A stretch of DNA of 64,000 nt from Candidatus Raymondbacteria bacterium RIFOXYA2_FULL_49_16 (GTDB lineage Bacteria; Fibrobacterota; OXYB2-FULL-49-7; XYB2-FULL-49-35): positions 62,001 to 126,000 of the forward strand of contig MFYT01000058.1 of NCBI GenBank assembly GCA_001789205.1. The letters are read 5' to 3'. Shown in pieces: positions 1 to 64,000 of this stretch (the first letter of the stretch is position 1; each line of letters begins with the position of its first letter). The notes under the pieces are model-generated. The model was not told the origin of the DNA, did no database searches, and saw only the letters and a program-made list of their open reading frames with translations. The position numbers and the translations under genes were made by a program.

Positions 1-959
1 AGCAGGCCCTCAACCGCGGCCTTCAAAGCATCGCACCCTTCTGTGTGGTGCAAAAGTTGCCTGATGAGGATGTCGTTAGCGGCAAAAGATCTGGGCGCCA
101 TCTCAACAGCGTTGCGGCTATAGGTAAGCGCTTCATCGATGTCGCCCTTCTTAAATAAATAGTTTGAAAGGGCGCACAACGCCTCGATTGACTGGGGCGC
201 CCGTTCAACGATCTGGCGGTAGATGAGTCCTACCTCGCCATAGGCGCCGGTTTCAAAATAGTAACGCTCCACCTTGTCGAAAACAAGATAGGCTTTGGAA
301 GGAAGGGTATCAAAAAGTTGGGACCAGAACTGCAGCGCATCATCAACGCGGTTTTCCGCAAAATAGGTATCGGCGATGAGGATGTAGGGCCACGGCGTAT
401 TAGGATTGAGCTTCATGGCCTCCTTAAACTTGATGCGGGCGGCCCGGCCGTTCTTCCCGGCAATGGCATTGCCGCTTTCAAGGTAATAATATTCCAGGTT
501 CTCGGATGAACCAGTTCCCTTCTGGCGATTTATCTCCATTTTCAGTTCAATGGCAGCGTCCCATTCAGCCGTTGCCTCGAATAGCTTAAGAAGTTCTTCC
601 TTGAGCCAGAGACTGGCGTCGATTTTCACCGCCTCGGTTAACAACGCCTGGGCCTTGCGGACATTGCGCATGGCAAGATAATCGCGGATGAGCGCCCGTT
701 TTACCTTGTTGACAAATTCCGCGGGAAGCGACGAGCGGTGCAGCAGATCGGTGTGGACTTTCTCGGCACGTTCATATTGCCCCCGTGCGCGGAAAATATT
801 TCCTATATGATAATAGGCGTCGACAATCTCGGAATCCAGTTCCACGCATTCGCGGAACTGGCGCATGGCGTTGTCGAGGTTGCCATCGAGAAGAAGGTTG
901 ATTCCGCGGTTATAAAAATCGGCGCCCGTAGGGTTTTTCTTGGTAAACGGCAGATTCAT
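1..959 (-). CDS. lapB: LapB-like TPR protein, 3' end outside window
   Basis: Partial gene of 319 visible codons; it runs off the left edge without a stop. It reads as helical TPR-type repeats throughout (for example residues near FYNRGINLLLDGNLDNAM, then YYHIGNIFRARGQYERAEK). In the LapB/YciM family such repeats are followed by a C-terminal rubredoxin-like metal-binding domain, which would lie outside the window. LapB governs lipopolysaccharide synthesis by steering LpxC turnover. The E. coli protein has an N-terminal membrane anchor; none is visible here, so membrane attachment may depend on the adjacent LapA-like protein. The ATG at 959 overlaps the stop of that gene as ATGA, which suggests translational coupling. 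The call rests on gene order plus TPR content. A generic TPR protein remains possible. Confidence 0.7.
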   Translation of the reverse strand, partial: MNLPFTKKNPTGADFYNRGINLLLDGNLDNAMRQFRECVELDSEIVDAYYHIGNIFRARGQYERAEKVHTDLLHRSSLPAEFVNKVKRALIRDYLAMRNVRKAQALLTEAVKIDASLWLKEELLKLFEATAEWDAAIELKMEINRQKGTGSSENLEYYYLESGNAIAGKNGRAARIKFKEAMKLNPNTPWPYILIADTYFAENRVDDALQFWSQLFDTLPSKAYLVFDKVERYYFETGAYGEVGLIYRQIVERAPQSIEALCALSNYLFKKGDIDEALTYSRNAVEMAPRSFAANDILIRQLLHHTEGCDALKAAVEGL

Positions 960-1351
960 AACGGTAGTTGGCCCTCGCTTTCCGGCCTGGGAACGCGCAG
1001 GGAAGCGCTCTCCTTGCCGTTGATGATCATGGTTTTTTCAAGATCGGACGCCCCTGCCTGGAGGGAGACATTGCGGTAATCGTTGAGCTCATCCTTGAGA
1101 TTTTTAATGACCTTGTTCTTGCCCGAAAGTTCGGTCTTCATCTTGAAATAATTGAACAGGGAAACGACAAACCAAGTCAGGAAACCTGCGCCAAAGGACA
1201 CCAGCATGAGAAAATAGGGTTTCCATTCAACCCTTTTGATCAGGAAGCTGATCTCAATGGGATCGCCTTCGAAGAGGTTGCGGTTCGACATGATGAACAC
1301 CACCGCGACAAACAGGATACCAACGATAAAAAACCACCGTATTGCCCACAT
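956..1351 (-). CDS. lapA: LapA-domain (DUF1049) inner-membrane protein
   Basis: 131 aa. Two hydrophobic segments lie at about residues 4-21 and 43-65, followed by a charged coiled-coil-like region (KTELSGKNKVIKNLKDEL), which is the usual LapA/DUF1049 layout. In Proteobacteria LapA forms a complex with LapB in the inner membrane that controls lipopolysaccharide assembly. I chose the ATG at 1351 because AGGAGAAGG stands just before it; a longer frame back to 1462 has no such site and would run into the end of miaB. Its stop overlaps the next start (ATGA) of the TPR gene, so the two are very likely made together. Confidence 0.8.
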   Translation of the reverse strand: MWAIRWFFIVGILFVAVVFIMSNRNLFEGDPIEISFLIKRVEWKPYFLMLVSFGAGFLTWFVVSLFNYFKMKTELSGKNKVIKNLKDELNDYRNVSLQAGASDLEKTMIINGKESASLRVPRPESEGQLPL

Positions 1352-1391
1352 ACCTTCTCCTTTGTTCGGACACGAGTTGAGTATCCGTGCG

Positions 1392-2684
1392 CTATGATAG
1401 AACCTCGCCCTGTAACGCCCAGCCTGTAGATCCGGTAATGCGCACGCGCAGTATTTTACCAATCAGGTCTGGAGCAGCCATAAATATAACATTTTTAAAA
1501 CCCCGTGTACGAGAAGTTACCTGATTGGGATCCCGCGGGCTGATACCCTCGACTAGCACCTCCTCTTCCCTGCCCACGCACGCCTGATTTTTGCGTTTGG
1601 TGATCTCCATCTGCAGGGCAATGATTTCATTGATACGTCTAACCTTTTCGGCCCTGTCAACATCGTCAGACAGTTCTGCGGCGTGCGTCCCCTTCCGGGG
1701 TGAATAGACAAACATGAAGGCCGAATCGAACAAGACCTCCCTGAGCAGATTGAGCGTTTCCCGGTGATCCTCCGCTGTTTCGCCGGGAAAGCCCGAAAGC
1801 ACATCGGTGGAAAGGGCAATATTAGGAACACGGTCCCGGAGTTTGCTAATGGTGCGTACATATGCGGTACGAGTGTATCCCCGGTTCATACGCGCAAGAA
1901 CACGGTCTGACCCAGACTGCATGGGAAGATGGAGGAATTCGCACAACGAGGGAAGCGCCCCGAAGCAGGCGATGACCTCGTCGGAAAGGTCCTTGGGGTG
2001 CGAGGTCATGAACCTGAGCCGCCGGACGCCGGGCACCGAATCGACCGACCGCAGGAGCCCGGCGAATCCTATATTGTCGCTTGCGTACGAATTGACGTTT
2101 TGTCCCAACAGCGTGAATTCTTTGAAACCCTTATCCACCGCCTTTTTTACTTCATCGAGTACGGCCGCGACAGATTTGCTCTCCTCCCTGCCCCGTACAT
2201 AGGGAACAATACAGTACGAGCAGAAATTATTGCACCCACGCATAATGGGGATCCAAGCGTTGGTCCCTGCTGTACGAACAGGTTCGATATCCATGTAGAA
2301 ATCGCGTCCGTCATTGTTGGAAGAAACGGTTATAGCCCGATGTTCGGTCAACTCGGCCAAAAAACGGTATTTGTCCGGGCCTATCACATAGTCGATAAAG
2401 GGCAGCCGCTCAAATATGCGTTCCTGCTCTTCCTGGGCCAAGCAGCCGGCCACCGCGATCCTGAGTCCCTTGTTGTGCTGTTTAAGGGGTTTAAAACGGG
2501 CAATCTGCGCATGTACGCGCGTGACCGCACTTTCGCGCACCGTGCAGGTGTTGATGATAATAAGATCGGCACGCTGGGGCAGGGGTGTTTGTTCCATGCC
2601 AGAAGCAATGAGAATACCCGTGATAGACTCGCTGTCAGCAAGATTCATCTGGCAGCCGTAGGATTCTATGTAGAAAAAATGCAT
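1392..2684 (-). CDS. miaB: tRNA-2-methylthio-N6-dimethylallyladenosine synthase
   Basis: About 430 aa. Radical-SAM methylthiotransferase that adds a methylthio group to i6A37 of tRNAs. The N-terminal domain has three cluster cysteines (SYGCQMN, NTCTVRE, AGCLAQEE). The radical-SAM motif CNNFCSYC follows with the MiaB-type VPYVRGRE, and the C-terminal 60 residues form a TRAM domain. The ATG at 2684 gives the canonical MiaB N-terminus (MHFFYIESYGCQMN). A TTG at 2711 would add nine residues but lies inside a perfect palindrome. No clear ribosome-binding site is visible before 2684. lapA starts 40 nt downstream. Confidence 0.95.
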   Translation of the reverse strand: MHFFYIESYGCQMNLADSESITGILIASGMEQTPLPQRADLIIINTCTVRESAVTRVHAQIARFKPLKQHNKGLRIAVAGCLAQEEQERIFERLPFIDYVIGPDKYRFLAELTEHRAITVSSNNDGRDFYMDIEPVRTAGTNAWIPIMRGCNNFCSYCIVPYVRGREESKSVAAVLDEVKKAVDKGFKEFTLLGQNVNSYASDNIGFAGLLRSVDSVPGVRRLRFMTSHPKDLSDEVIACFGALPSLCEFLHLPMQSGSDRVLARMNRGYTRTAYVRTISKLRDRVPNIALSTDVLSGFPGETAEDHRETLNLLREVLFDSAFMFVYSPRKGTHAAELSDDVDRAEKVRRINEIIALQMEITKRKNQACVGREEEVLVEGISPRDPNQVTSRTRGFKNVIFMAAPDLIGKILRVRITGSTGWALQGEVLS

Positions 2685-2705
2685 GCTAAAGTAAAATATA
2701 ATGAA

Positions 2706-2761
2706 GAACAATCCTGCCGGTAGGGGCGAAATGCATTACACCCCTACCGGCAGGATTGTTC
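2706..2761. repeat. Perfect 21-bp inverted repeat
   Basis: The arms 2706-2726 and 2741-2761 are exact reverse complements, separated by a 14-nt loop containing ATGCAT. It lies between the stop of the PII-like gene (2781) and the start of miaB. It could act as a terminator or mRNA barrier on the minus strand, although no T-run follows directly. The GGTAGGGGCG core resembles intergenic REP-like palindromes found in many genomes. A mobile-repeat origin is an inference, because only one copy is in this window. Confidence 0.75.
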
Positions 2762-2780
2762 AAGGTTGCACCAATTCTGC

Positions 2781-3911
2781 TTATTTCCCCAAATACGTAC
2801 ACGCTTTGGGTACCTTGCGAAGCAGGATCTTGGCGTGGCCGTTGTCGCCAAAGGCGCCCGCTTTTTCGAGCGCCTCGACAATGACCGGCACCTGCTTTTC
2901 ACCCACGATCATGCTGCACAGTTCGCGGGCGGGCGACAGCGTGCGGTAGTCGGCGCCGCCGCTGTGGACCAATTTCATTTTGTTGATAGTTGCGCCCGCG
3001 GCGCCCGCGGCCATTGCGGCGGAGACAAGGTCGTTTGAGGTTCCATCGTCGCAAAAAAGCATGAACCCCACGAGTGAACTGAGGTAGGGACGGGATCCTA
3101 CGGCGCCTTTTTCAGCAACACCCCTGCTGCGCCAGCTGAACCCACTCTTGAGTTCGTCTATGGCGGAGATGATCTGCTCCATGCTTGCCGCATGACGAGG
3201 GGCCTCGGTGCTTACCCGCGCATTGACAATGCCTCGTGAAAGGGGATGGATATAAATAAACCCGTTGCCGGGCTGATCAAGCTTGCCCGCGTCGATCATC
3301 ATGTCCATTATCATCTCGGCATCATAGGTGCTGGCAATCGCCTGGATGACCTCTTTTTCAGCGGAAATGGCCACCCTAAGCAGGCCCAGCTTGTCGCGCA
3401 CTCCCGTACCAATGCCGAAAAAGGTTGAAGGCACGCAGGTACCGGTCTCGAGCGTGACCCGGGCAATGTCGTCGCCCCTGCCGCGCTGAACAATACAGCA
3501 AATACCCATAAGTTCGGCATCGGTCTTGGCTTTTTCACCGGAAAAAGAGCAGGCGCCATCGACCTGGCCACACGCCTCGCATGCCCTCACCTGTTCGACC
3601 TCTTCGCTGAATACTGTGGCCCTGCCTCCTTTTTTCAGGCGACAGACATCCGTAAGCATGCCTAAACAGGCTTCCTCAGCTCCGGCCGCGACAAGAAACA
3701 TGAAAATGTCCGCTGATTCGTTTATCAGGGACGCTCCGGGCGCGAAAAAGCCCAGGAGTCCTTTGCGTTGCTGCAGCATGCCAACTCTGCCGGTAATGAT
3801 ATTCATGGAATTCAGGCCATAGTGCAGAGCCATATCAGCAAGCTTGACCAAGGAGGATATGTTTTTATCGACAATGGCTGTGATAAGCCGTAGGGGGATT
3901 GCGGTATTCAT
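2781..3911 (-). CDS. PII-like signalling protein with three apparent PII folds
   Basis: 376 aa. Three stretches follow the PII/ferredoxin-like order (strand, helix, strand, loop, strand, helix, strand): about residues 5-105 (RLITAIVDK start), 130-235 (ELMGICCIVQRG start) and 280-376 (SSLVGFMLFCDD start, ending AFGDNGHAKILLRKV). A cysteine cluster, CEACGQVDGAC, sits between the first two. PII proteins normally work as homotrimers that bind ATP/ADP and 2-oxoglutarate and control transporters or enzymes. One chain with three such folds could act as a pseudo-trimer. The start codon directly follows the stop of the DUF1538 gene (TAAATG), so the two are co-expressed and probably partners. The PII assignment is by fold pattern and neighbour; the exact domain count is my inference. 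Confidence 0.7.
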   Translation of the reverse strand: MNTAIPLRLITAIVDKNISSLVKLADMALHYGLNSMNIITGRVGMLQQRKGLLGFFAPGASLINESADIFMFLVAAGAEEACLGMLTDVCRLKKGGRATVFSEEVEQVRACEACGQVDGACSFSGEKAKTDAELMGICCIVQRGRGDDIARVTLETGTCVPSTFFGIGTGVRDKLGLLRVAISAEKEVIQAIASTYDAEMIMDMMIDAGKLDQPGNGFIYIHPLSRGIVNARVSTEAPRHAASMEQIISAIDELKSGFSWRSRGVAEKGAVGSRPYLSSLVGFMLFCDDGTSNDLVSAAMAAGAAGATINKMKLVHSGGADYRTLSPARELCSMIVGEKQVPVIVEALEKAGAFGDNGHAKILLRKVPKACTYLGK

Positions 3912-6038
3912 TTAGAGGGCCCCTCCTTTCCCGGTCTCTATCGCGGACTCCTTGAGCGCTGCCGCGCTTTTCCTGTTTAAAAATATGCCCACAGCGAGCA
4001 TGGTGAGGATGGGGTACACGGACGCAAGCGCTAAAATGCCGAATCCTTCGACTACACCTACTTGGTTGCCGATGCCGAGTCCCATAGCAATGACCAGGGG
4101 GACAGTGACCGGGCCCGTGGTAACGCCGCCGGAATCCCAGCTAATGTTGGTAAAATCCTCCTTTGAGAAAATCGTGAGCGTCACCACTACGATGTAGGGA
4201 GGAACCAGGAGATACATCAGGGGAATGTCCCAGATGATCTTTACTAACCCCATAAGCAGCCCCATACCCACACCAACCGCCACGGTCTGCATAATAACAA
4301 ATTTTTTTATTGTTCCAACCGTGAGTTCCTCGACAGTTTGGCCCAACGCGTTTAACGCGGGCTCGGCCAGCGTTGCGCCATAGCCCATAATAAAGGCAAA
4401 GGCCAAAACCACAAGGATTCCGAGCATGCCGCCCATGCCGTTGAAAAGCGGCCCCTTGGTGGGTACATAGACATACTGGCCTGTGGCCGGATCGTACGAT
4501 TCCCTGTGAAAGGGAAATGGCGAATATTCCTCTCCGCGCTTCGCGTAGAAAAACTGCGCCTTTTCACCAGTGCTCGTAACCGCGTTCTGGACCAAGCTGG
4601 TGTCGAACTGCGCAATGACTTTTTTCTCGTTCTGAAGGGGAATGGCCTGGAACGACGATGGCAACATTTGGCCCGCCTGATTTCCCAGTTTAGCAAGACC
4701 CAGTTCTATACCGATATTAAAAAACGTCATGCCGACAAGCGCAACCAGTATTCCCAGAAATATTTCATCGGCCTTGGGGAGTTTTTCGCGGAGCAGAAGG
4801 GTGAGAACAAGAACAAGAAAAATTACCAGAGGCATAATGGCCTGGATGGCTGCCAGGGTGTTTCTCTTCAGGATTTCACCGATGAACAACGGCTCCTGCG
4901 CAACCGTAGCATAGCGCGCTATGGCTTCACGGACTTTTTCCTCGCTTCCGAAAACAATCAGCCGTTGTTCGGCACTTCCCCGGGTCGCGGCCCATTTTTC
5001 CATTGCATGAGGAAGGATGCCAAAAATGAGGGTTTGCAGCGCAGGGTCGGCTTTTACCTTGGCGCAATAGTCGAGCATTTTCTGCTTGTCGTTGTCAAAA
5101 AGCGCAAGCTGGGTCGCTTCACCCGTGTTCAGCAGCACATATCCGTTCATATCGTCGACGCTGGTGAAAAGCGCTGCCGCTTTTTCCCGGTTTGCCGCGG
5201 TGAAAAAATCAGACTCTTCCATGACTTTTGGCACTGAGCCAAGATTGGCATATCCAAGAATAAGTACGGTCAGAATTGGAAAAAGCGATGCGAGCGAAAC
5301 AACGCCAAAGCCTGAAGCGCCGGAGTCGGCCCTGCCCACAACACGGCAGATACCGATGCCCAGGGCCAGCACCAGGGGCACGGTGACCGGGCCTGTGGTC
5401 ACAGCGCCGCAATCCCAAGCCACGCCCGAAAGATAGAGAATATTTGGTTCGAACAGGCCATAGAGTGAAGCCGGAATAAGGATGGCCATGCCGATGAAGA
5501 GAAAGGGTTTGAGCGACCAATTGTACATAAAACGAAGCATGCCGAACATGACCGCACATCCCACGCCCACACCAACGGAATAGACCAGATAGCTGGAATA
5601 TTTATTGAGGATAAGAAAAAGCAAGGGCGCATCCCAAGGCGTGACAAAAGAACCCGCGGCCTTGAGAATGCCGATTGCCGGTTCGGCCATGGTTACCCCC
5701 ACGCCGAGAATAAAGGAAAATAAAAGTATAACGGGTAATTTTGACTTTTGCGGCAGCTTGACGCCGATAGTTTCGCCCAGGGGCATAATGCCGAGAAACA
5801 AGCCTTCCATGTAGAACATGAGGCCGAGAATGACCAAGGCAAGACCCGCGGCAATGGCCGAAGCCTCGGCAATGGGAATGCCTAAAATGATGGTTTGGAA
5901 AAATATCAAATACAGAACAATGAGCCAAAGGCTTTTTACCTGTGCCATAAGACGGTCTTTGACATAGGGCACCAAAAGGCCCATGGCCTGCTTAAAGCTG
6001 ACTTTTATTTTTCCCGAGCTCTGCTGTTGGACAGCCAT
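3912..6038 (-). CDS. DUF1538 integral membrane protein, predicted transporter
   Basis: 708 aa, two related membrane halves. Each half has a near-identical signature, DCGAVTTGPVTVPLVLALG in the first and DSGGVTTGPVTVPLVIAMG in the second, and each has a GVGV/MAEPA-type helix. This is an inverted or tandem repeat layout typical of secondary transporters. A soluble insert of roughly 110 residues (from about ESDFFTAANREKAAA) separates the halves. A second, shorter soluble stretch lies inside the second half (around QFDTSLVQNAVTSTGEK). DUF1538 proteins have no firmly known substrate. The downstream PII-like gene suggests that transport is gated by a nucleotide or metabolite sensor. The start at 6038 has GGAGGT seven to eight bases upstream. 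Confidence 0.85.
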   Translation of the reverse strand: MAVQQQSSGKIKVSFKQAMGLLVPYVKDRLMAQVKSLWLIVLYLIFFQTIILGIPIAEASAIAAGLALVILGLMFYMEGLFLGIMPLGETIGVKLPQKSKLPVILLFSFILGVGVTMAEPAIGILKAAGSFVTPWDAPLLFLILNKYSSYLVYSVGVGVGCAVMFGMLRFMYNWSLKPFLFIGMAILIPASLYGLFEPNILYLSGVAWDCGAVTTGPVTVPLVLALGIGICRVVGRADSGASGFGVVSLASLFPILTVLILGYANLGSVPKVMEESDFFTAANREKAAALFTSVDDMNGYVLLNTGEATQLALFDNDKQKMLDYCAKVKADPALQTLIFGILPHAMEKWAATRGSAEQRLIVFGSEEKVREAIARYATVAQEPLFIGEILKRNTLAAIQAIMPLVIFLVLVLTLLLREKLPKADEIFLGILVALVGMTFFNIGIELGLAKLGNQAGQMLPSSFQAIPLQNEKKVIAQFDTSLVQNAVTSTGEKAQFFYAKRGEEYSPFPFHRESYDPATGQYVYVPTKGPLFNGMGGMLGILVVLAFAFIMGYGATLAEPALNALGQTVEELTVGTIKKFVIMQTVAVGVGMGLLMGLVKIIWDIPLMYLLVPPYIVVVTLTIFSKEDFTNISWDSGGVTTGPVTVPLVIAMGLGIGNQVGVVEGFGILALASVYPILTMLAVGIFLNRKSAAALKESAIETGKGGAL

Positions 6039-6117
6039 TTATACCTCCGGGGATTTCGTGTAACTCAGACAGAAATATATACTTTACGATTAAAAAAGAG
6101 AAACAAAAATAGAAGAC

Positions 6118-6780
6118 TCAGAATTGTCCGGTCTTAAGGAATAAAAGTGTTTTCTTGCGGACGAAATCGTTGTCCATAATAAAGGTATGCCCGCATGGGG
6201 CGATAAAGAACCCTTTTTCGCCCGGGCAGTGCGCTTGCGCCGGAGGCACTTTGGCATCATACTCGCCTGCGATGACCCCTGTTGCAAACGGGACCGGGCC
6301 AAGCCTATTTACAAAACTATGCGTATCGGCGGTGAGCATGGCCAGGGATGGCCCAAGCAGGAAATTGGCAACCGGGTTTTTAACAAACACATCGGCCCAG
6401 GGTGAGCCCCTGTTGGGCGGTGCGAGCATGACCACCCTGAGGATGGTACAGGGCAGCTGTGTACGCGCCAGCCGGGTAAGCAAATGCCGTACCACAATGC
6501 CGCCCATGGAATGGGTTACAAAGAAAAGCGTATCAGTCCTGCCATATTTCCAAACCTCCCTAAGCAGCGAGATTGAGAAGACAGGAATGCTGTCGCTGGT
6601 GCTATTGTATCCAAAATTATGAACAACAAAACCCTCTTTTTCCAGGTATTTTCCTAGAAAATGCATGGACAAGGTTGAGCGTCCCAGTCCGTGCACCAGA
6701 ATGATATGCTGGGCTGAATGGAGATCCGGATGAAAAAACAGGAAACAGAAAAGGCTGATAGCGGCTGCGCTATGCCGCAT
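6118..6780 (-). CDS. Secreted alpha/beta hydrolase (lipase/esterase-like)
   Basis: About 220 aa from the ATG at 6780. A hydrophobic N-terminal stretch (AAAISLFCFLFF) acts as a signal sequence. The lipase core follows: oxyanion region ILVHGLGRS, nucleophile elbow THSMGG with the catalytic Ser, an Asp candidate in GEYDAKVPP, and the His in APCGHTFIM. The order Ser-Asp-His fits the alpha/beta hydrolase fold of triacylglycerol lipases and PGAP1-like esterases. It overlaps the end of oppF (stop at 6770), so it is probably transcribed at the tail of the peptide-transport operon. An alternative ATG at 6795 adds five residues. The substrate is unknown. Confidence 0.85.
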   Translation of the reverse strand: MRHSAAAISLFCFLFFHPDLHSAQHIILVHGLGRSTLSMHFLGKYLEKEGFVVHNFGYNSTSDSIPVFSISLLREVWKYGRTDTLFFVTHSMGGIVVRHLLTRLARTQLPCTILRVVMLAPPNRGSPWADVFVKNPVANFLLGPSLAMLTADTHSFVNRLGPVPFATGVIAGEYDAKVPPAQAHCPGEKGFFIAPCGHTFIMDNDFVRKKTLLFLKTGQF

Positions 6781-7729
6781 ATGGACACCGTACATACCTG
6801 TTACCGCCTCTGTCCTTTAGCGCAGGATGGTTGACGCGGCAATCCTCCTGGACCATGGGACAGCGCGTGTGAAATACGCAGCCGGATGGAGGATTTGAAG
6901 GGCTGGGTACATCACCAAACAGGACGTTCCGTTTTCGCAAAGGGGAAATTTTTGGTTCGGGTACGGCCAACAACAACGCCTTGGTGTAGGGATGGAGCGG
7001 CTGGGAGCACACGATACTGGCTGGTCCGGTCTCCATGACATGCCCCAGGTACATGACAACAATAAAATCTGAGATGTGTTTGACCACACTCAGGTTATGG
7101 GAAATGAAAAGATATGAAAGGCCGAATTCGCGTTTAAGGTCGATGAGTAAATTAATGATCTGCGCCTGTACCGACACGTCGAGGGCCGAAACCGGTTCGT
7201 CGGCGATGATGAGCGACGGCTTGAGCGCAAGCGCGCGCGCAATGCCGATGCGCTGACGCTGGCCGCCGGAAAATTCGTGCGGGTAGCGGTTAACGGCCGT
7301 GCGCGGGAGACTGACCACGTTGAGAAGGTCGAGTACTTTACTTTCAATATCCGCGCCACGACAGATATTGTGCACGATAAATGGTTCGGCAAGGATGCTT
7401 CCCACGGTCATACGCGGATTGAGAGAACTCAAAGGGTCCTGGAAGATGATCTGCAGGTTCCTGCGCTCGGTCTTGAGCGCCTTTCCCTTGAGTGTGAGCA
7501 GGTCGCGGTCTTTAAATAAAATACTGCCAGAGGTAGGCTCAATAAGACGCAGAATACAACGGCCAACCGTGGTTTTGCCGCACCCTGATTCACCCACCAG
7601 GCCCACCACCTGGTTCTGCTCAATGGTAAAGGAGACGTCGTCAACCGCTTTTACGTGTCCTGAAACACGCGATAGCACACCCGTTGTTATTGGAAAGTAT
7701 TTCTTAAGATTTGAAACGTTTAAAAGCAT
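6770..7729 (-). CDS. oppF: Oligopeptide ABC transporter ATPase OppF
   Basis: 319 aa. Walker A is GESGCGKTT at about residues 46-54, the signature is FSGGQRQRIGIARAL, and Walker B is SLIIADEPVSALD. The C-terminal oligopeptide/dipeptide extension includes the motif GCVFHTRCP. It is one of the two ATPases that power a type I peptide importer. In ordinary opp operons oppF follows oppD directly. Here its partner oppD lies 1.8 kb upstream, beyond a two-gene cassette. The ATG at 7729 is 13 nt downstream of the end of that cassette. Confidence 0.93.
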   Translation of the reverse strand: MLLNVSNLKKYFPITTGVLSRVSGHVKAVDDVSFTIEQNQVVGLVGESGCGKTTVGRCILRLIEPTSGSILFKDRDLLTLKGKALKTERRNLQIIFQDPLSSLNPRMTVGSILAEPFIVHNICRGADIESKVLDLLNVVSLPRTAVNRYPHEFSGGQRQRIGIARALALKPSLIIADEPVSALDVSVQAQIINLLIDLKREFGLSYLFISHNLSVVKHISDFIVVMYLGHVMETGPASIVCSQPLHPYTKALLLAVPEPKISPLRKRNVLFGDVPSPSNPPSGCVFHTRCPMVQEDCRVNHPALKDRGGNRYVRCPYAA

Positions 7730-7742
7730 ATGAATACAAAAA

Positions 7743-8354
7743 TTATTTTTCTGTAGAGGAAGGACTGAAAGAGTATTCTTTTATTTTAGTCACCAAACCC
7801 TGCAAACTTTTTGAATGCCGACATGCATCATCAACACTCCATGAATTTAGAATGAATTCTCCAATGCAAGTATTATAATTCCTTCCTATTGAAGCAGTAC
7901 CCTGGGGAATAATGTCTTTTTTAATGTTTCGTTTTGAAGAACGTTTTGCGAGATTTATGATATATTCTTTGGGGTTATCGATACCTTCTGGATCCCTGTC
8001 TATGATATTGTCCGACACCCCAAGGAAAGACGCAAAATTTTTCCGATCGGCCAACAGCCAGGCTTCGGCTTCGCGTATTGCGATTCTGAACAATAAATTT
8101 CCATCCTTTTTGAATGCGATCCATTCGTCGATTAGAGAAGCAGCACATATCGCGCGATCAAGATCAGTAAGAATTATGAAAGGGAAATGTTTTGCGGCTT
8201 TATTAAACGCCAGCATATTTTGTTTGATATATGAATTACCTCTTTTTCCAAGAACTCTATAAATTTCAAAATTTCTTGACGAATACCTTATCACCCTGCG
8301 TAAAACAAACAGATGGATATCATCTTCTACTACAAGATTTACGTTGATACTCAT
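7743..8354 (-). CDS. TOPRIM/DUF4276-like protein, partner of AAA ATPase
   Basis: 203 aa. Motifs typical of TOPRIM-like DUF4276/RloB-type proteins are visible: an acidic residue early (VVEDDIHLF), TDLDR at about residue 62, and REAEAWLLADR near residue 95. Together these could form the metal-binding acidic site of a nuclease or primase fold. The ATG overlaps the stop of the upstream ATPase as ATGA, so the two are translationally coupled. Base composition is AT-rich compared with the flanking opp genes. ATPase plus TOPRIM pairs are common in phage-defence loci, for example OLD-type and Gabija-type systems. I infer a defence role but see no direct proof, and the exact family is not certain. Confidence 0.65.
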   Translation of the reverse strand: MSINVNLVVEDDIHLFVLRRVIRYSSRNFEIYRVLGKRGNSYIKQNMLAFNKAAKHFPFIILTDLDRAICAASLIDEWIAFKKDGNLLFRIAIREAEAWLLADRKNFASFLGVSDNIIDRDPEGIDNPKEYIINLAKRSSKRNIKKDIIPQGTASIGRNYNTCIGEFILNSWSVDDACRHSKSLQGLVTKIKEYSFSPSSTEK

Positions 8355-9520
8355 GAATCAAGCTGTAATGAAAGCTGTTCAACTCTCTCTGGGACAGTCG
8401 CGGGTATGACAACATCAGCAACGCTCATCCCCGACTGCAGAAGAACTTTTACTTCCTTATCGTGGGAGGCATTTTTTATCTCCGTGCCTTCTTCACCAGG
8501 AACGAGCATTAAGACTTCTTCAGCCGCAATTCCCTTATTCGACAACAAATCAAAACTATGCGTTGTTAAGATTACCTGACGGTTGCCGAACTTTTTCTTC
8601 TGTTGCAACCTTGAGATAATTTCTGCTAACCGGGTAACAATGCCGGAATGCAATGACAACTCAGGCTCTTCCAACAAAATAGGTTTGTTCCCATCCAAGA
8701 GCGCCCAAAAAAGTCCGATGAATCGTAGCGTTCCATCGGAAAACTGATCTTCCCATTGCCGCGCACCTTTAGCACGCCAGTGCCGATAGATTGCCTCAAG
8801 ATGCGGAATACCCATTCTATCCTTAACAAGACCTAAATCCTGAAACTGGGGTACAGCATACTTAAGAGCCTGTTGAATCCGTCTAAAAAAAGCCTCTCGT
8901 GTCTTTTTATTTGTTTTATTAATTCTTTCTATCAAATCTCTTCCATAAAAATCTTCTTTTGTTCCTGAACCGATAAATGAATCGGGGTCGCGAAGAAGTT
9001 GTGGGACAACATGTAAATAATTTATCGAATTAAAAAAATCCGCAATATCTCTAAACTTTGCATTGGAATTTGGTTGTTCTAGGTAAGTGTATTCCAATAA
9101 TTTATCGTCTTTGTCAGACTCGCTCGGCCGCTCGCAAACTAATTCTTTCTTATCATTCCAGACCTTTTCATATTTTAATCTTGCTTTTGGTTTAACTACC
9201 CCACCACCAGTTTGAGTGAATCCTATTCCGTACTTCCAAAGCAATTGCCCTTTGGTTTCATCTTTAATTTCTACCTCAATTTCAATATCAGGACGGCTGC
9301 GTGCAGCTAAACACCGAATTTTAGTAACGCCTCCCCTGACTTTTACTGCTTCTTGGAGACCACCACCAGATCTTGCAATATCCCTTAAAAACCTGAACAC
9401 ATCGAGCAAATTGGATTTCCCTGAAGCATTTGGTCCGACGATAAATACCCTATCATACAAATCAATTTCTGCATGTTGGAAGTTTTTCCAGTTTTGAATC
9501 TTTAATTTTGAGAATATCAT
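8351..9520 (-). CDS. AAA (AAA_21/OLD-like) ATPase of putative defence pair
   Basis: 389 aa. SMC/ABC-like ATPase: N-terminal IQNWKNF strand, Walker A GPNASGKSN at about residues 30-38, ABC-type signature FSDGTLRFIGL, Walker B ILLEEPELSLH and H-loop LTTHS. Between Walker A and the signature lies an insert of about 220 residues, as in the AAA_15/AAA_21 family of RecF/OLD-like enzymes. The TOPRIM domain found fused in OLD proteins is a separate downstream gene here. I chose the ATG at 9520; a GTG at 9526 would add two residues. The gene is visibly AT-rich: the 60-base line from 9001 has 17 G/C, against 38 in the line from 10081 in oppD. This fits horizontal acquisition. Confidence 0.82.
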   Translation of the reverse strand: MIFSKLKIQNWKNFQHAEIDLYDRVFIVGPNASGKSNLLDVFRFLRDIARSGGGLQEAVKVRGGVTKIRCLAARSRPDIEIEVEIKDETKGQLLWKYGIGFTQTGGGVVKPKARLKYEKVWNDKKELVCERPSESDKDDKLLEYTYLEQPNSNAKFRDIADFFNSINYLHVVPQLLRDPDSFIGSGTKEDFYGRDLIERINKTNKKTREAFFRRIQQALKYAVPQFQDLGLVKDRMGIPHLEAIYRHWRAKGARQWEDQFSDGTLRFIGLFWALLDGNKPILLEEPELSLHSGIVTRLAEIISRLQQKKKFGNRQVILTTHSFDLLSNKGIAAEEVLMLVPGEEGTEIKNASHDKEVKVLLQSGMSVADVVIPATVPERVEQLSLQLDS

Positions 9521-9554
9521 AATCACCTACATATAGAAAATAACTATTACTTCC

Positions 9555-10517
9555 CTAGGGAACCATATGAAAACAGGCGGCCATATGGCCCGGGCCGGCC
9601 GGAAATTCCAGCGGCTGTGCCAGACACTTCTCTGTTTTCCGTTCGCACCGGTCATAGAACCTGCACCCAACAGGATAGCAGGTTGGATCGGGCAGGTTCC
9701 CTGGAATCACATGGAGCCTTTCCTGCGTTTCATCGAGCAAGGGCACGGCATGGAGCAGCCCCACAGTATAGGGATGCTTCGGATCTTCGTATATGTCGCG
9801 GGTTTTACCACGTTCCGCTACCTTGCCGGCGTAGAACACGGCCACAGAATCAGCCAGTTCCGCGACAATACCGAGGTCGTGCGTGATGAATATCATACCC
9901 ATGTCGCGCGTTTGCTTGAGCTCGTGGAGCAGTTCGAATATCTGCGCTTGGATAGTGACATCGAGCGCCGTGGTGGGTTCGTCCGCAATGAGCAGCGCCG
10001 GATCGCACGAGAGGGCCATGGCGATCATGACGCGCTGCCGCATGCCGCCTGAAAGCTGGTGCGGATATTCGCCCGCGCGTTTATGCGGGTCGGGAATCTT
10101 CACCAGCCTGAGCATCTCCACGGCCTGTTCCCGCGCCTCCCGTTTTGACAGGTTGCGGTGCAGCAGGAGCGCCTCTTCGATCTGATAGCCGCAGGTAAAG
10201 ACCGGATTCAGCGAGGTCATGGGATCCTGAAACACCATGGCAATGTCGTTGCCGCGCATTTTCTGCATTTCTGATTCGGACAGCGCCAGCAGATCCTTGT
10301 TGTTGAAAAAAATCTGGCCGTTGGTGATTTCTCCCGGCGGGCTCTGGATAAGCCGCAGAATCGCCAGAGCGGTCACGGACTTGCCGCAGCCGGATTCGCC
10401 CACAATGCAGAGTGTTTCGCCCTTATTCACAGAGAATGAGACGTCGTCGACAGCGTGGACAACGCCGTCGTCGGTATTGAAGCGGACCGAAAGGTTTTTT
10501 ACTTCGAGTAGGGGCAT
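9555..10517 (-). CDS. oppD: Oligopeptide ABC transporter ATPase OppD
   Basis: 320 aa. Walker A GESGCGKS at about residues 40-47, signature LSGGMRQRVMIAMAL, Walker B LLIADEPTTALD, and the C-terminal oligopeptide-transporter extension with CYPVGCRFYDRC. It is the partner of OppF in energising peptide uptake. GC-rich, like the rest of the opp operon. Its start lies seven nucleotides after the toxin gene stop, and its stop is followed by the AT-rich ATPase/TOPRIM cassette. Both flanks are therefore inserted genes rather than the expected oppC and oppF. Confidence 0.93.
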   Translation of the reverse strand: MPLLEVKNLSVRFNTDDGVVHAVDDVSFSVNKGETLCIVGESGCGKSVTALAILRLIQSPPGEITNGQIFFNNKDLLALSESEMQKMRGNDIAMVFQDPMTSLNPVFTCGYQIEEALLLHRNLSKREAREQAVEMLRLVKIPDPHKRAGEYPHQLSGGMRQRVMIAMALSCDPALLIADEPTTALDVTIQAQIFELLHELKQTRDMGMIFITHDLGIVAELADSVAVFYAGKVAERGKTRDIYEDPKHPYTVGLLHAVPLLDETQERLHVIPGNLPDPTCYPVGCRFYDRCERKTEKCLAQPLEFPAGPGHMAACFHMVP

Positions 10518-10524
10518 ATTGAGC

Positions 10525-10833
10525 TTAGCGCCTTTTTCTTAAAATTCTACGAATCGCATGCTGATCACGCGCGCAATGAAATAGCCCATAAATCCAGATA
10601 GCGTCCATGTCGATCCGATAATATATGGCATAAGGAAATCTGCGCAGTAGACATCTTCGGAAATCACCATGCGCCTTCCTGTTTGAAAATGGGAAATCGC
10701 AGTCACCCTCAATGGCCGCAACGACCATCCTGGAAAAAGCATCGCCCAATCCCCGCGCTTTTCCCTGATACCATCTATGGCCCTCCAGGACTTCTTGTTT
10801 GAATTCAGGGGTAACTGAAACGGGGTATTTCAT
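10525..10833 (-). CDS. RelE/ParE-family toxin
   Basis: 102 aa from the ATG at 10833. It has the ParE/RelE pattern: an N-terminal strand (YPVSVTPEFKQEV), an amphipathic helix region with HRWYQGKARGLGDAF, then the basic strands RRCLLRRFPYAIYYRID, and a C-terminal FHCARDQ strand. ParE-type toxins poison gyrase and RelE-type toxins cut mRNA on the ribosome; I cannot tell which applies. The ATG overlaps the antitoxin stop (ATGA), the usual antitoxin-first arrangement. The pair sits between oppC and oppD on the same strand, which is an unusual place. Confidence 0.85.
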   Translation of the reverse strand: MKYPVSVTPEFKQEVLEGHRWYQGKARGLGDAFSRMVVAAIEGDCDFPFSNRKAHGDFRRCLLRRFPYAIYYRIDMDAIWIYGLFHCARDQHAIRRILRKRR

Positions 10834-11057
10834 TTTGCTGACCGTAGTATCCGCTTTTTCACATCTTCCCAAGAACTCCAGAAACGCGAATTCAAAGGAT
10901 ATTTTTTCAATCTCCGGTCCAGCTCTTTCTTATGACTTTCCGGAATCGGCACATCTTCTTCCGTGGCGGTCACATCGTCCCAGAGATCCTCAAGCAGTAA
11001 AATTCTTTCCGGTACTGAAAGTCTTCTGAATTCCCGGACTGCTTTTGTTTTTACCAT
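10830..11057 (-). CDS. Antitoxin, addiction-module component family
   Basis: 75 aa. It matches the short antitoxin family once called putative addiction module component: RRLSVPERILLLEDLWDD near the N-terminus, then an ELDRRLKKY helix and a C-terminal SWEDVKKRI. AAGGAG lies six to eight bases before the ATG at 11057. It is coupled by ATGA overlap to the RelE/ParE-like toxin. In related modules the antitoxin neutralises the toxin and represses the promoter of the pair. A non-coding gap of about 70 nt to oppC may hold that promoter. Confidence 0.85.
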   Translation of the reverse strand: MVKTKAVREFRRLSVPERILLLEDLWDDVTATEEDVPIPESHKKELDRRLKKYPLNSRFWSSWEDVKKRILRSAK

Positions 11058-11126
11058 GTATTCTCCTTAATCTTCTCGTGACAACCGCTACACTTTCGAC
11101 CACCAAAAACCTTTTTCTAAATATAA

Positions 11127-11984
11127 TTATTTCTTATTACTGACGCGGGGATCAAAAGCATCGCGGAGCGCATCAGCGAATATATTCAATGCGAGAATAA
11201 TGATGAACATGGCAAGGGTCGCGGCCAATAATTGCCAGTACACTCCCCTTCCCAGCAGTTCGAGCCGCGCATCTGAAATCATGACTCCCCAGCTCGGTTC
11301 TCCCTGCGCACCAACGCCCAGATAGCTCAGAATGACCTCAAACTTTATTGCGGCCACAAACAAAAGAGAAACATTGATAAGGATAAGATGAAAAACATTG
11401 GGAAGAATATGCAGGACCATGATACGGACATTGCCCGCCCCCAGCGCGCGGGCCGACTGAACATAATCCATTTCTTTTTGTTTTATGAATTCGGCCCTTA
11501 CTATTCTGCAGATGCCAACCCAAGAGGTGAGGCCAAGCGCAATATATACAGCGGTCAATCCTTTTCCTAAAATAAGCGTCAAGGCAAGAAGGAGCAACAG
11601 ATTAGGAATGGAATCAAGGGTGGAATAGAACCATACAATTATCTCATCAACCCGCCTGCGGTAATATCCTGCGAGGGCCCCGAAAAATATGCCGATAGGG
11701 ACCGCGATAAGGGTGGTAAAAAGACCCACGGACATGGCTATCTTTGTCCCATGGACGACACGTTGGAGCACGTCCCGACCAAGGAAATCCGTGCCAAACA
11801 GAAATTGCCCGCACGGCGGCGTGTACTCAGGACCGGCTGTCCTGGCATGGTTAACAGCAATGAGATTGAACGATGCTCCAAGCGCTATAATGCAATATAT
11901 AACAATAATAGCAAGGCTTGCCAAGGCAAGCTTATCGTGCGCGATTTTTTTAACCGCACGAGCGGTTAACGATCCTTCCATCAT
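11127..11984 (-). CDS. oppC: Oligopeptide ABC transporter permease OppC
   Basis: About 285 aa from the ATG at 11984. It has the OppC layout: a cytoplasmic N-terminus, a first membrane helix (LASLAIIVIYCIIALGA), a periplasmic loop with FLFGTDFLGRDVLQRV, and five further helices. The EAA coupling loop is MDYVQSARALGAGNVRIM. I chose 11984 over the far upstream start at 12122 because the latter would run deep into oppB; GGAG precedes 11984. It forms the membrane channel with OppB. Confidence 0.92.
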   Translation of the reverse strand: MMEGSLTARAVKKIAHDKLALASLAIIVIYCIIALGASFNLIAVNHARTAGPEYTPPCGQFLFGTDFLGRDVLQRVVHGTKIAMSVGLFTTLIAVPIGIFFGALAGYYRRRVDEIIVWFYSTLDSIPNLLLLLALTLILGKGLTAVYIALGLTSWVGICRIVRAEFIKQKEMDYVQSARALGAGNVRIMVLHILPNVFHLILINVSLLFVAAIKFEVILSYLGVGAQGEPSWGVMISDARLELLGRGVYWQLLAATLAMFIIILALNIFADALRDAFDPRVSNKK

Positions 11985-11991
11985 TATGTAA

Positions 11992-12924
11992 TTACTCCAG
12001 CCGTATCCGCGGATCAAAAAGACGGTACAGTATGTCGCCCAACAGGTTTGCCGCCATATACAGAAACGCGCCAAAAAAAGTGACTGCCTTAATAACCGGA
12101 AAATCCGATGCGTTGATAGCATTGATACTCATGTTTCCCAGACCCGGGATGCCGAAAAATGATTCGAGCAGGAGCGACCCCGTGAATAAAAAAGGCAAAG
12201 CCATGGTCATGCTGGCCACAATGGGGATCATGGCGTTTTTAAGCACGTGTTTGAGCATGACCAAGCGTTCGCTCACGCCTTTTGCGCGCGCTGTGAGCAC
12301 GTACTCCTTCCCTGTTTGATCGAGAATGACAGTACGGTAGAACCTGACATCAGACCCAAGCCCCACGATTATCCAGATCCCGGCTGGAAGGACAAGAAAG
12401 GGTATGCCTTTCAGGCCTGGCTCCCAACCTGAGATAGGGAAAAGACCGAACGCAAAAGAAAGATAGTACTGACCGGCAATAATATAGACAAGAATACTGA
12501 TGCTCATACCCATGACACAGAGAATGACAATGATGCGGTCCCACAACCGATTACGATAAAACGCCACGACAAGCGAAAGCAATACCGAAAGGATACTTCC
12601 GATGACAAACGAGGGAACTGTCAAAGAAAGCGATGGAACCAGACCTTCACGGATCATAGTGCTTATTTTTTGTTTTGTCGCCCAGGATCTGCCAAAATCG
12701 AAGCAAACCAGTTGCCTCAGATAATCGAAATACTGGACAACAAGCGGTCTATCAAGACCCAGCTGGTGTTCAAGCTGCCGGACCTCCTCTTGCGACGCGT
12801 TCTTTCCAAGGATCTGGTACGCAGGATTGCCGCCAACCACGTTGAACAGGAGGAATACAACAGCAGTAACACCCAACAACAGGGGTATCATATAAAACAT
12901 TCGTCTTACAATATAGGCCGCCAT
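11992..12924 (-). CDS. oppB: Oligopeptide ABC transporter permease OppB
   Basis: 310 aa. The N-terminal helix (YIVRRMFYMIPLLLGVTAVVF) is typical of OppB/DppB, followed by the periplasmic domain and five more helices. The EAA loop is LTARAKGVSERLVMLKHV. It starts two nucleotides after the end of the binding-protein gene and is followed within seven nucleotides by oppC, so all three belong to one transcript. Confidence 0.93.
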   Translation of the reverse strand: MAAYIVRRMFYMIPLLLGVTAVVFLLFNVVGGNPAYQILGKNASQEEVRQLEHQLGLDRPLVVQYFDYLRQLVCFDFGRSWATKQKISTMIREGLVPSLSLTVPSFVIGSILSVLLSLVVAFYRNRLWDRIIVILCVMGMSISILVYIIAGQYYLSFAFGLFPISGWEPGLKGIPFLVLPAGIWIIVGLGSDVRFYRTVILDQTGKEYVLTARAKGVSERLVMLKHVLKNAMIPIVASMTMALPFLFTGSLLLESFFGIPGLGNMSINAINASDFPVIKAVTFFGAFLYMAANLLGDILYRLFDPRIRLE

Positions 12925-12926
12925 AA

Positions 12927-14699
12927 TTATTGCCCCAGCATCCTTTTTCTCTGGTCTGTATCTATTCTGAAATATTTTACCTGTTCCGGTGAAACAATGT
13001 GCGGCTTATAATTTTTAAGCCAGGAATAGCACAGCGATTCGCTCACCCGGTGTGTGTCGAATATCCAGGGGCAGTCTTCCGCAACAATTGCCTGCATGCG
13101 TTTGATGCATGCCAGACGGTCCGCGCCATCGGTGAGTACCGTTATTTTCCGGTAGAGCGAATCATATTCGGCATTTTTATAATTCGCCGCATTCTCTCCC
13201 GGAGCTTCGTTAGGTCCATAAAGCAACTGTAGAAAATTCTCCGGATCGGGATAATCCGCCATCCACGCCAAGCCCGCAATCTGGAACTTGCTTGTCTTGA
13301 GCCGCTCGAGAAATTCGGGCCAGGTTACACCAATAATTTTTATGCGTATTCCTATCTCTGCCATATCAGCGGTAAATTTCTCCGCCATTTGCCGTGACGT
13401 CGTGTTCGCCTGGGTCAGGTATTCAAACTCAGGCAAACCCCTGCCTCCGGGAAAGCCCGCTTCAGCCAGGCTTCTTTTTGCGCGTTCGACATCCCTTCCC
13501 TGGTAGGGATTCCTGAACGTTGCGTCGTATCCAAAGAGGCCGGGGGGAATGGGGCCTTGTGCCCGAATCGCCCTGCCATTGTAAAACAGGTCGATAATCT
13601 TGTCGACATCCACAGCCAGACTGATGGCCTGACGCAATTTCCTGCGGCTGCCCAGCAGCGTGTCCTTGAAATTGAATGTCGTATAAGTAAGATCCAGATC
13701 TTCGGCCCGGATGAATTGAATTCCCTGGTCCGTATATTCTTCGCGCAAGGTCTTGTCCGGATTGATCAGATTGTTATAATTATCCTTGGGAATGCCCGAC
13801 CGTTCAAGATTGCCCCGCAGAAAATTGAGTATCATAGGCTGCGTTTCAGTAAATGTATAGTATTCAAGCCGGTCAATAAACGGCAGGGGTTTTCCCGCAT
13901 CATTGAGCAACCCGGCAGCGCTGTCATCCGCCCCACCTTCAACGGGATACAGGCCGTGGACATATTTCGGGTTTTTCTCGAACACAAGCCGCAAACCCCG
14001 TCGCCATTCTTTAAGAATATAGGGGCCGGTACCTACCGGATGATTTAAAAATTCATCCGCATAGTACTCTACTGCTTCGTGAGGAATAACCGCCGCATAA
14101 CTCATGGTCAGAATATATTTGAAATACGGACAGGGTTTTGTTAGGATAATAACAAGGGTTGAATCACTCGTTGCAGCAAGACCCGCAACATCTGACAGAT
14201 AATCTGCAGTATCGCTTGTTTTCAATTGCCGTGTCGAGAAACGAAACTCGTTGAGTCCGGCTATTTTATCTTCAAACAACCACCAGCCGGTTGTCCGCGT
14301 CCTAACATCCGCAAGCCGCTTAATACTGTAAATAAAATCACGCGCAACAACCTCCCTGCCTTTTCCACTGGGAAAACACAGGTCGTCGGAAAAAAAGATT
14401 CCTTTCCGAAGGTGAATCGTGTATTCAAGCCCGTCTGCCGAGATACGCGGCAGCGATTCTGCAAGACATGGCTGGATATCATAGGGCCGGGCCAGATACT
14501 TGTATTCATACAGCGGCTCGTACACCTGTTTCTGGCATATATGCGAATACAAGTCACTGCACTGCGATGGGTCGAACCCTTTGATTCTATCAGCAAGCAC
14601 ACCGCGATAGACATTGCCGGGAACCGGTTGTTTGAGAGAGCATGAAATAAAAGACAGAATGGAACACCAGAAAAAAAGAACCGCGGTGAGACGCATCAT
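12927..14699 (-). CDS. oppA: Peptide-binding lipoprotein, SBP family 5 (OppA-like)
   Basis: 590 aa. A lipoprotein signal with lipobox FISC around residue 20 anchors it to the membrane. The rest is a family 5 extracellular solute-binding protein: RGVLADRIKGFDPSQ start, LRKGIFFSDD, VGTGPYILKEWRRG and the C-terminal AWMADYPDPENFLQLLYGPN. It captures oligopeptides and delivers them to OppBC. Its ATG overlaps the stop of the zinc-ribbon gene upstream as ATGA, and oppB follows at once. Confidence 0.93.
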   Translation of the reverse strand: MMRLTAVLFFWCSILSFISCSLKQPVPGNVYRGVLADRIKGFDPSQCSDLYSHICQKQVYEPLYEYKYLARPYDIQPCLAESLPRISADGLEYTIHLRKGIFFSDDLCFPSGKGREVVARDFIYSIKRLADVRTRTTGWWLFEDKIAGLNEFRFSTRQLKTSDTADYLSDVAGLAATSDSTLVIILTKPCPYFKYILTMSYAAVIPHEAVEYYADEFLNHPVGTGPYILKEWRRGLRLVFEKNPKYVHGLYPVEGGADDSAAGLLNDAGKPLPFIDRLEYYTFTETQPMILNFLRGNLERSGIPKDNYNNLINPDKTLREEYTDQGIQFIRAEDLDLTYTTFNFKDTLLGSRRKLRQAISLAVDVDKIIDLFYNGRAIRAQGPIPPGLFGYDATFRNPYQGRDVERAKRSLAEAGFPGGRGLPEFEYLTQANTTSRQMAEKFTADMAEIGIRIKIIGVTWPEFLERLKTSKFQIAGLAWMADYPDPENFLQLLYGPNEAPGENAANYKNAEYDSLYRKITVLTDGADRLACIKRMQAIVAEDCPWIFDTHRVSESLCYSWLKNYKPHIVSPEQVKYFRIDTDQRKRMLGQ

Positions 14700-15382
14700 T
14701 CTTTGAGTTTGAGCCCGGCCTTTTGCACCAATCCGCTGATGACCTTCTTGAGCGCCTCGTTGTCGAGGTTGATATTCTCCCGCTGGGCCTCCATGCGCGT
14801 ATAGTTGAGCGTGCGCTCAAGGTTCATGGGAAAGGCCACCGAGCTGGCAATCTGGAGAATCCGTCGCACGATTGCGGGCTTTATACCAGCGGCTTCGCCG
14901 ATCTCTTGCAAAGCAGCGCCAAGATCTTGGCGGGGTTCGGGGGTTGAAAAGAGCGAAGGCTGGGCAGCAACCGCAGGCGCTTTGTCCTCCTTTGCGGGTT
15001 TGACAACTTTGGGTGCTTTGGCAGGAGCATGGGCATTAGCTGGCACGCTCTCTGGCTTCGCGGATTTGTGAGAAGCAGGGTGGTCTTTTTTATGGGCATG
15101 CTCTTTTTCCCTGTGACGTGCGTGTTTGAGTACCAGACCCTTATTTTTGAGCGCCTTGATGCCGCACGCATGGCACACTGCCGCGCGTACGCCTTCAATC
15201 TCCATACGCACTATCTCGGTGACCGCTGAACCGCAGGAGTCGCACTCCTTGAGCTCTTGCAGTGTCTGGCTTATGCCGTCCTTTATCTCGCGCAGGACAG
15301 TAAGGTCCTTGCTGTCCATCTGTTTTTTACCAGCGACTGCGGCCATTTTTGCGGCTAGTTTCTTTAGATTGACGTCTGCCAT
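14696..15382 (-). CDS. Zinc-ribbon protein of unknown function
   Basis: 228 aa from the ATG at 15382, which has CAGGAGAC upstream; a longer frame to 15472 would overlap lipM. The N-terminal part is a short helical region, followed by a four-cysteine zinc ribbon (CDSCGSAVTE, CHACG) at about residues 48-76. A His/Lys-rich stretch (KHARHREKEHAHKK) comes next, then a low-complexity Ala/Pro/Lys linker. The last 75 residues are predicted helical. I do not recognise the C-terminal domain. ATGA overlap with the peptide-binding protein gene places it at the head of the opp operon. A regulatory or metal-related role is possible but unproven. Confidence 0.75.
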   Translation of the reverse strand: MADVNLKKLAAKMAAVAGKKQMDSKDLTVLREIKDGISQTLQELKECDSCGSAVTEIVRMEIEGVRAAVCHACGIKALKNKGLVLKHARHREKEHAHKKDHPASHKSAKPESVPANAHAPAKAPKVVKPAKEDKAPAVAAQPSLFSTPEPRQDLGAALQEIGEAAGIKPAIVRRILQIASSVAFPMNLERTLNYTRMEAQRENINLDNEALKKVISGLVQKAGLKLKE

Positions 15383-15429
15383 GATAGGTAAGTCTCCTGA
15401 TAGTGAATGATATGCCGTACAATATATAA

Positions 15430-16176
15430 TTAATTGATACCGTTTGAAACAATCACAGATTCCTTGCCCCATGCGTCGCTGAACCCTTGTCTGAACGCCT
15501 CAGCAGCCTGATCGAAGGTCACGGTCTTTCCCATAACATCCTGGACCGTTGTGGATTCCGCTGTCACAAGACGACGGTATTCCTCGCGCACGTGTTCCGG
15601 GGCATTGAGATAATCGGCAATATCCAACCCGCGTGAAAGAAGGAGCGATCCGTGCTGGAGGAACCTCTTCTGTGTCCGTTTCTGGGCGCTACCAAGTATT
15701 TTCCTGCCCTCTACTTTTAATTCGTACCGCGCTGTGGAAGCAAAGCAGGGCAGTGATGCATGGGACCGCGAACGCTCGTCAGGATTTTTCGCCTTTTCCA
15801 GCTGGCACTTGACACCAAGCAGCTCAAGGCTTGCCGCCAAGGCTTCCCCGATCTTTTTATACGTCTGGTTCAGGTCGTTTCCAAACATGCCACCAACGGG
15901 GCCTGCCACGGAATAGGTCAATTCTTTGTGGTGAAGGACCGCCCTGCCGCCGGTTAGGCGTTTGACGCAATCGATACCATCAGCACGAAGATGGTCAAGA
16001 TCCAGTTCCTTCTCCGCCTTTTGGCCAAACCCTATGGAAACAGCCGGAGGAGACCAGCCATACACGCGCAGAAACACGCCTTCGTTTGCCGCAAGGAGGC
16101 GCGCATCGAAAGACATGTTGTATATGGCGGTCTGGTGGCCGGAATTAATAAAAAAAAGAGTGGCGCAATCAGACAT
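15430..16176 (-). CDS. lipM: Octanoyltransferase LipM / lipoate ligase family
   Basis: 248 aa, BPL/LplA/LipB fold. The substrate-binding motif KRLTGGRAVLHHKELTYS is clear, with GRKILGSAQKR carrying the catalytic-region lysine. A cysteine in LPCFASTARYEL sits where LipM enzymes carry their acyl-thioester Cys, so octanoyl transfer from acyl-ACP is more likely than ATP-dependent ligation. The product would supply octanoyl groups for lipoylation, for example of the glycine cleavage H protein (gcvPB lies at 24214). A gap of 47 nt separates it from the zinc-ribbon gene. Confidence 0.85.
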   Translation of the reverse strand: MSDCATLFFINSGHQTAIYNMSFDARLLAANEGVFLRVYGWSPPAVSIGFGQKAEKELDLDHLRADGIDCVKRLTGGRAVLHHKELTYSVAGPVGGMFGNDLNQTYKKIGEALAASLELLGVKCQLEKAKNPDERSRSHASLPCFASTARYELKVEGRKILGSAQKRTQKRFLQHGSLLLSRGLDIADYLNAPEHVREEYRRLVTAESTTVQDVMGKTVTFDQAAEAFRQGFSDAWGKESVIVSNGIN

Positions 16177-16206
16177 TTTATTCCTTGCATGTCACCGGTG
16201 AATAAA

Positions 16207-17364
16207 TCAAAGCCATTGTTCCAAATTTTCGAGATATCGCTCCCATGGCAACACCTGAACATTCCCTAAAAAGAATGGCTGACCTATTGCTCCAACAAGG
16301 AAAAGAGGAACATCTGGGTTGTTTTGACCAAAATCCCTAAGGCCACGGCAATCCGGCTGTGCAACCGAAGTACCAGACTTAATCTCAATGGCCGCTTGTA
16401 TTGTACCATGCTTTACAATAAGCAGGTCCACTTCCGACCCGCTTCTAGTACGCCAGTAGAACAACTCGGCCTCGCTTCGTCGATATGAAATCATGCGATA
16501 CGTCTCCAGAACAATGAATTGCTCAAAGAGCCTGCCGCGACGCACCGGATCGAGACCAGCAGTCAATTGTTTCTGCAATGCGTTAGCGATACCCGTATCG
16601 AACAAATAATACTTTGGATGGGCAGAAACTCGCTTCCCAACGCTTTTAATATAAGGATCAATTCGTATCCCGATGAGCGTATCTTCAAGGATGGAATAAT
16701 AGGACTTGACAGAATTGCATGACAGTCCGCATTCCCTGCCTATCCCGGTTTGGTTTACTATTTCACCGTTTCTGGCCGCGGCAATATCGAGGAAACGTGA
16801 GAATCCGGCCAGATTTCGGGCAATGCCTTCACTCTGGATTTCCTCGCGAAGATAGGTATCCGCATAGGCTGCCAAGGTCTCCTGCGTTTCTATCTCGCTT
16901 TTTCCAGCGCAGCCAACCAATGTTCCGAAGCGAAGCGCGGTCTCCAGGTTGAAATTTTCTTTTTGTTCCAGATAGGTCAGTGGATGAAGTCTCCGTTCCA
17001 CAGCCCTACCGCCCAGGAGATTGACCCCGCCTCTGCACAATTTTCTCGCGCTCGATCCAGTCATAATAAACCTTGTGCCTGGATAATCTGCAATAAGTGA
17101 ATGGATTTCGTTCAATAGGGCCGGTACACGCTGGATCTCATCGATGACGATTTCAGTGACGCCTTCCTTTTCTATTTTATAAACAGAATTTCTCCGAAAT
17201 TGTTCAGGGGCCTTAAGATAGAGGTGGTATTCTTCCGAATGGAGAAGGTCAACATACCATCCATTTTTCAAATTCTCCCTGACCAGCGTGCTTTTTCCGG
17301 TTTGCCGAGCCCCGAATAAAAAGAAGGAGCTTTTTTCTGGTAAATTTATAAGTCTTTTAATCAT
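16207..17364 (-). CDS. AAA_14/DUF4143 ATPase with PD-(D/E)XK-like C-terminus
   Basis: 385 aa. Walker A GARQTGKST at about residues 18-26, Walker B EIVIDEIQRVP and sensor FIMTGSSARKL define the AAA_14 domain. The C-terminal DUF4143 region contains RTRSGSEVDLLIV followed by AAIEIKSG, a PD-(D/E)XK nuclease-like pattern. These proteins are widespread, patchily distributed and of uncertain function. It stands alone between lipM and rnc with its own AT-rich upstream region. Confidence 0.88.
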   Translation of the reverse strand: MIKRLINLPEKSSFFLFGARQTGKSTLVRENLKNGWYVDLLHSEEYHLYLKAPEQFRRNSVYKIEKEGVTEIVIDEIQRVPALLNEIHSLIADYPGTRFIMTGSSARKLCRGGVNLLGGRAVERRLHPLTYLEQKENFNLETALRFGTLVGCAGKSEIETQETLAAYADTYLREEIQSEGIARNLAGFSRFLDIAAARNGEIVNQTGIGRECGLSCNSVKSYYSILEDTLIGIRIDPYIKSVGKRVSAHPKYYLFDTGIANALQKQLTAGLDPVRRGRLFEQFIVLETYRMISYRRSEAELFYWRTRSGSEVDLLIVKHGTIQAAIEIKSGTSVAQPDCRGLRDFGQNNPDVPLFLVGAIGQPFFLGNVQVLPWERYLENLEQWL

Positions 17365-17406
17365 GATTCATTTTTTACGGTAAATAATGCAACATAATTA
17401 ACATAA

Positions 17407-17435
17407 ATTATATCTTATTTAAATTCAAGTGATAA
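17407..17435 (-). promoter_or_regulatory. Predicted sigma-70-type promoter of the DUF4143 gene
   Basis: On the minus strand TTATCA (17430-17435), a 17-nt spacer and a perfect TATAAT (17407-17412) lie about 43 nt upstream of the ATG at 17364. The whole 17365-17489 gap is very AT-rich. The -35 box matches consensus at only four of six positions, so this is moderate evidence. Confidence 0.45.
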
Positions 17436-17489
17436 AATGAAAATACTATACATTATTTATGTATAATTTATAAAATTAGGGAACGGAAA

Positions 17490-18278
17490 TTATTTTTCCG
17501 ATTTGATATCCGGGTTCTTCTCCAGGAAATCGAGCGCGGACCGGGCAGCGGCCTGCTCAGCCTCTTTTTTGCTCTTTCCCTGGCCGGCGCCAAAATGTTT
17601 TCCCCAGAATTTTACGCTGATGTCAAACGTTTTAGCGTGGTCCGGCCCAGATTCAGATGTTACTTCGTATTGGGGAATCTCGTTGCCCCGCGCCTGCACG
17701 AATTCCAGAAGCCTGCTTTTAAAATTGCTGTAATCTTCGTCGGTGAGCATCCTGTCGAGCATGACCAGCACATGTTTTTTAATGAACGTCTCGGCCGCGG
17801 CGTAGCCGCCATCGAGATAAATTGCCGCAATGAGCGCCTCGAACGTATTACTGTTGATTGAAAACCGTGTGCGGCCGCCGGTTTTTTCCTCGGACCTGCT
17901 CAACTTGAGCTGGTCGCCCAGATTGATGCGGTCAGCCGCCTCCTTGAGCGCTTTCCGGGAAATGAGCAGGGACCTGATCCGGGAAAGTTCGCCCTCTTCC
18001 TTGTCCGGATACCGGGAGAAGAGAAAATTGCTTGCCACGAGTCCCAGCACTGCGTCACCAAGAAACTCGAGACGCTCGTTGGACATCAGATTGCTGTTGG
18101 AAACGGCAAAGGCGTATGACCGGTGTGAAAGCGCATGATCGAGCAGGGACGTATCGCGGAACACATAGCCAATGCGCCCTTCAAACCCATCGGCGCTGCC
18201 GACGGTCCGCGAAAACAACCGGCCGATCAGCCGTTTTAGGACATGCACACGAATTACGTTTTCCTGAGTACCAGGCAC
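17490..18278 (-). CDS. rnc: Ribonuclease III
   Basis: 262 aa. RNase III signature NERLEFLGDAVLGLVAS at about residues 65-81, with a second acidic site in the FEALIAAIYLDGG stretch. The C-terminal double-stranded RNA-binding domain ends GAGQGKSKKEAEQAAARSAL. It processes rRNA precursors and structured mRNAs. The start at 18278 overlaps fabF by about 25 nt; a GTG at 18248 is an alternative. The order acpP-fabF-rnc is conserved in many bacteria. Confidence 0.95.
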   Translation of the reverse strand: MPGTQENVIRVHVLKRLIGRLFSRTVGSADGFEGRIGYVFRDTSLLDHALSHRSYAFAVSNSNLMSNERLEFLGDAVLGLVASNFLFSRYPDKEEGELSRIRSLLISRKALKEAADRINLGDQLKLSRSEEKTGGRTRFSINSNTFEALIAAIYLDGGYAAAETFIKKHVLVMLDRMLTDEDYSNFKSRLLEFVQARGNEIPQYEVTSESGPDHAKTFDISVKFWGKHFGAGQGKSKKEAEQAAARSALDFLEKNPDIKSEK

Positions 18279-19486
18279 GCGTTGTGCCCGCCAAAACCGA
18301 ACGAATTGGAAATCGCGACCTTGATGTCCCGTTTTACGGCCGTGTTTGGCGTATAATTGAGATCGCAGTCGGGATCGGGGTCCTCGTAATTAATGGTTGG
18401 AGGCACTACGCCGTTCTGAAGTGACAATGCAGAGGCAATGAGTTCAACGCTTCCGGATGCGCCCAGCAAATGGCCAACCATGGATTTGGTCGAACTGATA
18501 TTGATATCGTAGGCGCGTTGACCAAACACCGTTTTGATGGCCGCTGTTTCATTTTTGTCGTTAAGCTCGGTGGAGGTTCCGTGCGCATTGATGTAATCGA
18601 CCGTCTCTGGACCCAACTGCGCCGATGCGAGCGCCGCGCGTATTGCGCGCGCCGCCCCTTCCCCGCCCTCAGCGGGAGCGGTCATATGGTATGCGTCGGA
18701 ACTGTAGCCAGCACCGCAAAATTCCGCGTAGATGCGGGCGCCGCGGGCGAGCGCGTGCTCCTCGGACTCCAGAATAATGATGCCCGCGCCCTCGCCCATG
18801 ACAAAACCGTCGCGTTTTTTATCAAACGGACACGACGACTTGCTCGGCGGATCGAAGCGCATTGACATTGCACGTGCCGAACAGAATCCCGCCATGCCCA
18901 TGTCGCAGATAGTGGCCTCGGCGCCGCCGCTGATCATGACATCGGCCTCGCCGTACCGGATGAGTTTGAGAGATTCGCCCAGGGCATGGGCGCTAGAAGC
19001 GCAGGCCGAGACGCACGCGAAGTTGGGTCCCTTGGCGCCATTGATGATGGACACCATGCCCGAAGCCATATCCGCGATCATCATTGGAATAAAGAAGGGG
19101 CTGACGCGGTCAGGGCCTTTTTCGAGCAGGATGCGGTGCTGCTCCTGCAGGGTATTGAGGCCGCCAATTCCCGATCCGATGACACATCCCACACGGTCAG
19201 CGTTGACCGCCTTCATGTCGAGCTTTGCGTCTTGAATGGCCATGGCGGCCGCACCCACCGCGTACTGGACGAACAGATCCATGCGCCGGACTTCCTTCTT
19301 GGACATGAAGTTTTCCGGATTGTAATCCTTGACTTCACCCACCACTTTGACCGGATATTTGTCCCGGTCAACCTTGGTGGCAAGGTTGAGTCCGCTCTGC
19401 CCATTCAGCAGCGCGTTCCAGAATTTTTCGAGAGTGGACCCCACCGGGGTAACCACTCCCATGCCAGTTATAACAACTTTTTTCAT
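18254..19486 (-). CDS. fabF: 3-oxoacyl-ACP synthase II
   Basis: 410 aa, complete thiolase-fold condensing enzyme. The active-site Cys is in ACVSACASSAHAL, and the two histidines are in NAHGTSTELND and KSMVGHLLGASG. It elongates acyl-ACP with malonyl-ACP in type II fatty-acid synthesis. It lies 14 nt downstream of acpP in the fab block. Confidence 0.96.
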   Translation of the reverse strand: MKKVVITGMGVVTPVGSTLEKFWNALLNGQSGLNLATKVDRDKYPVKVVGEVKDYNPENFMSKKEVRRMDLFVQYAVGAAAMAIQDAKLDMKAVNADRVGCVIGSGIGGLNTLQEQHRILLEKGPDRVSPFFIPMMIADMASGMVSIINGAKGPNFACVSACASSAHALGESLKLIRYGEADVMISGGAEATICDMGMAGFCSARAMSMRFDPPSKSSCPFDKKRDGFVMGEGAGIIILESEEHALARGARIYAEFCGAGYSSDAYHMTAPAEGGEGAARAIRAALASAQLGPETVDYINAHGTSTELNDKNETAAIKTVFGQRAYDINISSTKSMVGHLLGASGSVELIASALSLQNGVVPPTINYEDPDPDCDLNYTPNTAVKRDIKVAISNSFGFGGHNACLVLRKT

Positions 19487-19500
19487 TCAACCCTTTCTTC

Positions 19501-19731
19501 TTATGACACTCCCTTTGATTTCAGATAGGCGATGGCATCACCGACGGTCTTCATCTTTTCAGCGTCTTCATCGGGAATTTCTATGTTGAATTTCTCTTCG
19601 AACGCCATGACCAGCTCAACGGTATCGAGCGAATCGGCGCCCAGATCGTCGATAAAATTCGATTCGGTCTTGATCTGGTCGATGTTGACTCCCAGCTTCT
19701 CAGCGACGATTTCTTTTACTTTCTCTTCCAT
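19501..19731 (-). CDS. acpP: Acyl carrier protein
   Basis: 76 aa acidic helical protein with the phosphopantetheine attachment motif [10 protein letters not shown] (Ser at about 37). It carries acyl chains for the Fab enzymes and for PlsX, both encoded nearby. Length and sequence are normal for the family. Confidence 0.97.
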
Positions 19732-19773
19732 GGCAATACCTCCTGTTAAGTAAAAATGGTATAGTTCTCTACA

Positions 19774-20514
19774 TTACATAGTCATGCCGCCATCAACGGC
19801 AAGTACCTGGCCGGTAACATAGGCGGCGTCGGGCGATGCGAGAAAAGCCACGGCATCGGCGACATGCGCGGCTTCACCCAAGCTTCCCAACGGAATAAAT
19901 TGCGTCAGTTTCGCCTTGTCCTCGTCCTTGAGCTTGTCGGTCATGGCGGTGCGGATGAATCCCGGCGCAATGGCATTGCTGGTAACGCCCTTGCCCGCGA
20001 ATTCCTTGGCAACAGTCTTGGTAAAGGCGATGAGACCGCCCTTGCTTGCGGCATAATTCGCCTGCCCCGCATTGCCCATGAGTCCCACAACAGAGGCAAT
20101 GTTAATAACCCGGCCATAGCCGGCGCGCATAATATGCTTGATCGCGAATTTCGTACATAAAAAAGCGCTTTTTAAATTCACATTGAGCACCAGGTCCCAT
20201 TCTTCCTCTTTCATCCGAAGAAGAAGACCGTCGCGTGTGATGCCGGCGTTGTTGACCAGAATGTTGATGGTGCCAAAGGCCTCAACCGCCTTCTTCACCA
20301 TTTCCTCGACATCGGCCGATTTTGACACATCGCAGACAAGTCCAATGGCCTTGACGCCCATTGCGGAAATCTCCTTAGCAGCGGCTTCGGCCGTTGCCTG
20401 GTCGATATCGCATACTATAATGTTTGCGCCTTCGCGTGCGAGCCGGTCGGCAATGGCTTTTCCTATGCCGCGCCCGCCGCCTGTGACAAGTGCCACTTTG
20501 TTCTGAAGTTTCAT
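19774..20514 (-). CDS. fabG: 3-oxoacyl-ACP reductase
   Basis: 246 aa short-chain dehydrogenase. The NADPH-binding motif is VTGGGRGIGKAIA, NNAG is at NILVNNAGITRDG, and the catalytic Ser-Tyr-Lys lie in INIASVVG and NYAASKGG. It reduces beta-ketoacyl-ACP. The ATG at 20514 overlaps the fabD stop as ATGA. Confidence 0.96.
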   Translation of the reverse strand: MKLQNKVALVTGGGRGIGKAIADRLAREGANIIVCDIDQATAEAAAKEISAMGVKAIGLVCDVSKSADVEEMVKKAVEAFGTINILVNNAGITRDGLLLRMKEEEWDLVLNVNLKSAFLCTKFAIKHIMRAGYGRVINIASVVGLMGNAGQANYAASKGGLIAFTKTVAKEFAGKGVTSNAIAPGFIRTAMTDKLKDEDKAKLTQFIPLGSLGEAAHVADAVAFLASPDAAYVTGQVLAVDGGMTM

Positions 20515-21437
20515 ACTAATACGCTCCCTGCTGTTTGGAGTGCCTGGTCGATCTCGGCCATGGTTGCGGCAGGAACGACCTGAATATTCCTGTTAATTTT
20601 ACGTAAAAGACCCATCAGAATCTTACCCGGGCCCATTTCAACCGCTATTCCCGCTTCAGCATTCTCGAACGACGCGACCCACCGCACGGGCGAAAAAAGC
20701 TGCTGGTAGAGCAAATCGCGTATAACTGCACCCACAGTGACGGGTTGGGCGGTGACGTTCGAAATGACCGGGACCTTTGTATCCCGAATGGGAGCCGATG
20801 CCAGCGCGTCCTTCATTTGTTCGGCTGCCTCCTGCATAAGCGGGGAATGGAAAGCGCCGGAAACCTGCAACGGCACAACCCGCTTGGCGCCAGCAACAAT
20901 GAGCGCGTCAGAGGCCTTTTTCACTCCTTCTGGCGTGCCTGAAATGACTGTTTGGTCGGGCGTGTTCTGGTTCGCGGGAACCACGACATCACCCGCCTGC
21001 GAGATCTCGCCGCAGATTTTCTCAATGACCGCGCTGTCGGCGCCCATGACCGCGGCCATGGTTCCCTTGGTGGCCCGGGCCATGAGCAGCCCGCGCTGCC
21101 GCACCAGCTTCAGGCCTGTCGCAAAATCAAAGCCGCCCGCGGCCGCAATGGCGGTATATTCGCCAAGCGAATGGCCCGCAGTACAATTAGATGAAACGCC
21201 CGCGCGCGCGAAAAACTCATATATAGCAAAGCTATTCACGAAAAGCGCTGGCTGTGTGTTCTCGGTCTGTTTCAGTGCGTTGTCGGGTCCTTCGAACATA
21301 ATTTTTTTCAGGTCAAACCCCAAAATATCGCACGCCTCGTCGAAACGCTGTCGTACACATGTGTCGGCGGCATACAGTTCCTTGCCCATGCCCACGGCCT
21401 GCGCCCCTTGTCCGGGAAAAAGAAAATATATTTTCAT
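20511..21437 (-). CDS. fabD: Malonyl-CoA:ACP transacylase
   Basis: 308 aa. FPGQGAQAVGMGKEL at the start, nucleophile Ser in AGHSLGEYTA, and catalytic His in VSGAFHSPLM. It makes malonyl-ACP for chain elongation. Start four nt after fabH, stop overlapping fabG. Confidence 0.96.
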   Translation of the reverse strand: MKIYFLFPGQGAQAVGMGKELYAADTCVRQRFDEACDILGFDLKKIMFEGPDNALKQTENTQPALFVNSFAIYEFFARAGVSSNCTAGHSLGEYTAIAAAGGFDFATGLKLVRQRGLLMARATKGTMAAVMGADSAVIEKICGEISQAGDVVVPANQNTPDQTVISGTPEGVKKASDALIVAGAKRVVPLQVSGAFHSPLMQEAAEQMKDALASAPIRDTKVPVISNVTAQPVTVGAVIRDLLYQQLFSPVRWVASFENAEAGIAVEMGPGKILMGLLRKINRNIQVVPAATMAEIDQALQTAGSVLV

Positions 21438-21441
21438 GCGT

Positions 21442-22437
21442 TTAAATCCACTTTATCAACAGCGATGCATAGGTGAGTCCAGCGCCAAAAGCGGTAAACA
21501 CGACATGGTCGCCCTGTTTGATTTTTCCCGCCTTGAGGCATTCGTACAGGGTGATGGGAATTGTGCCTGCCGAGCTATTGGCGTATTTGTCGACCGTAAG
21601 CCCAATTTTTTCCTCGGGAATTTTAAGCGAACGGGCGATGTAATCGATCATCCGGTAGTTGGCCTGGTGCGGCACAATGCAGTCGAGTTTTTCAACCGGC
21701 ACCTGCGCCCTGTCGCATACCCGTTTTATGGAATCGACCACGATCCGTGTGACTATTTTAAAGACCGCGTTTCCGTCCATTTTGAAATAATACTGCGCTC
21801 TGAGCGAAGGATCCTCCTGAAGCTTGTAGGCGGGAAGCCGCGACCCGCCGCCGCTGATTGTAATAAGGCCCGCATGTTTGCCATTGGCCCCAAGATCGGC
21901 GGCAAGCACGCCGCCCGGCTGGTCGGACGCGGTGACCACCGCCGCGCCTACCCCGTCGCCGAAGAGCACGCAGGTGCTCCGGTCGGTCCAGTCGATAAAC
22001 GGGGACATGGCGTCGCCGCCAATGACTAGAATGGTGGCGTAAGAACCGGCGCGGATCAGATTATTGGCCATCTCAACGCCGTATACCCATCCCGAACAGG
22101 CGGCCGCAAGGTCGAACACGGGGATGGGCTTGGTTACACCCAGTTTTTCCTGGATGATGCAGGCGTTTGACGGGCAAAGAAAATCAGCAGTAAACGTGGC
22201 GTTGATGATAAAGTCAAGATCGTCGACGGACATACCCGCTGCGGTGATCGCTTCTTTGGCCGCGCACACAGCGTGGTCGCTGATCATCTCCCCCTCTTGC
22301 ATGATGCGGCGTTCCCTGATACCGGTGCGGGAAACGATCCATTCGTCGGACGTATCGACGATTTTGGCAAGATCGCTGTTCTTCACCACTTTCTCGGGAA
22401 GTGATATGCCAACACCCGCTATTTTCACATTACGCAT
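21442..22437 (-). CDS. fabH: 3-oxoacyl-ACP synthase III
   Basis: 331 aa. Active-site Cys in DLAAACSGWVYG, His in CIVPHQANYRM, and Asn in KYANSSAGTIP. It starts fatty-acid synthesis by condensing acetyl-CoA with malonyl-ACP. It lies 21 nt after plsX and directly precedes fabD. Confidence 0.96.
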   Translation of the reverse strand: MRNVKIAGVGISLPEKVVKNSDLAKIVDTSDEWIVSRTGIRERRIMQEGEMISDHAVCAAKEAITAAGMSVDDLDFIINATFTADFLCPSNACIIQEKLGVTKPIPVFDLAAACSGWVYGVEMANNLIRAGSYATILVIGGDAMSPFIDWTDRSTCVLFGDGVGAAVVTASDQPGGVLAADLGANGKHAGLITISGGGSRLPAYKLQEDPSLRAQYYFKMDGNAVFKIVTRIVVDSIKRVCDRAQVPVEKLDCIVPHQANYRMIDYIARSLKIPEEKIGLTVDKYANSSAGTIPITLYECLKAGKIKQGDHVVFTAFGAGLTYASLLIKWI

Positions 22438-22458
22438 GATTACCCGCCCTTTTCAGTG

Positions 22459-23430
22459 TTATTCGAAGCACTGTGGATCCTTGAGCATGACCTGCCGGAT
22501 ACGCTCGTTGACTTTTTTCAAAACCATTTTCTCGGCTTTGAGGACCGCATTTTTGATGGCCGTGGCCGAAGAGCTTCCGTGGCAGATGAGCACCACGCCA
22601 TTGACTCCCAGGAGATCGGCCGCGCCATAGGTGTCCTTGTTGAATTTTTCGAGAAAATTCTGGGCGCGCTCGCCCACAAAGAGGTCCCCCACTGTTGTAT
22701 ATATAAAATGGGGAATGGACTCGTAAAATTTAAGAAGTATGTTTCCCACAAAACCATCGCACACAATAACGTCGGCCTTGTCAAAAATGACGCCGTTGCC
22801 TTCAATGTTTCCCGCGAAATTCATGAGACTGGAAGCAAGCATAGCGTGGGTGGCCACCGTGGCCTCATTGCCCTTGCCCGGCTCTTCGCCCACGCTCAGG
22901 AGACCGATGCTCGGGTTTTTTTTATCTAGCACATATTCGGCAAAAATCTCGCCCATGCGGGCAAACTGGAAAAGGTGCTGGGGTTTGCAGTCGGAATTCG
23001 CCCCCATGTCGAGACAGAAGGAAAATCCGGCGACCGTGGGCATGGTAACGCCAATGGCCGGCCGGTTGACGTTTTCAATGCGCCCGAGGCCGAAAAGCGA
23101 TGCGCCCATGAAGGCGCCGGTGTTGCCCGCGCTTATTGAGGCGTCAACCTTGCCCATTTTCTGGAGGCCTATGGTTTGGCAGAGTGACGCCTCAGGCTTG
23201 GTCTTGAGCGCCTTGGAGGGAGATTCGCCCATGTCAATGACCGTCGGTGAATGGTGGATGGTAATGGGCATGCCTGTTGTGTCAAAACACGCGAGTTCTT
23301 TTTCGATGAGATCCTGTTTTCCCACAAGGGTGACTTCGATGTCCTTGCGCTCTTTCAGGGCCGCGACAACGCCCTCGATTTCAGGGAGCGGGGCGGTATC
23401 AGAGCCCATTGCGTCAACAGCGATTCTCAT
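22459..23430 (-). CDS. plsX: Phosphate acyltransferase PlsX
   Basis: 323 aa. MRIAVDAMGSDTAP start, SAGNTGAFMG motif and DGFVGNILLKFYES near the end, all typical of PlsX. It turns acyl-ACP into acyl-phosphate for phospholipid synthesis. It starts three nt after rpmF. Confidence 0.96.
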   Translation of the reverse strand: MRIAVDAMGSDTAPLPEIEGVVAALKERKDIEVTLVGKQDLIEKELACFDTTGMPITIHHSPTVIDMGESPSKALKTKPEASLCQTIGLQKMGKVDASISAGNTGAFMGASLFGLGRIENVNRPAIGVTMPTVAGFSFCLDMGANSDCKPQHLFQFARMGEIFAEYVLDKKNPSIGLLSVGEEPGKGNEATVATHAMLASSLMNFAGNIEGNGVIFDKADVIVCDGFVGNILLKFYESIPHFIYTTVGDLFVGERAQNFLEKFNKDTYGAADLLGVNGVVLICHGSSSATAIKNAVLKAEKMVLKKVNERIRQVMLKDPQCFE

Positions 23431-23433
23431 ACG

Positions 23434-23616
23434 TTATTCCTCTTCGACCCGCAGGACTTCAACGCCGCCGTAATATCCGCAATGCGGGCAGATGCGATGG
23501 GGTACAATGGGCTGCTGGCAATGGCCGCACTTGGCCATGGGCGTGGACTTCAGTTTCCAGGTTGCCCGGCGTTTGTCCCTCCGCGATTTGGAATGTCGTC
23601 TTTTTGGAACGGCCAT
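23434..23616 (-). CDS. rpmF: 50S ribosomal protein L32
   Basis: 60 aa. AVPKRRHSKSRRDKRR start and a zinc-binding ribbon CGHC...CPHCG, the metal-binding form of L32. It is placed between DUF177 and plsX, the conserved order in many bacteria. Confidence 0.97.
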   Translation of the reverse strand: MAVPKRRHSKSRRDKRRATWKLKSTPMAKCGHCQQPIVPHRICPHCGYYGGVEVLRVEEE

Positions 23617-23619
23617 GTT

Positions 23620-24126
23620 TCACTCCTTCTTCAGTTTAAGCAACGGCTCCCACCGGGGGTCGATACCCGTGGTGCTGCAAGAACATTTTTCCTTATTCAA
23701 GTTTATACCGCACATCGGGCACAAACCGGCGCACGACTCGCTACATACCGCGGCCATAGGCATGGCCGTGCTCAGCTCTTCCGTTACCAAGTGCGTAAGG
23801 TCGATGCTGGTGTCGAACTGCGTGAAGACCAGGATATCTTCGTCGCAAGATTCTTCGTCCAAAGAGCTATGACCCTGGAGCGTTCCGATGGCCTCTATAT
23901 CAGCTTCGAGGTCTTTGCGGAAAGCTTTGAGGCAACGGGCGCACTCTAGGGCCACCCTGGCCCGCACGCGCCCTTTTATATAAAGGACACTCTCCTGATT
24001 GTCCACGGTGAGTTTGAGTCGCCCGTTTTGGGCCAGAGGGGCCATTTCAGGGTCGATCAAGCTTTTATCGAGGACAATATCGAGTTCGTTTATGCCCGGA
24101 TGCAGGGCTGTTAATTCAATTCTCAA
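23620..24126 (-). CDS. yceD: DUF177 (YceD-like) protein
   Basis: 168 aa. Conserved cysteine pairs ECARCLKAF in the middle and LCPMCGINLN near the C-terminus, as in YceD/DUF177. In E. coli and plants this family is linked to 23S rRNA accumulation. It heads the rpmF-plsX-fab operon, three nt before rpmF. The 87-nt gap upstream (24127-24213) probably holds the operon promoter. Confidence 0.9.
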   Translation of the reverse strand: MRIELTALHPGINELDIVLDKSLIDPEMAPLAQNGRLKLTVDNQESVLYIKGRVRARVALECARCLKAFRKDLEADIEAIGTLQGHSSLDEESCDEDILVFTQFDTSIDLTHLVTEELSTAMPMAAVCSESCAGLCPMCGINLNKEKCSCSTTGIDPRWEPLLKLKKE

Positions 24127-24213
24127 AATAAGGTTGAATAAGATACAAATTCAATCTTTTTCGAGTCAACACTAATTCTTGAACTATTACTAATATTTAA
24201 GATTGCCCTGGTT

Positions 24214-25656
24214 TTATAGCGATTTGAAGCAAACATCAAGATCGCGGGCAGCCTTTGCCTCGTCAAGCCTGCGGACCGGGGTAGTATGAGGTGCCTGGAC
24301 AACTATTTCAGGGTCTGTCTCAATTTCCCGGACAATTGCCGATAAAACGGAAACAAGCCGGTCGAGTTCTTCCTGCGTCTCAGTCTCCGTGGGTTCGATC
24401 ATGATGGCTTCGGGCACAATCTGGGGAAAATAGATAGTGGGCGCATAGACGCCGTAGTCGAGCATGCGTTTTGCTATATCGAGTGTTTTTACCCCTTTGT
24501 TCTTGAAAGGGGTCCCAGAGAGCACGAATTCGTGCAGGGGCTGGCCGGGATAGGTCTGTTCGAACATGCCCTTCAGTTTGCTGAGGAGATAATTGGCGTT
24601 TATGATGGCCCGTTTGCTCGCTTCGGCAAGACCATTGCCTCCCTGCATGAGTATATACGTATAGGCGCGCACACAGACCAGAAAATTTCCGTAAAAAGAG
24701 TGGGCCTTGCCGATACTTTGTGGGACTGATTCTGAGAACCGGAACCCTTCATTGGTTTTCTCAATACGCGGCCGGGGCAGAAAGGGGGCAAGATGGCTGC
24801 GCACACCAATGGGACCTGATCCGGGCCCGCCGCCACCATGCGGGGTTGAAAAGGTCTTGTGGAGATTGAAATGCATGACATCGAAACCAATTTCCCCTGG
24901 TTTTACAATTCCCATGAGTGCATTGAGGTTGGCGCCATCCATATAGAGAAGCCCTCCCTGGCCGTGTACGATGTTCGCAACCCGTTCTATCTCCTGTTCA
25001 AAAAGGCCCAGGGTATTGGGATTGGTGATCATGATGGCGGCCACGGAAGGGTTCATCTTTTTTTCAAGTTCCGTGCAATCGATGGTTCCTGAGGGGCCCG
25101 ACGCAATCTGTATAGGCACAAAGCCGGCAATAGCGGCCGAAGCCGGATTTGTCCCATGAGCGGAATCGGGGATGAGAATGTATTTCCGGTCCTCCCCTTT
25201 TTTTCTGAAATAGGCGGCCATGACCATGAGCGCCGCCAGTTCGCCGTGCGCGCCCGCCGCAGGCTGGAGCGAGACCGCGTCCATTCCGGAGATTTCAGCT
25301 AGCGCGTGTTCGAGGTTATACATGAGTTCAAGCGCACCCTGACACAAATGCTCAGGAACAAGCGGATGCAGCCCGGTAAATCCTTCGAAAGCCGCTGTTG
25401 TTTCGTTGATCTTGGGGTTGTGTTTCATGGTGCATGACCCGAGCGGATATATTCCCTTATCAATATGATAGTTGAGACTTGACAGATTTGTATAGTGTCT
25501 GACAACTTCGTATTCAGGCACTTCGGGCAGTTCGGCCGGTGTCTGACGCAGAAAACCTTTGGGGAATACGGTATCGGGTTGTATCTCAGGAACATCGTGC
25601 TTTGGAATGGTAATGCCGCGGCTGCCGGGAGAGGATTTTTCGAAGATGAGTTTCAT
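24214..25656 (-). CDS. gcvPB: Glycine dehydrogenase (decarboxylating) subunit 2
   Basis: 480 aa, the C-terminal half of the P protein in organisms with a split enzyme. The PLP lysine lies in HFNLHKTFSTPHGGGGPG, and GSCTMKHNPKIN and MITNPNTLGLFE are also clear. It decarboxylates glycine on the lipoyl arm of GcvH. No gcvPA, gcvH or gcvT is nearby, so the partner genes are outside the window. The 432-nt region upstream shows no convincing glycine riboswitch to my eye. Confidence 0.95.
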   Translation of the reverse strand: MKLIFEKSSPGSRGITIPKHDVPEIQPDTVFPKGFLRQTPAELPEVPEYEVVRHYTNLSSLNYHIDKGIYPLGSCTMKHNPKINETTAAFEGFTGLHPLVPEHLCQGALELMYNLEHALAEISGMDAVSLQPAAGAHGELAALMVMAAYFRKKGEDRKYILIPDSAHGTNPASAAIAGFVPIQIASGPSGTIDCTELEKKMNPSVAAIMITNPNTLGLFEQEIERVANIVHGQGGLLYMDGANLNALMGIVKPGEIGFDVMHFNLHKTFSTPHGGGGPGSGPIGVRSHLAPFLPRPRIEKTNEGFRFSESVPQSIGKAHSFYGNFLVCVRAYTYILMQGGNGLAEASKRAIINANYLLSKLKGMFEQTYPGQPLHEFVLSGTPFKNKGVKTLDIAKRMLDYGVYAPTIYFPQIVPEAIMIEPTETETQEELDRLVSVLSAIVREIETDPEIVVQAPHTTPVRRLDEAKAARDLDVCFKSL

Positions 25657-26088
25657 AAGGATGATTAAAAATAAAAATAGGCGGCAGCGGGTAGCAAACA
25701 GATATTTTTCCCGCTATAAATATTCGTTAAACAGGAAACCTATTATTGCACAAACCGTTTCAGGATTAACCAATGCATATGTTCCGTCGCTGAGGGGGTC
25801 TGGGGGGCGAGCCCCCGGCGGCTTCTTTGCTTCTTTCTTGGCCGGACAAGAAAGAAGTTATCCATAAGACATCTTTCTTTTTCCCCGCTTCAGACATTCG
25901 CTAAGCATGAAAAAGCATTGGTAAGGCAGGCAGCGCGAATTGCAGACCCAGGCCAAAAAATGACCGTTTTCCAAAAACGCAAATCCGTGAGAAAACGGAA
26001 TTTTTTGGCCAATGTTAAGCAGAAAATAAAACAATACTCAATATCTGCAGGAATTAGTATAGCAGCGCATATTCCAGTATTTAACTGA
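25657..26088. repeat. Intergenic region rich in inverted repeats, no gene seen
   Basis: 432 nt without a convincing gene. It holds a G-run/C-run hairpin (25803-25816), a perfect 11-bp inverted repeat with a 6-nt loop (25830-25857), and a longer imperfect one whose arms are about 25951-25970 and 25992-26010. A short AGCGGGTAGCA string at about 25685 recurs at about 43658. The parts look like leftovers of short intergenic repeat families. They may also act as a terminator for the 26089 gene. Confidence 0.6.
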
Positions 26089-26562
26089 TTACTCGCCCGA
26101 TCTTTTACACGTCAGGGTTGTGGTCTTCAAACAATACACCCGAACAGCATCGATCATTGCAGCCGAGAAATCCCATTTCTTTTTCCGGGAATACTGTTGC
26201 ATGATAATCCGCAGGGCCTTTATTTTTTCTGCCGCACCTGTTATTTCCCGTATCCTTCCTTCGACAAACACGCTGACATACGCTGTTCCCCAGCCGCATG
26301 CGATCCGCGCTTTCTTCACAGCAGCATGAGCAACCAGAGATATGCAACCAAGGCTGTTCTTGCGAATGGTTTTAATTTTTCTGCCATTGACGGCAGAATG
26401 AAAATAAAAAATCTGGTCTGAATACCCGAAATTTAACGGAACAACATAGGGTTTCCGGCCATCAACAAGTCCCAATACCCCGTAACTCGCCTGCCGGATG
26501 ACACGTTCTATATTTTCTCTGCCAAAAATCTCTTTATCTTTCCGTCTCATATCGTCAGGCAC
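26089..26562 (-). CDS. Pyridoxamine 5'-phosphate oxidase-like FMN-binding protein
   Basis: 157 aa. Split-barrel fold of the NimA/pyridoxamine-oxidase-related group: MRRKDKEI start, then ASYGVLGLVDGRKPYVVPLNFGY, IYFHSA-type strand (FYFHSAVNGRKI), and a C-terminal strand with VYCLKTTTL. Such proteins bind FMN or heme; some reduce nitroimidazoles. An ATG at 26550 gives the usual MRRKDKE start and is an equally good choice. Confidence 0.85.
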   Translation of the reverse strand: MPDDMRRKDKEIFGRENIERVIRQASYGVLGLVDGRKPYVVPLNFGYSDQIFYFHSAVNGRKIKTIRKNSLGCISLVAHAAVKKARIACGWGTAYVSVFVEGRIREITGAAEKIKALRIIMQQYSRKKKWDFSAAMIDAVRVYCLKTTTLTCKRSGE

Positions 26563-26586
26563 CTACAGGCTTTTCCTACAGCCTCG

Positions 26587-28611
26587 TTACTTGAGAGAAC
26601 CAACCAGCTTCTCGATGGCGGAAACGACCATGAGCTCAGTTTCGGCAAAAGGCTTCCCCGCCTTTTCGATGATCTTTTCCGCGTCGTAGCGCCACTGCGA
26701 AGTGGGCTTTTTTCCTGATTCACGATAGTCCATGGCCTCAAGCCCAATAATGGCAAGAGCGGAAAGATTGGCAGACAGGGGTTCGATTTCATTGAGCATT
26801 GGAGACTGCTGGATAAGAGGCAGAATTTTCTGATGATTATCTTTCCATAATCTGAGCATACTCTTGAGTTCGTATGCGCCGCTGGTTGTTCCCGCGCAAT
26901 ACGCGTCCATATTCTCCCTAAAACGTCTGGCAGTGCGCGCATCGGGCCGGGCAACATCGGGGGTACGCGTATAGGGCGTCAAGGTGCCGCACCGCGACCG
27001 GTATTTCCAGATATCTGCCTTGACAGGTTCGCACACGTCAAAAAAGACCTTGAGCGAGGCGATGTCCTGGTTGTTGGCCAGCCGCCGCAGCATCATGCCG
27101 TAATTTTTCTCGTGCAAAAGACCCAGGCCTTCGAGCCGGTAGCTGACCACGTCAAGCCGCCGGTACATATCACTCACGTCGCGCACGGACGCGGGCGACC
27201 AGAGCCGCTCGGCAATGGCCGCGGTGCGCGGCCAAATGCGCGAATCAATAGTTTCGCGCGTGACAAATTCTCCCCACATGGTCGCCTCGCCGCCCAAGAT
27301 GAACTTCTGCTCGCCGGGTGAAAGCCCCGAGTCCACGGGCACAGGGTCGTTTAAGTAGTGATTTGAAGCGGGCCGGACCAGGTCGATGTAATATCCATGG
27401 GACAGGATGACGTTGTACCCTTTGCGTGCCGACGATAGCAGCGCCTCTTGTCCGCGCCACGACTGGATGACAATGGTGTTTGGAATGTCCGGCTGATAAA
27501 TCTCGTCCCAGCCGACCATTCTTTTTTTGTACTTTGTCAAAATCGTCAGGATACGCTTGTTAAAATGGCTTTGCAGTTCGTGATTGTCCTTGATCTTCAT
27601 CTTTTTCATGAAGGCCTGGATTGTGGGATTAGCGTCCCACTGTTTGCCATTGTTCTCGTCGCCGCCAATGTGCAGGTACTCGTCGGGAAAGAGTTTGGCC
27701 ATTTCCCTGAAAAAGGCGTCGAAAAACTTGTACGTGGCCTCGCTGGCCGGGTTGAACGCAGGGTCCTTGATGCCAAAGGTGCGCTCAATGGTATAGGGGC
27801 CAGGTGCGCTGGCCAGTTCAGGATGGTCCACAAACCAGCTGGTGGCATGGCCGGGAATATCGAACTCGGGTACCACCCTGATGCCGCGTTCATCGGCATA
27901 AGCGATGATCTCCCGAATCTGCTCCTGGGTGAAATATTCGCCATCAGACCCCAGTTCGTGAAGTTCGGGAAAGGTTTTGCACTCAATCCTGAATCCCTGG
28001 TCTTCGGAGAGGTGCAGATGGAGCACGTTCATTTTGACGGCAGCCATGCCATCGAGATTGCGCCTGATAACATCGACAGGCATGAAGTGGCGGCCCACGT
28101 CGATCAGAAGTCCGCGCCAGGGAAACCGGGGCGCATCGGCAACGACTACCGCGGGAAAAAAATATCCTTCGCGATCGACAGAGAGAAGCTGCAGCAACGT
28201 TTCGAGTCCCCTGAGCACGCCGATATCAGTTGGCGCAGTAAGGCGTATTGAGTCAACGGTTACCACCAGGCGGTATGATTCGTCGGCATGAAACAGAACT
28301 TTTGCCCGCGCATCAAATGATATAATGCAAGGCGCCGATGCCGTGTCTTTTGCCGGACCCACGATTCCCTGCGCAAGAAAAAGCCCGGTGCGGCTGGTGA
28401 GACGGGAAAGAAAACGGGTCGCGCATCCAAAAACGCGTTCACTCGACCCTTTCCGGACTTTGATTCTGAAGTCGGGACCGAGTCTGAATGAACCTTCGGT
28501 GTACTCGTACGCTGCGGGTATTGGCATTAGCACTGCGGTTTTCATGGCATCTCCCCCATAGACTGATAGACAAACTACGCTCGTAAACATGAGAAATACT
28601 ACTATACGCAT
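26587..28611 (-). CDS. Beta-N-acetylhexosaminidase, GH20
   Basis: 674 aa with an N-terminal signal peptide (MRIVVFLMFTSVVCLSVYG). An N-terminal GH20b-like domain (about 30-150) precedes the catalytic barrel: WRGLLIDVGRHFMP, LHLHLSEDQGFRIE, and the catalytic Asp-Glu in YLHIGGDENNGKQW. It releases terminal N-acetylhexosamines from chitin oligomers or glycans, probably in the periplasm. A C-terminal helical extension of about 150 residues follows. No transporter for the products is adjacent. Confidence 0.93.
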   Translation of the reverse strand: MRIVVFLMFTSVVCLSVYGGDAMKTAVLMPIPAAYEYTEGSFRLGPDFRIKVRKGSSERVFGCATRFLSRLTSRTGLFLAQGIVGPAKDTASAPCIISFDARAKVLFHADESYRLVVTVDSIRLTAPTDIGVLRGLETLLQLLSVDREGYFFPAVVVADAPRFPWRGLLIDVGRHFMPVDVIRRNLDGMAAVKMNVLHLHLSEDQGFRIECKTFPELHELGSDGEYFTQEQIREIIAYADERGIRVVPEFDIPGHATSWFVDHPELASAPGPYTIERTFGIKDPAFNPASEATYKFFDAFFREMAKLFPDEYLHIGGDENNGKQWDANPTIQAFMKKMKIKDNHELQSHFNKRILTILTKYKKRMVGWDEIYQPDIPNTIVIQSWRGQEALLSSARKGYNVILSHGYYIDLVRPASNHYLNDPVPVDSGLSPGEQKFILGGEATMWGEFVTRETIDSRIWPRTAAIAERLWSPASVRDVSDMYRRLDVVSYRLEGLGLLHEKNYGMMLRRLANNQDIASLKVFFDVCEPVKADIWKYRSRCGTLTPYTRTPDVARPDARTARRFRENMDAYCAGTTSGAYELKSMLRLWKDNHQKILPLIQQSPMLNEIEPLSANLSALAIIGLEAMDYRESGKKPTSQWRYDAEKIIEKAGKPFAETELMVVSAIEKLVGSLK

Positions 28612-28656
28612 AATAGTTAAAATACTTTTGAAACCCGGTAATGGAAAGAAAATTGT

Positions 28657-29793
28657 TCAGACCATAAATTCGAGGGCGCGCAGCATTTCCTTCACCTTCT
28701 GCGGCGCTTTTTCGCACACAACCTGGGTATTGGCGAATTCGCGGCGTTCGGGATATTCCTTGCGCAGGCTGTCAAAATAATTCCCCCGCTTTTCCGCGTC
28801 CACGTCGACAATACCCCTGAATCTACGGTCGTCGTCAGACACGTCGTATACGGGAAAAATTGCGGCGCGTGCATAGTCGTCCATGGCTTTGAACTTGCCT
28901 GGAATGATCACTTCCGGTATGGACGGCTTTGGAAGAGTAAGACGCCATTCGGACTGGAGTTTGAGGTAAGCGACCGCGGCGCGATACACCATCTCGACCC
29001 CGCGGACCTTGCCGTCGAACGAGTATCCGGCAATATGGGGAGTCGCAATGCCGGCTTTTGTAATGAGCTGCGTATCAGGATAAGGTTCGTTTTCCCATAC
29101 GTCGCAGACACATGTGGCGACTTTGCCGCTGTCGAGCGCCGCGTGCAGGGCTTTTTCATCGACCGCTTCACCGCGCGAGGCATTGATAAATATAGCGCCC
29201 TGCTTCAGCGAGTTAAAAAAATCTTCATTTGCCATATGAAACGTGGCCAAAAGGCCTGACCGGGTGAGCGGTACGTGCAAAGTGACAATGTCGCAGGCGC
29301 AGCATTCGCTCAACGACCGGTATTTCTCATCGTTGGTACGCTCAAACAGCGGGGGGTCGTTGAGGACAACCTTCATATCAAAGGCCTTGCAGCGCGCCTC
29401 GAGCCTGCTGCCGACGTTACCAGCGCCGATAATGCCGATAGACCGGTCCTTGAGCGCAAAACCATACTTTTTCGAAAGACAGAGAAGCGCTGATATTACG
29501 TATTCCGCCACTGAGGTGGCGTTTGAGCCTGGTGCGTGCGCAAACTCGATCTTCCGCTTCTTCAGGAAGGCTGTGTCGACATGGTCAAACCCTGTGGTGG
29601 CTGATCCCACAAATTTTACCGCGCTCTCCTTGAGCAGCGCCTCGTTTACCTTGGTAACGGACCGAACCAGCAGCATGTCCGCGTTTTCGACCTCGCTGGC
29701 GGTGATGGCGCGGCCCGGTAGAACAGTCACCTCGCCCAGGTGATCGAAGATCTCCTGCACATAAGGGATGTTCTGGTCGGCAATTATTTTCAT
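28657..29793 (-). CDS. pdxB: Erythronate-4-phosphate dehydrogenase
   Basis: 378 aa D-2-hydroxyacid dehydrogenase with the PdxB start (MKIIADQNIPYVQEIFDHLG). NAD-binding GIIGAGNVGSRL, catalytic Arg in FINASRGEAVDE, and His in TPHIAGYSFDGKVRG. The C-terminal PdxB dimerisation region is present. It acts in the DXP-independent vitamin B6 pathway. The gene stands alone in this window among pathway members. Confidence 0.92.
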   Translation of the reverse strand: MKIIADQNIPYVQEIFDHLGEVTVLPGRAITASEVENADMLLVRSVTKVNEALLKESAVKFVGSATTGFDHVDTAFLKKRKIEFAHAPGSNATSVAEYVISALLCLSKKYGFALKDRSIGIIGAGNVGSRLEARCKAFDMKVVLNDPPLFERTNDEKYRSLSECCACDIVTLHVPLTRSGLLATFHMANEDFFNSLKQGAIFINASRGEAVDEKALHAALDSGKVATCVCDVWENEPYPDTQLITKAGIATPHIAGYSFDGKVRGVEMVYRAAVAYLKLQSEWRLTLPKPSIPEVIIPGKFKAMDDYARAAIFPVYDVSDDDRRFRGIVDVDAEKRGNYFDSLRKEYPERREFANTQVVCEKAPQKVKEMLRALEFMV

Positions 29794-29813
29794 GTAGGAT
29801 ATAAAATAATAAT

Positions 29814-30431
29814 TTAAGCCTGGACCATTCCGCCAGTAAAAATAAGCTTGAAGGATTCCTCGACCGAGATATCCAGGGGCCTGATCTTGTCTTCGGGAAT
29901 TATGGAGAGATATCCACTGGTTGGGTTGGGCGTAGTGGGAATGAACACAAGGTAGTATTTTTTCACTGTATCAGGGCTGAGACGGTCACCTGCATCGCCT
30001 GTGATAAATCCCATGATCCAGCGGTCCGGACCCGGCCATTCGACAAGCACGGGCTTCATGAATTGTTTCTGTTTCTTGATGGAAACAAGGTCTATGACCT
30101 GACGTATTGCCCGGTACACCACCTTTATGCCAGGAATGAGGTTGAGGACCGCTTCAATGGCTTTGAGCAGTCCCCTGCCCATAAAAGTTTTGAGGAGCAT
30201 GCCGAAGATCACGATAAGGGAAAAAAGAAGCAGGGTAACGGCGATCTGGGTAAGCTGCATAATATAGGGAATGTCGCGGTAGTGTTTGGGGATAAAGACC
30301 ACTGATCCATCGACAATTCTGACAACGAGCCCGAACATGAAAAAACCGATGTACAGAGTGACAATAAGCGGCAGGAGCGCAAGGAGGCCCCTGAAAAAAT
30401 AGCCCATGATTTTACGGATTATAGCTTTCAT
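29814..30431 (-). CDS. DUF502 inner-membrane protein
   Basis: 205 aa from the ATG at 30431. Two membrane segments (about residues 12-35 and 55-80), then a soluble domain with the family motif PTTPNPTSGYLSIIPED. An upstream start at 30479 has no better ribosome site. DUF502 proteins are common and uncharacterised. It is divergent from folC. Confidence 0.85.
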   Translation of the reverse strand: MKAIIRKIMGYFFRGLLALLPLIVTLYIGFFMFGLVVRIVDGSVVFIPKHYRDIPYIMQLTQIAVTLLLFSLIVIFGMLLKTFMGRGLLKAIEAVLNLIPGIKVVYRAIRQVIDLVSIKKQKQFMKPVLVEWPGPDRWIMGFITGDAGDRLSPDTVKKYYLVFIPTTPNPTSGYLSIIPEDKIRPLDISVEESFKLIFTGGMVQA

Positions 30432-30524
30432 GCTTGTACCAAGGGGATTTAATATACACATTGCACGGAAAGGGTACAAGAATTGTGATAGTAACCCTTC
30501 CTGGAAAATTGGTATTTTACAGCC

Positions 30525-31751
30525 GTGGAATTTTCACACACTCTCGACTATCTCTACTCGCTCCAGACACACGGCATTAAGCTTGGCCTGGACCGTGTGT
30601 CAGAATTCCTGCGGCTTCTGAGAAATCCTCACACGTCTTTTGCCAGCATACATATCGCGGGTTCAAACGGCAAAGGCTCCATTGCACGGCTGATATACGA
30701 AGCCTTGCGCGCGCAAGGCTATTCCGTTGGCCTCTACACCTCGCCGCACCTGATAAGGTTCAACGAACGCATAGTGACGAATAACGAGGAAATATCGGAC
30801 GAGGAAATCTGCAGGTTTGTGGAAGCGCATCGGCACGAATTCAAAGATCTACACCTCACCTTTTTCGAAGCCACAACAGCCCTGGCCTTTGACCACTTCA
30901 GGAATCAAAAGGTTGATGTGGCAGTGCTGGAAACCGGCATGGGCGGCAGGCTAGACGCAACCAATATTGTGACCCCGCTGGTCTCGGTCATAGGCGATAT
31001 TTCAATCGATCATGAGCAGTACCTGGGCAGCACCATTGAACAGATAGCAGGGGAAAAAGCCGGAATTATCAAAAACAATGTGCCTGTTGTCATTGGAATC
31101 AGGAACCAGGCGGCAAAAAAGGTCGTTCTCGACCGCGCACCAATGGCCATGGACGCATTCACTGCGTATAATGCAACCGAAATCTCAGAAACTGCTACAG
31201 AAACCGCAATGACCATTACCGGCCCTTCTTCTATTTCCATGGGAAACATTGTGCTGCGTTTGCCCGGAGCGCATCAGGTGCGAAACGCGTTGGCTGCTGT
31301 TGCAGCGCTAAAAACAGCAGTGCCGAATGTTCGGGACCAGAGCATCCGCAAAGGTTTTGCCAATGCGCGCGTTCCCGGACGGCTTCAGCTGCAATCTGGC
31401 GCACCGGAAATTCTCTTTGACGTTGCCCACAATCCGGCAAAAATAACCGCGCTCAATGATTATCTCTCCCGTTTTTTCACAAAGAGAAATATCGTCATTG
31501 TCTTTGGCGTCATGGCTGACAAGGACACTACTGCCATGCTTAAGATACTGGACACTGGAGAGAGGCGCTTTGTGCTCACCAGACCCGCGACCGAACGCGC
31601 CTGCGACCCAGCCCTGCTTGCGGGTATGGTACGCACAGGAGAAGTGGTTCCTGAAGTCGCGCAGGCTGTGACCAAAGCTGTTGCGCTCGCGGGCAAATCA
31701 GGTCTTGTGGTGGTAACTGGGTCGTTCTATACTGTTGGCGAGGCCCTTTAA
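30525..31751 (+). CDS. folC: Folylpolyglutamate/dihydrofolate synthase
   Basis: 408 aa Mur-ligase-type enzyme. GTG start, then HTLDYLYSL, the P-loop HIAGSNGKGS, LYTSPHLIRFNER, and LETGMGGRLDATN. It adds glutamate to folates and may make dihydrofolate. Divergent from the DUF502 gene; the 93-nt gap contains an 8-bp inverted repeat (30433-30440 and 30473-30480) that could be part of the control region. Confidence 0.93.
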   Translation: MEFSHTLDYLYSLQTHGIKLGLDRVSEFLRLLRNPHTSFASIHIAGSNGKGSIARLIYEALRAQGYSVGLYTSPHLIRFNERIVTNNEEISDEEICRFVEAHRHEFKDLHLTFFEATTALAFDHFRNQKVDVAVLETGMGGRLDATNIVTPLVSVIGDISIDHEQYLGSTIEQIAGEKAGIIKNNVPVVIGIRNQAAKKVVLDRAPMAMDAFTAYNATEISETATETAMTITGPSSISMGNIVLRLPGAHQVRNALAAVAALKTAVPNVRDQSIRKGFANARVPGRLQLQSGAPEILFDVAHNPAKITALNDYLSRFFTKRNIVIVFGVMADKDTTAMLKILDTGERRFVLTRPATERACDPALLAGMVRTGEVVPEVAQAVTKAVALAGKSGLVVVTGSFYTVGEAL

Positions 31752-31752
31752 G

Positions 31753-31771
31753 AAGGTACCTGGGGTACCTT
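31753..31771. terminator. Hairpin just after folC
   Basis: Perfect 8-bp stem AAGGTACC / GGTACCTT with a 3-nt loop, two bases after the folC stop. It is palindromic and lies between convergent reading frames, so it could stop transcription from both sides. The T-run is short. Confidence 0.5.
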
Positions 31772-31772
31772 T

Positions 31773-32130
31773 CTATAATTGCCGGTAAAACCCTTTCCTG
31801 AACCCGGCCACAATGAGAAGCGCCAACAGTACCAGGAATGCGGTCACATAGGTCCCTTGCCAAATTGGCAAAAAGGCTTCAATACGCAAAAAAACGAAAA
31901 GCACGCCGATAATGAACGTGATATATGCCGCGATCCATCCAACACCACGTCTGATTATTATGAGCACATGCATGGAAACCATATTCTCGAACAACCGGGC
32001 CATTCCCTTGGTTGGCGCTATGAACCCCAATAAAAGGTTAAAGAGGGTTGATTTGCCCGCCCCATTGGTGCCAATGAGTGCCACGCGTTCGCACCGGCAG
32101 ACGTTGAATGAAACCTGGTTAAGGGCAGCG
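31773..32130 (-). pseudogene. ABC transporter scar: ATPase start joined to permease end
   Basis: An open frame of about 115 codons begins like an ABC ATPase (FGSIAALNQVSF, Walker A GTNGAGKST, GFIAPTKG). After ARLFENM it changes to two hydrophobic helices (IIRRGVGWIAAYITFIIGVLFV and the GTYVTAFLVLLALLIVAGF segment) typical of a permease tail. The ABC signature and Walker B are missing. In the ATPase frame a stop codon lies just upstream (near 32150), next to a 9-bp inverted repeat at 32131-32154. It looks like an internal deletion that fused neighbouring genes, now decayed. Confidence 0.65.
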
Positions 32131-32175
32131 ATAGACCCGAAGATCCGGGTCTATCCATGGTTTCAATAACGGGAA

Positions 32176-32335
32176 TCATGAAGGAAAAAAGTCTGCCATG
32201 GTCACAAATTCCAGGCTAATGGCAGGACCAACATCAACAAGGATGTCAGTATCGCTTTCCAGACCCTGCACTGTCTGAATCACAGCTCCCTGTAATTCAC
32301 GAAGCGTCCGGCTAATCGCCGGTTTGTCACTTCTG
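32176..32335 (-). pseudogene. Remnant of an unidentified gene
   Basis: A frame of about 50 codons without a start (SRTLRELQGAVIQTVQGLES, then DTDILVDVGPAISLEF) ends at 32176. An in-frame stop lies at its upstream edge beside the 32346 gene stop. It reads as real protein sequence rather than noise, but I do not recognise the family. Taken with the ABC scar, it marks a decaying region. Confidence 0.4.
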
Positions 32336-32345
32336 GCCGACTTTC

Positions 32346-34196
32346 TTATTTAATCAGCATAACGCGCTGATTCACCACTTTCTCCCCGATCCGAAGCCGG
32401 ACCAGATAGACACCTGACTGCACCGGGAGTCCATCCGTCCCTTTGCCGTCCCAGTGGGCCCGATAGCCAGCGTGGAAAGCCTCAGGCAAGAGCCGGACAA
32501 GCAGGCGGCCTGAAACATCATAGATGCTTAAGAAAAGGGCTTGTTTGGACGCTGAGGTTCCCGTCAAGGTAAGGGTAACAGCGTCCGTTGAAGGATTAGG
32601 AAGGACCGTCAAGGTCAAGGCCTTTGCGGAAGAGAGGTTGTTTTCAAGGGCCAAATTAGGGCCGCCAGTCGTGACGTAAACACTGTCCCGGGAGGCATAG
32701 AGGGTATTGTTGCGGCTGGAGCTTACGCGCCAATAAAAGAGGGTGTTGGAGTCTAGATTGACCAATGGAGTATAGGAAGTATCACTGGTTGGTGTGGATA
32801 TGACAGTGGTGGCGAAATTGGCCACCCGGCTGATCTGGATGGTATAGTAGGACGCGCTGGAAACCGGGTGCCAGACAAAGGTAGGACGGAGGGTGTCCAC
32901 CGTGTCGCCATTAAAACGTACCAGCAGGGGAATGGAATCAGGCAGGATAGTAAAATTGTCAGCAGAAGAATAGGTAGCGCTCAGATCCGAGGCCACACGC
33001 CAATAAATGGTCCGTGTCGGCAGGTTCACCAGGGGAGTATAAGCGGTATCGTTCGTTGGTGAAGTGATGAATGGTGCTGCGAAATTTCCCAAGGTATCGA
33101 TCTCTATGGTGTAGGAGGCGGCGCCCGCGACTGCATGCCAAGTCAAGGTGGGACGGCGGTCCTGCGTGGGATCTGGTTCGTAGGCAATCAGCACAGGGAC
33201 GCTGCCGTCGAGAATGACCTGGATGGCCGAGGCGTAGCGGGTGGGCGCCAAGTTGCTGCTGACCCGCCAATAGAGTGTGTCGATTGGCAGATTGATGAGG
33301 GGTGCATAACTCGTGTCATTCAGGGGAACCGATATAAAGGGGCTGCCAAAGCCATGGAGGGTGTCAATCTGGATAGTGTAGGATTCAGCCCCAAATACCG
33401 GATGCCAGCGGAAAGCGGGCCGCCGGTTGGTAGTTGGATCGCCGATGATGAGTTCAGGCAGGGCAAACGAGCTATACGCTTCCACGAATAGGGAACGGCG
33501 GATGGACGTTTGAAGTCCCTGCTGAATGCGGATGACATAATCGCTGCCTGCGGTCAGCAGAGCACCGTTTAAAACATATGCGTAGCGTCCGTCTCCTGAA
33601 TCTGCCATGGTTCCGGAACTCCCCACGGCCGTTCCCGTGGAGGTGCTTATAGCAATGGAGACCGTCTGTCCGGCCCAAGGCTCGCCTGCGGCATTATATA
33701 GGACCGCGAAAACTCGCTTGGTCGTGTCTGAAGAAATAACGGGAGAGGGATTCTCAAACTCCAGTTTCCAGGCTGCATTAGCGCCAGCGGGATTGGGGCC
33801 GCTATGATGAAAAACAAAAATCCGATCCTCCAGGTTTGTTCCTTCCACATTCACACGGACGCGAAACTCGATGATTGAGCTATCATGGGCGCTCAGGTTC
33901 ACATCCTTATAAGTATAAGACCCATCTTCGTTGTCCGTCATTGTTACGCCATTAAGTAATATGGTGCCGCCGCCATTACCCGGGACTCGAACCGTTAGAA
34001 CGGGTGTTGCCCCGGAATAAGGCGCATTAATCTGATCATAGACATGAATAGTCACGTCAAAAGTATCCAATACGATAAAACTGGTGTCCAAGGGTACGTC
34101 AAAGCTGATTCGATAAGCTGAGGTGTCGACCAAGGCCAACGCTGGCAAAGTCAGGAAAAGACAAAAAGCAAGAATGTTTTTGAGAATAGACATCAA
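32346..34196 (-). CDS. Secreted repeat protein with C-terminal sorting domain
   Basis: 616 aa. Signal peptide (ILAFCLFLTLPALALV), an Ig/filamin-like region of about 100 residues (DNEDGSYTYKDVNL), a second such unit (DSGDGRYAYVLNGALL), and then three tandem fibronectin-like repeats of about 90 residues. Each repeat carries a RP-x-W/R-HPV/HAV, SYTIQID and YWRVSS pattern. The end (PNPSTDAVTLTLTG, IYDVSGRLLVRLL, GVYLVRLRIG) is a FlgD/Por type A sorting-like domain. In type IX secretion such tails direct export and surface anchoring. Probably a surface protein. GGGAGG stands before the ATG at 34196. Confidence 0.85.
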   Translation of the reverse strand: MMSILKNILAFCLFLTLPALALVDTSAYRISFDVPLDTSFIVLDTFDVTIHVYDQINAPYSGATPVLTVRVPGNGGGTILLNGVTMTDNEDGSYTYKDVNLSAHDSSIIEFRVRVNVEGTNLEDRIFVFHHSGPNPAGANAAWKLEFENPSPVISSDTTKRVFAVLYNAAGEPWAGQTVSIAISTSTGTAVGSSGTMADSGDGRYAYVLNGALLTAGSDYVIRIQQGLQTSIRRSLFVEAYSSFALPELIIGDPTTNRRPAFRWHPVFGAESYTIQIDTLHGFGSPFISVPLNDTSYAPLINLPIDTLYWRVSSNLAPTRYASAIQVILDGSVPVLIAYEPDPTQDRRPTLTWHAVAGAASYTIEIDTLGNFAAPFITSPTNDTAYTPLVNLPTRTIYWRVASDLSATYSSADNFTILPDSIPLLVRFNGDTVDTLRPTFVWHPVSSASYYTIQISRVANFATTVISTPTSDTSYTPLVNLDSNTLFYWRVSSSRNNTLYASRDSVYVTTGGPNLALENNLSSAKALTLTVLPNPSTDAVTLTLTGTSASKQALFLSIYDVSGRLLVRLLPEAFHAGYRAHWDGKGTDGLPVQSGVYLVRLRIGEKVVNQRVMLIK

Positions 34197-34435
34197 TCCT
34201 CCCTTTTATTATTTTAAGAATCAAGCAATTTTCGGGCCGGGTGATATTTACTGTATTTTAATCGCTTAAAAGATAAGGGATAATCTATGGGGTGGTTAAA
34301 AATAATCAACTTTATCTATTATTGAAATTTTTGTATTTAGCGGTTTCTTTATTTGGAAGGTTGGGTGAAAAATACACCGGAAAGAGCCATTGACTCATTT
34401 TCCGTGCAGAAGGCACTCACCACAATAAAAGGGCG

Positions 34436-35101
34436 TCACCCGGGCAGTAAATCACAAAAACAAAACCGTTCATCGCGTAAGACTTTTTCGCCTGTGTTGA
34501 ATGCTATCCTCTTTTCGAATATCGGCCCTGCATAGGAAAACGTATGAAATTCCCCATTCTCACCGCACGGATCAACGCTGCCTGGTAAATTCGCGAGAAA
34601 CACGTTATTAAAACTTCTACCGCAAAAACCAGCATCAAGACACTTCGTGTCCACGCAGGTCACTACAGCTTCAAACCCCGATGCAATGAAAGTCTCCGCA
34701 AGTTCGCGCGTATTTCTTTTCCAAATCGGGAACAGCGCCCGCAAACCAATCCGGTCAAGGTTTTCCTCCCTATATTTCTTAAGGTCTTCGAGGAAAATAT
34801 CTCCAAATGCGACCGCTGTTACCCCCTGCTGCTTGTGTTTTTCAAGACAGGTTCTCATATTAGCCTCATAGTCGTCGTTTGAACAACCTTTGGGTATCCA
34901 GACAATATCAAGAGGATACCCGAGAGACTGTGCCTGCTCCTCGACAAGGGTCTTGCGAACCCCATGCATGCTCACTCTGTCATATTCCCCGGTCATTGTG
35001 GTGAGAAGCGCGGCGATCTCATGTTCCTGCTGCTGATGCAATGCGTGCAGGGCCAGCGCTGAGTCCTTCCCGCTGCTCCAGGCAAAAATAGTTTTTCCCA
35101 T
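34436..35101 (-). CDS. Dph6-type ATP-pyrophosphatase (diphthine-ammonia-ligase-like)
   Basis: 221 aa from the ATG at 35101. PP-loop motif WSSGKDSALALHAL at the N-terminus, and GENGEFHTFSYAGPIF near the C-terminus, as in the Dph6/MJ0570 family. Eukaryotic members amidate diphthine. Bacteria lack diphthamide, so the bacterial substrate is unknown. The 239-nt region downstream up to 34197 is AT-rich and holds the upstream sequence of the secreted repeat protein; I see no gene in it. Confidence 0.88.
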   Translation of the reverse strand: MGKTIFAWSSGKDSALALHALHQQQEHEIAALLTTMTGEYDRVSMHGVRKTLVEEQAQSLGYPLDIVWIPKGCSNDDYEANMRTCLEKHKQQGVTAVAFGDIFLEDLKKYREENLDRIGLRALFPIWKRNTRELAETFIASGFEAVVTCVDTKCLDAGFCGRSFNNVFLANLPGSVDPCGENGEFHTFSYAGPIFEKRIAFNTGEKVLRDERFCFCDLLPG

Positions 35102-35193
35102 GAAGTACAATATAAAACAGCGTCGCACCAAAATACATCATACCCATACTACCCAGTTGTCCTTGAATATTGACGATACCTATATTCTCCTTC

Positions 35194-36918
35194 ATGTTCA
35201 CGCTTCCGGGCAAACTCCGGCAATGGTCCTTTGCCTTTTTTCTAATCCTCTTCTGCGGTATAGATCTCCTGGTTGTCCGCGATATTCCCTGGCTCAAGGA
35301 CAATGTGACCGGCATACGTTTCATCGTCAATTATTGTATCTCGTTTATAGGTCTTGTCTCTCTTGTCTGGCTGACAGCGCGGTTTCTGGTGCGGAACAGG
35401 GCGCTTCAAATCGCGGGCTTCTGCCTTGTTTTTCTTCCGGTCATTAACCAGGCCTCCTATTTCGGCATATATAAAAACTTCGTCACCCCTTTTGGCTTTG
35501 GCTTTGTCAAAGAAAACCCGCTCATGACCTTTCAGCTCTATATAGAGACAGCGGACCCTGTCCGCATAGCGATTGCGATTGTCTTGTCTCTTTTTGCCTT
35601 CACTGTCCTGGTCTCCGGCCATCGGCCGCGCACAACCTGGCCCGCGTTTGTTCATGGCGCCCTTTTTACCGGCGTGCTTGCCCACAGTGTTTTTGGCTGG
35701 TATTCGGTCACTCTGTTCCAGACCAGCCCCATTGCCTACTATGGCACGCTGGTCGAAAGCGTTGCGCGAAAAGCCAGCACCTTCAAGGTCGAACGGCCCG
35801 ATGTGCCAATGCCAATCAACACGCCCGCATCATTGCCCAATATTATTTGGGTCATTGGCGAGTCAACAGTCCTGTCGCACATGGGTATATACGGGTATGA
35901 GCGCAATACAACACCCAACCTGAACGCGCTCGAAAAAGAAAAAAAGCTTGTGGCGCTCAAAAACGCGGTTTCTATTGGCACAAAAACTCGTTTGAGCATC
36001 CCGTATTTATGCACCGGCCTGCAGGGTCCGGATCCGCATGGCGCATTTTATACTTATCCTACCATGTTCACCTATGCAAAAGCGCGCGGCTATGCCACGG
36101 CCCTTTTCTCGGCGCAGGATTTCAAATGGGGGCATCTTGATAAAATACTCGTTGATAAAAGCGTGGACACCTATGCGGACGGTTCGCGGTACGATCCCCG
36201 GGTCGACGTGCGCAAGGGCGCTGACGATCTGGTTGTTCTTGAAAAGGCCGTTATACCCTTTCTGAACGCCTGCAAGCCGCCCTTTTTCCTCACCGTGCAG
36301 ATGGACGGCAGCCACTATCCCTACAGCACCCACAGTCCAAGAGAACACAAGGTCTTTCTGCCCGAGGAAAGCAGCAATTGTATCAATGCGTTTGACAATA
36401 CAATCGTCTATACCGACGCCTTTCTCAACGGCCTGTACCATGAGGTGTTCGGCCGGTATCCTGGTTCGTGGATTTTTTTCACTCCCGACCATGGCCAAAA
36501 CCTGGGCGGCAAAGAGGGCATGTTCAACGACGGCTATTCTGACTTTATTGTGCACAACCCGCTCATTATTTTCATGCCCGGCGAAAGTTATGACGCGATT
36601 GCCCTGCAAGAACAGGCGCCGGTAAGCCAGATAGATATCTTTGCCACAACACTCGAACTGCTTGCCCTGAAGCCTGTGAAGCCGATTGATGGCTTTTCTT
36701 TATTGTCCCCTGTTCCCAAAGATAGATTGCGCACCTGCAGCGAATACATGCCTACCTTCCATAACAACCCCACCGCCATTGCCGTGCTTCCAGACCGTTC
36801 CCATTATTTCATTAATTTCAGCAAAAAAAGCGCCCTACGCGCCGATGGAAAAACAGCCATGCACTATGCAGACCTTGACAGTACCATACGGACGTTGGTG
36901 GAAAAACACCTATTCTAA
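35194..36918 (+). CDS. Phosphoethanolamine-transferase-like membrane sulfatase-fold enzyme
   Basis: 574 aa from the ATG at 35194; a TTG at 35170 would add eight residues. Five membrane helices fill about residues 1-190. A periplasmic alkaline-phosphatase/sulfatase-fold domain follows, with metal ligands in VIGESTVLSHMGIYGY (catalytic Thr) and FTPDHGQNLGG. This is the EptA/CptA/OpgE layout; these enzymes decorate lipid A, lipopolysaccharide core or glucans with phosphoethanolamine. The substrate here cannot be told. It starts the long plus-strand run. Confidence 0.85.
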   Translation: MFTLPGKLRQWSFAFFLILFCGIDLLVVRDIPWLKDNVTGIRFIVNYCISFIGLVSLVWLTARFLVRNRALQIAGFCLVFLPVINQASYFGIYKNFVTPFGFGFVKENPLMTFQLYIETADPVRIAIAIVLSLFAFTVLVSGHRPRTTWPAFVHGALFTGVLAHSVFGWYSVTLFQTSPIAYYGTLVESVARKASTFKVERPDVPMPINTPASLPNIIWVIGESTVLSHMGIYGYERNTTPNLNALEKEKKLVALKNAVSIGTKTRLSIPYLCTGLQGPDPHGAFYTYPTMFTYAKARGYATALFSAQDFKWGHLDKILVDKSVDTYADGSRYDPRVDVRKGADDLVVLEKAVIPFLNACKPPFFLTVQMDGSHYPYSTHSPREHKVFLPEESSNCINAFDNTIVYTDAFLNGLYHEVFGRYPGSWIFFTPDHGQNLGGKEGMFNDGYSDFIVHNPLIIFMPGESYDAIALQEQAPVSQIDIFATTLELLALKPVKPIDGFSLLSPVPKDRLRTCSEYMPTFHNNPTAIAVLPDRSHYFINFSKKSALRADGKTAMHYADLDSTIRTLVEKHLF

Positions 36919-36967
36919 CGCGAAAATGGTATAAATTTCATTGGCCAAGAATGTATTTTTATTCCCT

Positions 36968-39682
36968 ATGAAAATCTGCGCCGCCATTCTGCTTTCCGCA
37001 CTGCTCTGCTGCGGCTTTTCCATCCCCGATCCTGCTGCCGACACCCTTGTTGGCGCGCTGGGGCCGGTAAAATTCTATCGCGAAAAAAAACCCGTTGTCG
37101 GTTTGGTATTGTGCGGCGGCGGTGCGCGCGGTTTCGCCCATATCGGCGTCATCAAGGCGCTCGAACGCGAAGGCATCTACCCAGATGTGGTAGTGGGCAC
37201 CAGTATGGGCAGCGCCATCGGCGGTTTCTACGCGACCGGTATCACGGGTGAGGAACTCGAACAAATGGCCCTTTCGGTGAACTGGAAAAAAATCTTCGCG
37301 GCCGAAGCTGAACGCAGGGACAAATTTTTCACCCAGAAAAAGGGCGAGGAAGACTATATTCTGGAGTTCCGATTTACCGGCGGGGAAATCATGCTGCCCA
37401 CGGCGCTCACCTCGGGTCAGCAGCTCATTTCGCTGTTTCTCGAGAAAACCATTGGTTTCGATTACGCCTCAGGATTCAATTTCGACAATCTTCCCCGCAA
37501 ATTCCGCGCGGTTGCCACGGACTTGGTATCGGCGAAAATGGTCGTACTGGGCAAGGGATGCCTGGCCGAGGCAATGCGCGCCTCGCTCGCTGTCCCCTTT
37601 GTATTCACTCCGTTTACCCTCAACAACCGGCAGCTGGTCGACGGCGGGTTCATGAACATTCTTCCCATTGACGTGGCAAAAAGCATGGGCGCGGAGGTCA
37701 TTATTGCCGTTGATGTGAAACCGGTCCTGTATACCGAAGAAGAGTTGACAAACCCAATATCCTTCATCGACCAGATCGTGGCAATCTGCCTCATTAGCCA
37801 GGAAAACCGGCCTGTGCGTGATTCCGCCATTGTGATAAATCCCGAGCTGGGCCGCCACGGGTCAGCGGATTTTGACGATATTACGCGTCTTATAAGCGAG
37901 GGTGAACTCATTGCCATGCAGCGCATGACCGATATTCGCAAAGAAATTGCCCGGTTAAGCGCGGTCAAAACCGCGGACACAGGTGCAATCACCATTCAAA
38001 GCATTAAGATCAACAATCTGAAACTCACCGCCTTCAACGACATCTTTCCTCTGCTCAACCTTGAGCCGGAGCAGACCGTGTCAAAGGAGCGAGTGCGCCA
38101 GGCAGCGCGCAGCTTGTACAATTCTGGATGGTTCGATTCGGTTTGGGTGGTCGTCGACACTCTGGCTTCAAGCGAATGTGCGCTCGAATTCAGCATCAGG
38201 GAACATGAGTCTATACGTAAAATCGAATTTGTGGGCAACACGGTTTTTCCCGACAGCGCACTCGAAGCGCTTTTTCCTCTCAAGGCGGGCATGCCGCTCA
38301 ACCGCGTGCGCGCGGAAGAAGGATGCAAGGCGATTACCAGCGCCTATGCGGAAAAGGGGTATGCGCTGGGCGGCGTACGGGAGATGCGGGCCGAGGCGGG
38401 TACGCTGCGCATTATCATCGGCGAGGGACGCATACAATCAATAGCCGTTGAGGGCAACACACGGACCAATGAATCCATTATTACGCGCGAGATGTCCATG
38501 CTCGCGGGAAAACGGTTCTCCATTGCGGACGCTCTCCGCGACATCCGCGCCCTCTATGCCACAGGCCTTTTTTCTCATGTTTATATCACCCTCGACGAAA
38601 AAGCGGACGACATAGCGCTAAATGTCAAAGTAGAGGAAAGGCCCTTCCAGGTTTTTCAAGCGGGCGCACGCTATGATAACGTCCGCATGCTCGAAGGCTT
38701 CCTGCGTTTCAAGGCGCTCAATTTTGCGCATCGCGGGTACGCCCTCACCGGCAGGCTCCAATATGGTCTTCGCAGGGAAAAATACCTTCTTAGTCTTAAA
38801 ACCGACCGGATTTTCCAGACCTTCCTGGCTGCCGAAAGCAAGGTCTACTACTACCGCGACAGGAAGTTTACTGTCGATGTGAATGATTCAACGCTCTACT
38901 CGTTTAATATGCTCCGAAAGCTGGGTACCATGTTCACACTGGCCCACCAGATCGGCCGCATGGGCAAACTGTCGTACCTCTTCTATCTCGAACACTACAA
39001 GAGTAACCAAGAGGAAATTGACTTTGGGCCCATAAACTCGTATGGAAAGGGATTGCGCGTCTTTTCCATCCGTACTGAATTCGACACCTACGACAAAGTT
39101 GATTTTCCCAGCCGGGGTTTTGATGTGTTTAGTTCTATCGACCTGGGTCTCGATATCATTGGCCAACACCAGGCCTTTTTTAATTTCACGCTCACCGCGG
39201 CCAATGTGCTGCCGTTGTCAGAAAACAACGCGCTTTTGCCCGCCCTATTCATGTCCCTTTCCGATGTGGCGCTTCCCGATCCGGTAAAAAACTACATGGG
39301 CGGTTCCACCGAATTAAAGATGAACGACAACTTGGCCTTCAACAACTCTTTTCCCCTCTACGGGTATGCCGAACAAGCCTTTACCGGCGATATTCTTATG
39401 ATCGGCCGGCTCGCATACCGGCTGCGGCTGCCGCGGAGTTCCTATCTCTTCCTTGTGGCAAACGCGGGAAAAACCTGGCCCAAGGCGGATTTCGCGTGGA
39501 ACCAACTGGGCGCGGCCATTGCCGAGGAATCGTTCAAAGGCGTGGGCGCAGCCTTGGCCATGGACATTCCCAAGGTTGGCCCGGCTCAGGTGACAGTGTC
39601 CATGCCCGTGCTGGTAAATAACCAGGCGTATGCGCAAACGCTGTCGAAGACAATCTATGTGTCAATAGGCCATAATTTTTAA
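36968..39682 (+). CDS. Type Vd (PlpD-like) patatin autotransporter
   Basis: 904 aa from the ATG at 36968, which gives a clean signal peptide (MKICAAILLSALLCCGFS). Patatin phospholipase domain at about 42-310: oxyanion GGGARGFAHIG, nucleophile GTSMGS and the dyad Asp in VDGGFMN. It is followed by two or more POTRA-like domains (KIEFVGNTVFPDSALEALF; SIAVEGNTRTNESI) and a C-terminal BamA/Omp85-type barrel. In PlpD the lipase is pushed through its own barrel to the surface or released. Its 3' neighbour hisA starts 21 nt later. Confidence 0.92.
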   Translation: MKICAAILLSALLCCGFSIPDPAADTLVGALGPVKFYREKKPVVGLVLCGGGARGFAHIGVIKALEREGIYPDVVVGTSMGSAIGGFYATGITGEELEQMALSVNWKKIFAAEAERRDKFFTQKKGEEDYILEFRFTGGEIMLPTALTSGQQLISLFLEKTIGFDYASGFNFDNLPRKFRAVATDLVSAKMVVLGKGCLAEAMRASLAVPFVFTPFTLNNRQLVDGGFMNILPIDVAKSMGAEVIIAVDVKPVLYTEEELTNPISFIDQIVAICLISQENRPVRDSAIVINPELGRHGSADFDDITRLISEGELIAMQRMTDIRKEIARLSAVKTADTGAITIQSIKINNLKLTAFNDIFPLLNLEPEQTVSKERVRQAARSLYNSGWFDSVWVVVDTLASSECALEFSIREHESIRKIEFVGNTVFPDSALEALFPLKAGMPLNRVRAEEGCKAITSAYAEKGYALGGVREMRAEAGTLRIIIGEGRIQSIAVEGNTRTNESIITREMSMLAGKRFSIADALRDIRALYATGLFSHVYITLDEKADDIALNVKVEERPFQVFQAGARYDNVRMLEGFLRFKALNFAHRGYALTGRLQYGLRREKYLLSLKTDRIFQTFLAAESKVYYYRDRKFTVDVNDSTLYSFNMLRKLGTMFTLAHQIGRMGKLSYLFYLEHYKSNQEEIDFGPINSYGKGLRVFSIRTEFDTYDKVDFPSRGFDVFSSIDLGLDIIGQHQAFFNFTLTAANVLPLSENNALLPALFMSLSDVALPDPVKNYMGGSTELKMNDNLAFNNSFPLYGYAEQAFTGDILMIGRLAYRLRLPRSSYLFLVANAGKTWPKADFAWNQLGAAIAEESFKGVGAALAMDIPKVGPAQVTVSMPVLVNNQAYAQTLSKTIYVSIGHNF

Positions 39683-39703
39683 TACACAAGACAAGGGACA
39701 ACC

Positions 39704-40435
39704 ATGGAATTCTTTCCGGCAATAGACCTTATGGATGGCCACTGCGTGCGCCTCTATCAGGGCCTTAAGGACAAGCGCACCAATTATAGCGCGGCCCCTG
39801 CCGATACTGCCCGCACATTTGCGGACGAGGGTGCCAGCGGCATCCACGTGGTCGACCTTGACGGCGCATTCAGCGGCGCGGGAAAAAACCTCGCCACCAT
39901 CAGGGAGATTACCCGCGCGGTTGCCATACCGGTTGAAGTAGGCGGTGGTATTAGGAACATGGCCGACATTGAGGCGCTGTTCGACCTGGGTGTGGCGCGC
40001 ATCATCATCGGCACTGCGGCTATCGTAAATCCCACTCTGGTGCAACAGGCGGTCCTGGCCCATGGCGCCGAAAAGGTGCTGGTGGGCATTGACGCGCACA
40101 AGGGCAATGTGGCCATTAAGGGATGGGCCGAAAAGACTTCCGTCATGGCCGAGGAACTCGCCTTGTCGATCAAACGACTGGGAATTACCTCCATTGTCTA
40201 TACCGACATTTTGCGCGACGGCACCATGACTGGCCCCAATATCGCCGAAACCAAGACCATGGCCGAAAAAACCGCGTTGAATATAATCGCATCGGGCGGT
40301 ATCAGTTCACTCATCGACATCAAGAACATCATCACGCTCGAACCGCACGGGGTCACGGGATTCATCGCAGGCAAGGCCATCTACGATAACGCCTTTACCG
40401 TGCGCGATGTCATGGCCCTTTTGAAAGGAGCGTAA
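39704..40435 (+). CDS. hisA: ProFAR isomerase (histidine biosynthesis)
   Basis: 243 aa TIM barrel. [20 protein letters not shown] start with the catalytic Asp, VEVGGGIR, and the second Asp in [10 protein letters not shown]. It converts ProFAR to PRFAR. First gene of a tight his/pro block; hisF begins one nt after its stop. Confidence 0.96.
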
Positions 40436-40436
40436 G

Positions 40437-41222
40437 GTGCTGGCAAAAAGGATCATCCCCTGCCTCGACGTGGACAAGGGCCGCGTGGTCAAAGGCATCA
40501 ACTTCGTCAACCTGCGCGACGCGGGCGATCCCGTGGAACAGGCGAAAATTTACGACGCCGAGCAGGCTGACGAGCTGGTCTTCCTCGATATTACGGCCAG
40601 CTCCGACAGCCGCGACATCACCCTCGACATGGTGCGCAGGGTCGCGGAACAGGTCTACATCCCCTTTACCGTGGGTGGCGGCATACGCACCATCGACGAC
40701 ATACGAACCATTCTTAAGGCAGGGGCCGATAAAATCTCGTTGAACACCGCCGCGGTCAAAAATAAGGACCTCATCCGGCAGGGCGCGGAGATGTTCGGCG
40801 ATCAGTGCATTGTCACGGCCATAGACGCCAAACGCTCTGGAGCGACAGTCTCGGGCTTTGAGGTCTTCATCCACGGCGGACGCACACCCACGGGCATTGA
40901 CGCCCTAGCATGGGCACAGGAGGCGGTCTCTCTCGGCTCAGGGGAAATCCTGCTCACCTCCATGGACCGCGACGGCACCCGCGACGGCTATGACCTGCCC
41001 CTTACCCGGGCCGTGTCCGACGCGGTTCGCGTACCAATCATTGCCTCGGGCGGCTGCGGCGCTCCCGCGCATTTTCTTGCCGCCTTTTCCGAAGGCAAGG
41101 CCGATGCCGCCCTTGCGGCCTCCATTTTTCATTTCAAAGAATTTACCATCGCGCAAATAAAAGAGTATCTTTTAGAACACAATATATCCGTACGGAGGCC
41201 TAGTGGACAGAATGCATCTTGA
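40437..41222 (+). CDS. hisF: Imidazole glycerol phosphate synthase, cyclase subunit
   Basis: 261 aa. [18 protein letters not shown] start, FTVGGGIR and [15 protein letters not shown]. Works with HisH, whose gene is not in the window. GTG start directly after hisA, with AAAGGAG inside the hisA end as ribosome site. Its 3' end overlaps proB. Confidence 0.96.
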
Positions 41223-42018
41223 TAAGACGCGCAGGATCGTGGTCAAGGTCGGCACATCGCTGCTGACCGACAGCGACAACCATGTGGATCCCGCGAAGAT
41301 AAAACGCGTCGCCACCCAGATCGCCGCGCTCAGGAAAAGCGGCCGCGAGGCCATTCTGGTCACTTCAGGCGCCGTGGGAATTGGCCTAGGCATAATCGGT
41401 TCGTCAAACTATCCAAAAAAACTCGACGAACGTCAGGCCCTGGCGGCCATGGGTCAGAGCCGTCTCATGCACATGTACGAAGACTGCTTCAGGCGCCACG
41501 GTTGTGCCATTGGCCAGGTGCTGCTCACGGCAGAAGACATCCATGTGCGCGAGCGCGCCCTGAATGTGCGCCACACCCTCAACAAGCTCTTTGAGTTCAA
41601 GGCAATTCCCATTGTGAATGAAAATGACACGGTTTCAACCGAGGAGTTGAAAACGAGCATTGGCGACAATGATTCGCTCTCGGCCTATGTGGCCCTGGCC
41701 GCGGATGCGGACCTCCTGGTCATTCTGACCGATACTGACGGCTTGTACGACAAAAACCCTAAAAGCGATCCCTTGGCAAAGCGTATTGCCCTGGTGCGTG
41801 GAATTGACGATACCATTATCAGCCTGGCAAAAGGCACAGACAAGATTACCGCGATAGGCGGCATGCAGACAAAAATTTCCGCGGCGCGCATGGCTGTTGA
41901 GGCTGGCATTGCCGTGGTAATCGCCTCGGGTTCGGATGAGCACACGCTCGAATCCATTATAGCGGGAAAAGACATAGGCACGCTCTTTGTGCCAAGCCGC
42001 CGGAAGGACAAAATATGA
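41203..42018 (+). CDS. proB: Glutamate 5-kinase, short form
   Basis: 271 aa amino-acid-kinase fold: [35 protein letters not shown] and [14 protein letters not shown]. It lacks the C-terminal PUA domain of the longer enzymes. It phosphorylates glutamate, the first step of proline synthesis. GTG at 41203 overlaps hisF; an ATG at 41212 is an alternative. Its stop overlaps the proA start (ATGA). Confidence 0.95.
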
Positions 42019-43271
42019 GCCTTGAAAACGAAATTGCGTCCTTGTCACGCAGAGCTAAAAAGGCGGCGGAGACAGTCTATGCCGCGCCCAGCCTGGTGAA
42101 AAACAGGGTCTTGCACAAGGCCGCTGCGCTGCTTATTGCGGAAAGAAAAATGATCGCAACCGCCAATGCGCGGGATATTGTTGCCGCACGAAAGGCCGGC
42201 CTGTCCGGGACCATGGTAGACCGGCTTACGCTGACCGATACGAGAATCAATACCATGGTAAAAGGCCTGCGCGAAGTTGCCGCTCAGGAAGATCCCGTGG
42301 GCATGCAGTACGAGGCCCGGACGCGGCCCAATGGCTTGCATATCGCAAAAGTCCGGGTTCCCATTGGCGTAGTGCTCATCATCTACGAATCACGGCCCAA
42401 TGTCACAATCGATTCAGCCGCGTTGTGCTTGAAAGCGGGTAATGCGGTCATTTTACGCGGGGGCAAAGAGGCCTTTTGGTCAAACAACGCGCTTGTCACT
42501 ATTTTCAGGAAGGCGCTCAGGAGCGCAGGGGTTGCTACAGACACGGTCCAGCTTGTCCAAACAACCGACCGGGCAGCCATTCCCCTGCTTGTGCGCCAGA
42601 CCGAGTGTATTGATCTTGCCATTCCCCGGGGCGGAGAACATCTCATCCGCACGGTAATGGAAAACGCCCGTATTCCAGTATTGAAACATTACAAAGGCGT
42701 GTGTAATGTCTATATCGACCGCTATGCTGACCCTGCAATGGCCCAGCGTATTGCGGTAAATGCCAAGGTACAGCGCCCGGGCGTCTGCAACGCGGCCGAG
42801 ACATTACTGCTCGACGCAAAACTGGACAAGAAAACCAGTGCGCGGATTCTTAAGGCGCTCATGGAAAAAGGCGTTACCTTGAAGGGATGCGCAAGAAGCC
42901 GCAGCCTGGTACCGGGCATGGCTGTTGCGCGCGAGGCCGACTATTACACCGAATTCCTGGATTTAATCATGAACGTGAAAGTGGTTGACAGCGTCCAAGG
43001 AGCAATTGACCACATAACAAAATATTCATCGCACCATACTGACGCAATTGTGACTAGGAACAAAAAGCGCGCACAGGAGTTCCTTGCGCGGGTCGATTCG
43101 TCGTCGGTCATGTGGAACGCCTCCACACGTTTTTCGGACGGCGGTGAATACGGGCTGGGAGCGGAAATCGGCATATCAACGGACAAAATCCACGCGCGCG
43201 GCCCCATGGGCGCGTATGATTTGACAACATATAAATGGGTGGTAGTGGGTAAAGGACACGTGAGGAAATAA
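42015..43271 (+). CDS. proA: Glutamate-5-semialdehyde dehydrogenase
   Basis: 418 aa. Catalytic Cys in VQRPGVCNAAETLLL; IGVVLIIYESRPNVT and GLGAEIGISTDKIHARGP are also family marks. It reduces glutamyl phosphate. Overlaps proB by ATGA and is followed after one nt by hisI. Confidence 0.96.
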   Translation: MSLENEIASLSRRAKKAAETVYAAPSLVKNRVLHKAAALLIAERKMIATANARDIVAARKAGLSGTMVDRLTLTDTRINTMVKGLREVAAQEDPVGMQYEARTRPNGLHIAKVRVPIGVVLIIYESRPNVTIDSAALCLKAGNAVILRGGKEAFWSNNALVTIFRKALRSAGVATDTVQLVQTTDRAAIPLLVRQTECIDLAIPRGGEHLIRTVMENARIPVLKHYKGVCNVYIDRYADPAMAQRIAVNAKVQRPGVCNAAETLLLDAKLDKKTSARILKALMEKGVTLKGCARSRSLVPGMAVAREADYYTEFLDLIMNVKVVDSVQGAIDHITKYSSHHTDAIVTRNKKRAQEFLARVDSSSVMWNASTRFSDGGEYGLGAEIGISTDKIHARGPMGAYDLTTYKWVVVGKGHVRK

Positions 43272-43272
43272 T

Positions 43273-43656
43273 ATGACCTATCTCGAAAAAGCCAAGTTCG
43301 ACAGCAATGGCCTGCTGACAGCCATAGTACAGGACTGGAAAACAGGCCAAGTGCTCATGTGCGCGTTCATGAACGCCGAGACCCTGAAGATGACCATTGA
43401 AACCGGAAAAATGACCTACTGGAGCAGGAGCAGGAAAAAAATCTGGCTCAAAGGCGAAGAGTCGGGCAACTTCCAATTCGTGAAAGAAATCCGTTTTGAT
43501 TGCGATGGCGACGCGGTTGTCTTCAAGGTCGAACAAAAGGGCGGAGCCTGTCACGAAGGCTGGGAATCGTGCTTTTCATACAAGGTTGAAAACAACGGCG
43601 CCATTGTTACGGACGGGAACAAATTGTTCGATCCGGAGAAAGTATATAAAAAATAG
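43273..43656 (+). CDS. hisI: Phosphoribosyl-AMP cyclohydrolase
   Basis: 127 aa single-domain enzyme. MTYWSRSRKKIWLKGE, the metal-binding RFDCDGDAVVFKV and HEGWESCFSYK are present. Opens the purine ring in histidine synthesis. There is no HisE domain fused. It ends the his/pro block. Confidence 0.95.
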   Translation: MTYLEKAKFDSNGLLTAIVQDWKTGQVLMCAFMNAETLKMTIETGKMTYWSRSRKKIWLKGEESGNFQFVKEIRFDCDGDAVVFKVEQKGGACHEGWESCFSYKVENNGAIVTDGNKLFDPEKVYKK

Positions 43657-43737
43657 CGGGTAGCAGATAGCCGTCAGCAGGCGGTGAGGACACTTTTACT
43701 GCCACTGTCTGCTGCCAACTGCCCGCTGCCGACTACT
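43657..43737. repeat. Short repeat-like relic before plsC
   Basis: The sequence after hisI (AGCGGGTAGCAGATAG) and before plsC (CTGTCTGCTGCCAACTGCCC) forms an imperfect inverted repeat. The first part shares AGCGGGTAGCA with 25685 in another intergenic gap. It may be a copy of a small dispersed element. Confidence 0.4.
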
Positions 43738-44478
43738 ATGCTCTACACCCTTATCGCCGCTATCAGGGTCTATTTTACCGTGGTCAGGACCGGTATCAAG
43801 TATATGATCCTGCATCTGGTAAGTCCTCCCAGGGCACACGCCTCGCTTTTGCCGCTGACCAGATGGTTTCTTGCCTATGTCCTGCGGCTCACGCGGGGTA
43901 CGCTTGTGGTCGAAGGCGCTGAGAACCTGAAAAAAATACCCACAGGCAGGCCCACGGCAATCATATCAAACCATGAAAGTTTTCTCGACATTCCCGTGGT
44001 CATGGGAACCATGGAAGTTCCCGTGGGGTTCATTGCAAAGAAGGAACTCAGCCGCATTCCGGTCCTTGGGTATTGGATACGGACCTTTGGCGGCCTTTTC
44101 ATCGACCGCGAGAACATGCGCCAGTCCCTCGACACCCTTAACAAGGCCGCGGAGCACGCCCAGGTCCATACGCTCCTCATCTTTCCCGAAGGGACCCGGA
44201 ACAAAGAAAGCACCGTAGCGCCCTTCAAAACCGGCAGCCTGCGCTTTGCATTTGCCACGGAAAGCATCGTGGTTCCGGTCTGCATCTGCGGCGGTAGAAG
44301 GAAATTCGAAGGTAATGGATACCGGATAAAGGGAGGTCCCATATATCTGAAGATCTTTGAGCCCGTTGACCTTTCCAAGGCAAAACCAATGGATAAGCAT
44401 ACTTTTACCGCTTCCCTGCATCGCGATATCCTGGCGGCCTACCGAGAATTTGATTCCCGGCTGCGCACAACACCTTGA
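43738..44478 (+). CDS. plsC: 1-acyl-sn-glycerol-3-phosphate acyltransferase
   Basis: 246 aa from the ATG at 43738; the frame is open upstream to 43684 but that part is repeat sequence. Catalytic HX4D in SNHESFLDIP and the lysophosphatidate-binding FPEGTRNKES. N-terminal hydrophobic helix. Makes phosphatidic acid. Confidence 0.92.
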   Translation: MLYTLIAAIRVYFTVVRTGIKYMILHLVSPPRAHASLLPLTRWFLAYVLRLTRGTLVVEGAENLKKIPTGRPTAIISNHESFLDIPVVMGTMEVPVGFIAKKELSRIPVLGYWIRTFGGLFIDRENMRQSLDTLNKAAEHAQVHTLLIFPEGTRNKESTVAPFKTGSLRFAFATESIVVPVCICGGRRKFEGNGYRIKGGPIYLKIFEPVDLSKAKPMDKHTFTASLHRDILAAYREFDSRLRTTP

Positions 44479-44504
44479 AAAATGTATATTCTGGATGAAC
44501 AATT

Positions 44505-44798
44505 ATGGACGACATTCTAGCGACAAAATCCCGCCATGGCCACGACAGCGGCAAGGGCTTCTGGTGGATCAAAAACCTGATCGTTGATGGGAAAAAAACC
44601 TCAATCATGGTCATGTTCGGCAATATAGTCATTGGCGATAAAGCCTGCTACCGGATTGGTACGGAAAGCGAGGTCTGGTTTGAGGCTGAAACCCAAGACC
44701 GCGAAGCCATTATCGAACAGGGTAAGGAGCTGATCAGGAAACAACTCAAAAACAAGGACATACGCAATCCCGACAACACTCCGTACCAGTGGGACTAA
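44505..44798 (+). CDS. Hypothetical 97-aa protein
   Basis: ATG at 44505 shortly after plsC. Mixed charged sequence with no signal peptide, membrane helix or cysteine cluster; strands in the middle (SIMVMFGNIVIGDKACYRIG) and a C-terminal helix (AIIEQGKELIRKQLKNKD). I do not recognise a family. It is likely real because it fills the gap between plsC and the HD-GYP gene and codon use looks normal. Confidence 0.65.
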   Translation: MDDILATKSRHGHDSGKGFWWIKNLIVDGKKTSIMVMFGNIVIGDKACYRIGTESEVWFEAETQDREAIIEQGKELIRKQLKNKDIRNPDNTPYQWD

Positions 44799-44839
44799 AA
44801 GTCGGCCCCTAAAAAACGGCCCATGCGTATCCGTACCCT

Positions 44840-46816
44840 ATGAGCGAAAACCCGGTTGAAACCATCAGGTTCATTCACTGCCTTTCCCGCTCAAGCCTCA
44901 ATCTTGCCACACTCAAAGGCATGTGCGGCACTGGCTTTGAATTCATCGAACTCCCCGAGGGAAATGTCGTCACCACGGTACTCGACAACGAGAAGCTCAA
45001 CATTCTCCTTCTAGACAAAAACCAGTTCAATCAATTTCCCACGGACACCACCTCCTATTTCCGGGTCAGGTTCTTCCTGGTGGCTGGCGACCAGGAGATA
45101 TCGACCGACCTTCTTGATTATGAGCTGATTCAACACTGGTTCAGGGAAAATCCGGCTGAAAAAGAGCTCTCCTTTGCCCTGCTCCGCGCGCACATCGACT
45201 ACCGACAGCGCCGCGAGCTTTCAAACCTGCAAAAACAGATCTATATCGCTCAAAAAAACCTCGCGGAACTCAACCGTATCGGCGCGTCACTCAACAGCGA
45301 GCACGATCTTGACATACTCCTCTCGCTCATCCTCGAGAAGTGCATGGAAATCACCAGCAGCGATGCGGGCAGCCTTTACCTGGTCATAAACGAGGAGAAA
45401 TCGCTTTCCAGCCTCAGCGGTTCATCACGCGAGAGAAAACTCCACTTTAAAATCAGCAAGAACCAGTCGCGGGACGTGGCCTTTACCGAGTTTACCATGG
45501 ACATCAGCAACAAGAGCATCTCCGGCTCCGTGGCGCTCACAGGTGAAATCATCAATATCGAAGACGTCCACTTTCTTCCCAAGGACGCGACCTACTCATG
45601 GAACAAGAACATCGACGAGGCCTCGGGATACCATACCAAGTCAATGCTTACCGTTCCCATGAAAAACAGCAAGGACGAGATCATCGGCGTGGTGCAGCTC
45701 ATCAACAAAAAGGTGAACCCCCGCATCAAGCTCATGGAAGAGGCCGATTTCGACAAATACGTGAGAATCTATACCCAGAACGACGAATCCCTTGCCGTGT
45801 CTCTCGCGGGCCAGGCGGCCGTTGCGCTCGACAACGCGCGTCTTTACCAGGACATCACCCACCTCTTCGAAGGATTTATCCGCGCGTCAGTAACGGCCAT
45901 TGAATCCAGGGACCCCACCACGTCGGGCCATTCGGAGCGAGTGGCAACGCTGTCCGTGGGCATGGCCCAGGCAATCAACAAGGTGGATAAAGGTCCCTAC
46001 GCAACCATCACCTTTTCAGAACAGCAGGTGCGGGAGATCAAATACGCCGCCCTGTTGCACGACTTCGGAAAAATCGGCGTCAGGGAAAACGTGCTGGTAA
46101 AGGCCAAAAAGCTGTATCCCTTTGAACTCGACACCATCAACTGCCGGTACGAAATCATCAAGAAATACGTTGAAAACGAGTACATGAAAAAGAAAAACGA
46201 TTTCCTCCTCGCCTATGGCAACAAGGTGGCCCAGGAACACATGGAAAACCTGGACCAGGAAATGGCGCGCAGACTGTCGGAGATCGACGCCTTTTTCACC
46301 TTTATCCTCAAAGCCAACGAACCAACAGTGCTCGAGGAGGGCGGATTTGAAAAAATCCAGCAGATCGGACAGATGGTCTTCAACCACAAAGGCAGCCGCA
46401 TTGAGCTGCTGACCCCGCAGGAAATCCAGCGCCTTTCGATAAAACGGGGCAGCCTGTCCGAGGACGAGCGCGTTGAAATAGAAAGCCATGTCACCCATAC
46501 CTTCAAGTTCCTGAGCAAAATTCCCTGGACCGAAGACCTTAAAAGCGTGCCCGCCATTGCCTATATGCACCATGAAAAAGTGGACGGTTCGGGCTATCCC
46601 CGGCAGGTGCGGACAACCGATATTCCGGTGCAGTCGCGCATCATGACCATTGCTGATATTTTCGACGCACTGACAGCCAGCGACCGCCCCTATAAAAAAG
46701 CCATGCCCGCGGAAAAAGCGCTCGACATCCTCGCCATTGAGGTAAAACAGGGCAAGCTGGACAATGACCTTTTTGACCTTTTTGTTGAGGCGCGTATTTT
46801 CGCAACAGTCCTCTGA
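44840..46816 (+). CDS. GAF plus HD-GYP protein, predicted cyclic-di-GMP phosphodiesterase
   Basis: 658 aa. An N-terminal domain of about 120 residues, a coiled linker, a GAF domain (about 150-335), then HD-GYP. The HD pair is at 407-408 (ALLHDFGKIGV) and HHEKVDGSGYP at 577-587. About 170 residues separate the two, roughly 110 more than in usual HD-GYP domains; this insert is rich in charged helices (KKYVENEYMKKKND). HD-GYP enzymes degrade cyclic-di-GMP. Followed closely by the glycosyltransferase genes. Confidence 0.9.
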   Translation: MSENPVETIRFIHCLSRSSLNLATLKGMCGTGFEFIELPEGNVVTTVLDNEKLNILLLDKNQFNQFPTDTTSYFRVRFFLVAGDQEISTDLLDYELIQHWFRENPAEKELSFALLRAHIDYRQRRELSNLQKQIYIAQKNLAELNRIGASLNSEHDLDILLSLILEKCMEITSSDAGSLYLVINEEKSLSSLSGSSRERKLHFKISKNQSRDVAFTEFTMDISNKSISGSVALTGEIINIEDVHFLPKDATYSWNKNIDEASGYHTKSMLTVPMKNSKDEIIGVVQLINKKVNPRIKLMEEADFDKYVRIYTQNDESLAVSLAGQAAVALDNARLYQDITHLFEGFIRASVTAIESRDPTTSGHSERVATLSVGMAQAINKVDKGPYATITFSEQQVREIKYAALLHDFGKIGVRENVLVKAKKLYPFELDTINCRYEIIKKYVENEYMKKKNDFLLAYGNKVAQEHMENLDQEMARRLSEIDAFFTFILKANEPTVLEEGGFEKIQQIGQMVFNHKGSRIELLTPQEIQRLSIKRGSLSEDERVEIESHVTHTFKFLSKIPWTEDLKSVPAIAYMHHEKVDGSGYPRQVRTTDIPVQSRIMTIADIFDALTASDRPYKKAMPAEKALDILAIEVKQGKLDNDLFDLFVEARIFATVL

Positions 46817-46827
46817 CACGGCGTTGC

Positions 46828-47991
46828 ATGACCCGCATTCTGTTTATAAATTATTCAACCGACCTGGGCGGCGCCGAACTTTCGCTGCTTGCTCTGGCCA
46901 GTTCGCTTGACCCAGCCGAGTACGGCGCAACGCTGATCACCTTTGGGACCGGCGCCCTTTCGGTCCGAGCGCACGCGCTTAATCTACGGGTTATAGAGCT
47001 CGCGCCGGGTCCAACACTTACCGGCCTTCGCAGGGACAACTCCGTTGCCGCCTCTTTTCAGGCCCTCATGCTTTTCGCACCCTTGCTGCGCCAAATACGC
47101 GCACTACGGCAGACGATACGAAATACCAACGCGTCCATCGTGCACACTAACAATCCGAAGTCCCATGTTCTGGGCGCGCTCGCCGCTGCCGGAACAGGAG
47201 TACGCGTGGTCATGCATATGCGCGACATTCTGCCCCCGCGCTCAGTAGGGCTCGCTGCAATGCGCATGTGCGCCGCACTCACCAATGCCTCGCTCATCGC
47301 CATATCAAACGCCGTAAAGGAAGCGCTGCCTCCCGGCCTAAAACAACGGACGCGCGTCATCTACAACGGTTTTGCACCTCTTATACCCGCGCGCACCCGC
47401 GCTGAAGTACGCTCCAGCCTGGGCGTTCCCGAACACCATACTGTGGTGCTCACTGTGGGCCGCCTTGTACCATGGAAAGGCCATCAGATACTCCTAAAGG
47501 CAATGGTCCCTTTGATAAAAACCAATGAATACTGGCTTGTCATTGCCGGCAACGCGGCCTACGGCGGCCAGGAGTGGCCCGCGCTCCTGAAAGAACAGGC
47601 CCAAGGCCTTGGCATTGGAGACAAGGTCATCTTCACCGGGTTCAGCGATGATGTCGCGGGTCTTTTCGCGGCCGCTGACATCTTTGTGCTCGCTTCAGAA
47701 AACGAACCATTTGGCCGCGCCCTGGTCGAGGCCATGCTGTGCAATACCCCGGTCATTGCCTTTGACGCCGCAGGCCCTTCGGAGATCATTGAGCATGGAA
47801 AAACCGGTCTCCTGGTCAAAGAAAGAAACGCGGAGGCCCTTGGCGCGGCAATCACTGGATTAGCGGATAATCCAGTCCTGCGGCAAAACCTGGGCGGCGC
47901 CGGAGCGGCTGATGCTGCCGAGCGCTTTGCGCTTGAAAAACATGTCCAGGCAATCACAACCCTCTACCGGGAGTTGGCGCACACCCTATGA
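46828..47991 (+). CDS. Family 4 glycosyltransferase
   Basis: 387 aa GT-B fold. N-terminal INYSTDLGGAELSLLALA, C-terminal VGRLVPWKGHQILL and the ENEPFGRALVEAML nucleotide-sugar motif. It transfers a sugar from a nucleotide donor, probably to lipopolysaccharide or a surface glycan. Overlaps the next gene by ATGA. Confidence 0.93.
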   Translation: MTRILFINYSTDLGGAELSLLALASSLDPAEYGATLITFGTGALSVRAHALNLRVIELAPGPTLTGLRRDNSVAASFQALMLFAPLLRQIRALRQTIRNTNASIVHTNNPKSHVLGALAAAGTGVRVVMHMRDILPPRSVGLAAMRMCAALTNASLIAISNAVKEALPPGLKQRTRVIYNGFAPLIPARTRAEVRSSLGVPEHHTVVLTVGRLVPWKGHQILLKAMVPLIKTNEYWLVIAGNAAYGGQEWPALLKEQAQGLGIGDKVIFTGFSDDVAGLFAAADIFVLASENEPFGRALVEAMLCNTPVIAFDAAGPSEIIEHGKTGLLVKERNAEALGAAITGLADNPVLRQNLGGAGAADAAERFALEKHVQAITTLYRELAHTL

Positions 47992-49145
47992 AAACGCGTA
48001 ACCGCTTTTTCAAATACGCTGATACCGCGTTGTGTATTGCGCTTGCGCCCGTATATGCCTGGTTTTCTCTTTTCCCGAAAAAACCAAAATTCACACTCCC
48101 AATACGTTCCATCCTTGTCGTGAAGCTCTGCTGTCTGGGCGATTCCCTGCTCTCACTCTTTATGCTCCAGGCGCTCAGGAAAAAATACCCCCAGGCAACC
48201 CTTACGGTCATGGCAAGCAAACGGAGTGCGACTGTGTTTGAACGCTCACCCGCTGTGGACACAGTGGTCATACTGCCGGTATCGGGCCTAGGCGGTGTGC
48301 ATGAAATATTTTCCTTGGCCCGTATTGCCGGCCATTTCATTGTTGCTTGGCGCGTACGCTATGATATACTGATTGATTGCGACGTTTATTACCGTTTCAC
48401 CACGCTGCTCGGCCTGGTGTGCGGCAGGCAATTCAGCGCGGGATTTACCACAAAAAAACTGCGCGCCTCATTCTATCGTTTTGCGGCAGCACGGCCCCAG
48501 AACAAACCTGAGTGGCGCTGCTTTTTCTCCCTTGTGCAGCCGCTTGCCATTGCGGAGGAGACACCGCTGCCCATTACCTTTGCCATTACTCAATCCGAAA
48601 TAGATCAGGCGAAGATCCTCACTGGACCTCGTGATGGACAACCTCTTAAGGTCGCCCTTGTGCCAGGATCGAGTCCCAACTGGCCCGAGAAAAAATGGCC
48701 GCTTGAACGGTTTGCGGAGCTCATGAAGCTCTGGACTTCAACTGGACCTGTACAGTTTTTTATCTTTGGTGATAAACAAGAAGCTGTTCTTGTCGATACA
48801 TTGCGCACGCTGGCACCCGGCATACCGCTGGTCAATTGCGCGGGAAAGACCACCATACCGGTCCTGGCAGCGGCCCTGAAACAGATGGACTTGTGCATTG
48901 CGAACGACACCGGCCCCATGCACTGCGCCGCTCTCATGGGAGTGCCCACTGTGGGCATTTTCGGGCCCACCAGTGAAAAAAAATGGACCCCGCCAGGCAG
49001 ATTTAGTGCGGTATATGCGAATTGTCCATGCCGGCCGTGCTACTATATGAGCGCCATGCCAAAATGCGGCGATCCAGTCTGTCTCACCGCGATTCCGGCG
49101 CACATTGTTTTCGAGACTGCAACCGGCTTGTTAGGAAATAAATGA
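47988..49145 (+). CDS. Family 9 glycosyltransferase (heptosyltransferase-like)
   Basis: 385 aa. ILVVKLCCLGDSLLSLFML at the N-terminus, PGSSPNWPEKKWPLERFAEL and NDTGPMHCAALMGVPTVGIFGPT near the C-terminus, all typical of GT9. Such enzymes build the lipopolysaccharide inner core. Coupled to both neighbours by ATGA overlaps. Confidence 0.93.
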   Translation: MKTRNRFFKYADTALCIALAPVYAWFSLFPKKPKFTLPIRSILVVKLCCLGDSLLSLFMLQALRKKYPQATLTVMASKRSATVFERSPAVDTVVILPVSGLGGVHEIFSLARIAGHFIVAWRVRYDILIDCDVYYRFTTLLGLVCGRQFSAGFTTKKLRASFYRFAAARPQNKPEWRCFFSLVQPLAIAEETPLPITFAITQSEIDQAKILTGPRDGQPLKVALVPGSSPNWPEKKWPLERFAELMKLWTSTGPVQFFIFGDKQEAVLVDTLRTLAPGIPLVNCAGKTTIPVLAAALKQMDLCIANDTGPMHCAALMGVPTVGIFGPTSEKKWTPPGRFSAVYANCPCRPCYYMSAMPKCGDPVCLTAIPAHIVFETATGLLGNK

Positions 49146-50302
49146 TGGTACGACTCCTCTGCCACTTGTACGACATCATGCTCGCCATGGTCATGGCGTG
49201 CTTCATGGTCCTTGGCTACTGCCTCTATGTCTTCCTCTTCCCGTTTTATCGATGGCCCTTCTTTTTCAGGCTCCTGTATTCCCTGGCGCTTGCGGGACTG
49301 GCGGCGCTCCTTGCGTGCGGGGTCTTCATAACGCACGAATTAAAGAAACGAGCAATACAAAAGCCCTATAGTGAGTCGTTTGTGACTGTTAAAAAAGGCA
49401 TGGGGCTCAACCAGATAGTGGCAAAACTCGACAAACAGGACATTATCCAGTCACCTCTTCAATTCAAACTCGTGGCCGTTCTCAAGGGAGCCCCCTCCAA
49501 GCTCAAGGCAGGACGCTATAAGTTAAACAACCATCTATCTATTGAGGATATTCTCGACGCCATGGTACGCGGGAGCGTATATCGGAACCATCTGGTAGTC
49601 CCCGAAGGATACATGGCCTGGCAGATCGCCTCCATGCTCAAACGTACCATGGAGATCGATTCAGCCGCCTTTATGGCCCTGGTCTGCGACAGCGCCTTTG
49701 CCCGTTCGTGCGGAGTTCCCGCGGGATCGCTCGAAGGGTATCTCTTTCCCGACACCTATCTCTTTGACTGGGACGCCTCTGCTGAACAGATCATCAAGAT
49801 TATGCTCAGACGCTTTGAGGAAAAATTCCGCGAGCAATACACAGAGACGCCCATTACCAGAAAATATTCACGCCACCGGATTGTGACCATGGCCTCCATT
49901 GTTGAGGCTGAAGCCGCGGTCGATGGTGAGCGGGAACTCATAGCCGGTGTGTTTTACAACCGGCTTGCCAGGCGCATACCCTTGGGCGCGGACCCCACGG
50001 TCCGTTTCGCGGTAAAAAAATATACTGAGCCACTCACTGTCCGTGATCTGGCCATGGTCTCGCCCTACAACACACGGATCTATCGGGGTCTGCCGCCAGG
50101 CCCCATATGCAACCCGGGCGCGCGGGCCCTCTACGCGGCCATGCACCCCTTGGAGACAACCATGCTCTATTTTGTGGCAAAACGGGACGGCAGCAACGAA
50201 CACTTCTTCTCAGAGACAAACGATGGCCATGTACAGAACAAGGAACGCGCGAAACAAAACAAGCGGCTGCAAAAAAACCGCGGCGTCCAGGGCCCTTACT
50301 AA
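49142..50302 (+). CDS. mltG: Endolytic murein transglycosylase
   Basis: 386 aa. One N-terminal membrane helix after a short hydrophobic lead, LysM-like region, then the YceG core: PEGYMAWQIASMLKR, LEGYLFPDTYLF, catalytic Glu in MASIVEAEAAV and GADPTVRFAV. It ends growing glycan strands. The N-terminus is longer and more hydrophobic than usual (about 60 residues), perhaps two helices. Confidence 0.94.
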   Translation: MMVRLLCHLYDIMLAMVMACFMVLGYCLYVFLFPFYRWPFFFRLLYSLALAGLAALLACGVFITHELKKRAIQKPYSESFVTVKKGMGLNQIVAKLDKQDIIQSPLQFKLVAVLKGAPSKLKAGRYKLNNHLSIEDILDAMVRGSVYRNHLVVPEGYMAWQIASMLKRTMEIDSAAFMALVCDSAFARSCGVPAGSLEGYLFPDTYLFDWDASAEQIIKIMLRRFEEKFREQYTETPITRKYSRHRIVTMASIVEAEAAVDGERELIAGVFYNRLARRIPLGADPTVRFAVKKYTEPLTVRDLAMVSPYNTRIYRGLPPGPICNPGARALYAAMHPLETTMLYFVAKRDGSNEHFFSETNDGHVQNKERAKQNKRLQKNRGVQGPY

Positions 50303-50817
50303 TGGCCAGCTCCCGGTTGCCGTGGAGTAGTGGCGCTTTTCTCTTCTGTTTCCTGATAGCCGCAGGAGCAAATTCACTTTTTGTTAAAAATATTATCGAC
50401 GGCGACACCTTTGAATTGAGTAATGGCGAACGCGTGCGTCTCATCGGCATTGACGCGTCAGAAATAGCTCCCTCGTCCAAGCTCACCTATGATGCGCGCG
50501 CCCGGAATGTCTCGGAACAGACGATCAAAGCCGAGGGCCGCATCGCGAAGAATTTCGCGAAAAAAATAGCGCTGAGAAAAAAAGTGCGGCTCGAATTCGA
50601 CAGGGAAAAACGCGATCGCTACGGCAGGCTCCTCGCCTATGTTTTTGTGGATGATACGCTCATGATAAATCAGGTCATGCTCCGCGAAGGCATGGCCCTG
50701 GTTTACCGGAACTATCCCTTCATACACAAGGATGCGTTTTTGGCCCTTGAACAGGATGCCAGGACAAACGACCGGGGCTTCTGGAAAGAGTGGCCCGATT
50801 CCCTCCGCCTCCACTGA
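50302..50817 (+). CDS. Secreted staphylococcal-nuclease-like protein
   Basis: 171 aa from the ATG at 50302, which shares a base with the mltG stop (TAATG). Signal peptide (SGAFLFCFLIAAGANS), then the SNase core: IIDGDTFELSNGERVRLIGIDA, REKRDRYGRLLAYVF and the closing FIHKDAFLALEQDARTND. Likely a periplasmic or extracellular nuclease. Final gene of the plus-strand run. Confidence 0.9.
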   Translation: MASSRLPWSSGAFLFCFLIAAGANSLFVKNIIDGDTFELSNGERVRLIGIDASEIAPSSKLTYDARARNVSEQTIKAEGRIAKNFAKKIALRKKVRLEFDREKRDRYGRLLAYVFVDDTLMINQVMLREGMALVYRNYPFIHKDAFLALEQDARTNDRGFWKEWPDSLRLH

Positions 50818-50820
50818 TCC

Positions 50821-50863
50821 AAAAAACAATAAAAAGCATCTCCTCCATTGCCAGAGGAGACGC
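50821..50863 (-). terminator. Rho-independent terminator of the flagellin gene
   Basis: On the minus strand a 10-bp stem with one mismatch (arms 50854-50863 and 50836-50845, 8-nt loop) is followed by TTTTTATTGTTTTTT. It begins 39 nt after the flagellin stop. Confidence 0.85.
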
Positions 50864-50901
50864 CTTTCACTACGCTGTACCTGCGTATCGAATACTCGCC
50901 G

Positions 50902-51744
50902 TTACTGGAGCAGCGTCAGCACGTTCTGCGGGATCGCGTTAGCCTGGGCCAACATGGCGGTCGCCGATTGCGTGAGGATCTGGTTCCGTGTGAACTGCGA
51001 GGTCTCTGACGCAAAATCCACATCGCGTATCAATGACTCGGCAGCCTGCGTGTTGTGCTCCTGGTTATCCAGATTGTTGATGGCGTGCTCGAGACGGTTG
51101 ACATAGGCGCCAAGATCGCTGCGCAGCCGGTTGATCGAACCGAGCGCAACGTCGATTGAGGTAAGGGCGCTGTTGGCGCGCATCTGCGTGGTAATGCTTG
51201 AGCTGGTAAGACCCATGGCGCCAATCGATGTGCCGTTGATGGTGACCGTGAACTGATCATTGGACGAGGAATTGGGACCAATATGCAGTATGCACGATCC
51301 GCTGCCTGCTGCGCCAAAAGAGCCGATCTGACCATCGAGCAGTGTCTGCGTGTTGTACTGGGTCACATTGGTGATGCGGTCGATTTCGCTCATAAGCGAG
51401 GTGTATTCCTGGTTGGTATACGCGCGCTCCGTTGTGGTGAGGGTGTCATTGGTCGATTGGACAGCCAGTTCGCGCATTCTCTGGAGCATTGATTCGATCT
51501 CGTTCGCTGCTCCTTCAGCGATCTGGAGCAGCGCAATGCCGTCCTGCGCGTTCGATTTGGCCTGATGCATGCCGCGTACCTGGGTGCGCATCTGTTCTGA
51601 TACGCTGAGGCCTGCAGCGTCGTCGCTGGCGCGGTTGATGCGGAGACCGGTGGAAAGACGTTCCAGGGAAATGTTCATTTCCCTATTGACCTGACGCAGG
51701 GACCCCTGTGTGATCATTGAAGAAATGTTGTGATTGATACGCAT
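50902..51744 (-). CDS. fliC: Flagellin, short form
   Basis: 280 aa. N-terminal D0/D1 (MRINHNISSMITQGSLRQVN, LSTGLRINRASDDAAGLSV) and C-terminal D1/D0 (NRLEHAINNLDNQEHNTQAAES, ending QANAIPQNVLTLLQ) are both intact. The variable middle is only about 60 residues and holds one Cys. The protein therefore has almost no D2/D3 domain. AAGGAGG precedes the ATG. No other flagellar gene is nearby. Confidence 0.95.
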   Translation of the reverse strand: MRINHNISSMITQGSLRQVNREMNISLERLSTGLRINRASDDAAGLSVSEQMRTQVRGMHQAKSNAQDGIALLQIAEGAANEIESMLQRMRELAVQSTNDTLTTTERAYTNQEYTSLMSEIDRITNVTQYNTQTLLDGQIGSFGAAGSGSCILHIGPNSSSNDQFTVTINGTSIGAMGLTSSSITTQMRANSALTSIDVALGSINRLRSDLGAYVNRLEHAINNLDNQEHNTQAAESLIRDVDFASETSQFTRNQILTQSATAMLAQANAIPQNVLTLLQ

Positions 51745-51777
51745 GAAATTGCCTCCTTGTTATGCGTTTATGAAACT

Positions 51778-51801
51778 AAAAAGAATATCCGTATTCTTTT
51801 T
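51778..51801 (-). other. Hairpin in the flagellin 5' leader
   Basis: Perfect 10-bp AT-rich stem (arms 51778-51787 and 51792-51801) with a 4-nt loop, inside the transcribed leader between the sigma-28 promoter and the ribosome-binding site. It may affect mRNA stability or translation. Confidence 0.6.
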
Positions 51802-51835
51802 CTAGCGTTGTATATTCGCCGGTGTTCACGAAAAA

Positions 51836-51863
51836 ATATCGGTGCGCACAGGGAAAAACTTTA
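51836..51863 (-). promoter_or_regulatory. Sigma-28 (FliA) promoter of the flagellin gene
   Basis: Minus strand: TAAAGTTT (51856-51863), a 12-nt spacer, ACCGATAT (51836-51843). The -35 is an exact match to the sigma-28 consensus and the -10 matches at six of eight positions. It lies 92 nt before the start codon. Confidence 0.8.
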
Positions 51864-51963
51864 GAGACAATCCTTGAAAGAATACTTAAAGCTATAATTC
51901 GGGTGATGTTAAATATTCTGTTATAATAATGCTTTTTTACAGCGATCCTGGCATTATTCGCCG

Positions 51964-52743
51964 TCAGTCGTCGTGTAATCCCGTGATGACATCCACGATG
52001 CGTTGGGCAAAGAGAGGGGCGACTTTCTTTGAAAAAGCCTCGTTGGGATGCGAATCATCGGGTCCGGCGGCATAGTCCGGTTTCAGATACAGCCCGCCTT
52101 CTGTCTCAAGGCCATGAAAATCCCATAGGAAAATGTTATCACCCTTTTCATCCCAGGTTTTTTTCATCCATGCGGAGAATTCAGCCGTACGCTTGGCCTT
52201 GTCTGGGTCGGACGCTGATGCGACAAGCGCCGCGGGCGTCCAGACAATAAACTTGGTCTTAGGGAACGAGCGCATCTTTTTTTTGAGCGCTGCATACTGG
52301 AGCTTGTAATTCTCCAGGGTCTTCCTGTCTGACGCTATGTCCGGCTTTCCCGAGTCCGGCTGAATGGATGAGACTGGAAAACAATGCTTGAAAACAATGA
52401 CATCATAATTCTTCGTCAGCATCTCCAGTGTTGGCTCGTCTGAAAATGGCGCGTCACCCGCATGGTTCACCCATATGTTCCAATAATCAAACGGATAATT
52501 GCGCCACCCATAGGGTGTTTTTTTTGGAAATGCCTGTTCCGTGACCAGATAATTTGTCTTGTTCTTCTTGTTGTATTCATCCATCCATTGGGGGACCCCG
52601 CCTTGCCAGACGCAGTTGCCTGTGGAATGGTGAAGGAAAATAACGCGTGATTCTTTAGGCATGTTCCCTCCCTTTGGCTGAATTGATTGTGTGTACACCG
52701 CATTAACCATACACATGATCGTTGCAATTAAAATCTTGACCAT
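51964..52743 (-). CDS. Secreted SGNH-like hydrolase, unusual motif
   Basis: 259 aa. Signal peptide (KILIATIMCMVNAVYTQ). The body looks like an SGNH/GDSL-type fold: first strand VIFLHHSTGNCVW, a KNYDVIVFKHCFP strand, TKFIVWTPAAL, and the C-terminal PDDSHPNEAFSKK that supplies the Asp-His pair. Block I has HHSTG instead of GDS, so the nucleophile may be that Ser or be absent. Substrate unknown. An operator-like element lies 92 nt upstream, and the AraC regulator is divergent. Confidence 0.65.
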   Translation of the reverse strand: MVKILIATIMCMVNAVYTQSIQPKGGNMPKESRVIFLHHSTGNCVWQGGVPQWMDEYNKKNKTNYLVTEQAFPKKTPYGWRNYPFDYWNIWVNHAGDAPFSDEPTLEMLTKNYDVIVFKHCFPVSSIQPDSGKPDIASDRKTLENYKLQYAALKKKMRSFPKTKFIVWTPAALVASASDPDKAKRTAEFSAWMKKTWDEKGDNIFLWDFHGLETEGGLYLKPDYAAGPDDSHPNEAFSKKVAPLFAQRIVDVITGLHDD

Positions 52744-52813
52744 GGACGCCCCCTCTCATGTATCTGGAACCGTTGTCTCACCTGTACGTTCTTGCCAGGC
52801 AATATATAAATAT

Positions 52814-52819
52814 ATTATA
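52814..52819 (-). promoter_or_regulatory. Candidate -10 box for the SGNH gene
   Basis: Perfect TATAAT on the minus strand, 15 nt downstream of the 38-bp element and about 70 nt before the start codon. There is no good -35, which fits an activator-dependent promoter. Confidence 0.4.
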
Positions 52820-52834
52820 TGTTCTCAATGCGGA

Positions 52835-52872
52835 CAATGCACGTTCTTGTCTTATATTTGGATTTTATTGTT
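52835..52872 (-). promoter_or_regulatory. Operator-like element, copy 1
   Basis: 38 bp, 29 identical to 59383-59420 in the same orientation. On the minus strand it begins AACAATAAAATCCA and ends CAAGAACGTGCATTG. It sits in the gap between the SGNH gene and the AraC gene, and ends 5 nt before the proposed AraC start codon. Probably a binding site of the AraC protein; this is an inference. Confidence 0.55.
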
Positions 52873-52877
52873 ATTCC

Positions 52878-53765
52878 ATGAGCAAACCTTCGAACTGGCC
52901 AATTACTGAAAAGGCCATACGTTTCATCATGCCCGCGGCCACGGTCGCGGCGCTTGTCAAGCATCCGCTTTCAAGCGACCTGTTCCCCCATGCGGTGGGG
53001 TATTATCCCAGCGCGCACGGCCATGTTATGAACCGGGCGGTCCACGACGACTGGTTGTTCCTCTATTGCGTCCAAGGAAAAGCAACGGTTGCGGCAGACG
53101 GCAGGGAATACTCTGTTTCCAAAGGCGACCTCGTATTTCTGCCCAATGGCCTCCCCCATTCGTATCGTGCCAGCGAAAAAGAACCCTGGACCATCTACTG
53201 GGTGCACTTCACAGGAAAAAAGGCGGCGAACTACGTTGCCCATCTCTCCAGACTGGCGCATGGGCCTGTGCTACCCATTGGTCTACGGCAGAAACTAGTC
53301 GCAGATTTTATTGAACTAGTCGATATAGCGGCAAAAAACACTGACAACAATCTGCATAAATTTATCTATGCGGCCAATCTGTTAAAACAGATGATATGCT
53401 ATCTTTCATTGATTAAACCCCGTGCTGATTCAACGAGCGACACGCCGTTTAACCTTGAACAGGTGCATGCGCTCATGCAGCAGGAGATAGAGGGAAGCAT
53501 AAACCTGGACACGCTCGCCGCAGGGTGCGGTATGTCAAAATTTTATTTTGCCAAACGATACAAACAGGTCACTGGCACGTCTCCCATAGCCCATTTCATA
53601 AATATAAAAATGGCCCGCGCCTGCCGGCTTATCGATATCGGGGACAAAAGCATTACTGAAACCGCGTATGCACTCGGCTATCTGGATACCTATTATTTTT
53701 CCCGCATATTTAAAAAAGTTATAGGTATTTCGCCGCGGCAGTATCGCAATCTGAACAAAGGTTAA
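52878..53765 (+). CDS. AraC-family transcriptional regulator
   Basis: 295 aa from the ATG at 52878; an ATG at 52758 would add 40 residues unlike the family. N-terminal cupin sugar-sensing domain (LFLYCVQGKATVAADGREY, PNGLPHSYRA) and C-terminal AraC DNA-binding domain with two helix-turn-helices (LDTLAAGCGMSKFYFAKRYKQ; SITETAYALGYLDTYYFSRIFKK). No clear ribosome site before 52878. It most likely controls the adjoining secreted-protein genes. Confidence 0.9.
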   Translation: MSKPSNWPITEKAIRFIMPAATVAALVKHPLSSDLFPHAVGYYPSAHGHVMNRAVHDDWLFLYCVQGKATVAADGREYSVSKGDLVFLPNGLPHSYRASEKEPWTIYWVHFTGKKAANYVAHLSRLAHGPVLPIGLRQKLVADFIELVDIAAKNTDNNLHKFIYAANLLKQMICYLSLIKPRADSTSDTPFNLEQVHALMQQEIEGSINLDTLAAGCGMSKFYFAKRYKQVTGTSPIAHFINIKMARACRLIDIGDKSITETAYALGYLDTYYFSRIFKKVIGISPRQYRNLNKG

Positions 53766-53777
53766 GTCTGCGCCCTG

Positions 53778-55490
53778 TTATTGGTCCGATTCAGTGCTCC
53801 ACAATCCGTTGAACACATCAATGAGCCCCGGATAGGTGACATGCCCGCCATCGTATGAGATGAAGGTAAACGGATGGCCGCGTTTCTTCAACTGCTTTGC
53901 CACGCTTTCCGCGTATGAAAAAGGCACGGTAAAATCCTGCGGCGAATGCAGGATGATGATGGTGCGCGGTAACTGCTTCGGCATTTCCTTGTTTAAGGAC
54001 TCTTTATTAAACTCCCAGGTCAGCGCGCCCGCGTTTGCCACAGCAGCATCGAACATGCCTGGATAATCAAAGACGAAATTCCACGTTCCCATGCCGCCCA
54101 TTGAAAAACCAGTCACCGCGAGCTTCGTTGAATCAATCCGATAATATGAAACAAGCGATCGCAGCATTTGGATTATGTCTTTCTCAACAACATCAACATA
54201 ATGATAATTGCCGCGCGCCGAGGGTACCACGACAGGTACGGTAATTTCATCCATGGAACGTTTATAATATCGGGCGTCGCGTTCTACCTCGTATTGTGTG
54301 TTGTTTGAGCCATGAAGAAACAGGACAAGAGGATATTTTTCCAGCGCCCGGGAAAAATAGGCCTCAGGCATATACAACCGGTATGGACAGAGGGTATCAT
54401 CCTCGGCTGAATAGAAAGCCATTTCACGCACGCCTGGCGTGGCAAGTCCAGTAAAATTGTTTGTCGCAAAGGCCGCGATAATGCGTTCGGCAAAGTCGAA
54501 TTCCTGACGCACGTATTCCCGTGTTACAAGCCGTTTTGTGTCCTGCTGGTGCTCAACATACCAACCCCGCCTGATATTCTCGATGCAGAGATGCAGGGTT
54601 GGAAGCCAGAAGCGTTCGGCCTCTGACAATTTTTGCCGCTGCTTGTATCTGATAAACGCGCTCTGTATCTTTTTGAACCGGTCATACGCCCTCTCAAATT
54701 CCCTGGTGAAACCGCCCACGCGGATTGTATAGACACCGTCTTTGGGATTGAGCATGGTGCAGGCGGCCTCTTTTTCACTGGTCAAATTTCCAGCGTAGAT
54801 ATCCTTGCCTCGATCATTGGAAACCGTGCACCTGACCACGCCACCCGGATTCTTGTGATCTGAATAAAACAGGGAAAAAGCAACGCTGCTATCAATGCAT
54901 ATTTCCGGATATACCAGAAGCGTAAGAGGGTCCCTGGTGACAAACCCGTCATCCGTTAATTCTGACTCGTCAGTGATGTATTCGGGCGCCTGCGTTACTA
55001 TGAGAGATGCAAATCTGGCTCCCCATTCGCGTTCCTGGATACGGGTTGTGTGCAGACCCTTGTCGAGAGGTACCACTGGTCCGGGATAAAGTATCCATTT
55101 TCCCGTTTCGCCGTCATTGCCGAACACCTCATAATCCATTGTGTCGATTTTGATCCAGAACGAATTGGAGGCGCCGTCGGTCCAGTAAAAACTGCCAAAA
55201 AATGAATACCGGCCTGCTTCGGGGCATTCGAACTTAAATGCGGCAAAACCCGCCTCTAGCGCGCCTTTTTCACGTGGAACGCCATGCCCCTTTCCTATAG
55301 GGGTAGCTATAAATCCTGACGTATTGTCCGTATAACTTTTCATGGGAGCAGCAATAGTGTCGGCTTGCGCGGGAAAAATCTTGATAGTCTTCATGGTGTC
55401 ACGCTGTTCAATTATTATTGTCGGTTCAATAGCGCATCCTGTTACAAAAAGCAAAGAGGCCAGCGCCAATAAACTGTCTTTTTTCTGCAT
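53778..55490 (-). CDS. Lipoprotein esterase/alpha-beta hydrolase
   Basis: 570 aa. Lipobox FVTGC near residue 19. An N-terminal region of about 170 residues looks like a carbohydrate-binding beta sandwich (FWIKIDTMDYEVFGND, LHTTRIQERE). The C-terminal 230 residues form a hydrolase: LVLFLHGSNN, nucleophile TGFSMGGMGTW, Asp in HSPQDFTVPF and His in YDGGHVTY. Related to PHB-depolymerase and feruloyl-esterase-like enzymes. Possibly a polysaccharide deacylase. Confidence 0.85.
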   Translation of the reverse strand: MQKKDSLLALASLLFVTGCAIEPTIIIEQRDTMKTIKIFPAQADTIAAPMKSYTDNTSGFIATPIGKGHGVPREKGALEAGFAAFKFECPEAGRYSFFGSFYWTDGASNSFWIKIDTMDYEVFGNDGETGKWILYPGPVVPLDKGLHTTRIQEREWGARFASLIVTQAPEYITDESELTDDGFVTRDPLTLLVYPEICIDSSVAFSLFYSDHKNPGGVVRCTVSNDRGKDIYAGNLTSEKEAACTMLNPKDGVYTIRVGGFTREFERAYDRFKKIQSAFIRYKQRQKLSEAERFWLPTLHLCIENIRRGWYVEHQQDTKRLVTREYVRQEFDFAERIIAAFATNNFTGLATPGVREMAFYSAEDDTLCPYRLYMPEAYFSRALEKYPLVLFLHGSNNTQYEVERDARYYKRSMDEITVPVVVPSARGNYHYVDVVEKDIIQMLRSLVSYYRIDSTKLAVTGFSMGGMGTWNFVFDYPGMFDAAVANAGALTWEFNKESLNKEMPKQLPRTIIILHSPQDFTVPFSYAESVAKQLKKRGHPFTFISYDGGHVTYPGLIDVFNGLWSTESDQ

Positions 55491-55512
55491 TCATACTCCC
55501 TTATATAGCAAA

Positions 55513-56985
55513 TTACTGGTCAAATTCTAAAACACCGAATCTTGAAGGCAAATGGTTGTACGTGCCTGTCCATGACCAGACATATGAATCCCGCTTTAAT
55601 CCTGTCCTGTTTCGTATAAAGTTCAACCCCCACGCATTATGAGCGGGATACGCTGCAGTAATCGACTTAAACGGGATTGATAGCGCAATTTCATATCTCC
55701 TGGGTTTAAGTGCGGCTTTTATGACCAATCCCTTTATAGTGCAAAGCGTATGGGGGGTGTTTTTTAATACTTCAACATTTCCCGCGGCATTGACGACAAT
55801 CTGATAATATTCGTTGCACGTTCGGCCCGGATCAAAAAAGAATTCAACGGAATCATCTGAATAAATGGATCGTGTCCTGCTTTTTTCCAGTTTTGACGTG
55901 TCTGGCTCATAACAAAGCGCCTTTATATAGATATTTTTTCTATCGTAAAGGATGCAAAAACGGGTGCTGTCTTCAGCCGAAACACCTTTTTTCACCGAAA
56001 TCATTTCCGTAACTGCGGCCCCTTTTTGCCACAATTCAGTTTTAATATCGGAAATCGATTTCACATCAGCTATCCGGAGCGCGGTTGTTTTTGGCACAGG
56101 TTTGTAGGAGAGAGAATCCTGATTGAAAAAGGGCTGTGTAAAGGCGCGTTTCCTGCCCCGGCCATAGCATTCAAAACGGACATAGGGCATGACGATCTTT
56201 TCTACGTCAAACGTGATTGAGCCGGATTTCCCGTATGCCAATTCGCAGCCATGCTCGCCAATAGCGACAATGATATCCGCATCGCGGCAGGTGACAACAA
56301 TTGCCTTATTCTTCATAGTAATATTATTGATTTCAATGCCCGTTGATACATAAAAACTACCTCGCTTTAAGGCGTGCAAAATCCCTCGCGGACTTGGATC
56401 GTCCGTCAGAATGGTGTTCCAGCATATGCCGACGTCATGGGTGAAATGGCAGTCATCGTTGCCCATTCCCCATATTCTTTTCCCAGCGGATAGCACTGCG
56501 TCCCATACGTCCAGGGCTTCGGCAGACCCGGCATCGTGATAGCAGTTTCCGTTTATGATTTCTATTCCCAGGTAATTCCGCAGCTTCAATAAAACATCCA
56601 CCGGCCAATGGTTTAACCCCGGTTCCCATTTCGGATGATTCATGATCGCATAGCCGCCCGCGTTGTTTATCGCATCGATCACCGCCTGCCTGTCCGGATC
56701 CGGTTTAATTTTATCTCCAATCCCCACTTGAAGCATGTGCGGCCCGCCATCGCTCACCTCAACGCCAGGTATCAGAGTCAGCCCCTTGTTGTCTGCGTTG
56801 ACAAAGCCACCGAAAACATCATGGTCACTTATCATTAACACCTTGTACTGCAACCTGGAATACAAATCAATAACGCGCTGTAATTCAAGGCGGCCGTCGG
56901 AGTATTTTGAATGCGTGTGGAAATTCGCTTTGATTTTTCTTCGCAGCCGGAATGTATCCGGATACGGATTTACCATATTTGCCAT
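55513..56985 (-). CDS. PHP-domain phosphoesterase with CBM9-like C-terminus
   Basis: 490 aa. PHP motifs: ANFHTHSKYSDGR, MISDHDVFGG, IMNHPKWEPG and MGNDDCHFTHD, so the metal site is intact. The last 190 residues resemble a CBM9/DOMON-like beta sandwich (SIYSDDSVEFFFDPGR, NAWGLNFIRNR). There is no signal peptide, although the CBM9-like domain would usually act on sugars outside the cytoplasm. An ATG at 56976 is a possible alternative start. Confidence 0.85.
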   Translation of the reverse strand: MANMVNPYPDTFRLRRKIKANFHTHSKYSDGRLELQRVIDLYSRLQYKVLMISDHDVFGGFVNADNKGLTLIPGVEVSDGGPHMLQVGIGDKIKPDPDRQAVIDAINNAGGYAIMNHPKWEPGLNHWPVDVLLKLRNYLGIEIINGNCYHDAGSAEALDVWDAVLSAGKRIWGMGNDDCHFTHDVGICWNTILTDDPSPRGILHALKRGSFYVSTGIEINNITMKNKAIVVTCRDADIIVAIGEHGCELAYGKSGSITFDVEKIVMPYVRFECYGRGRKRAFTQPFFNQDSLSYKPVPKTTALRIADVKSISDIKTELWQKGAAVTEMISVKKGVSAEDSTRFCILYDRKNIYIKALCYEPDTSKLEKSRTRSIYSDDSVEFFFDPGRTCNEYYQIVVNAAGNVEVLKNTPHTLCTIKGLVIKAALKPRRYEIALSIPFKSITAAYPAHNAWGLNFIRNRTGLKRDSYVWSWTGTYNHLPSRFGVLEFDQ

Positions 56986-57038
56986 GATGTCTATTTATAT
57001 GGTGTAAACCGTTTTAGCGCGTTGCCTGATCTCGATGA

Positions 57039-57938
57039 TTATTGGATTTTCTGGTTAATCACGGACAAGAATTCGATATACTTATTTTTCAGGATCTCCC
57101 TGTCCCCGCCCTGCGTGGTGTCGGAATAGGAGATGCCATCAAATTTGACAAAATAGCGGCCTTTGCGCATATAACATCCCAGGTTCCAGGAGCCTTGGAT
57201 AATAATGGCCTCGTCTCCAAGCGTGTCAAGCACGCACGCCGTATCGCTGTACTCAATCGAGGAGGCGAACAGCGATCGGGCAGAATCTGCGTTGGCCATT
57301 TCGTCTAAAAAGATGTTGAATGGCCGGTCTTCAGGATCAAAGTTCGGGTTATGATAAAACAACTCGTTTTGATATGTGTATGATCTCCAGACGCACCTGA
57401 TAAACCCTTTGTCGTAGAAAAAGAGGTCAAAGCCATCAATTTTATCATTAAAATTTGTAGTATCATACGCTTCAACATATCCGTTAAAAAGGCACGAATC
57501 AACCTCGCCCAAAGCTGGCAGTATATTCCCCAGAGAAATATATTCCACAGGCACATCGGTCGTAAACTCCCACGGGCCGCCAATGCTGCTGTCCTGTCCG
57601 TCTGTGGCAATAATACTCCAGAAATACCTGGCTTTATACTGCAACCCGCTGGCATGGAACGAAGTGACAGTGCTATCCATCATCTTCCGTTGAGGAGGAT
57701 TGACCGTATCGAGGTACACCGCGTATGTCAGCGGGTCATTGTCAGGATCGTTGCAGCTCCAGGAAAGCGTCAGTGTGTCGGCACGGCAGAGGAAGGAGTC
57801 TGCGGGCGCCACCGCTGTAACCGCTGCGGGCGCGGAATTCTCCGGAGCAGTGGGTGTTTGCGTTTTTCCATCCTTTTTTTCGCATGACAGCAGGCCAATG
57901 ACGCAAAGGACACAGGGCAACAGCCAATACCATTTCAT
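57039..57938 (-). CDS. Lipoprotein with fibronectin-type domain, unknown function
   Basis: 299 aa. Lipobox GLLSC at about residue 19. A fibronectin-like domain follows (LTLSWSCNDPDNDPLTYAVYLD, KARYFWSIIATDG). The C-terminal 170 residues are unrecognised. It starts two nt after the DUF362 gene stop, so the two are co-transcribed. Confidence 0.8.
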   Translation of the reverse strand: MKWYWLLPCVLCVIGLLSCEKKDGKTQTPTAPENSAPAAVTAVAPADSFLCRADTLTLSWSCNDPDNDPLTYAVYLDTVNPPQRKMMDSTVTSFHASGLQYKARYFWSIIATDGQDSSIGGPWEFTTDVPVEYISLGNILPALGEVDSCLFNGYVEAYDTTNFNDKIDGFDLFFYDKGFIRCVWRSYTYQNELFYHNPNFDPEDRPFNIFLDEMANADSARSLFASSIEYSDTACVLDTLGDEAIIIQGSWNLGCYMRKGRYFVKFDGISYSDTTQGGDREILKNKYIEFLSVINQKIQ

Positions 57939-57940
57939 TG

Positions 57941-59305
57941 CTATCTCCTCACAATCAGTTTTCGGGCAACAGAGGCGCTTCCTGCGACAATACGGTACAC
58001 ATAAACCCCATTGGGAACCACGCGTCCATCAAAAGCATGGCCGTCCCATACCATGGTTGAGCGGCCTTGGGTTGCTCCGGATCTCCAGACCATCTTGCCG
58101 GTCAAATCATATATGCAGATCCGCGGTTTGTACTTCATAAGTTCGGCGGACACTGTGTAGGCAATGGCCGTGTTTAGGCTGACAGGATTAGGCGAGTTTT
58201 GCTCAAGTCCCAATCCGCCAGTCATGGCCATCTTTTCGCTGTCAAGGGCGGTTGTCAGTGTGCCGTTAATAAATTCCCGGTAGTCCCAGTGCTGATCAGA
58301 CTCATCGCCCACGCCGTAATCCGCGTTTTGAGCGGCAGTGATGAGGTCATACCTCCCGGATCCGTACGTTGCATCGTTCATATCTATACGAAATATCTTT
58401 CTGCCCAAATAATCGACTACAACAGGATCCGTGCTCATGATAATGGTGCAGGGATCGGTTTGGGTGGAACTAGCGCTACGCATTGATGTTGCATAGGTGG
58501 TAAAGGTCTGTTCGCTGCCATTGTATCCGCCTTTTGTGCCCTTGGTGGCATCCAACAGCGTGAAAACCGTTTTATCCTTGATAATGCCGCCGCACCGGTT
58601 GTTTATAAGGTCCGCGGAGTTGTTCGGGCACCCTACGGGGTTGTGGCTTCCAATGTGGTTCTTGAAGCCAAGGGTAATGGAACCGACACTTTCCCAATGC
58701 GTCTTTATGACCGGGATATTGATGAGATAATCCGCGTTGTACACACAATCAGCGATGTTCCTGCCGGCCGTGGCATCAGAGTGGCTCGCGCCGCTTGGAC
58801 CTACGACAATGCCAGGAAACCGGGCCGCAGAATATGCTGTCCATCCTGAGGTGCCAAGGTCGTAAATGGAAATATTGGCCGCGGGAAACGTGCCCCCAAG
58901 CATGGAAACAAGGCCATTGGTCACTGCCTGAACAACCTGCCAGTGGGTCTTTGTGGTAAATGTGTTGTTCACCTTGATCGCTATTTTTTTTGATGTGGAT
59001 ATAGGGTTTGACGCGGGAAAAATAGCCTCCCATGCGGCGGCAACTGAAGACTCTCCGGTGAGGTCCATGATGCTTTCGTCGATCATTTGTTTGACCGTCG
59101 CATATTGCACTACTCCGGACACAACCGCACTTTCGTTGAAATTCAGAACACCCCTGCCTGGCCATTTGTTGCCCGGAAAAGCCATGGTTCGCAATGTTCC
59201 GGCAAACACTCCACCCGGAGATGAAAGGTTGGCTGCCATAAGGGCAATTGTGGAAGCCCCTGTTGTTTGCAGAAAACCGCGCCGGGAAATTCTGTTTTTC
59301 TTCAT
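57941..59305 (-). CDS. Tat-exported DUF362 protein with C-terminal sorting domain
   Basis: 454 aa. Twin-arginine signal (ISRRGFLQTTGAS) and a DUF362 domain (IAIKVNNTF, LINIPVIKTHWESVGSITLGFKNHIG, DPVVVDYLG). The tail is a FlgD/Por-like sorting domain (QNSPNPVSLNTAIAYTV, IYDLTGKMVWRSG, GVYVYRIVAGSAS). No ferredoxin cysteines. GGGGGA precedes the ATG, with the operator-like element about 78 nt upstream. Confidence 0.87.
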   Translation of the reverse strand: MKKNRISRRGFLQTTGASTIALMAANLSSPGGVFAGTLRTMAFPGNKWPGRGVLNFNESAVVSGVVQYATVKQMIDESIMDLTGESSVAAAWEAIFPASNPISTSKKIAIKVNNTFTTKTHWQVVQAVTNGLVSMLGGTFPAANISIYDLGTSGWTAYSAARFPGIVVGPSGASHSDATAGRNIADCVYNADYLINIPVIKTHWESVGSITLGFKNHIGSHNPVGCPNNSADLINNRCGGIIKDKTVFTLLDATKGTKGGYNGSEQTFTTYATSMRSASSTQTDPCTIIMSTDPVVVDYLGRKIFRIDMNDATYGSGRYDLITAAQNADYGVGDESDQHWDYREFINGTLTTALDSEKMAMTGGLGLEQNSPNPVSLNTAIAYTVSAELMKYKPRICIYDLTGKMVWRSGATQGRSTMVWDGHAFDGRVVPNGVYVYRIVAGSASVARKLIVRR

Positions 59306-59382
59306 AAATAATCCCCCACGTTATATTTTTATACTATCTTGCTGATACATATAATAACATAATATGATAACTTTAATTTTTG

Positions 59383-59420
59383 CAATACACATTCTTGGCT
59401 GTAAGATGGATTTTATTGCT
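59383..59420 (-). promoter_or_regulatory. Operator-like element, copy 2
   Basis: 38 bp matching 52835-52872 at 29 positions, same orientation. On the minus strand it starts AGCAATAAAATCCA and ends CAAGAATGTGTATTG. A weak -10 (TATCAT, 59364-59369) follows 13 nt downstream. Lies between the histidine kinase gene and the DUF362 gene, upstream of the latter. Confidence 0.55.
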
Positions 59421-59438
59421 GTGAAAACATAACCAACG

Positions 59439-61790
59439 CTACTTCAGTACCGCGCCTTTTTTCTTCAAAACACTGCCAATGGCATCAGCCAGGCCACTGA
59501 TGGTAAAAGGCTTTTGGACAAATCCCAACGCTCCATCCTTCAAGGTTTGGTTTATCTCTTCGCTGCGCGAATATCCAGACACGATCAGCGCCCGTATTGC
59601 GGGATCAATCTCTTTGAGCCTGCGGAAACATTCGTGACCATCCATGACCGGCATCATCATATCGAGCAGCACCAGATCAATACCGCCCTTCATGGACCTG
59701 TAGGTTTCCACAGCCTCTGCGCCATTTGCCGCATAAACCACGCTGCATCCTAATTCGGCAAGCACCTCTCCGCAGATATCGTGGACATGTCCCTCGTCAT
59801 CAACTACCATGACCGTGCCCGACAACGCTTGGACTGCGGCATTGGCCGCAGGCCCGGTTTGCGCGTCCATAGAGCCTGTGACCGATGGAAAATAGATTTG
59901 AAACGCGGTGCCTTGACCAAGCGTGCTCTCCACCTCAATATACCCGCCGTGGCTTTTAACAACGCCATACACGCTCGAAAGACCGAGTCCCGTGCCCTTG
60001 CCCTTTTCCTTAGTGGTGAAAAAAGGCTCAAAGATACGCGCCTTGGTTTGTTTATCCATGCCTGTCCCTGTGTCTCTGACCGTGAGATTCAGGTAAGAAC
60101 CAGCGACAACCGCGTACGACTTTGACCGGGCGAATTCCTGGTCCAATGCAACTTCGCTGGTTTCGAACGAGAGCATACCGCCCCCAATCATGGCGTCACG
60201 CGCATTTACAGCGAGGTTGATAAAAGAGTTTTGGAGCTGAACTCTGTCACCAAGCATAAAGGGGTTCTGCGCCAGATAAGTGGTCTCAATGGTAATGTTT
60301 TTCTCCAGCGTATGTTTAAGAATCTCCACGGAATCGGTAAGAATCTGATGCAGGTCGACCACAACCATTTCAACCGGGCTCTTCCTGGCAAAGGTCAGAA
60401 GATTACCGATCATTGCTGACGCCTTGCCGGCAACATCGACGATTTTTTCCGCATACCGCGCGGCCCGTTCATTGGCCTCTGCCTTGTCACGCCTTATAAG
60501 ATCAGCGAAACCCGATATGGCGGCAAGAAAATTGTTGAAGTCGTGTGAAATACCGCCTGCCAGCTGGCCAATGGACTCAAGTTTCTGCGACTGGAAAAGC
60601 TGGCTCTCGAGTTTCTGCCGCTCCTCATCGGCCTTTTTCCCCTGAATGACCTTTTCCTCGAGCGTTTTGTTCGCCGCGACAAGTTCAACTGTCCGTGCCG
60701 TTACTTTCTGCTCCAACAGCTCATTGGCCCGTTTTAGCTCTTTCCTGATGTTTTTCTGCACACTGATATCACGCGCAACGCATAAGTATCCATAATCTGA
60801 CATCTCGGAAACCATAATACTGACCGAAATTTCTTTGCCGCTTTTCGCCCTTAACAGGGCCTCCTGTCCAGACCGGCCTATATACCTGTCTATATCTCTT
60901 ATAACGGCAGCCTGCGAAAAGTCTGAAACCACGAGGTCCTGGAAACGCTGTCCCTCAATGCCTTCGCGCGAGAAACCGAGCAGATCGAGGGCAGCGCTAT
61001 TCGCGAAAGTAATGGCCCCGCGGGGAGAGAAAATAAAAAGCGCGTCACCAAGGGCGGAAACAATAGAGTCCGCGGCAACCGTGGTGGTTATACCAAGAAA
61101 CTGGTAACGGTTGACCGCATAGGTTATTCCCGCGGCCCAGATGAGGATGACCACATCAGCCATGGGGGGGATCCAGAAAAGGCCCATCTGGCGTGCAATT
61201 ATGTTAAAAAAGGTTCCCAAACCAAAAGGAATAAGACCGAATACCAGGATAAAAGAGGCTTGCCTCTTCCTGATCTTGTCACGTACAGTCTGCCGGTATA
61301 CAGCCATCAGGAAAAAACCAGCACTTGTGCAAAGCGTGAGATAGCAAAGATAATACAACGCTGCCGGACCCTGGAACCGCCCCATCCATCCGTGCCAGTA
61401 CAAAGCATACCCGGTTATCAGGCTGCCGCGCCATTGGGAGAGTAAAAGGAGCAGTTGCACAATAAAAATGCCTGCTAAGGAGGCAATGACTGCCCTCTTT
61501 CTTCCTGTAAAAAACAGGGCAAAGGTAAAAAAAAGACCGGGAAACCCTATCCACCCAATGGCCGCGATATTGTCGAAAAGTATGGCGGTTTCCCTGCTCA
61601 CATGGGGATTACTGACAACACCATACCCCACACTCCAGATTGAGAATAAAGAAAGCAGAAGAAATAAAATCCTGTTTTGCCAAGACCGCGCGTCGAGACG
61701 CAGCACTACAGCGCCAAGAATGGCATAGACCGTTGCGCTGATCACATGGAGATAGGTAAGTATAAGGGCCATTATATCAGTAAAATACAC
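59439..61790 (-). CDS. Hybrid sensor histidine kinase, 7TM-PAS-HisKA-HATPase-REC
   Basis: 783 aa. Seven membrane helices in the first 230 residues (HisKA_7TM-like), a PAS domain at about 240-345, a coiled linker, then the HisKA box with His416 (GGISHDFNNFLA). HATPase lies at about 475-635 (NLAVNARDAM, DTGTGMDKQ, GTGLGLSSV), and a receiver domain at about 657-783 has phosphoacceptor Asp710 and Lys760. No separate response regulator gene is adjacent. It may signal to other partners or to itself. Confidence 0.92.
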   Translation of the reverse strand: MYFTDIMALILTYLHVISATVYAILGAVVLRLDARSWQNRILFLLLSLFSIWSVGYGVVSNPHVSRETAILFDNIAAIGWIGFPGLFFTFALFFTGRKRAVIASLAGIFIVQLLLLLSQWRGSLITGYALYWHGWMGRFQGPAALYYLCYLTLCTSAGFFLMAVYRQTVRDKIRKRQASFILVFGLIPFGLGTFFNIIARQMGLFWIPPMADVVILIWAAGITYAVNRYQFLGITTTVAADSIVSALGDALFIFSPRGAITFANSAALDLLGFSREGIEGQRFQDLVVSDFSQAAVIRDIDRYIGRSGQEALLRAKSGKEISVSIMVSEMSDYGYLCVARDISVQKNIRKELKRANELLEQKVTARTVELVAANKTLEEKVIQGKKADEERQKLESQLFQSQKLESIGQLAGGISHDFNNFLAAISGFADLIRRDKAEANERAARYAEKIVDVAGKASAMIGNLLTFARKSPVEMVVVDLHQILTDSVEILKHTLEKNITIETTYLAQNPFMLGDRVQLQNSFINLAVNARDAMIGGGMLSFETSEVALDQEFARSKSYAVVAGSYLNLTVRDTGTGMDKQTKARIFEPFFTTKEKGKGTGLGLSSVYGVVKSHGGYIEVESTLGQGTAFQIYFPSVTGSMDAQTGPAANAAVQALSGTVMVVDDEGHVHDICGEVLAELGCSVVYAANGAEAVETYRSMKGGIDLVLLDMMMPVMDGHECFRRLKEIDPAIRALIVSGYSRSEEINQTLKDGALGFVQKPFTISGLADAIGSVLKKKGAVLK

Positions 61791-61885
61791 TCATCTGTTC
61801 TGTTTTTCCACTGTATTTATAATACACTAACACCAAGGCCATCAATACCGGCCAATATCCCCTTGAAATTACGTATATTCTTGCC

Positions 61886-62689
61886 ATGAGAGCGCACACA
61901 AAGCCCTTCCGGTTCTGGAATAACCAAACGCCGGGCAAAGACCCTGTTCCCTGTCAAATATACGGTCCCCTGTACTATGTCGGGTCCCGTCAATTCTGCG
62001 CCTATGCACTCGATACACAAGACGGTCTTCTGCTATTCGATACTATGGACAAGCCGTCGGAAAGACTCCTGGCCCGCAATGTACAAAAGCTTGGCTTCTC
62101 TATTAAAAACGTTCGATGGATTTTCAACACTCATTATCATTTCGACCATGTTGGCGGCAATGCCATGGTCATGGACAGGTCGCACGCGACAATGTTCATT
62201 CATAAAAAAGAACTGAAACGCCTCGATATTGGACTGGGCCCCGGACGCTTTTCAAAAAAACACCGCGTAAGACCCCTTCGTGGCTCTGAGATACTAGAAT
62301 GCGGCCCTATTCGTGTACGCGTGGTATTCACGCCTGGCCAATCCATGGGCTCATGCTGTTTTTTTACCGAGATTGATGGTCCACAGGGGAAAAAGCGGGT
62401 GTTGGTCATGGGCGATGCGAGCGGCTTTAAAAGTAACAAAAGGGAGATGCGGCTCTACGGTTACCATGGAACAGACAAAGATTATATGAAAACCATAAGG
62501 AAAATGAAACAGTTTGTCTTTGACCTGGTGCTGCCCGGACATGCCCATCAGATTTCACTTGAAACACGGAGAGATGGCAGTCCATGGATCACCAGGAAAG
62601 AGTGGCTTTCGTTTTTAAACCACAGACTGGCAGAAATGAAATCCTTTGTGGCCGAGTATCCTGATTTCAATCAGCTCATCCATTCATAG
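61886..62689 (+). CDS. Metallo-beta-lactamase-fold hydrolase
   Basis: 267 aa. Metal motif NTHYHFDHVGGNAMV, later GDASGFK and LPGHAHQISLE for further ligands. Cytoplasmic, no signal peptide. The 95-nt gap to the divergent kinase gene is AT-rich and holds both promoters. The substrate cannot be told. Confidence 0.88.
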   Translation: MRAHTKPFRFWNNQTPGKDPVPCQIYGPLYYVGSRQFCAYALDTQDGLLLFDTMDKPSERLLARNVQKLGFSIKNVRWIFNTHYHFDHVGGNAMVMDRSHATMFIHKKELKRLDIGLGPGRFSKKHRVRPLRGSEILECGPIRVRVVFTPGQSMGSCCFFTEIDGPQGKKRVLVMGDASGFKSNKREMRLYGYHGTDKDYMKTIRKMKQFVFDLVLPGHAHQISLETRRDGSPWITRKEWLSFLNHRLAEMKSFVAEYPDFNQLIHS

Positions 62690-62732
62690 GTGTCTGGTAC
62701 TGATCCCCCCGACAGGATTAATCTCTGGGACA

Positions 62733-62751
62733 CCCCCCTTGTTAAAGGGGG
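62733..62751. terminator. Hairpin between the MBL gene and glgP
   Basis: C-run/G-run hairpin (arms 62734-62740 and 62745-62751, loop GTTA) between two convergent genes. Could serve as a terminator, though the T-run is absent; it resembles a common intergenic repeat. Confidence 0.4.
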
Positions 62752-62778
62752 CATAATTCGAAGAATGACTACGGGGGA

Positions 62779-64000
62779 TCACATCTGCGGTATTTTCACC
62801 GGAGCAATGCCCCAGATGTCACGCGCATACTGCCGAATAGCCCTGTCTGACGAGAACTTGCCCATATTGGCGACATTGAGGATCGATTTCCGCCACCAGG
62901 TTTCCGCTGACGCATAGGCCTGCGCCACAGTCTCCTGGCACTTCATGTACGACTCAAAATCAGCCAGTACCATATAGGGGTCCTGATTGAGCAGGGAATC
63001 AATCAGGGACCTGAAGATATCTCCTTCGTTCTGCGAAAATATACCCGATGAAATGCTGTCAATGGCAAGCCGCAATTCAGCGCATTGGTCGTAATAACCC
63101 CGCGGCCAATATCCTTTGGCGCCAAGCGCCTTGACATCTTCCGCCTTTAGGCCGAAGATGAAGATATTCTCCTCTCCTACTTCTTCCCGTATCTCAATGT
63201 TTGCGCCGTCAAGAGTGCCTATGGTAAGCGCGCCGTTGAGAGCAAACTTCATATTGCCCGTACCCGAAGCCTCGGTGCCTGCGGTTGAAATCTGCTCAGA
63301 CACATCCACCGCGGGAATAATCTTTTCAGCAAGCGATACGCTGTAGTTGGGTAAAAAAACCACCTTGAGCAGATCGCTGGTCTGGCGGTCGTTGTTAACA
63401 ACCGCTGCCACGTTGTTGATGAGTTTGATGATAAGCTTAGCCATGTAATAGGACGGAGCCGCCTTGCCGCTGTAAATAAAGGTGCGCGGCACCAGGTCCG
63501 TAAGCGCGCCAGTCTTGAGCCGTGCATAGAGTGAGATGACATGTAAAATATTCAAGTGCTGCCGTTTGTATTCGTGAAAGCGCTTGGCCTGGCAGTCGAA
63601 TATGCTTGCCGGATCAAGCGTGATCCCGAGCGACTCTTTGACGTACTCGGCAAGACGCTGTTTATTGGCTTTTTTCTGCTTTTTCCACGCATCCTGCAAT
63701 TTCTTGTCACCGGCAGATGAAGCAAGCTTCTGGAGCGCGTCGAGATCAGTGATCCAGCCTGCTCCAATTTTCCCGCTTATCATGTCCGCAAGTCCGGGAT
63801 TGCATTTGAGCAGCCACCGCCGCTGGGTAATGCCGTTGGTGATATTCTGGAATTTCTTCGGAAAATACTCGTTAAAATCGCTGAAGGTGCGTGTCTTGAG
63901 CAGCTCGGTGTGCAGCTCTGCCACGCCATTGACAGCATGGCTTCCTACAATAGCCAGATTAGCCATTCGGATCTGCTTGTTCTCGCCCTCCTGGACAAGG
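62779..64000 (-). CDS. glgP: Glycogen/alpha-glucan phosphorylase, 5' end outside window
   Basis: The C-terminal 406 residues or so. PLP-lysine region TGNMKFALNGALTIGTLDGANIEI, FHEYKRQHLNILHV and GKAAPSYYMAKLIIK are typical of glycogen phosphorylase. The frame is open to the right edge with no stop, so the gene begins beyond 64000. It releases glucose 1-phosphate from glycogen or maltodextrin. Confidence 0.95.
   Translation of the reverse strand, partial: LVQEGENKQIRMANLAIVGSHAVNGVAELHTELLKTRTFSDFNEYFPKKFQNITNGITQRRWLLKCNPGLADMISGKIGAGWITDLDALQKLASSAGDKKLQDAWKKQKKANKQRLAEYVKESLGITLDPASIFDCQAKRFHEYKRQHLNILHVISLYARLKTGALTDLVPRTFIYSGKAAPSYYMAKLIIKLINNVAAVVNNDRQTSDLLKVVFLPNYSVSLAEKIIPAVDVSEQISTAGTEASGTGNMKFALNGALTIGTLDGANIEIREEVGEENIFIFGLKAEDVKALGAKGYWPRGYYDQCAELRLAIDSISSGIFSQNEGDIFRSLIDSLLNQDPYMVLADFESYMKCQETVAQAYASAETWWRKSILNVANMGKFSSDRAIRQYARDIWGIAPVKIPQM

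Follow-up and report, generated by a model that had tools for sequence, protein, structure and literature searches.

A HEC-01 gene pair inside an opp operon

Two adjacent genes that lie between oppD and oppF of an oligopeptide-transporter operon form a candidate anti-phage system of the HEC-01 type, which was probably inserted there in an ancestor and has been kept in line with opp transcription (we put the probability of this reading at roughly 0.7). Both genes are on the minus strand of the 64-kb window, by which we mean the whole stretch of DNA analyzed here. The upstream gene, HEC-01A (8351–9520, with its ATG at 9520), encodes a 389 aa ATPase of the ABC class (SMC/Rad50/OLD-like), and the downstream gene, HEC-01B (7743–8354), encodes a 203 aa DUF4276 protein with a TOPRIM fold that is a probable nuclease. 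The two ORFs overlap by ATGA, as read from the sequence. A preliminary description of this DNA had already placed an ATPase and a small ORF between oppD and oppF on one strand, joined by this overlap, and had picked out the motifs TDLDR and REAEAWLLAD; its coordinates are exact, the ORFs and the sequence confirm the placement and the overlap, and both motifs are present in the small protein. Upstream of the pair, oppD (9555–10517, minus strand) is separated from HEC-01A by a 34-nt junction (9521–9554, minus strand) that lacks a minus-strand terminator-like site. Downstream, a 13-nt junction (7730–7742, minus strand) leads from HEC-01B to oppF (6770–7729, minus strand). Both flanking genes are intact (Pfam ABC_tran and oligo_HPY) and encode ordinary oligopeptide-transporter ATPases, and the same operon contains oppC, oppB, and an SBP_bac_5 binding protein.

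On the evidence of its model matches, the gene pair is a member of HEC-01, a catalogued but little-studied candidate two-gene anti-phage system. Searching PADLOC-DB with hmmscan, we found that HEC-01A matches PDLC04180 over residues 1–385 of 389 (E = 1e-144, 480 bits) and that HEC-01B matches PDLC04194 over residues 3–193 of about 203 aa (E = 4.7e-56), so that both genes are covered nearly full length. Pfam adds AAA_21 for the ATPase (E = 1.9e-34) and DUF4276 for the small protein (E = 2.6e-7, which narrowly clears the curated cut-off). The genes share component matches, gene order, adjacency, length, and motifs with the catalogued HEC-01, and differ from it only by their site inside an opp operon and by their host. 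These HMM searches, which the preliminary description had called for, support its view of the pair as an ATPase plus TOPRIM defense cassette, in that both genes match models of a catalogued defense candidate; a cassette of this kind that was acquired is the likeliest reading. Its further suggestion of a distinct two-gene class falls, because PADLOC-DB already lists HEC-01A and HEC-01B as two genes and because PARIS likewise has separate ATPase and Toprim genes. The HEC-01 pair in opp defines no new system and, apart from its landing site, the find is mostly ordinary; a nested site inside an operon is itself unusual, though not unprecedented (PMC6755086).

According to PMC12988326, HEC stands for Hma-embedded candidate, the candidates come from a 2024 preprint by Payne et al. 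that is cited there, and antiviral activity has been reported for several HECs, with HEC-06 mentioned by name. The literature searched contained no infection data on the HEC-01 pair or a close homologue, did not say if HEC-01 had been among the HECs assayed, and did not mention ‘DUF4276’. Its relevant mention of HEC-01, in PMC12724379, is in a detection list for Desulfovibrio piger.

The ATPase and its TOPRIM-fold partner

HEC-01A contains a Walker A motif (GPNASGKSN), an FSDGT signature, a Walker B motif (LLEEPELSL), and a TTHS switch, and these ATPase motifs are mostly kept across five homologues. The protein, earlier labelled an ‘AAA ATPase’, is a P-loop protein of the ABC/SMC/OLD type and not of the AAA+ type. 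In a fold search with its model, which is of moderate confidence (pLDDT 75), the top PDB matches are PtuA chains, which come from Septu and retron systems; Rad50 ranks lower. Although PtuA is thus closest in fold, its partner in Septu is the HNH nuclease PtuB, whereas the partner of HEC-01A is a Toprim-fold protein. The weaker matches of HEC-01A to AriA, AbiLi, GajA, and OLD models appear to reflect the common ATPase domain. The AriA match (PDLC02980) was rejected since it agrees with Pfam AAA_21 in length and in the range aligned, and so apparently represents the generic domain.

When the PDB was searched by sequence, nothing credibly related to HEC-01B came up, and only a fold search gave matches there. 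The AlphaFold2 model used for that search, built from five homologues, has a mean pLDDT of 83.8, and its strands and helices follow one another as in Toprim domains, with strands at residues 3–9, 29–35, 59–65, and 87–93. It shows the β-α fold, the Glu after β1, and the DxD after β3 by which a TOPRIM domain is recognized. Its best PDB matches are 6nk8 and 6njv, each the C-terminal region, with the Toprim domain, of a class 2 OLD nuclease; the match probability is 0.99–1.00 with an overall TM-score of only 0.43–0.45, and the Toprim match therefore rests on the core of the fold. The Pfam match and a modelled fold nearest to OLD Toprim domains together uphold the earlier assignment of the small protein to DUF4276/TOPRIM.

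Residues E10, D64xD66, E95xE97, and K129 of HEC-01B are invariant in the five homologues. In the Burkholderia OLD nuclease, metal A is liganded by E400, D455, and D457, metal B by E404, T506, and E508, and K562 is catalytic (PMC6755086). When the two proteins are mapped onto each other by residue order and secondary structure only, without side-chain superposition, E10, DxD, ExE, and K129 of HEC-01B fit the pattern of E400, D455/D457, T506/E508, and K562. The ExE of HEC-01B and the TxE of Burkholderia OLD have equal two-residue spacing, and the strand-end positions agree. A conserved second glutamate four residues past the first (compare E404 of Burkholderia OLD) is absent from the five homologues. 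The likeness to class 2 OLD Toprim domains provides a structural reason to expect that the DUF4276 protein of HEC-01 is a nuclease.

Several named systems resemble the pair in part. PARIS (AriA/AriB) likewise has a two-gene architecture of ABC ATPase and Toprim nuclease and has been proposed as a Class 4 OLD (PMC10568477), with the ABC ATPase AriA as sensor and the Toprim tRNase AriB as effector (PMC12409363). The AriB model gave no match to HEC-01B in PADLOC up to E = 1, so the partner that defines PARIS was not found here. In AbiL (AbiLi/AbiLii), an ATPase is likewise linked with a Toprim domain (PMC12409363). The AbiLi model also matches HEC-01A (E = 3e-24), though at 84 bits against 480 for the HEC-01A model, and its partner model AbiLii, searched to the same limit, gave no match to HEC-01B. 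OLD and Gabija, which represent class 1 and class 2 OLD, have an ATPase of the same class as HEC-01A, and the fold of HEC-01B is an OLD-type Toprim; the ATPase and Toprim parts of those systems share one chain, whereas here they are two separate ORFs. The UvrD-like helicase GajB, which accompanies GajA in Gabija, is absent beside the pair, where the neighbors are oppD and oppF.

Horizontal gain of the pair

Empty sites in relatives, base composition, and phylogeny support horizontal gain of the HEC-01 pair, as the preliminary description had proposed. The opp operon was compared with those of two relatives, of which one belongs to the same order and the other to the same phylum. Both (G001, locus L070; G021, locus L071) have a collinear oppABCDF operon with 48–65% identity to the opp genes of the window, and both lack the pair between oppD and oppF, which overlap by 11 nt in one relative and are 19 nt apart in the other. 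More broadly, an oppD search of 41 genomes found oppD-like and oppF-like matches neighboring each other in ∼20, with spacings, judged by eye from the search output, of 13 to ∼430 nt between the aligned parts as against ∼1.9 kb here.

At 39.3%, the insert has the lowest GC content for a 1.8 kb stretch in the window, where ∼0.1% of equal-length stretches are as low. The two HEC-01 genes are at 36.8% and 40.6% GC, compared with 48–57% in oppA–F. The base counts first used to argue for AT-richness, 17 G/C in the 60-nt line from 9001 and 38 in the line from 10081, are correct; 60-mers with ≤17 G/C make up 13 of 1066 in the window, so one such line is unremarkable alone. The preliminary description had named two outcomes as contrary to its reading, namely homologues of the same composition in all relatives and a small protein with no match to TOPRIM/DUF4276, and neither occurred. 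Elsewhere in the window, an ORF at 16207–17364 (minus strand), presumably an AAA_14/DUF4143-type ATPase from a reading of its sequence only, has a low-GC start region (37–40% at 17001–17750).

At the edges of the insert we spotted, post hoc, an imperfect 15-nt direct repeat (13/15 identical; 7724–7738 and 9561–9575). An 11/12 match was reached by two of 400 random region pairs, and the repeat is only a weak hint. We did not accept it as a target-site duplication, since part of the oppD copy is conserved coding sequence that relatives share.

In the phylogenetic tree, HEC-01A groups with a copy from Methylosinus (Pseudomonadota) and three copies from viral contigs (support 100/100). Its identity to these copies and to two further viral matches is 44–51%, while same-class ATPases in its own phylum are only 19–23% identical. 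This genome contains one copy of the pair. In a scan of genome contigs with a single query sequence, Methylosinus alone matched. There, the HEC-01 pair (L045:6850–9762) lies 74 nt downstream of a metabolic-looking gene on the same strand, which we take, from its sequence, to be asd. The three viral-contig copies have both genes, which match the HEC-01 models, and adjoin CI- and CII-like regulators (L078), tail, endolysin, and DNA methyltransferase genes (L079/L081), or terminase genes (L080). A further viral contig (L086) ends before the partner position. On a 78 kb viral contig, a HEC-01A homologue with 51% identity (L085:6001–8440) has no adjoining HEC-01B and is followed by another AAA_21 ATPase and then an Eco57I-type methyltransferase, so the pairing is perhaps not always required. 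Plasmid and named-phage records gave no match to HEC-01B and only distant ATPases for HEC-01A (≤27% identity over most of the length, ≤41% over short pieces).

These comparisons bear on whether the pair might be a housekeeping module that works with opp, in DNA repair or as an accessory to peptide transport, and not in defense. The resemblance of HEC-01A to Rad50, RecF, and SMC proteins and the intact opp genes would suit such a role, as would the similar place of the Methylosinus pair behind a presumed metabolic gene. However, collinear opp operons of relatives do without the pair, its composition is aberrant, its phylogeny crosses phyla, and phages carry it, and we consider a housekeeping role highly unlikely.

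Expression and proposed working

A consensus scan of 7743–9600 detected no minus-strand promoter-like or terminator-like site, although such scans are weak. With junctions of 34 and 13 nt and no promoter- or terminator-like site, read-through from opp is likely, and use of the opp promoter by the HEC-01 pair is plausible. Another reading of the pair is an inactive remnant, kept only since its loss would upset oppF expression. Both frames are full length, however, and neither the motifs nor the ATGA overlap is damaged, making a remnant very improbable.

A second two-gene module is found at another opp junction. Between oppC and oppD, an Unstab_antitox (PF09720) antitoxin gene identified by Pfam (10830–11057, minus strand) is followed by a ParE-like toxin gene (10525–10833, minus strand; Pfam E = 0.0043, below the cut-off). 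The two overlap by ATGA, and the pair as a whole (10525–11057) has a lower GC content than oppD. It is absent from the oppC/oppD junction of both collinear relatives, which have nothing there. It is conceivable, though unlikely, that small two-gene modules with translational coupling, such as HEC-01 and the toxin-antitoxin type, use the junctions of this conserved operon to land in. If so, immunity genes would be expressed alongside nutrient uptake, without a promoter of their own or a defense island.

The neighboring module also lends some weight to the idea that the HEC-01 pair is a toxin-antitoxin-like element or a selfish passenger, with a nuclease held by its ATPase, and is kept by addiction instead of for phage defense; the role of the PARIS ATPase AriA as sensor for the Toprim effector AriB (PMC12409363) agrees with such an arrangement. 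Addiction and defense are compatible, but the matches to HEC-01 models and the carriage by phages favor defense, and we regard a purely addictive passenger as unlikely.

We infer that the pair is most likely an ATP-gated Toprim nuclease system that blocks phage. The ABC-class ATPase HEC-01A would assemble as a sensor or scaffold that holds the putative nuclease HEC-01B, and a phage trigger at infection would alter its ATPase state. HEC-01B would then cleave nucleic acid, either DNA or tRNA, by Toprim metal catalysis, and this cleavage may either halt the phage directly or disable the cell, as in PARIS, AbiL, and OLD/Gabija. The opp insert offers a clean case of a candidate defense system gained inside a housekeeping operon, with relatives that retain the empty site and homologues that are borne by phages.
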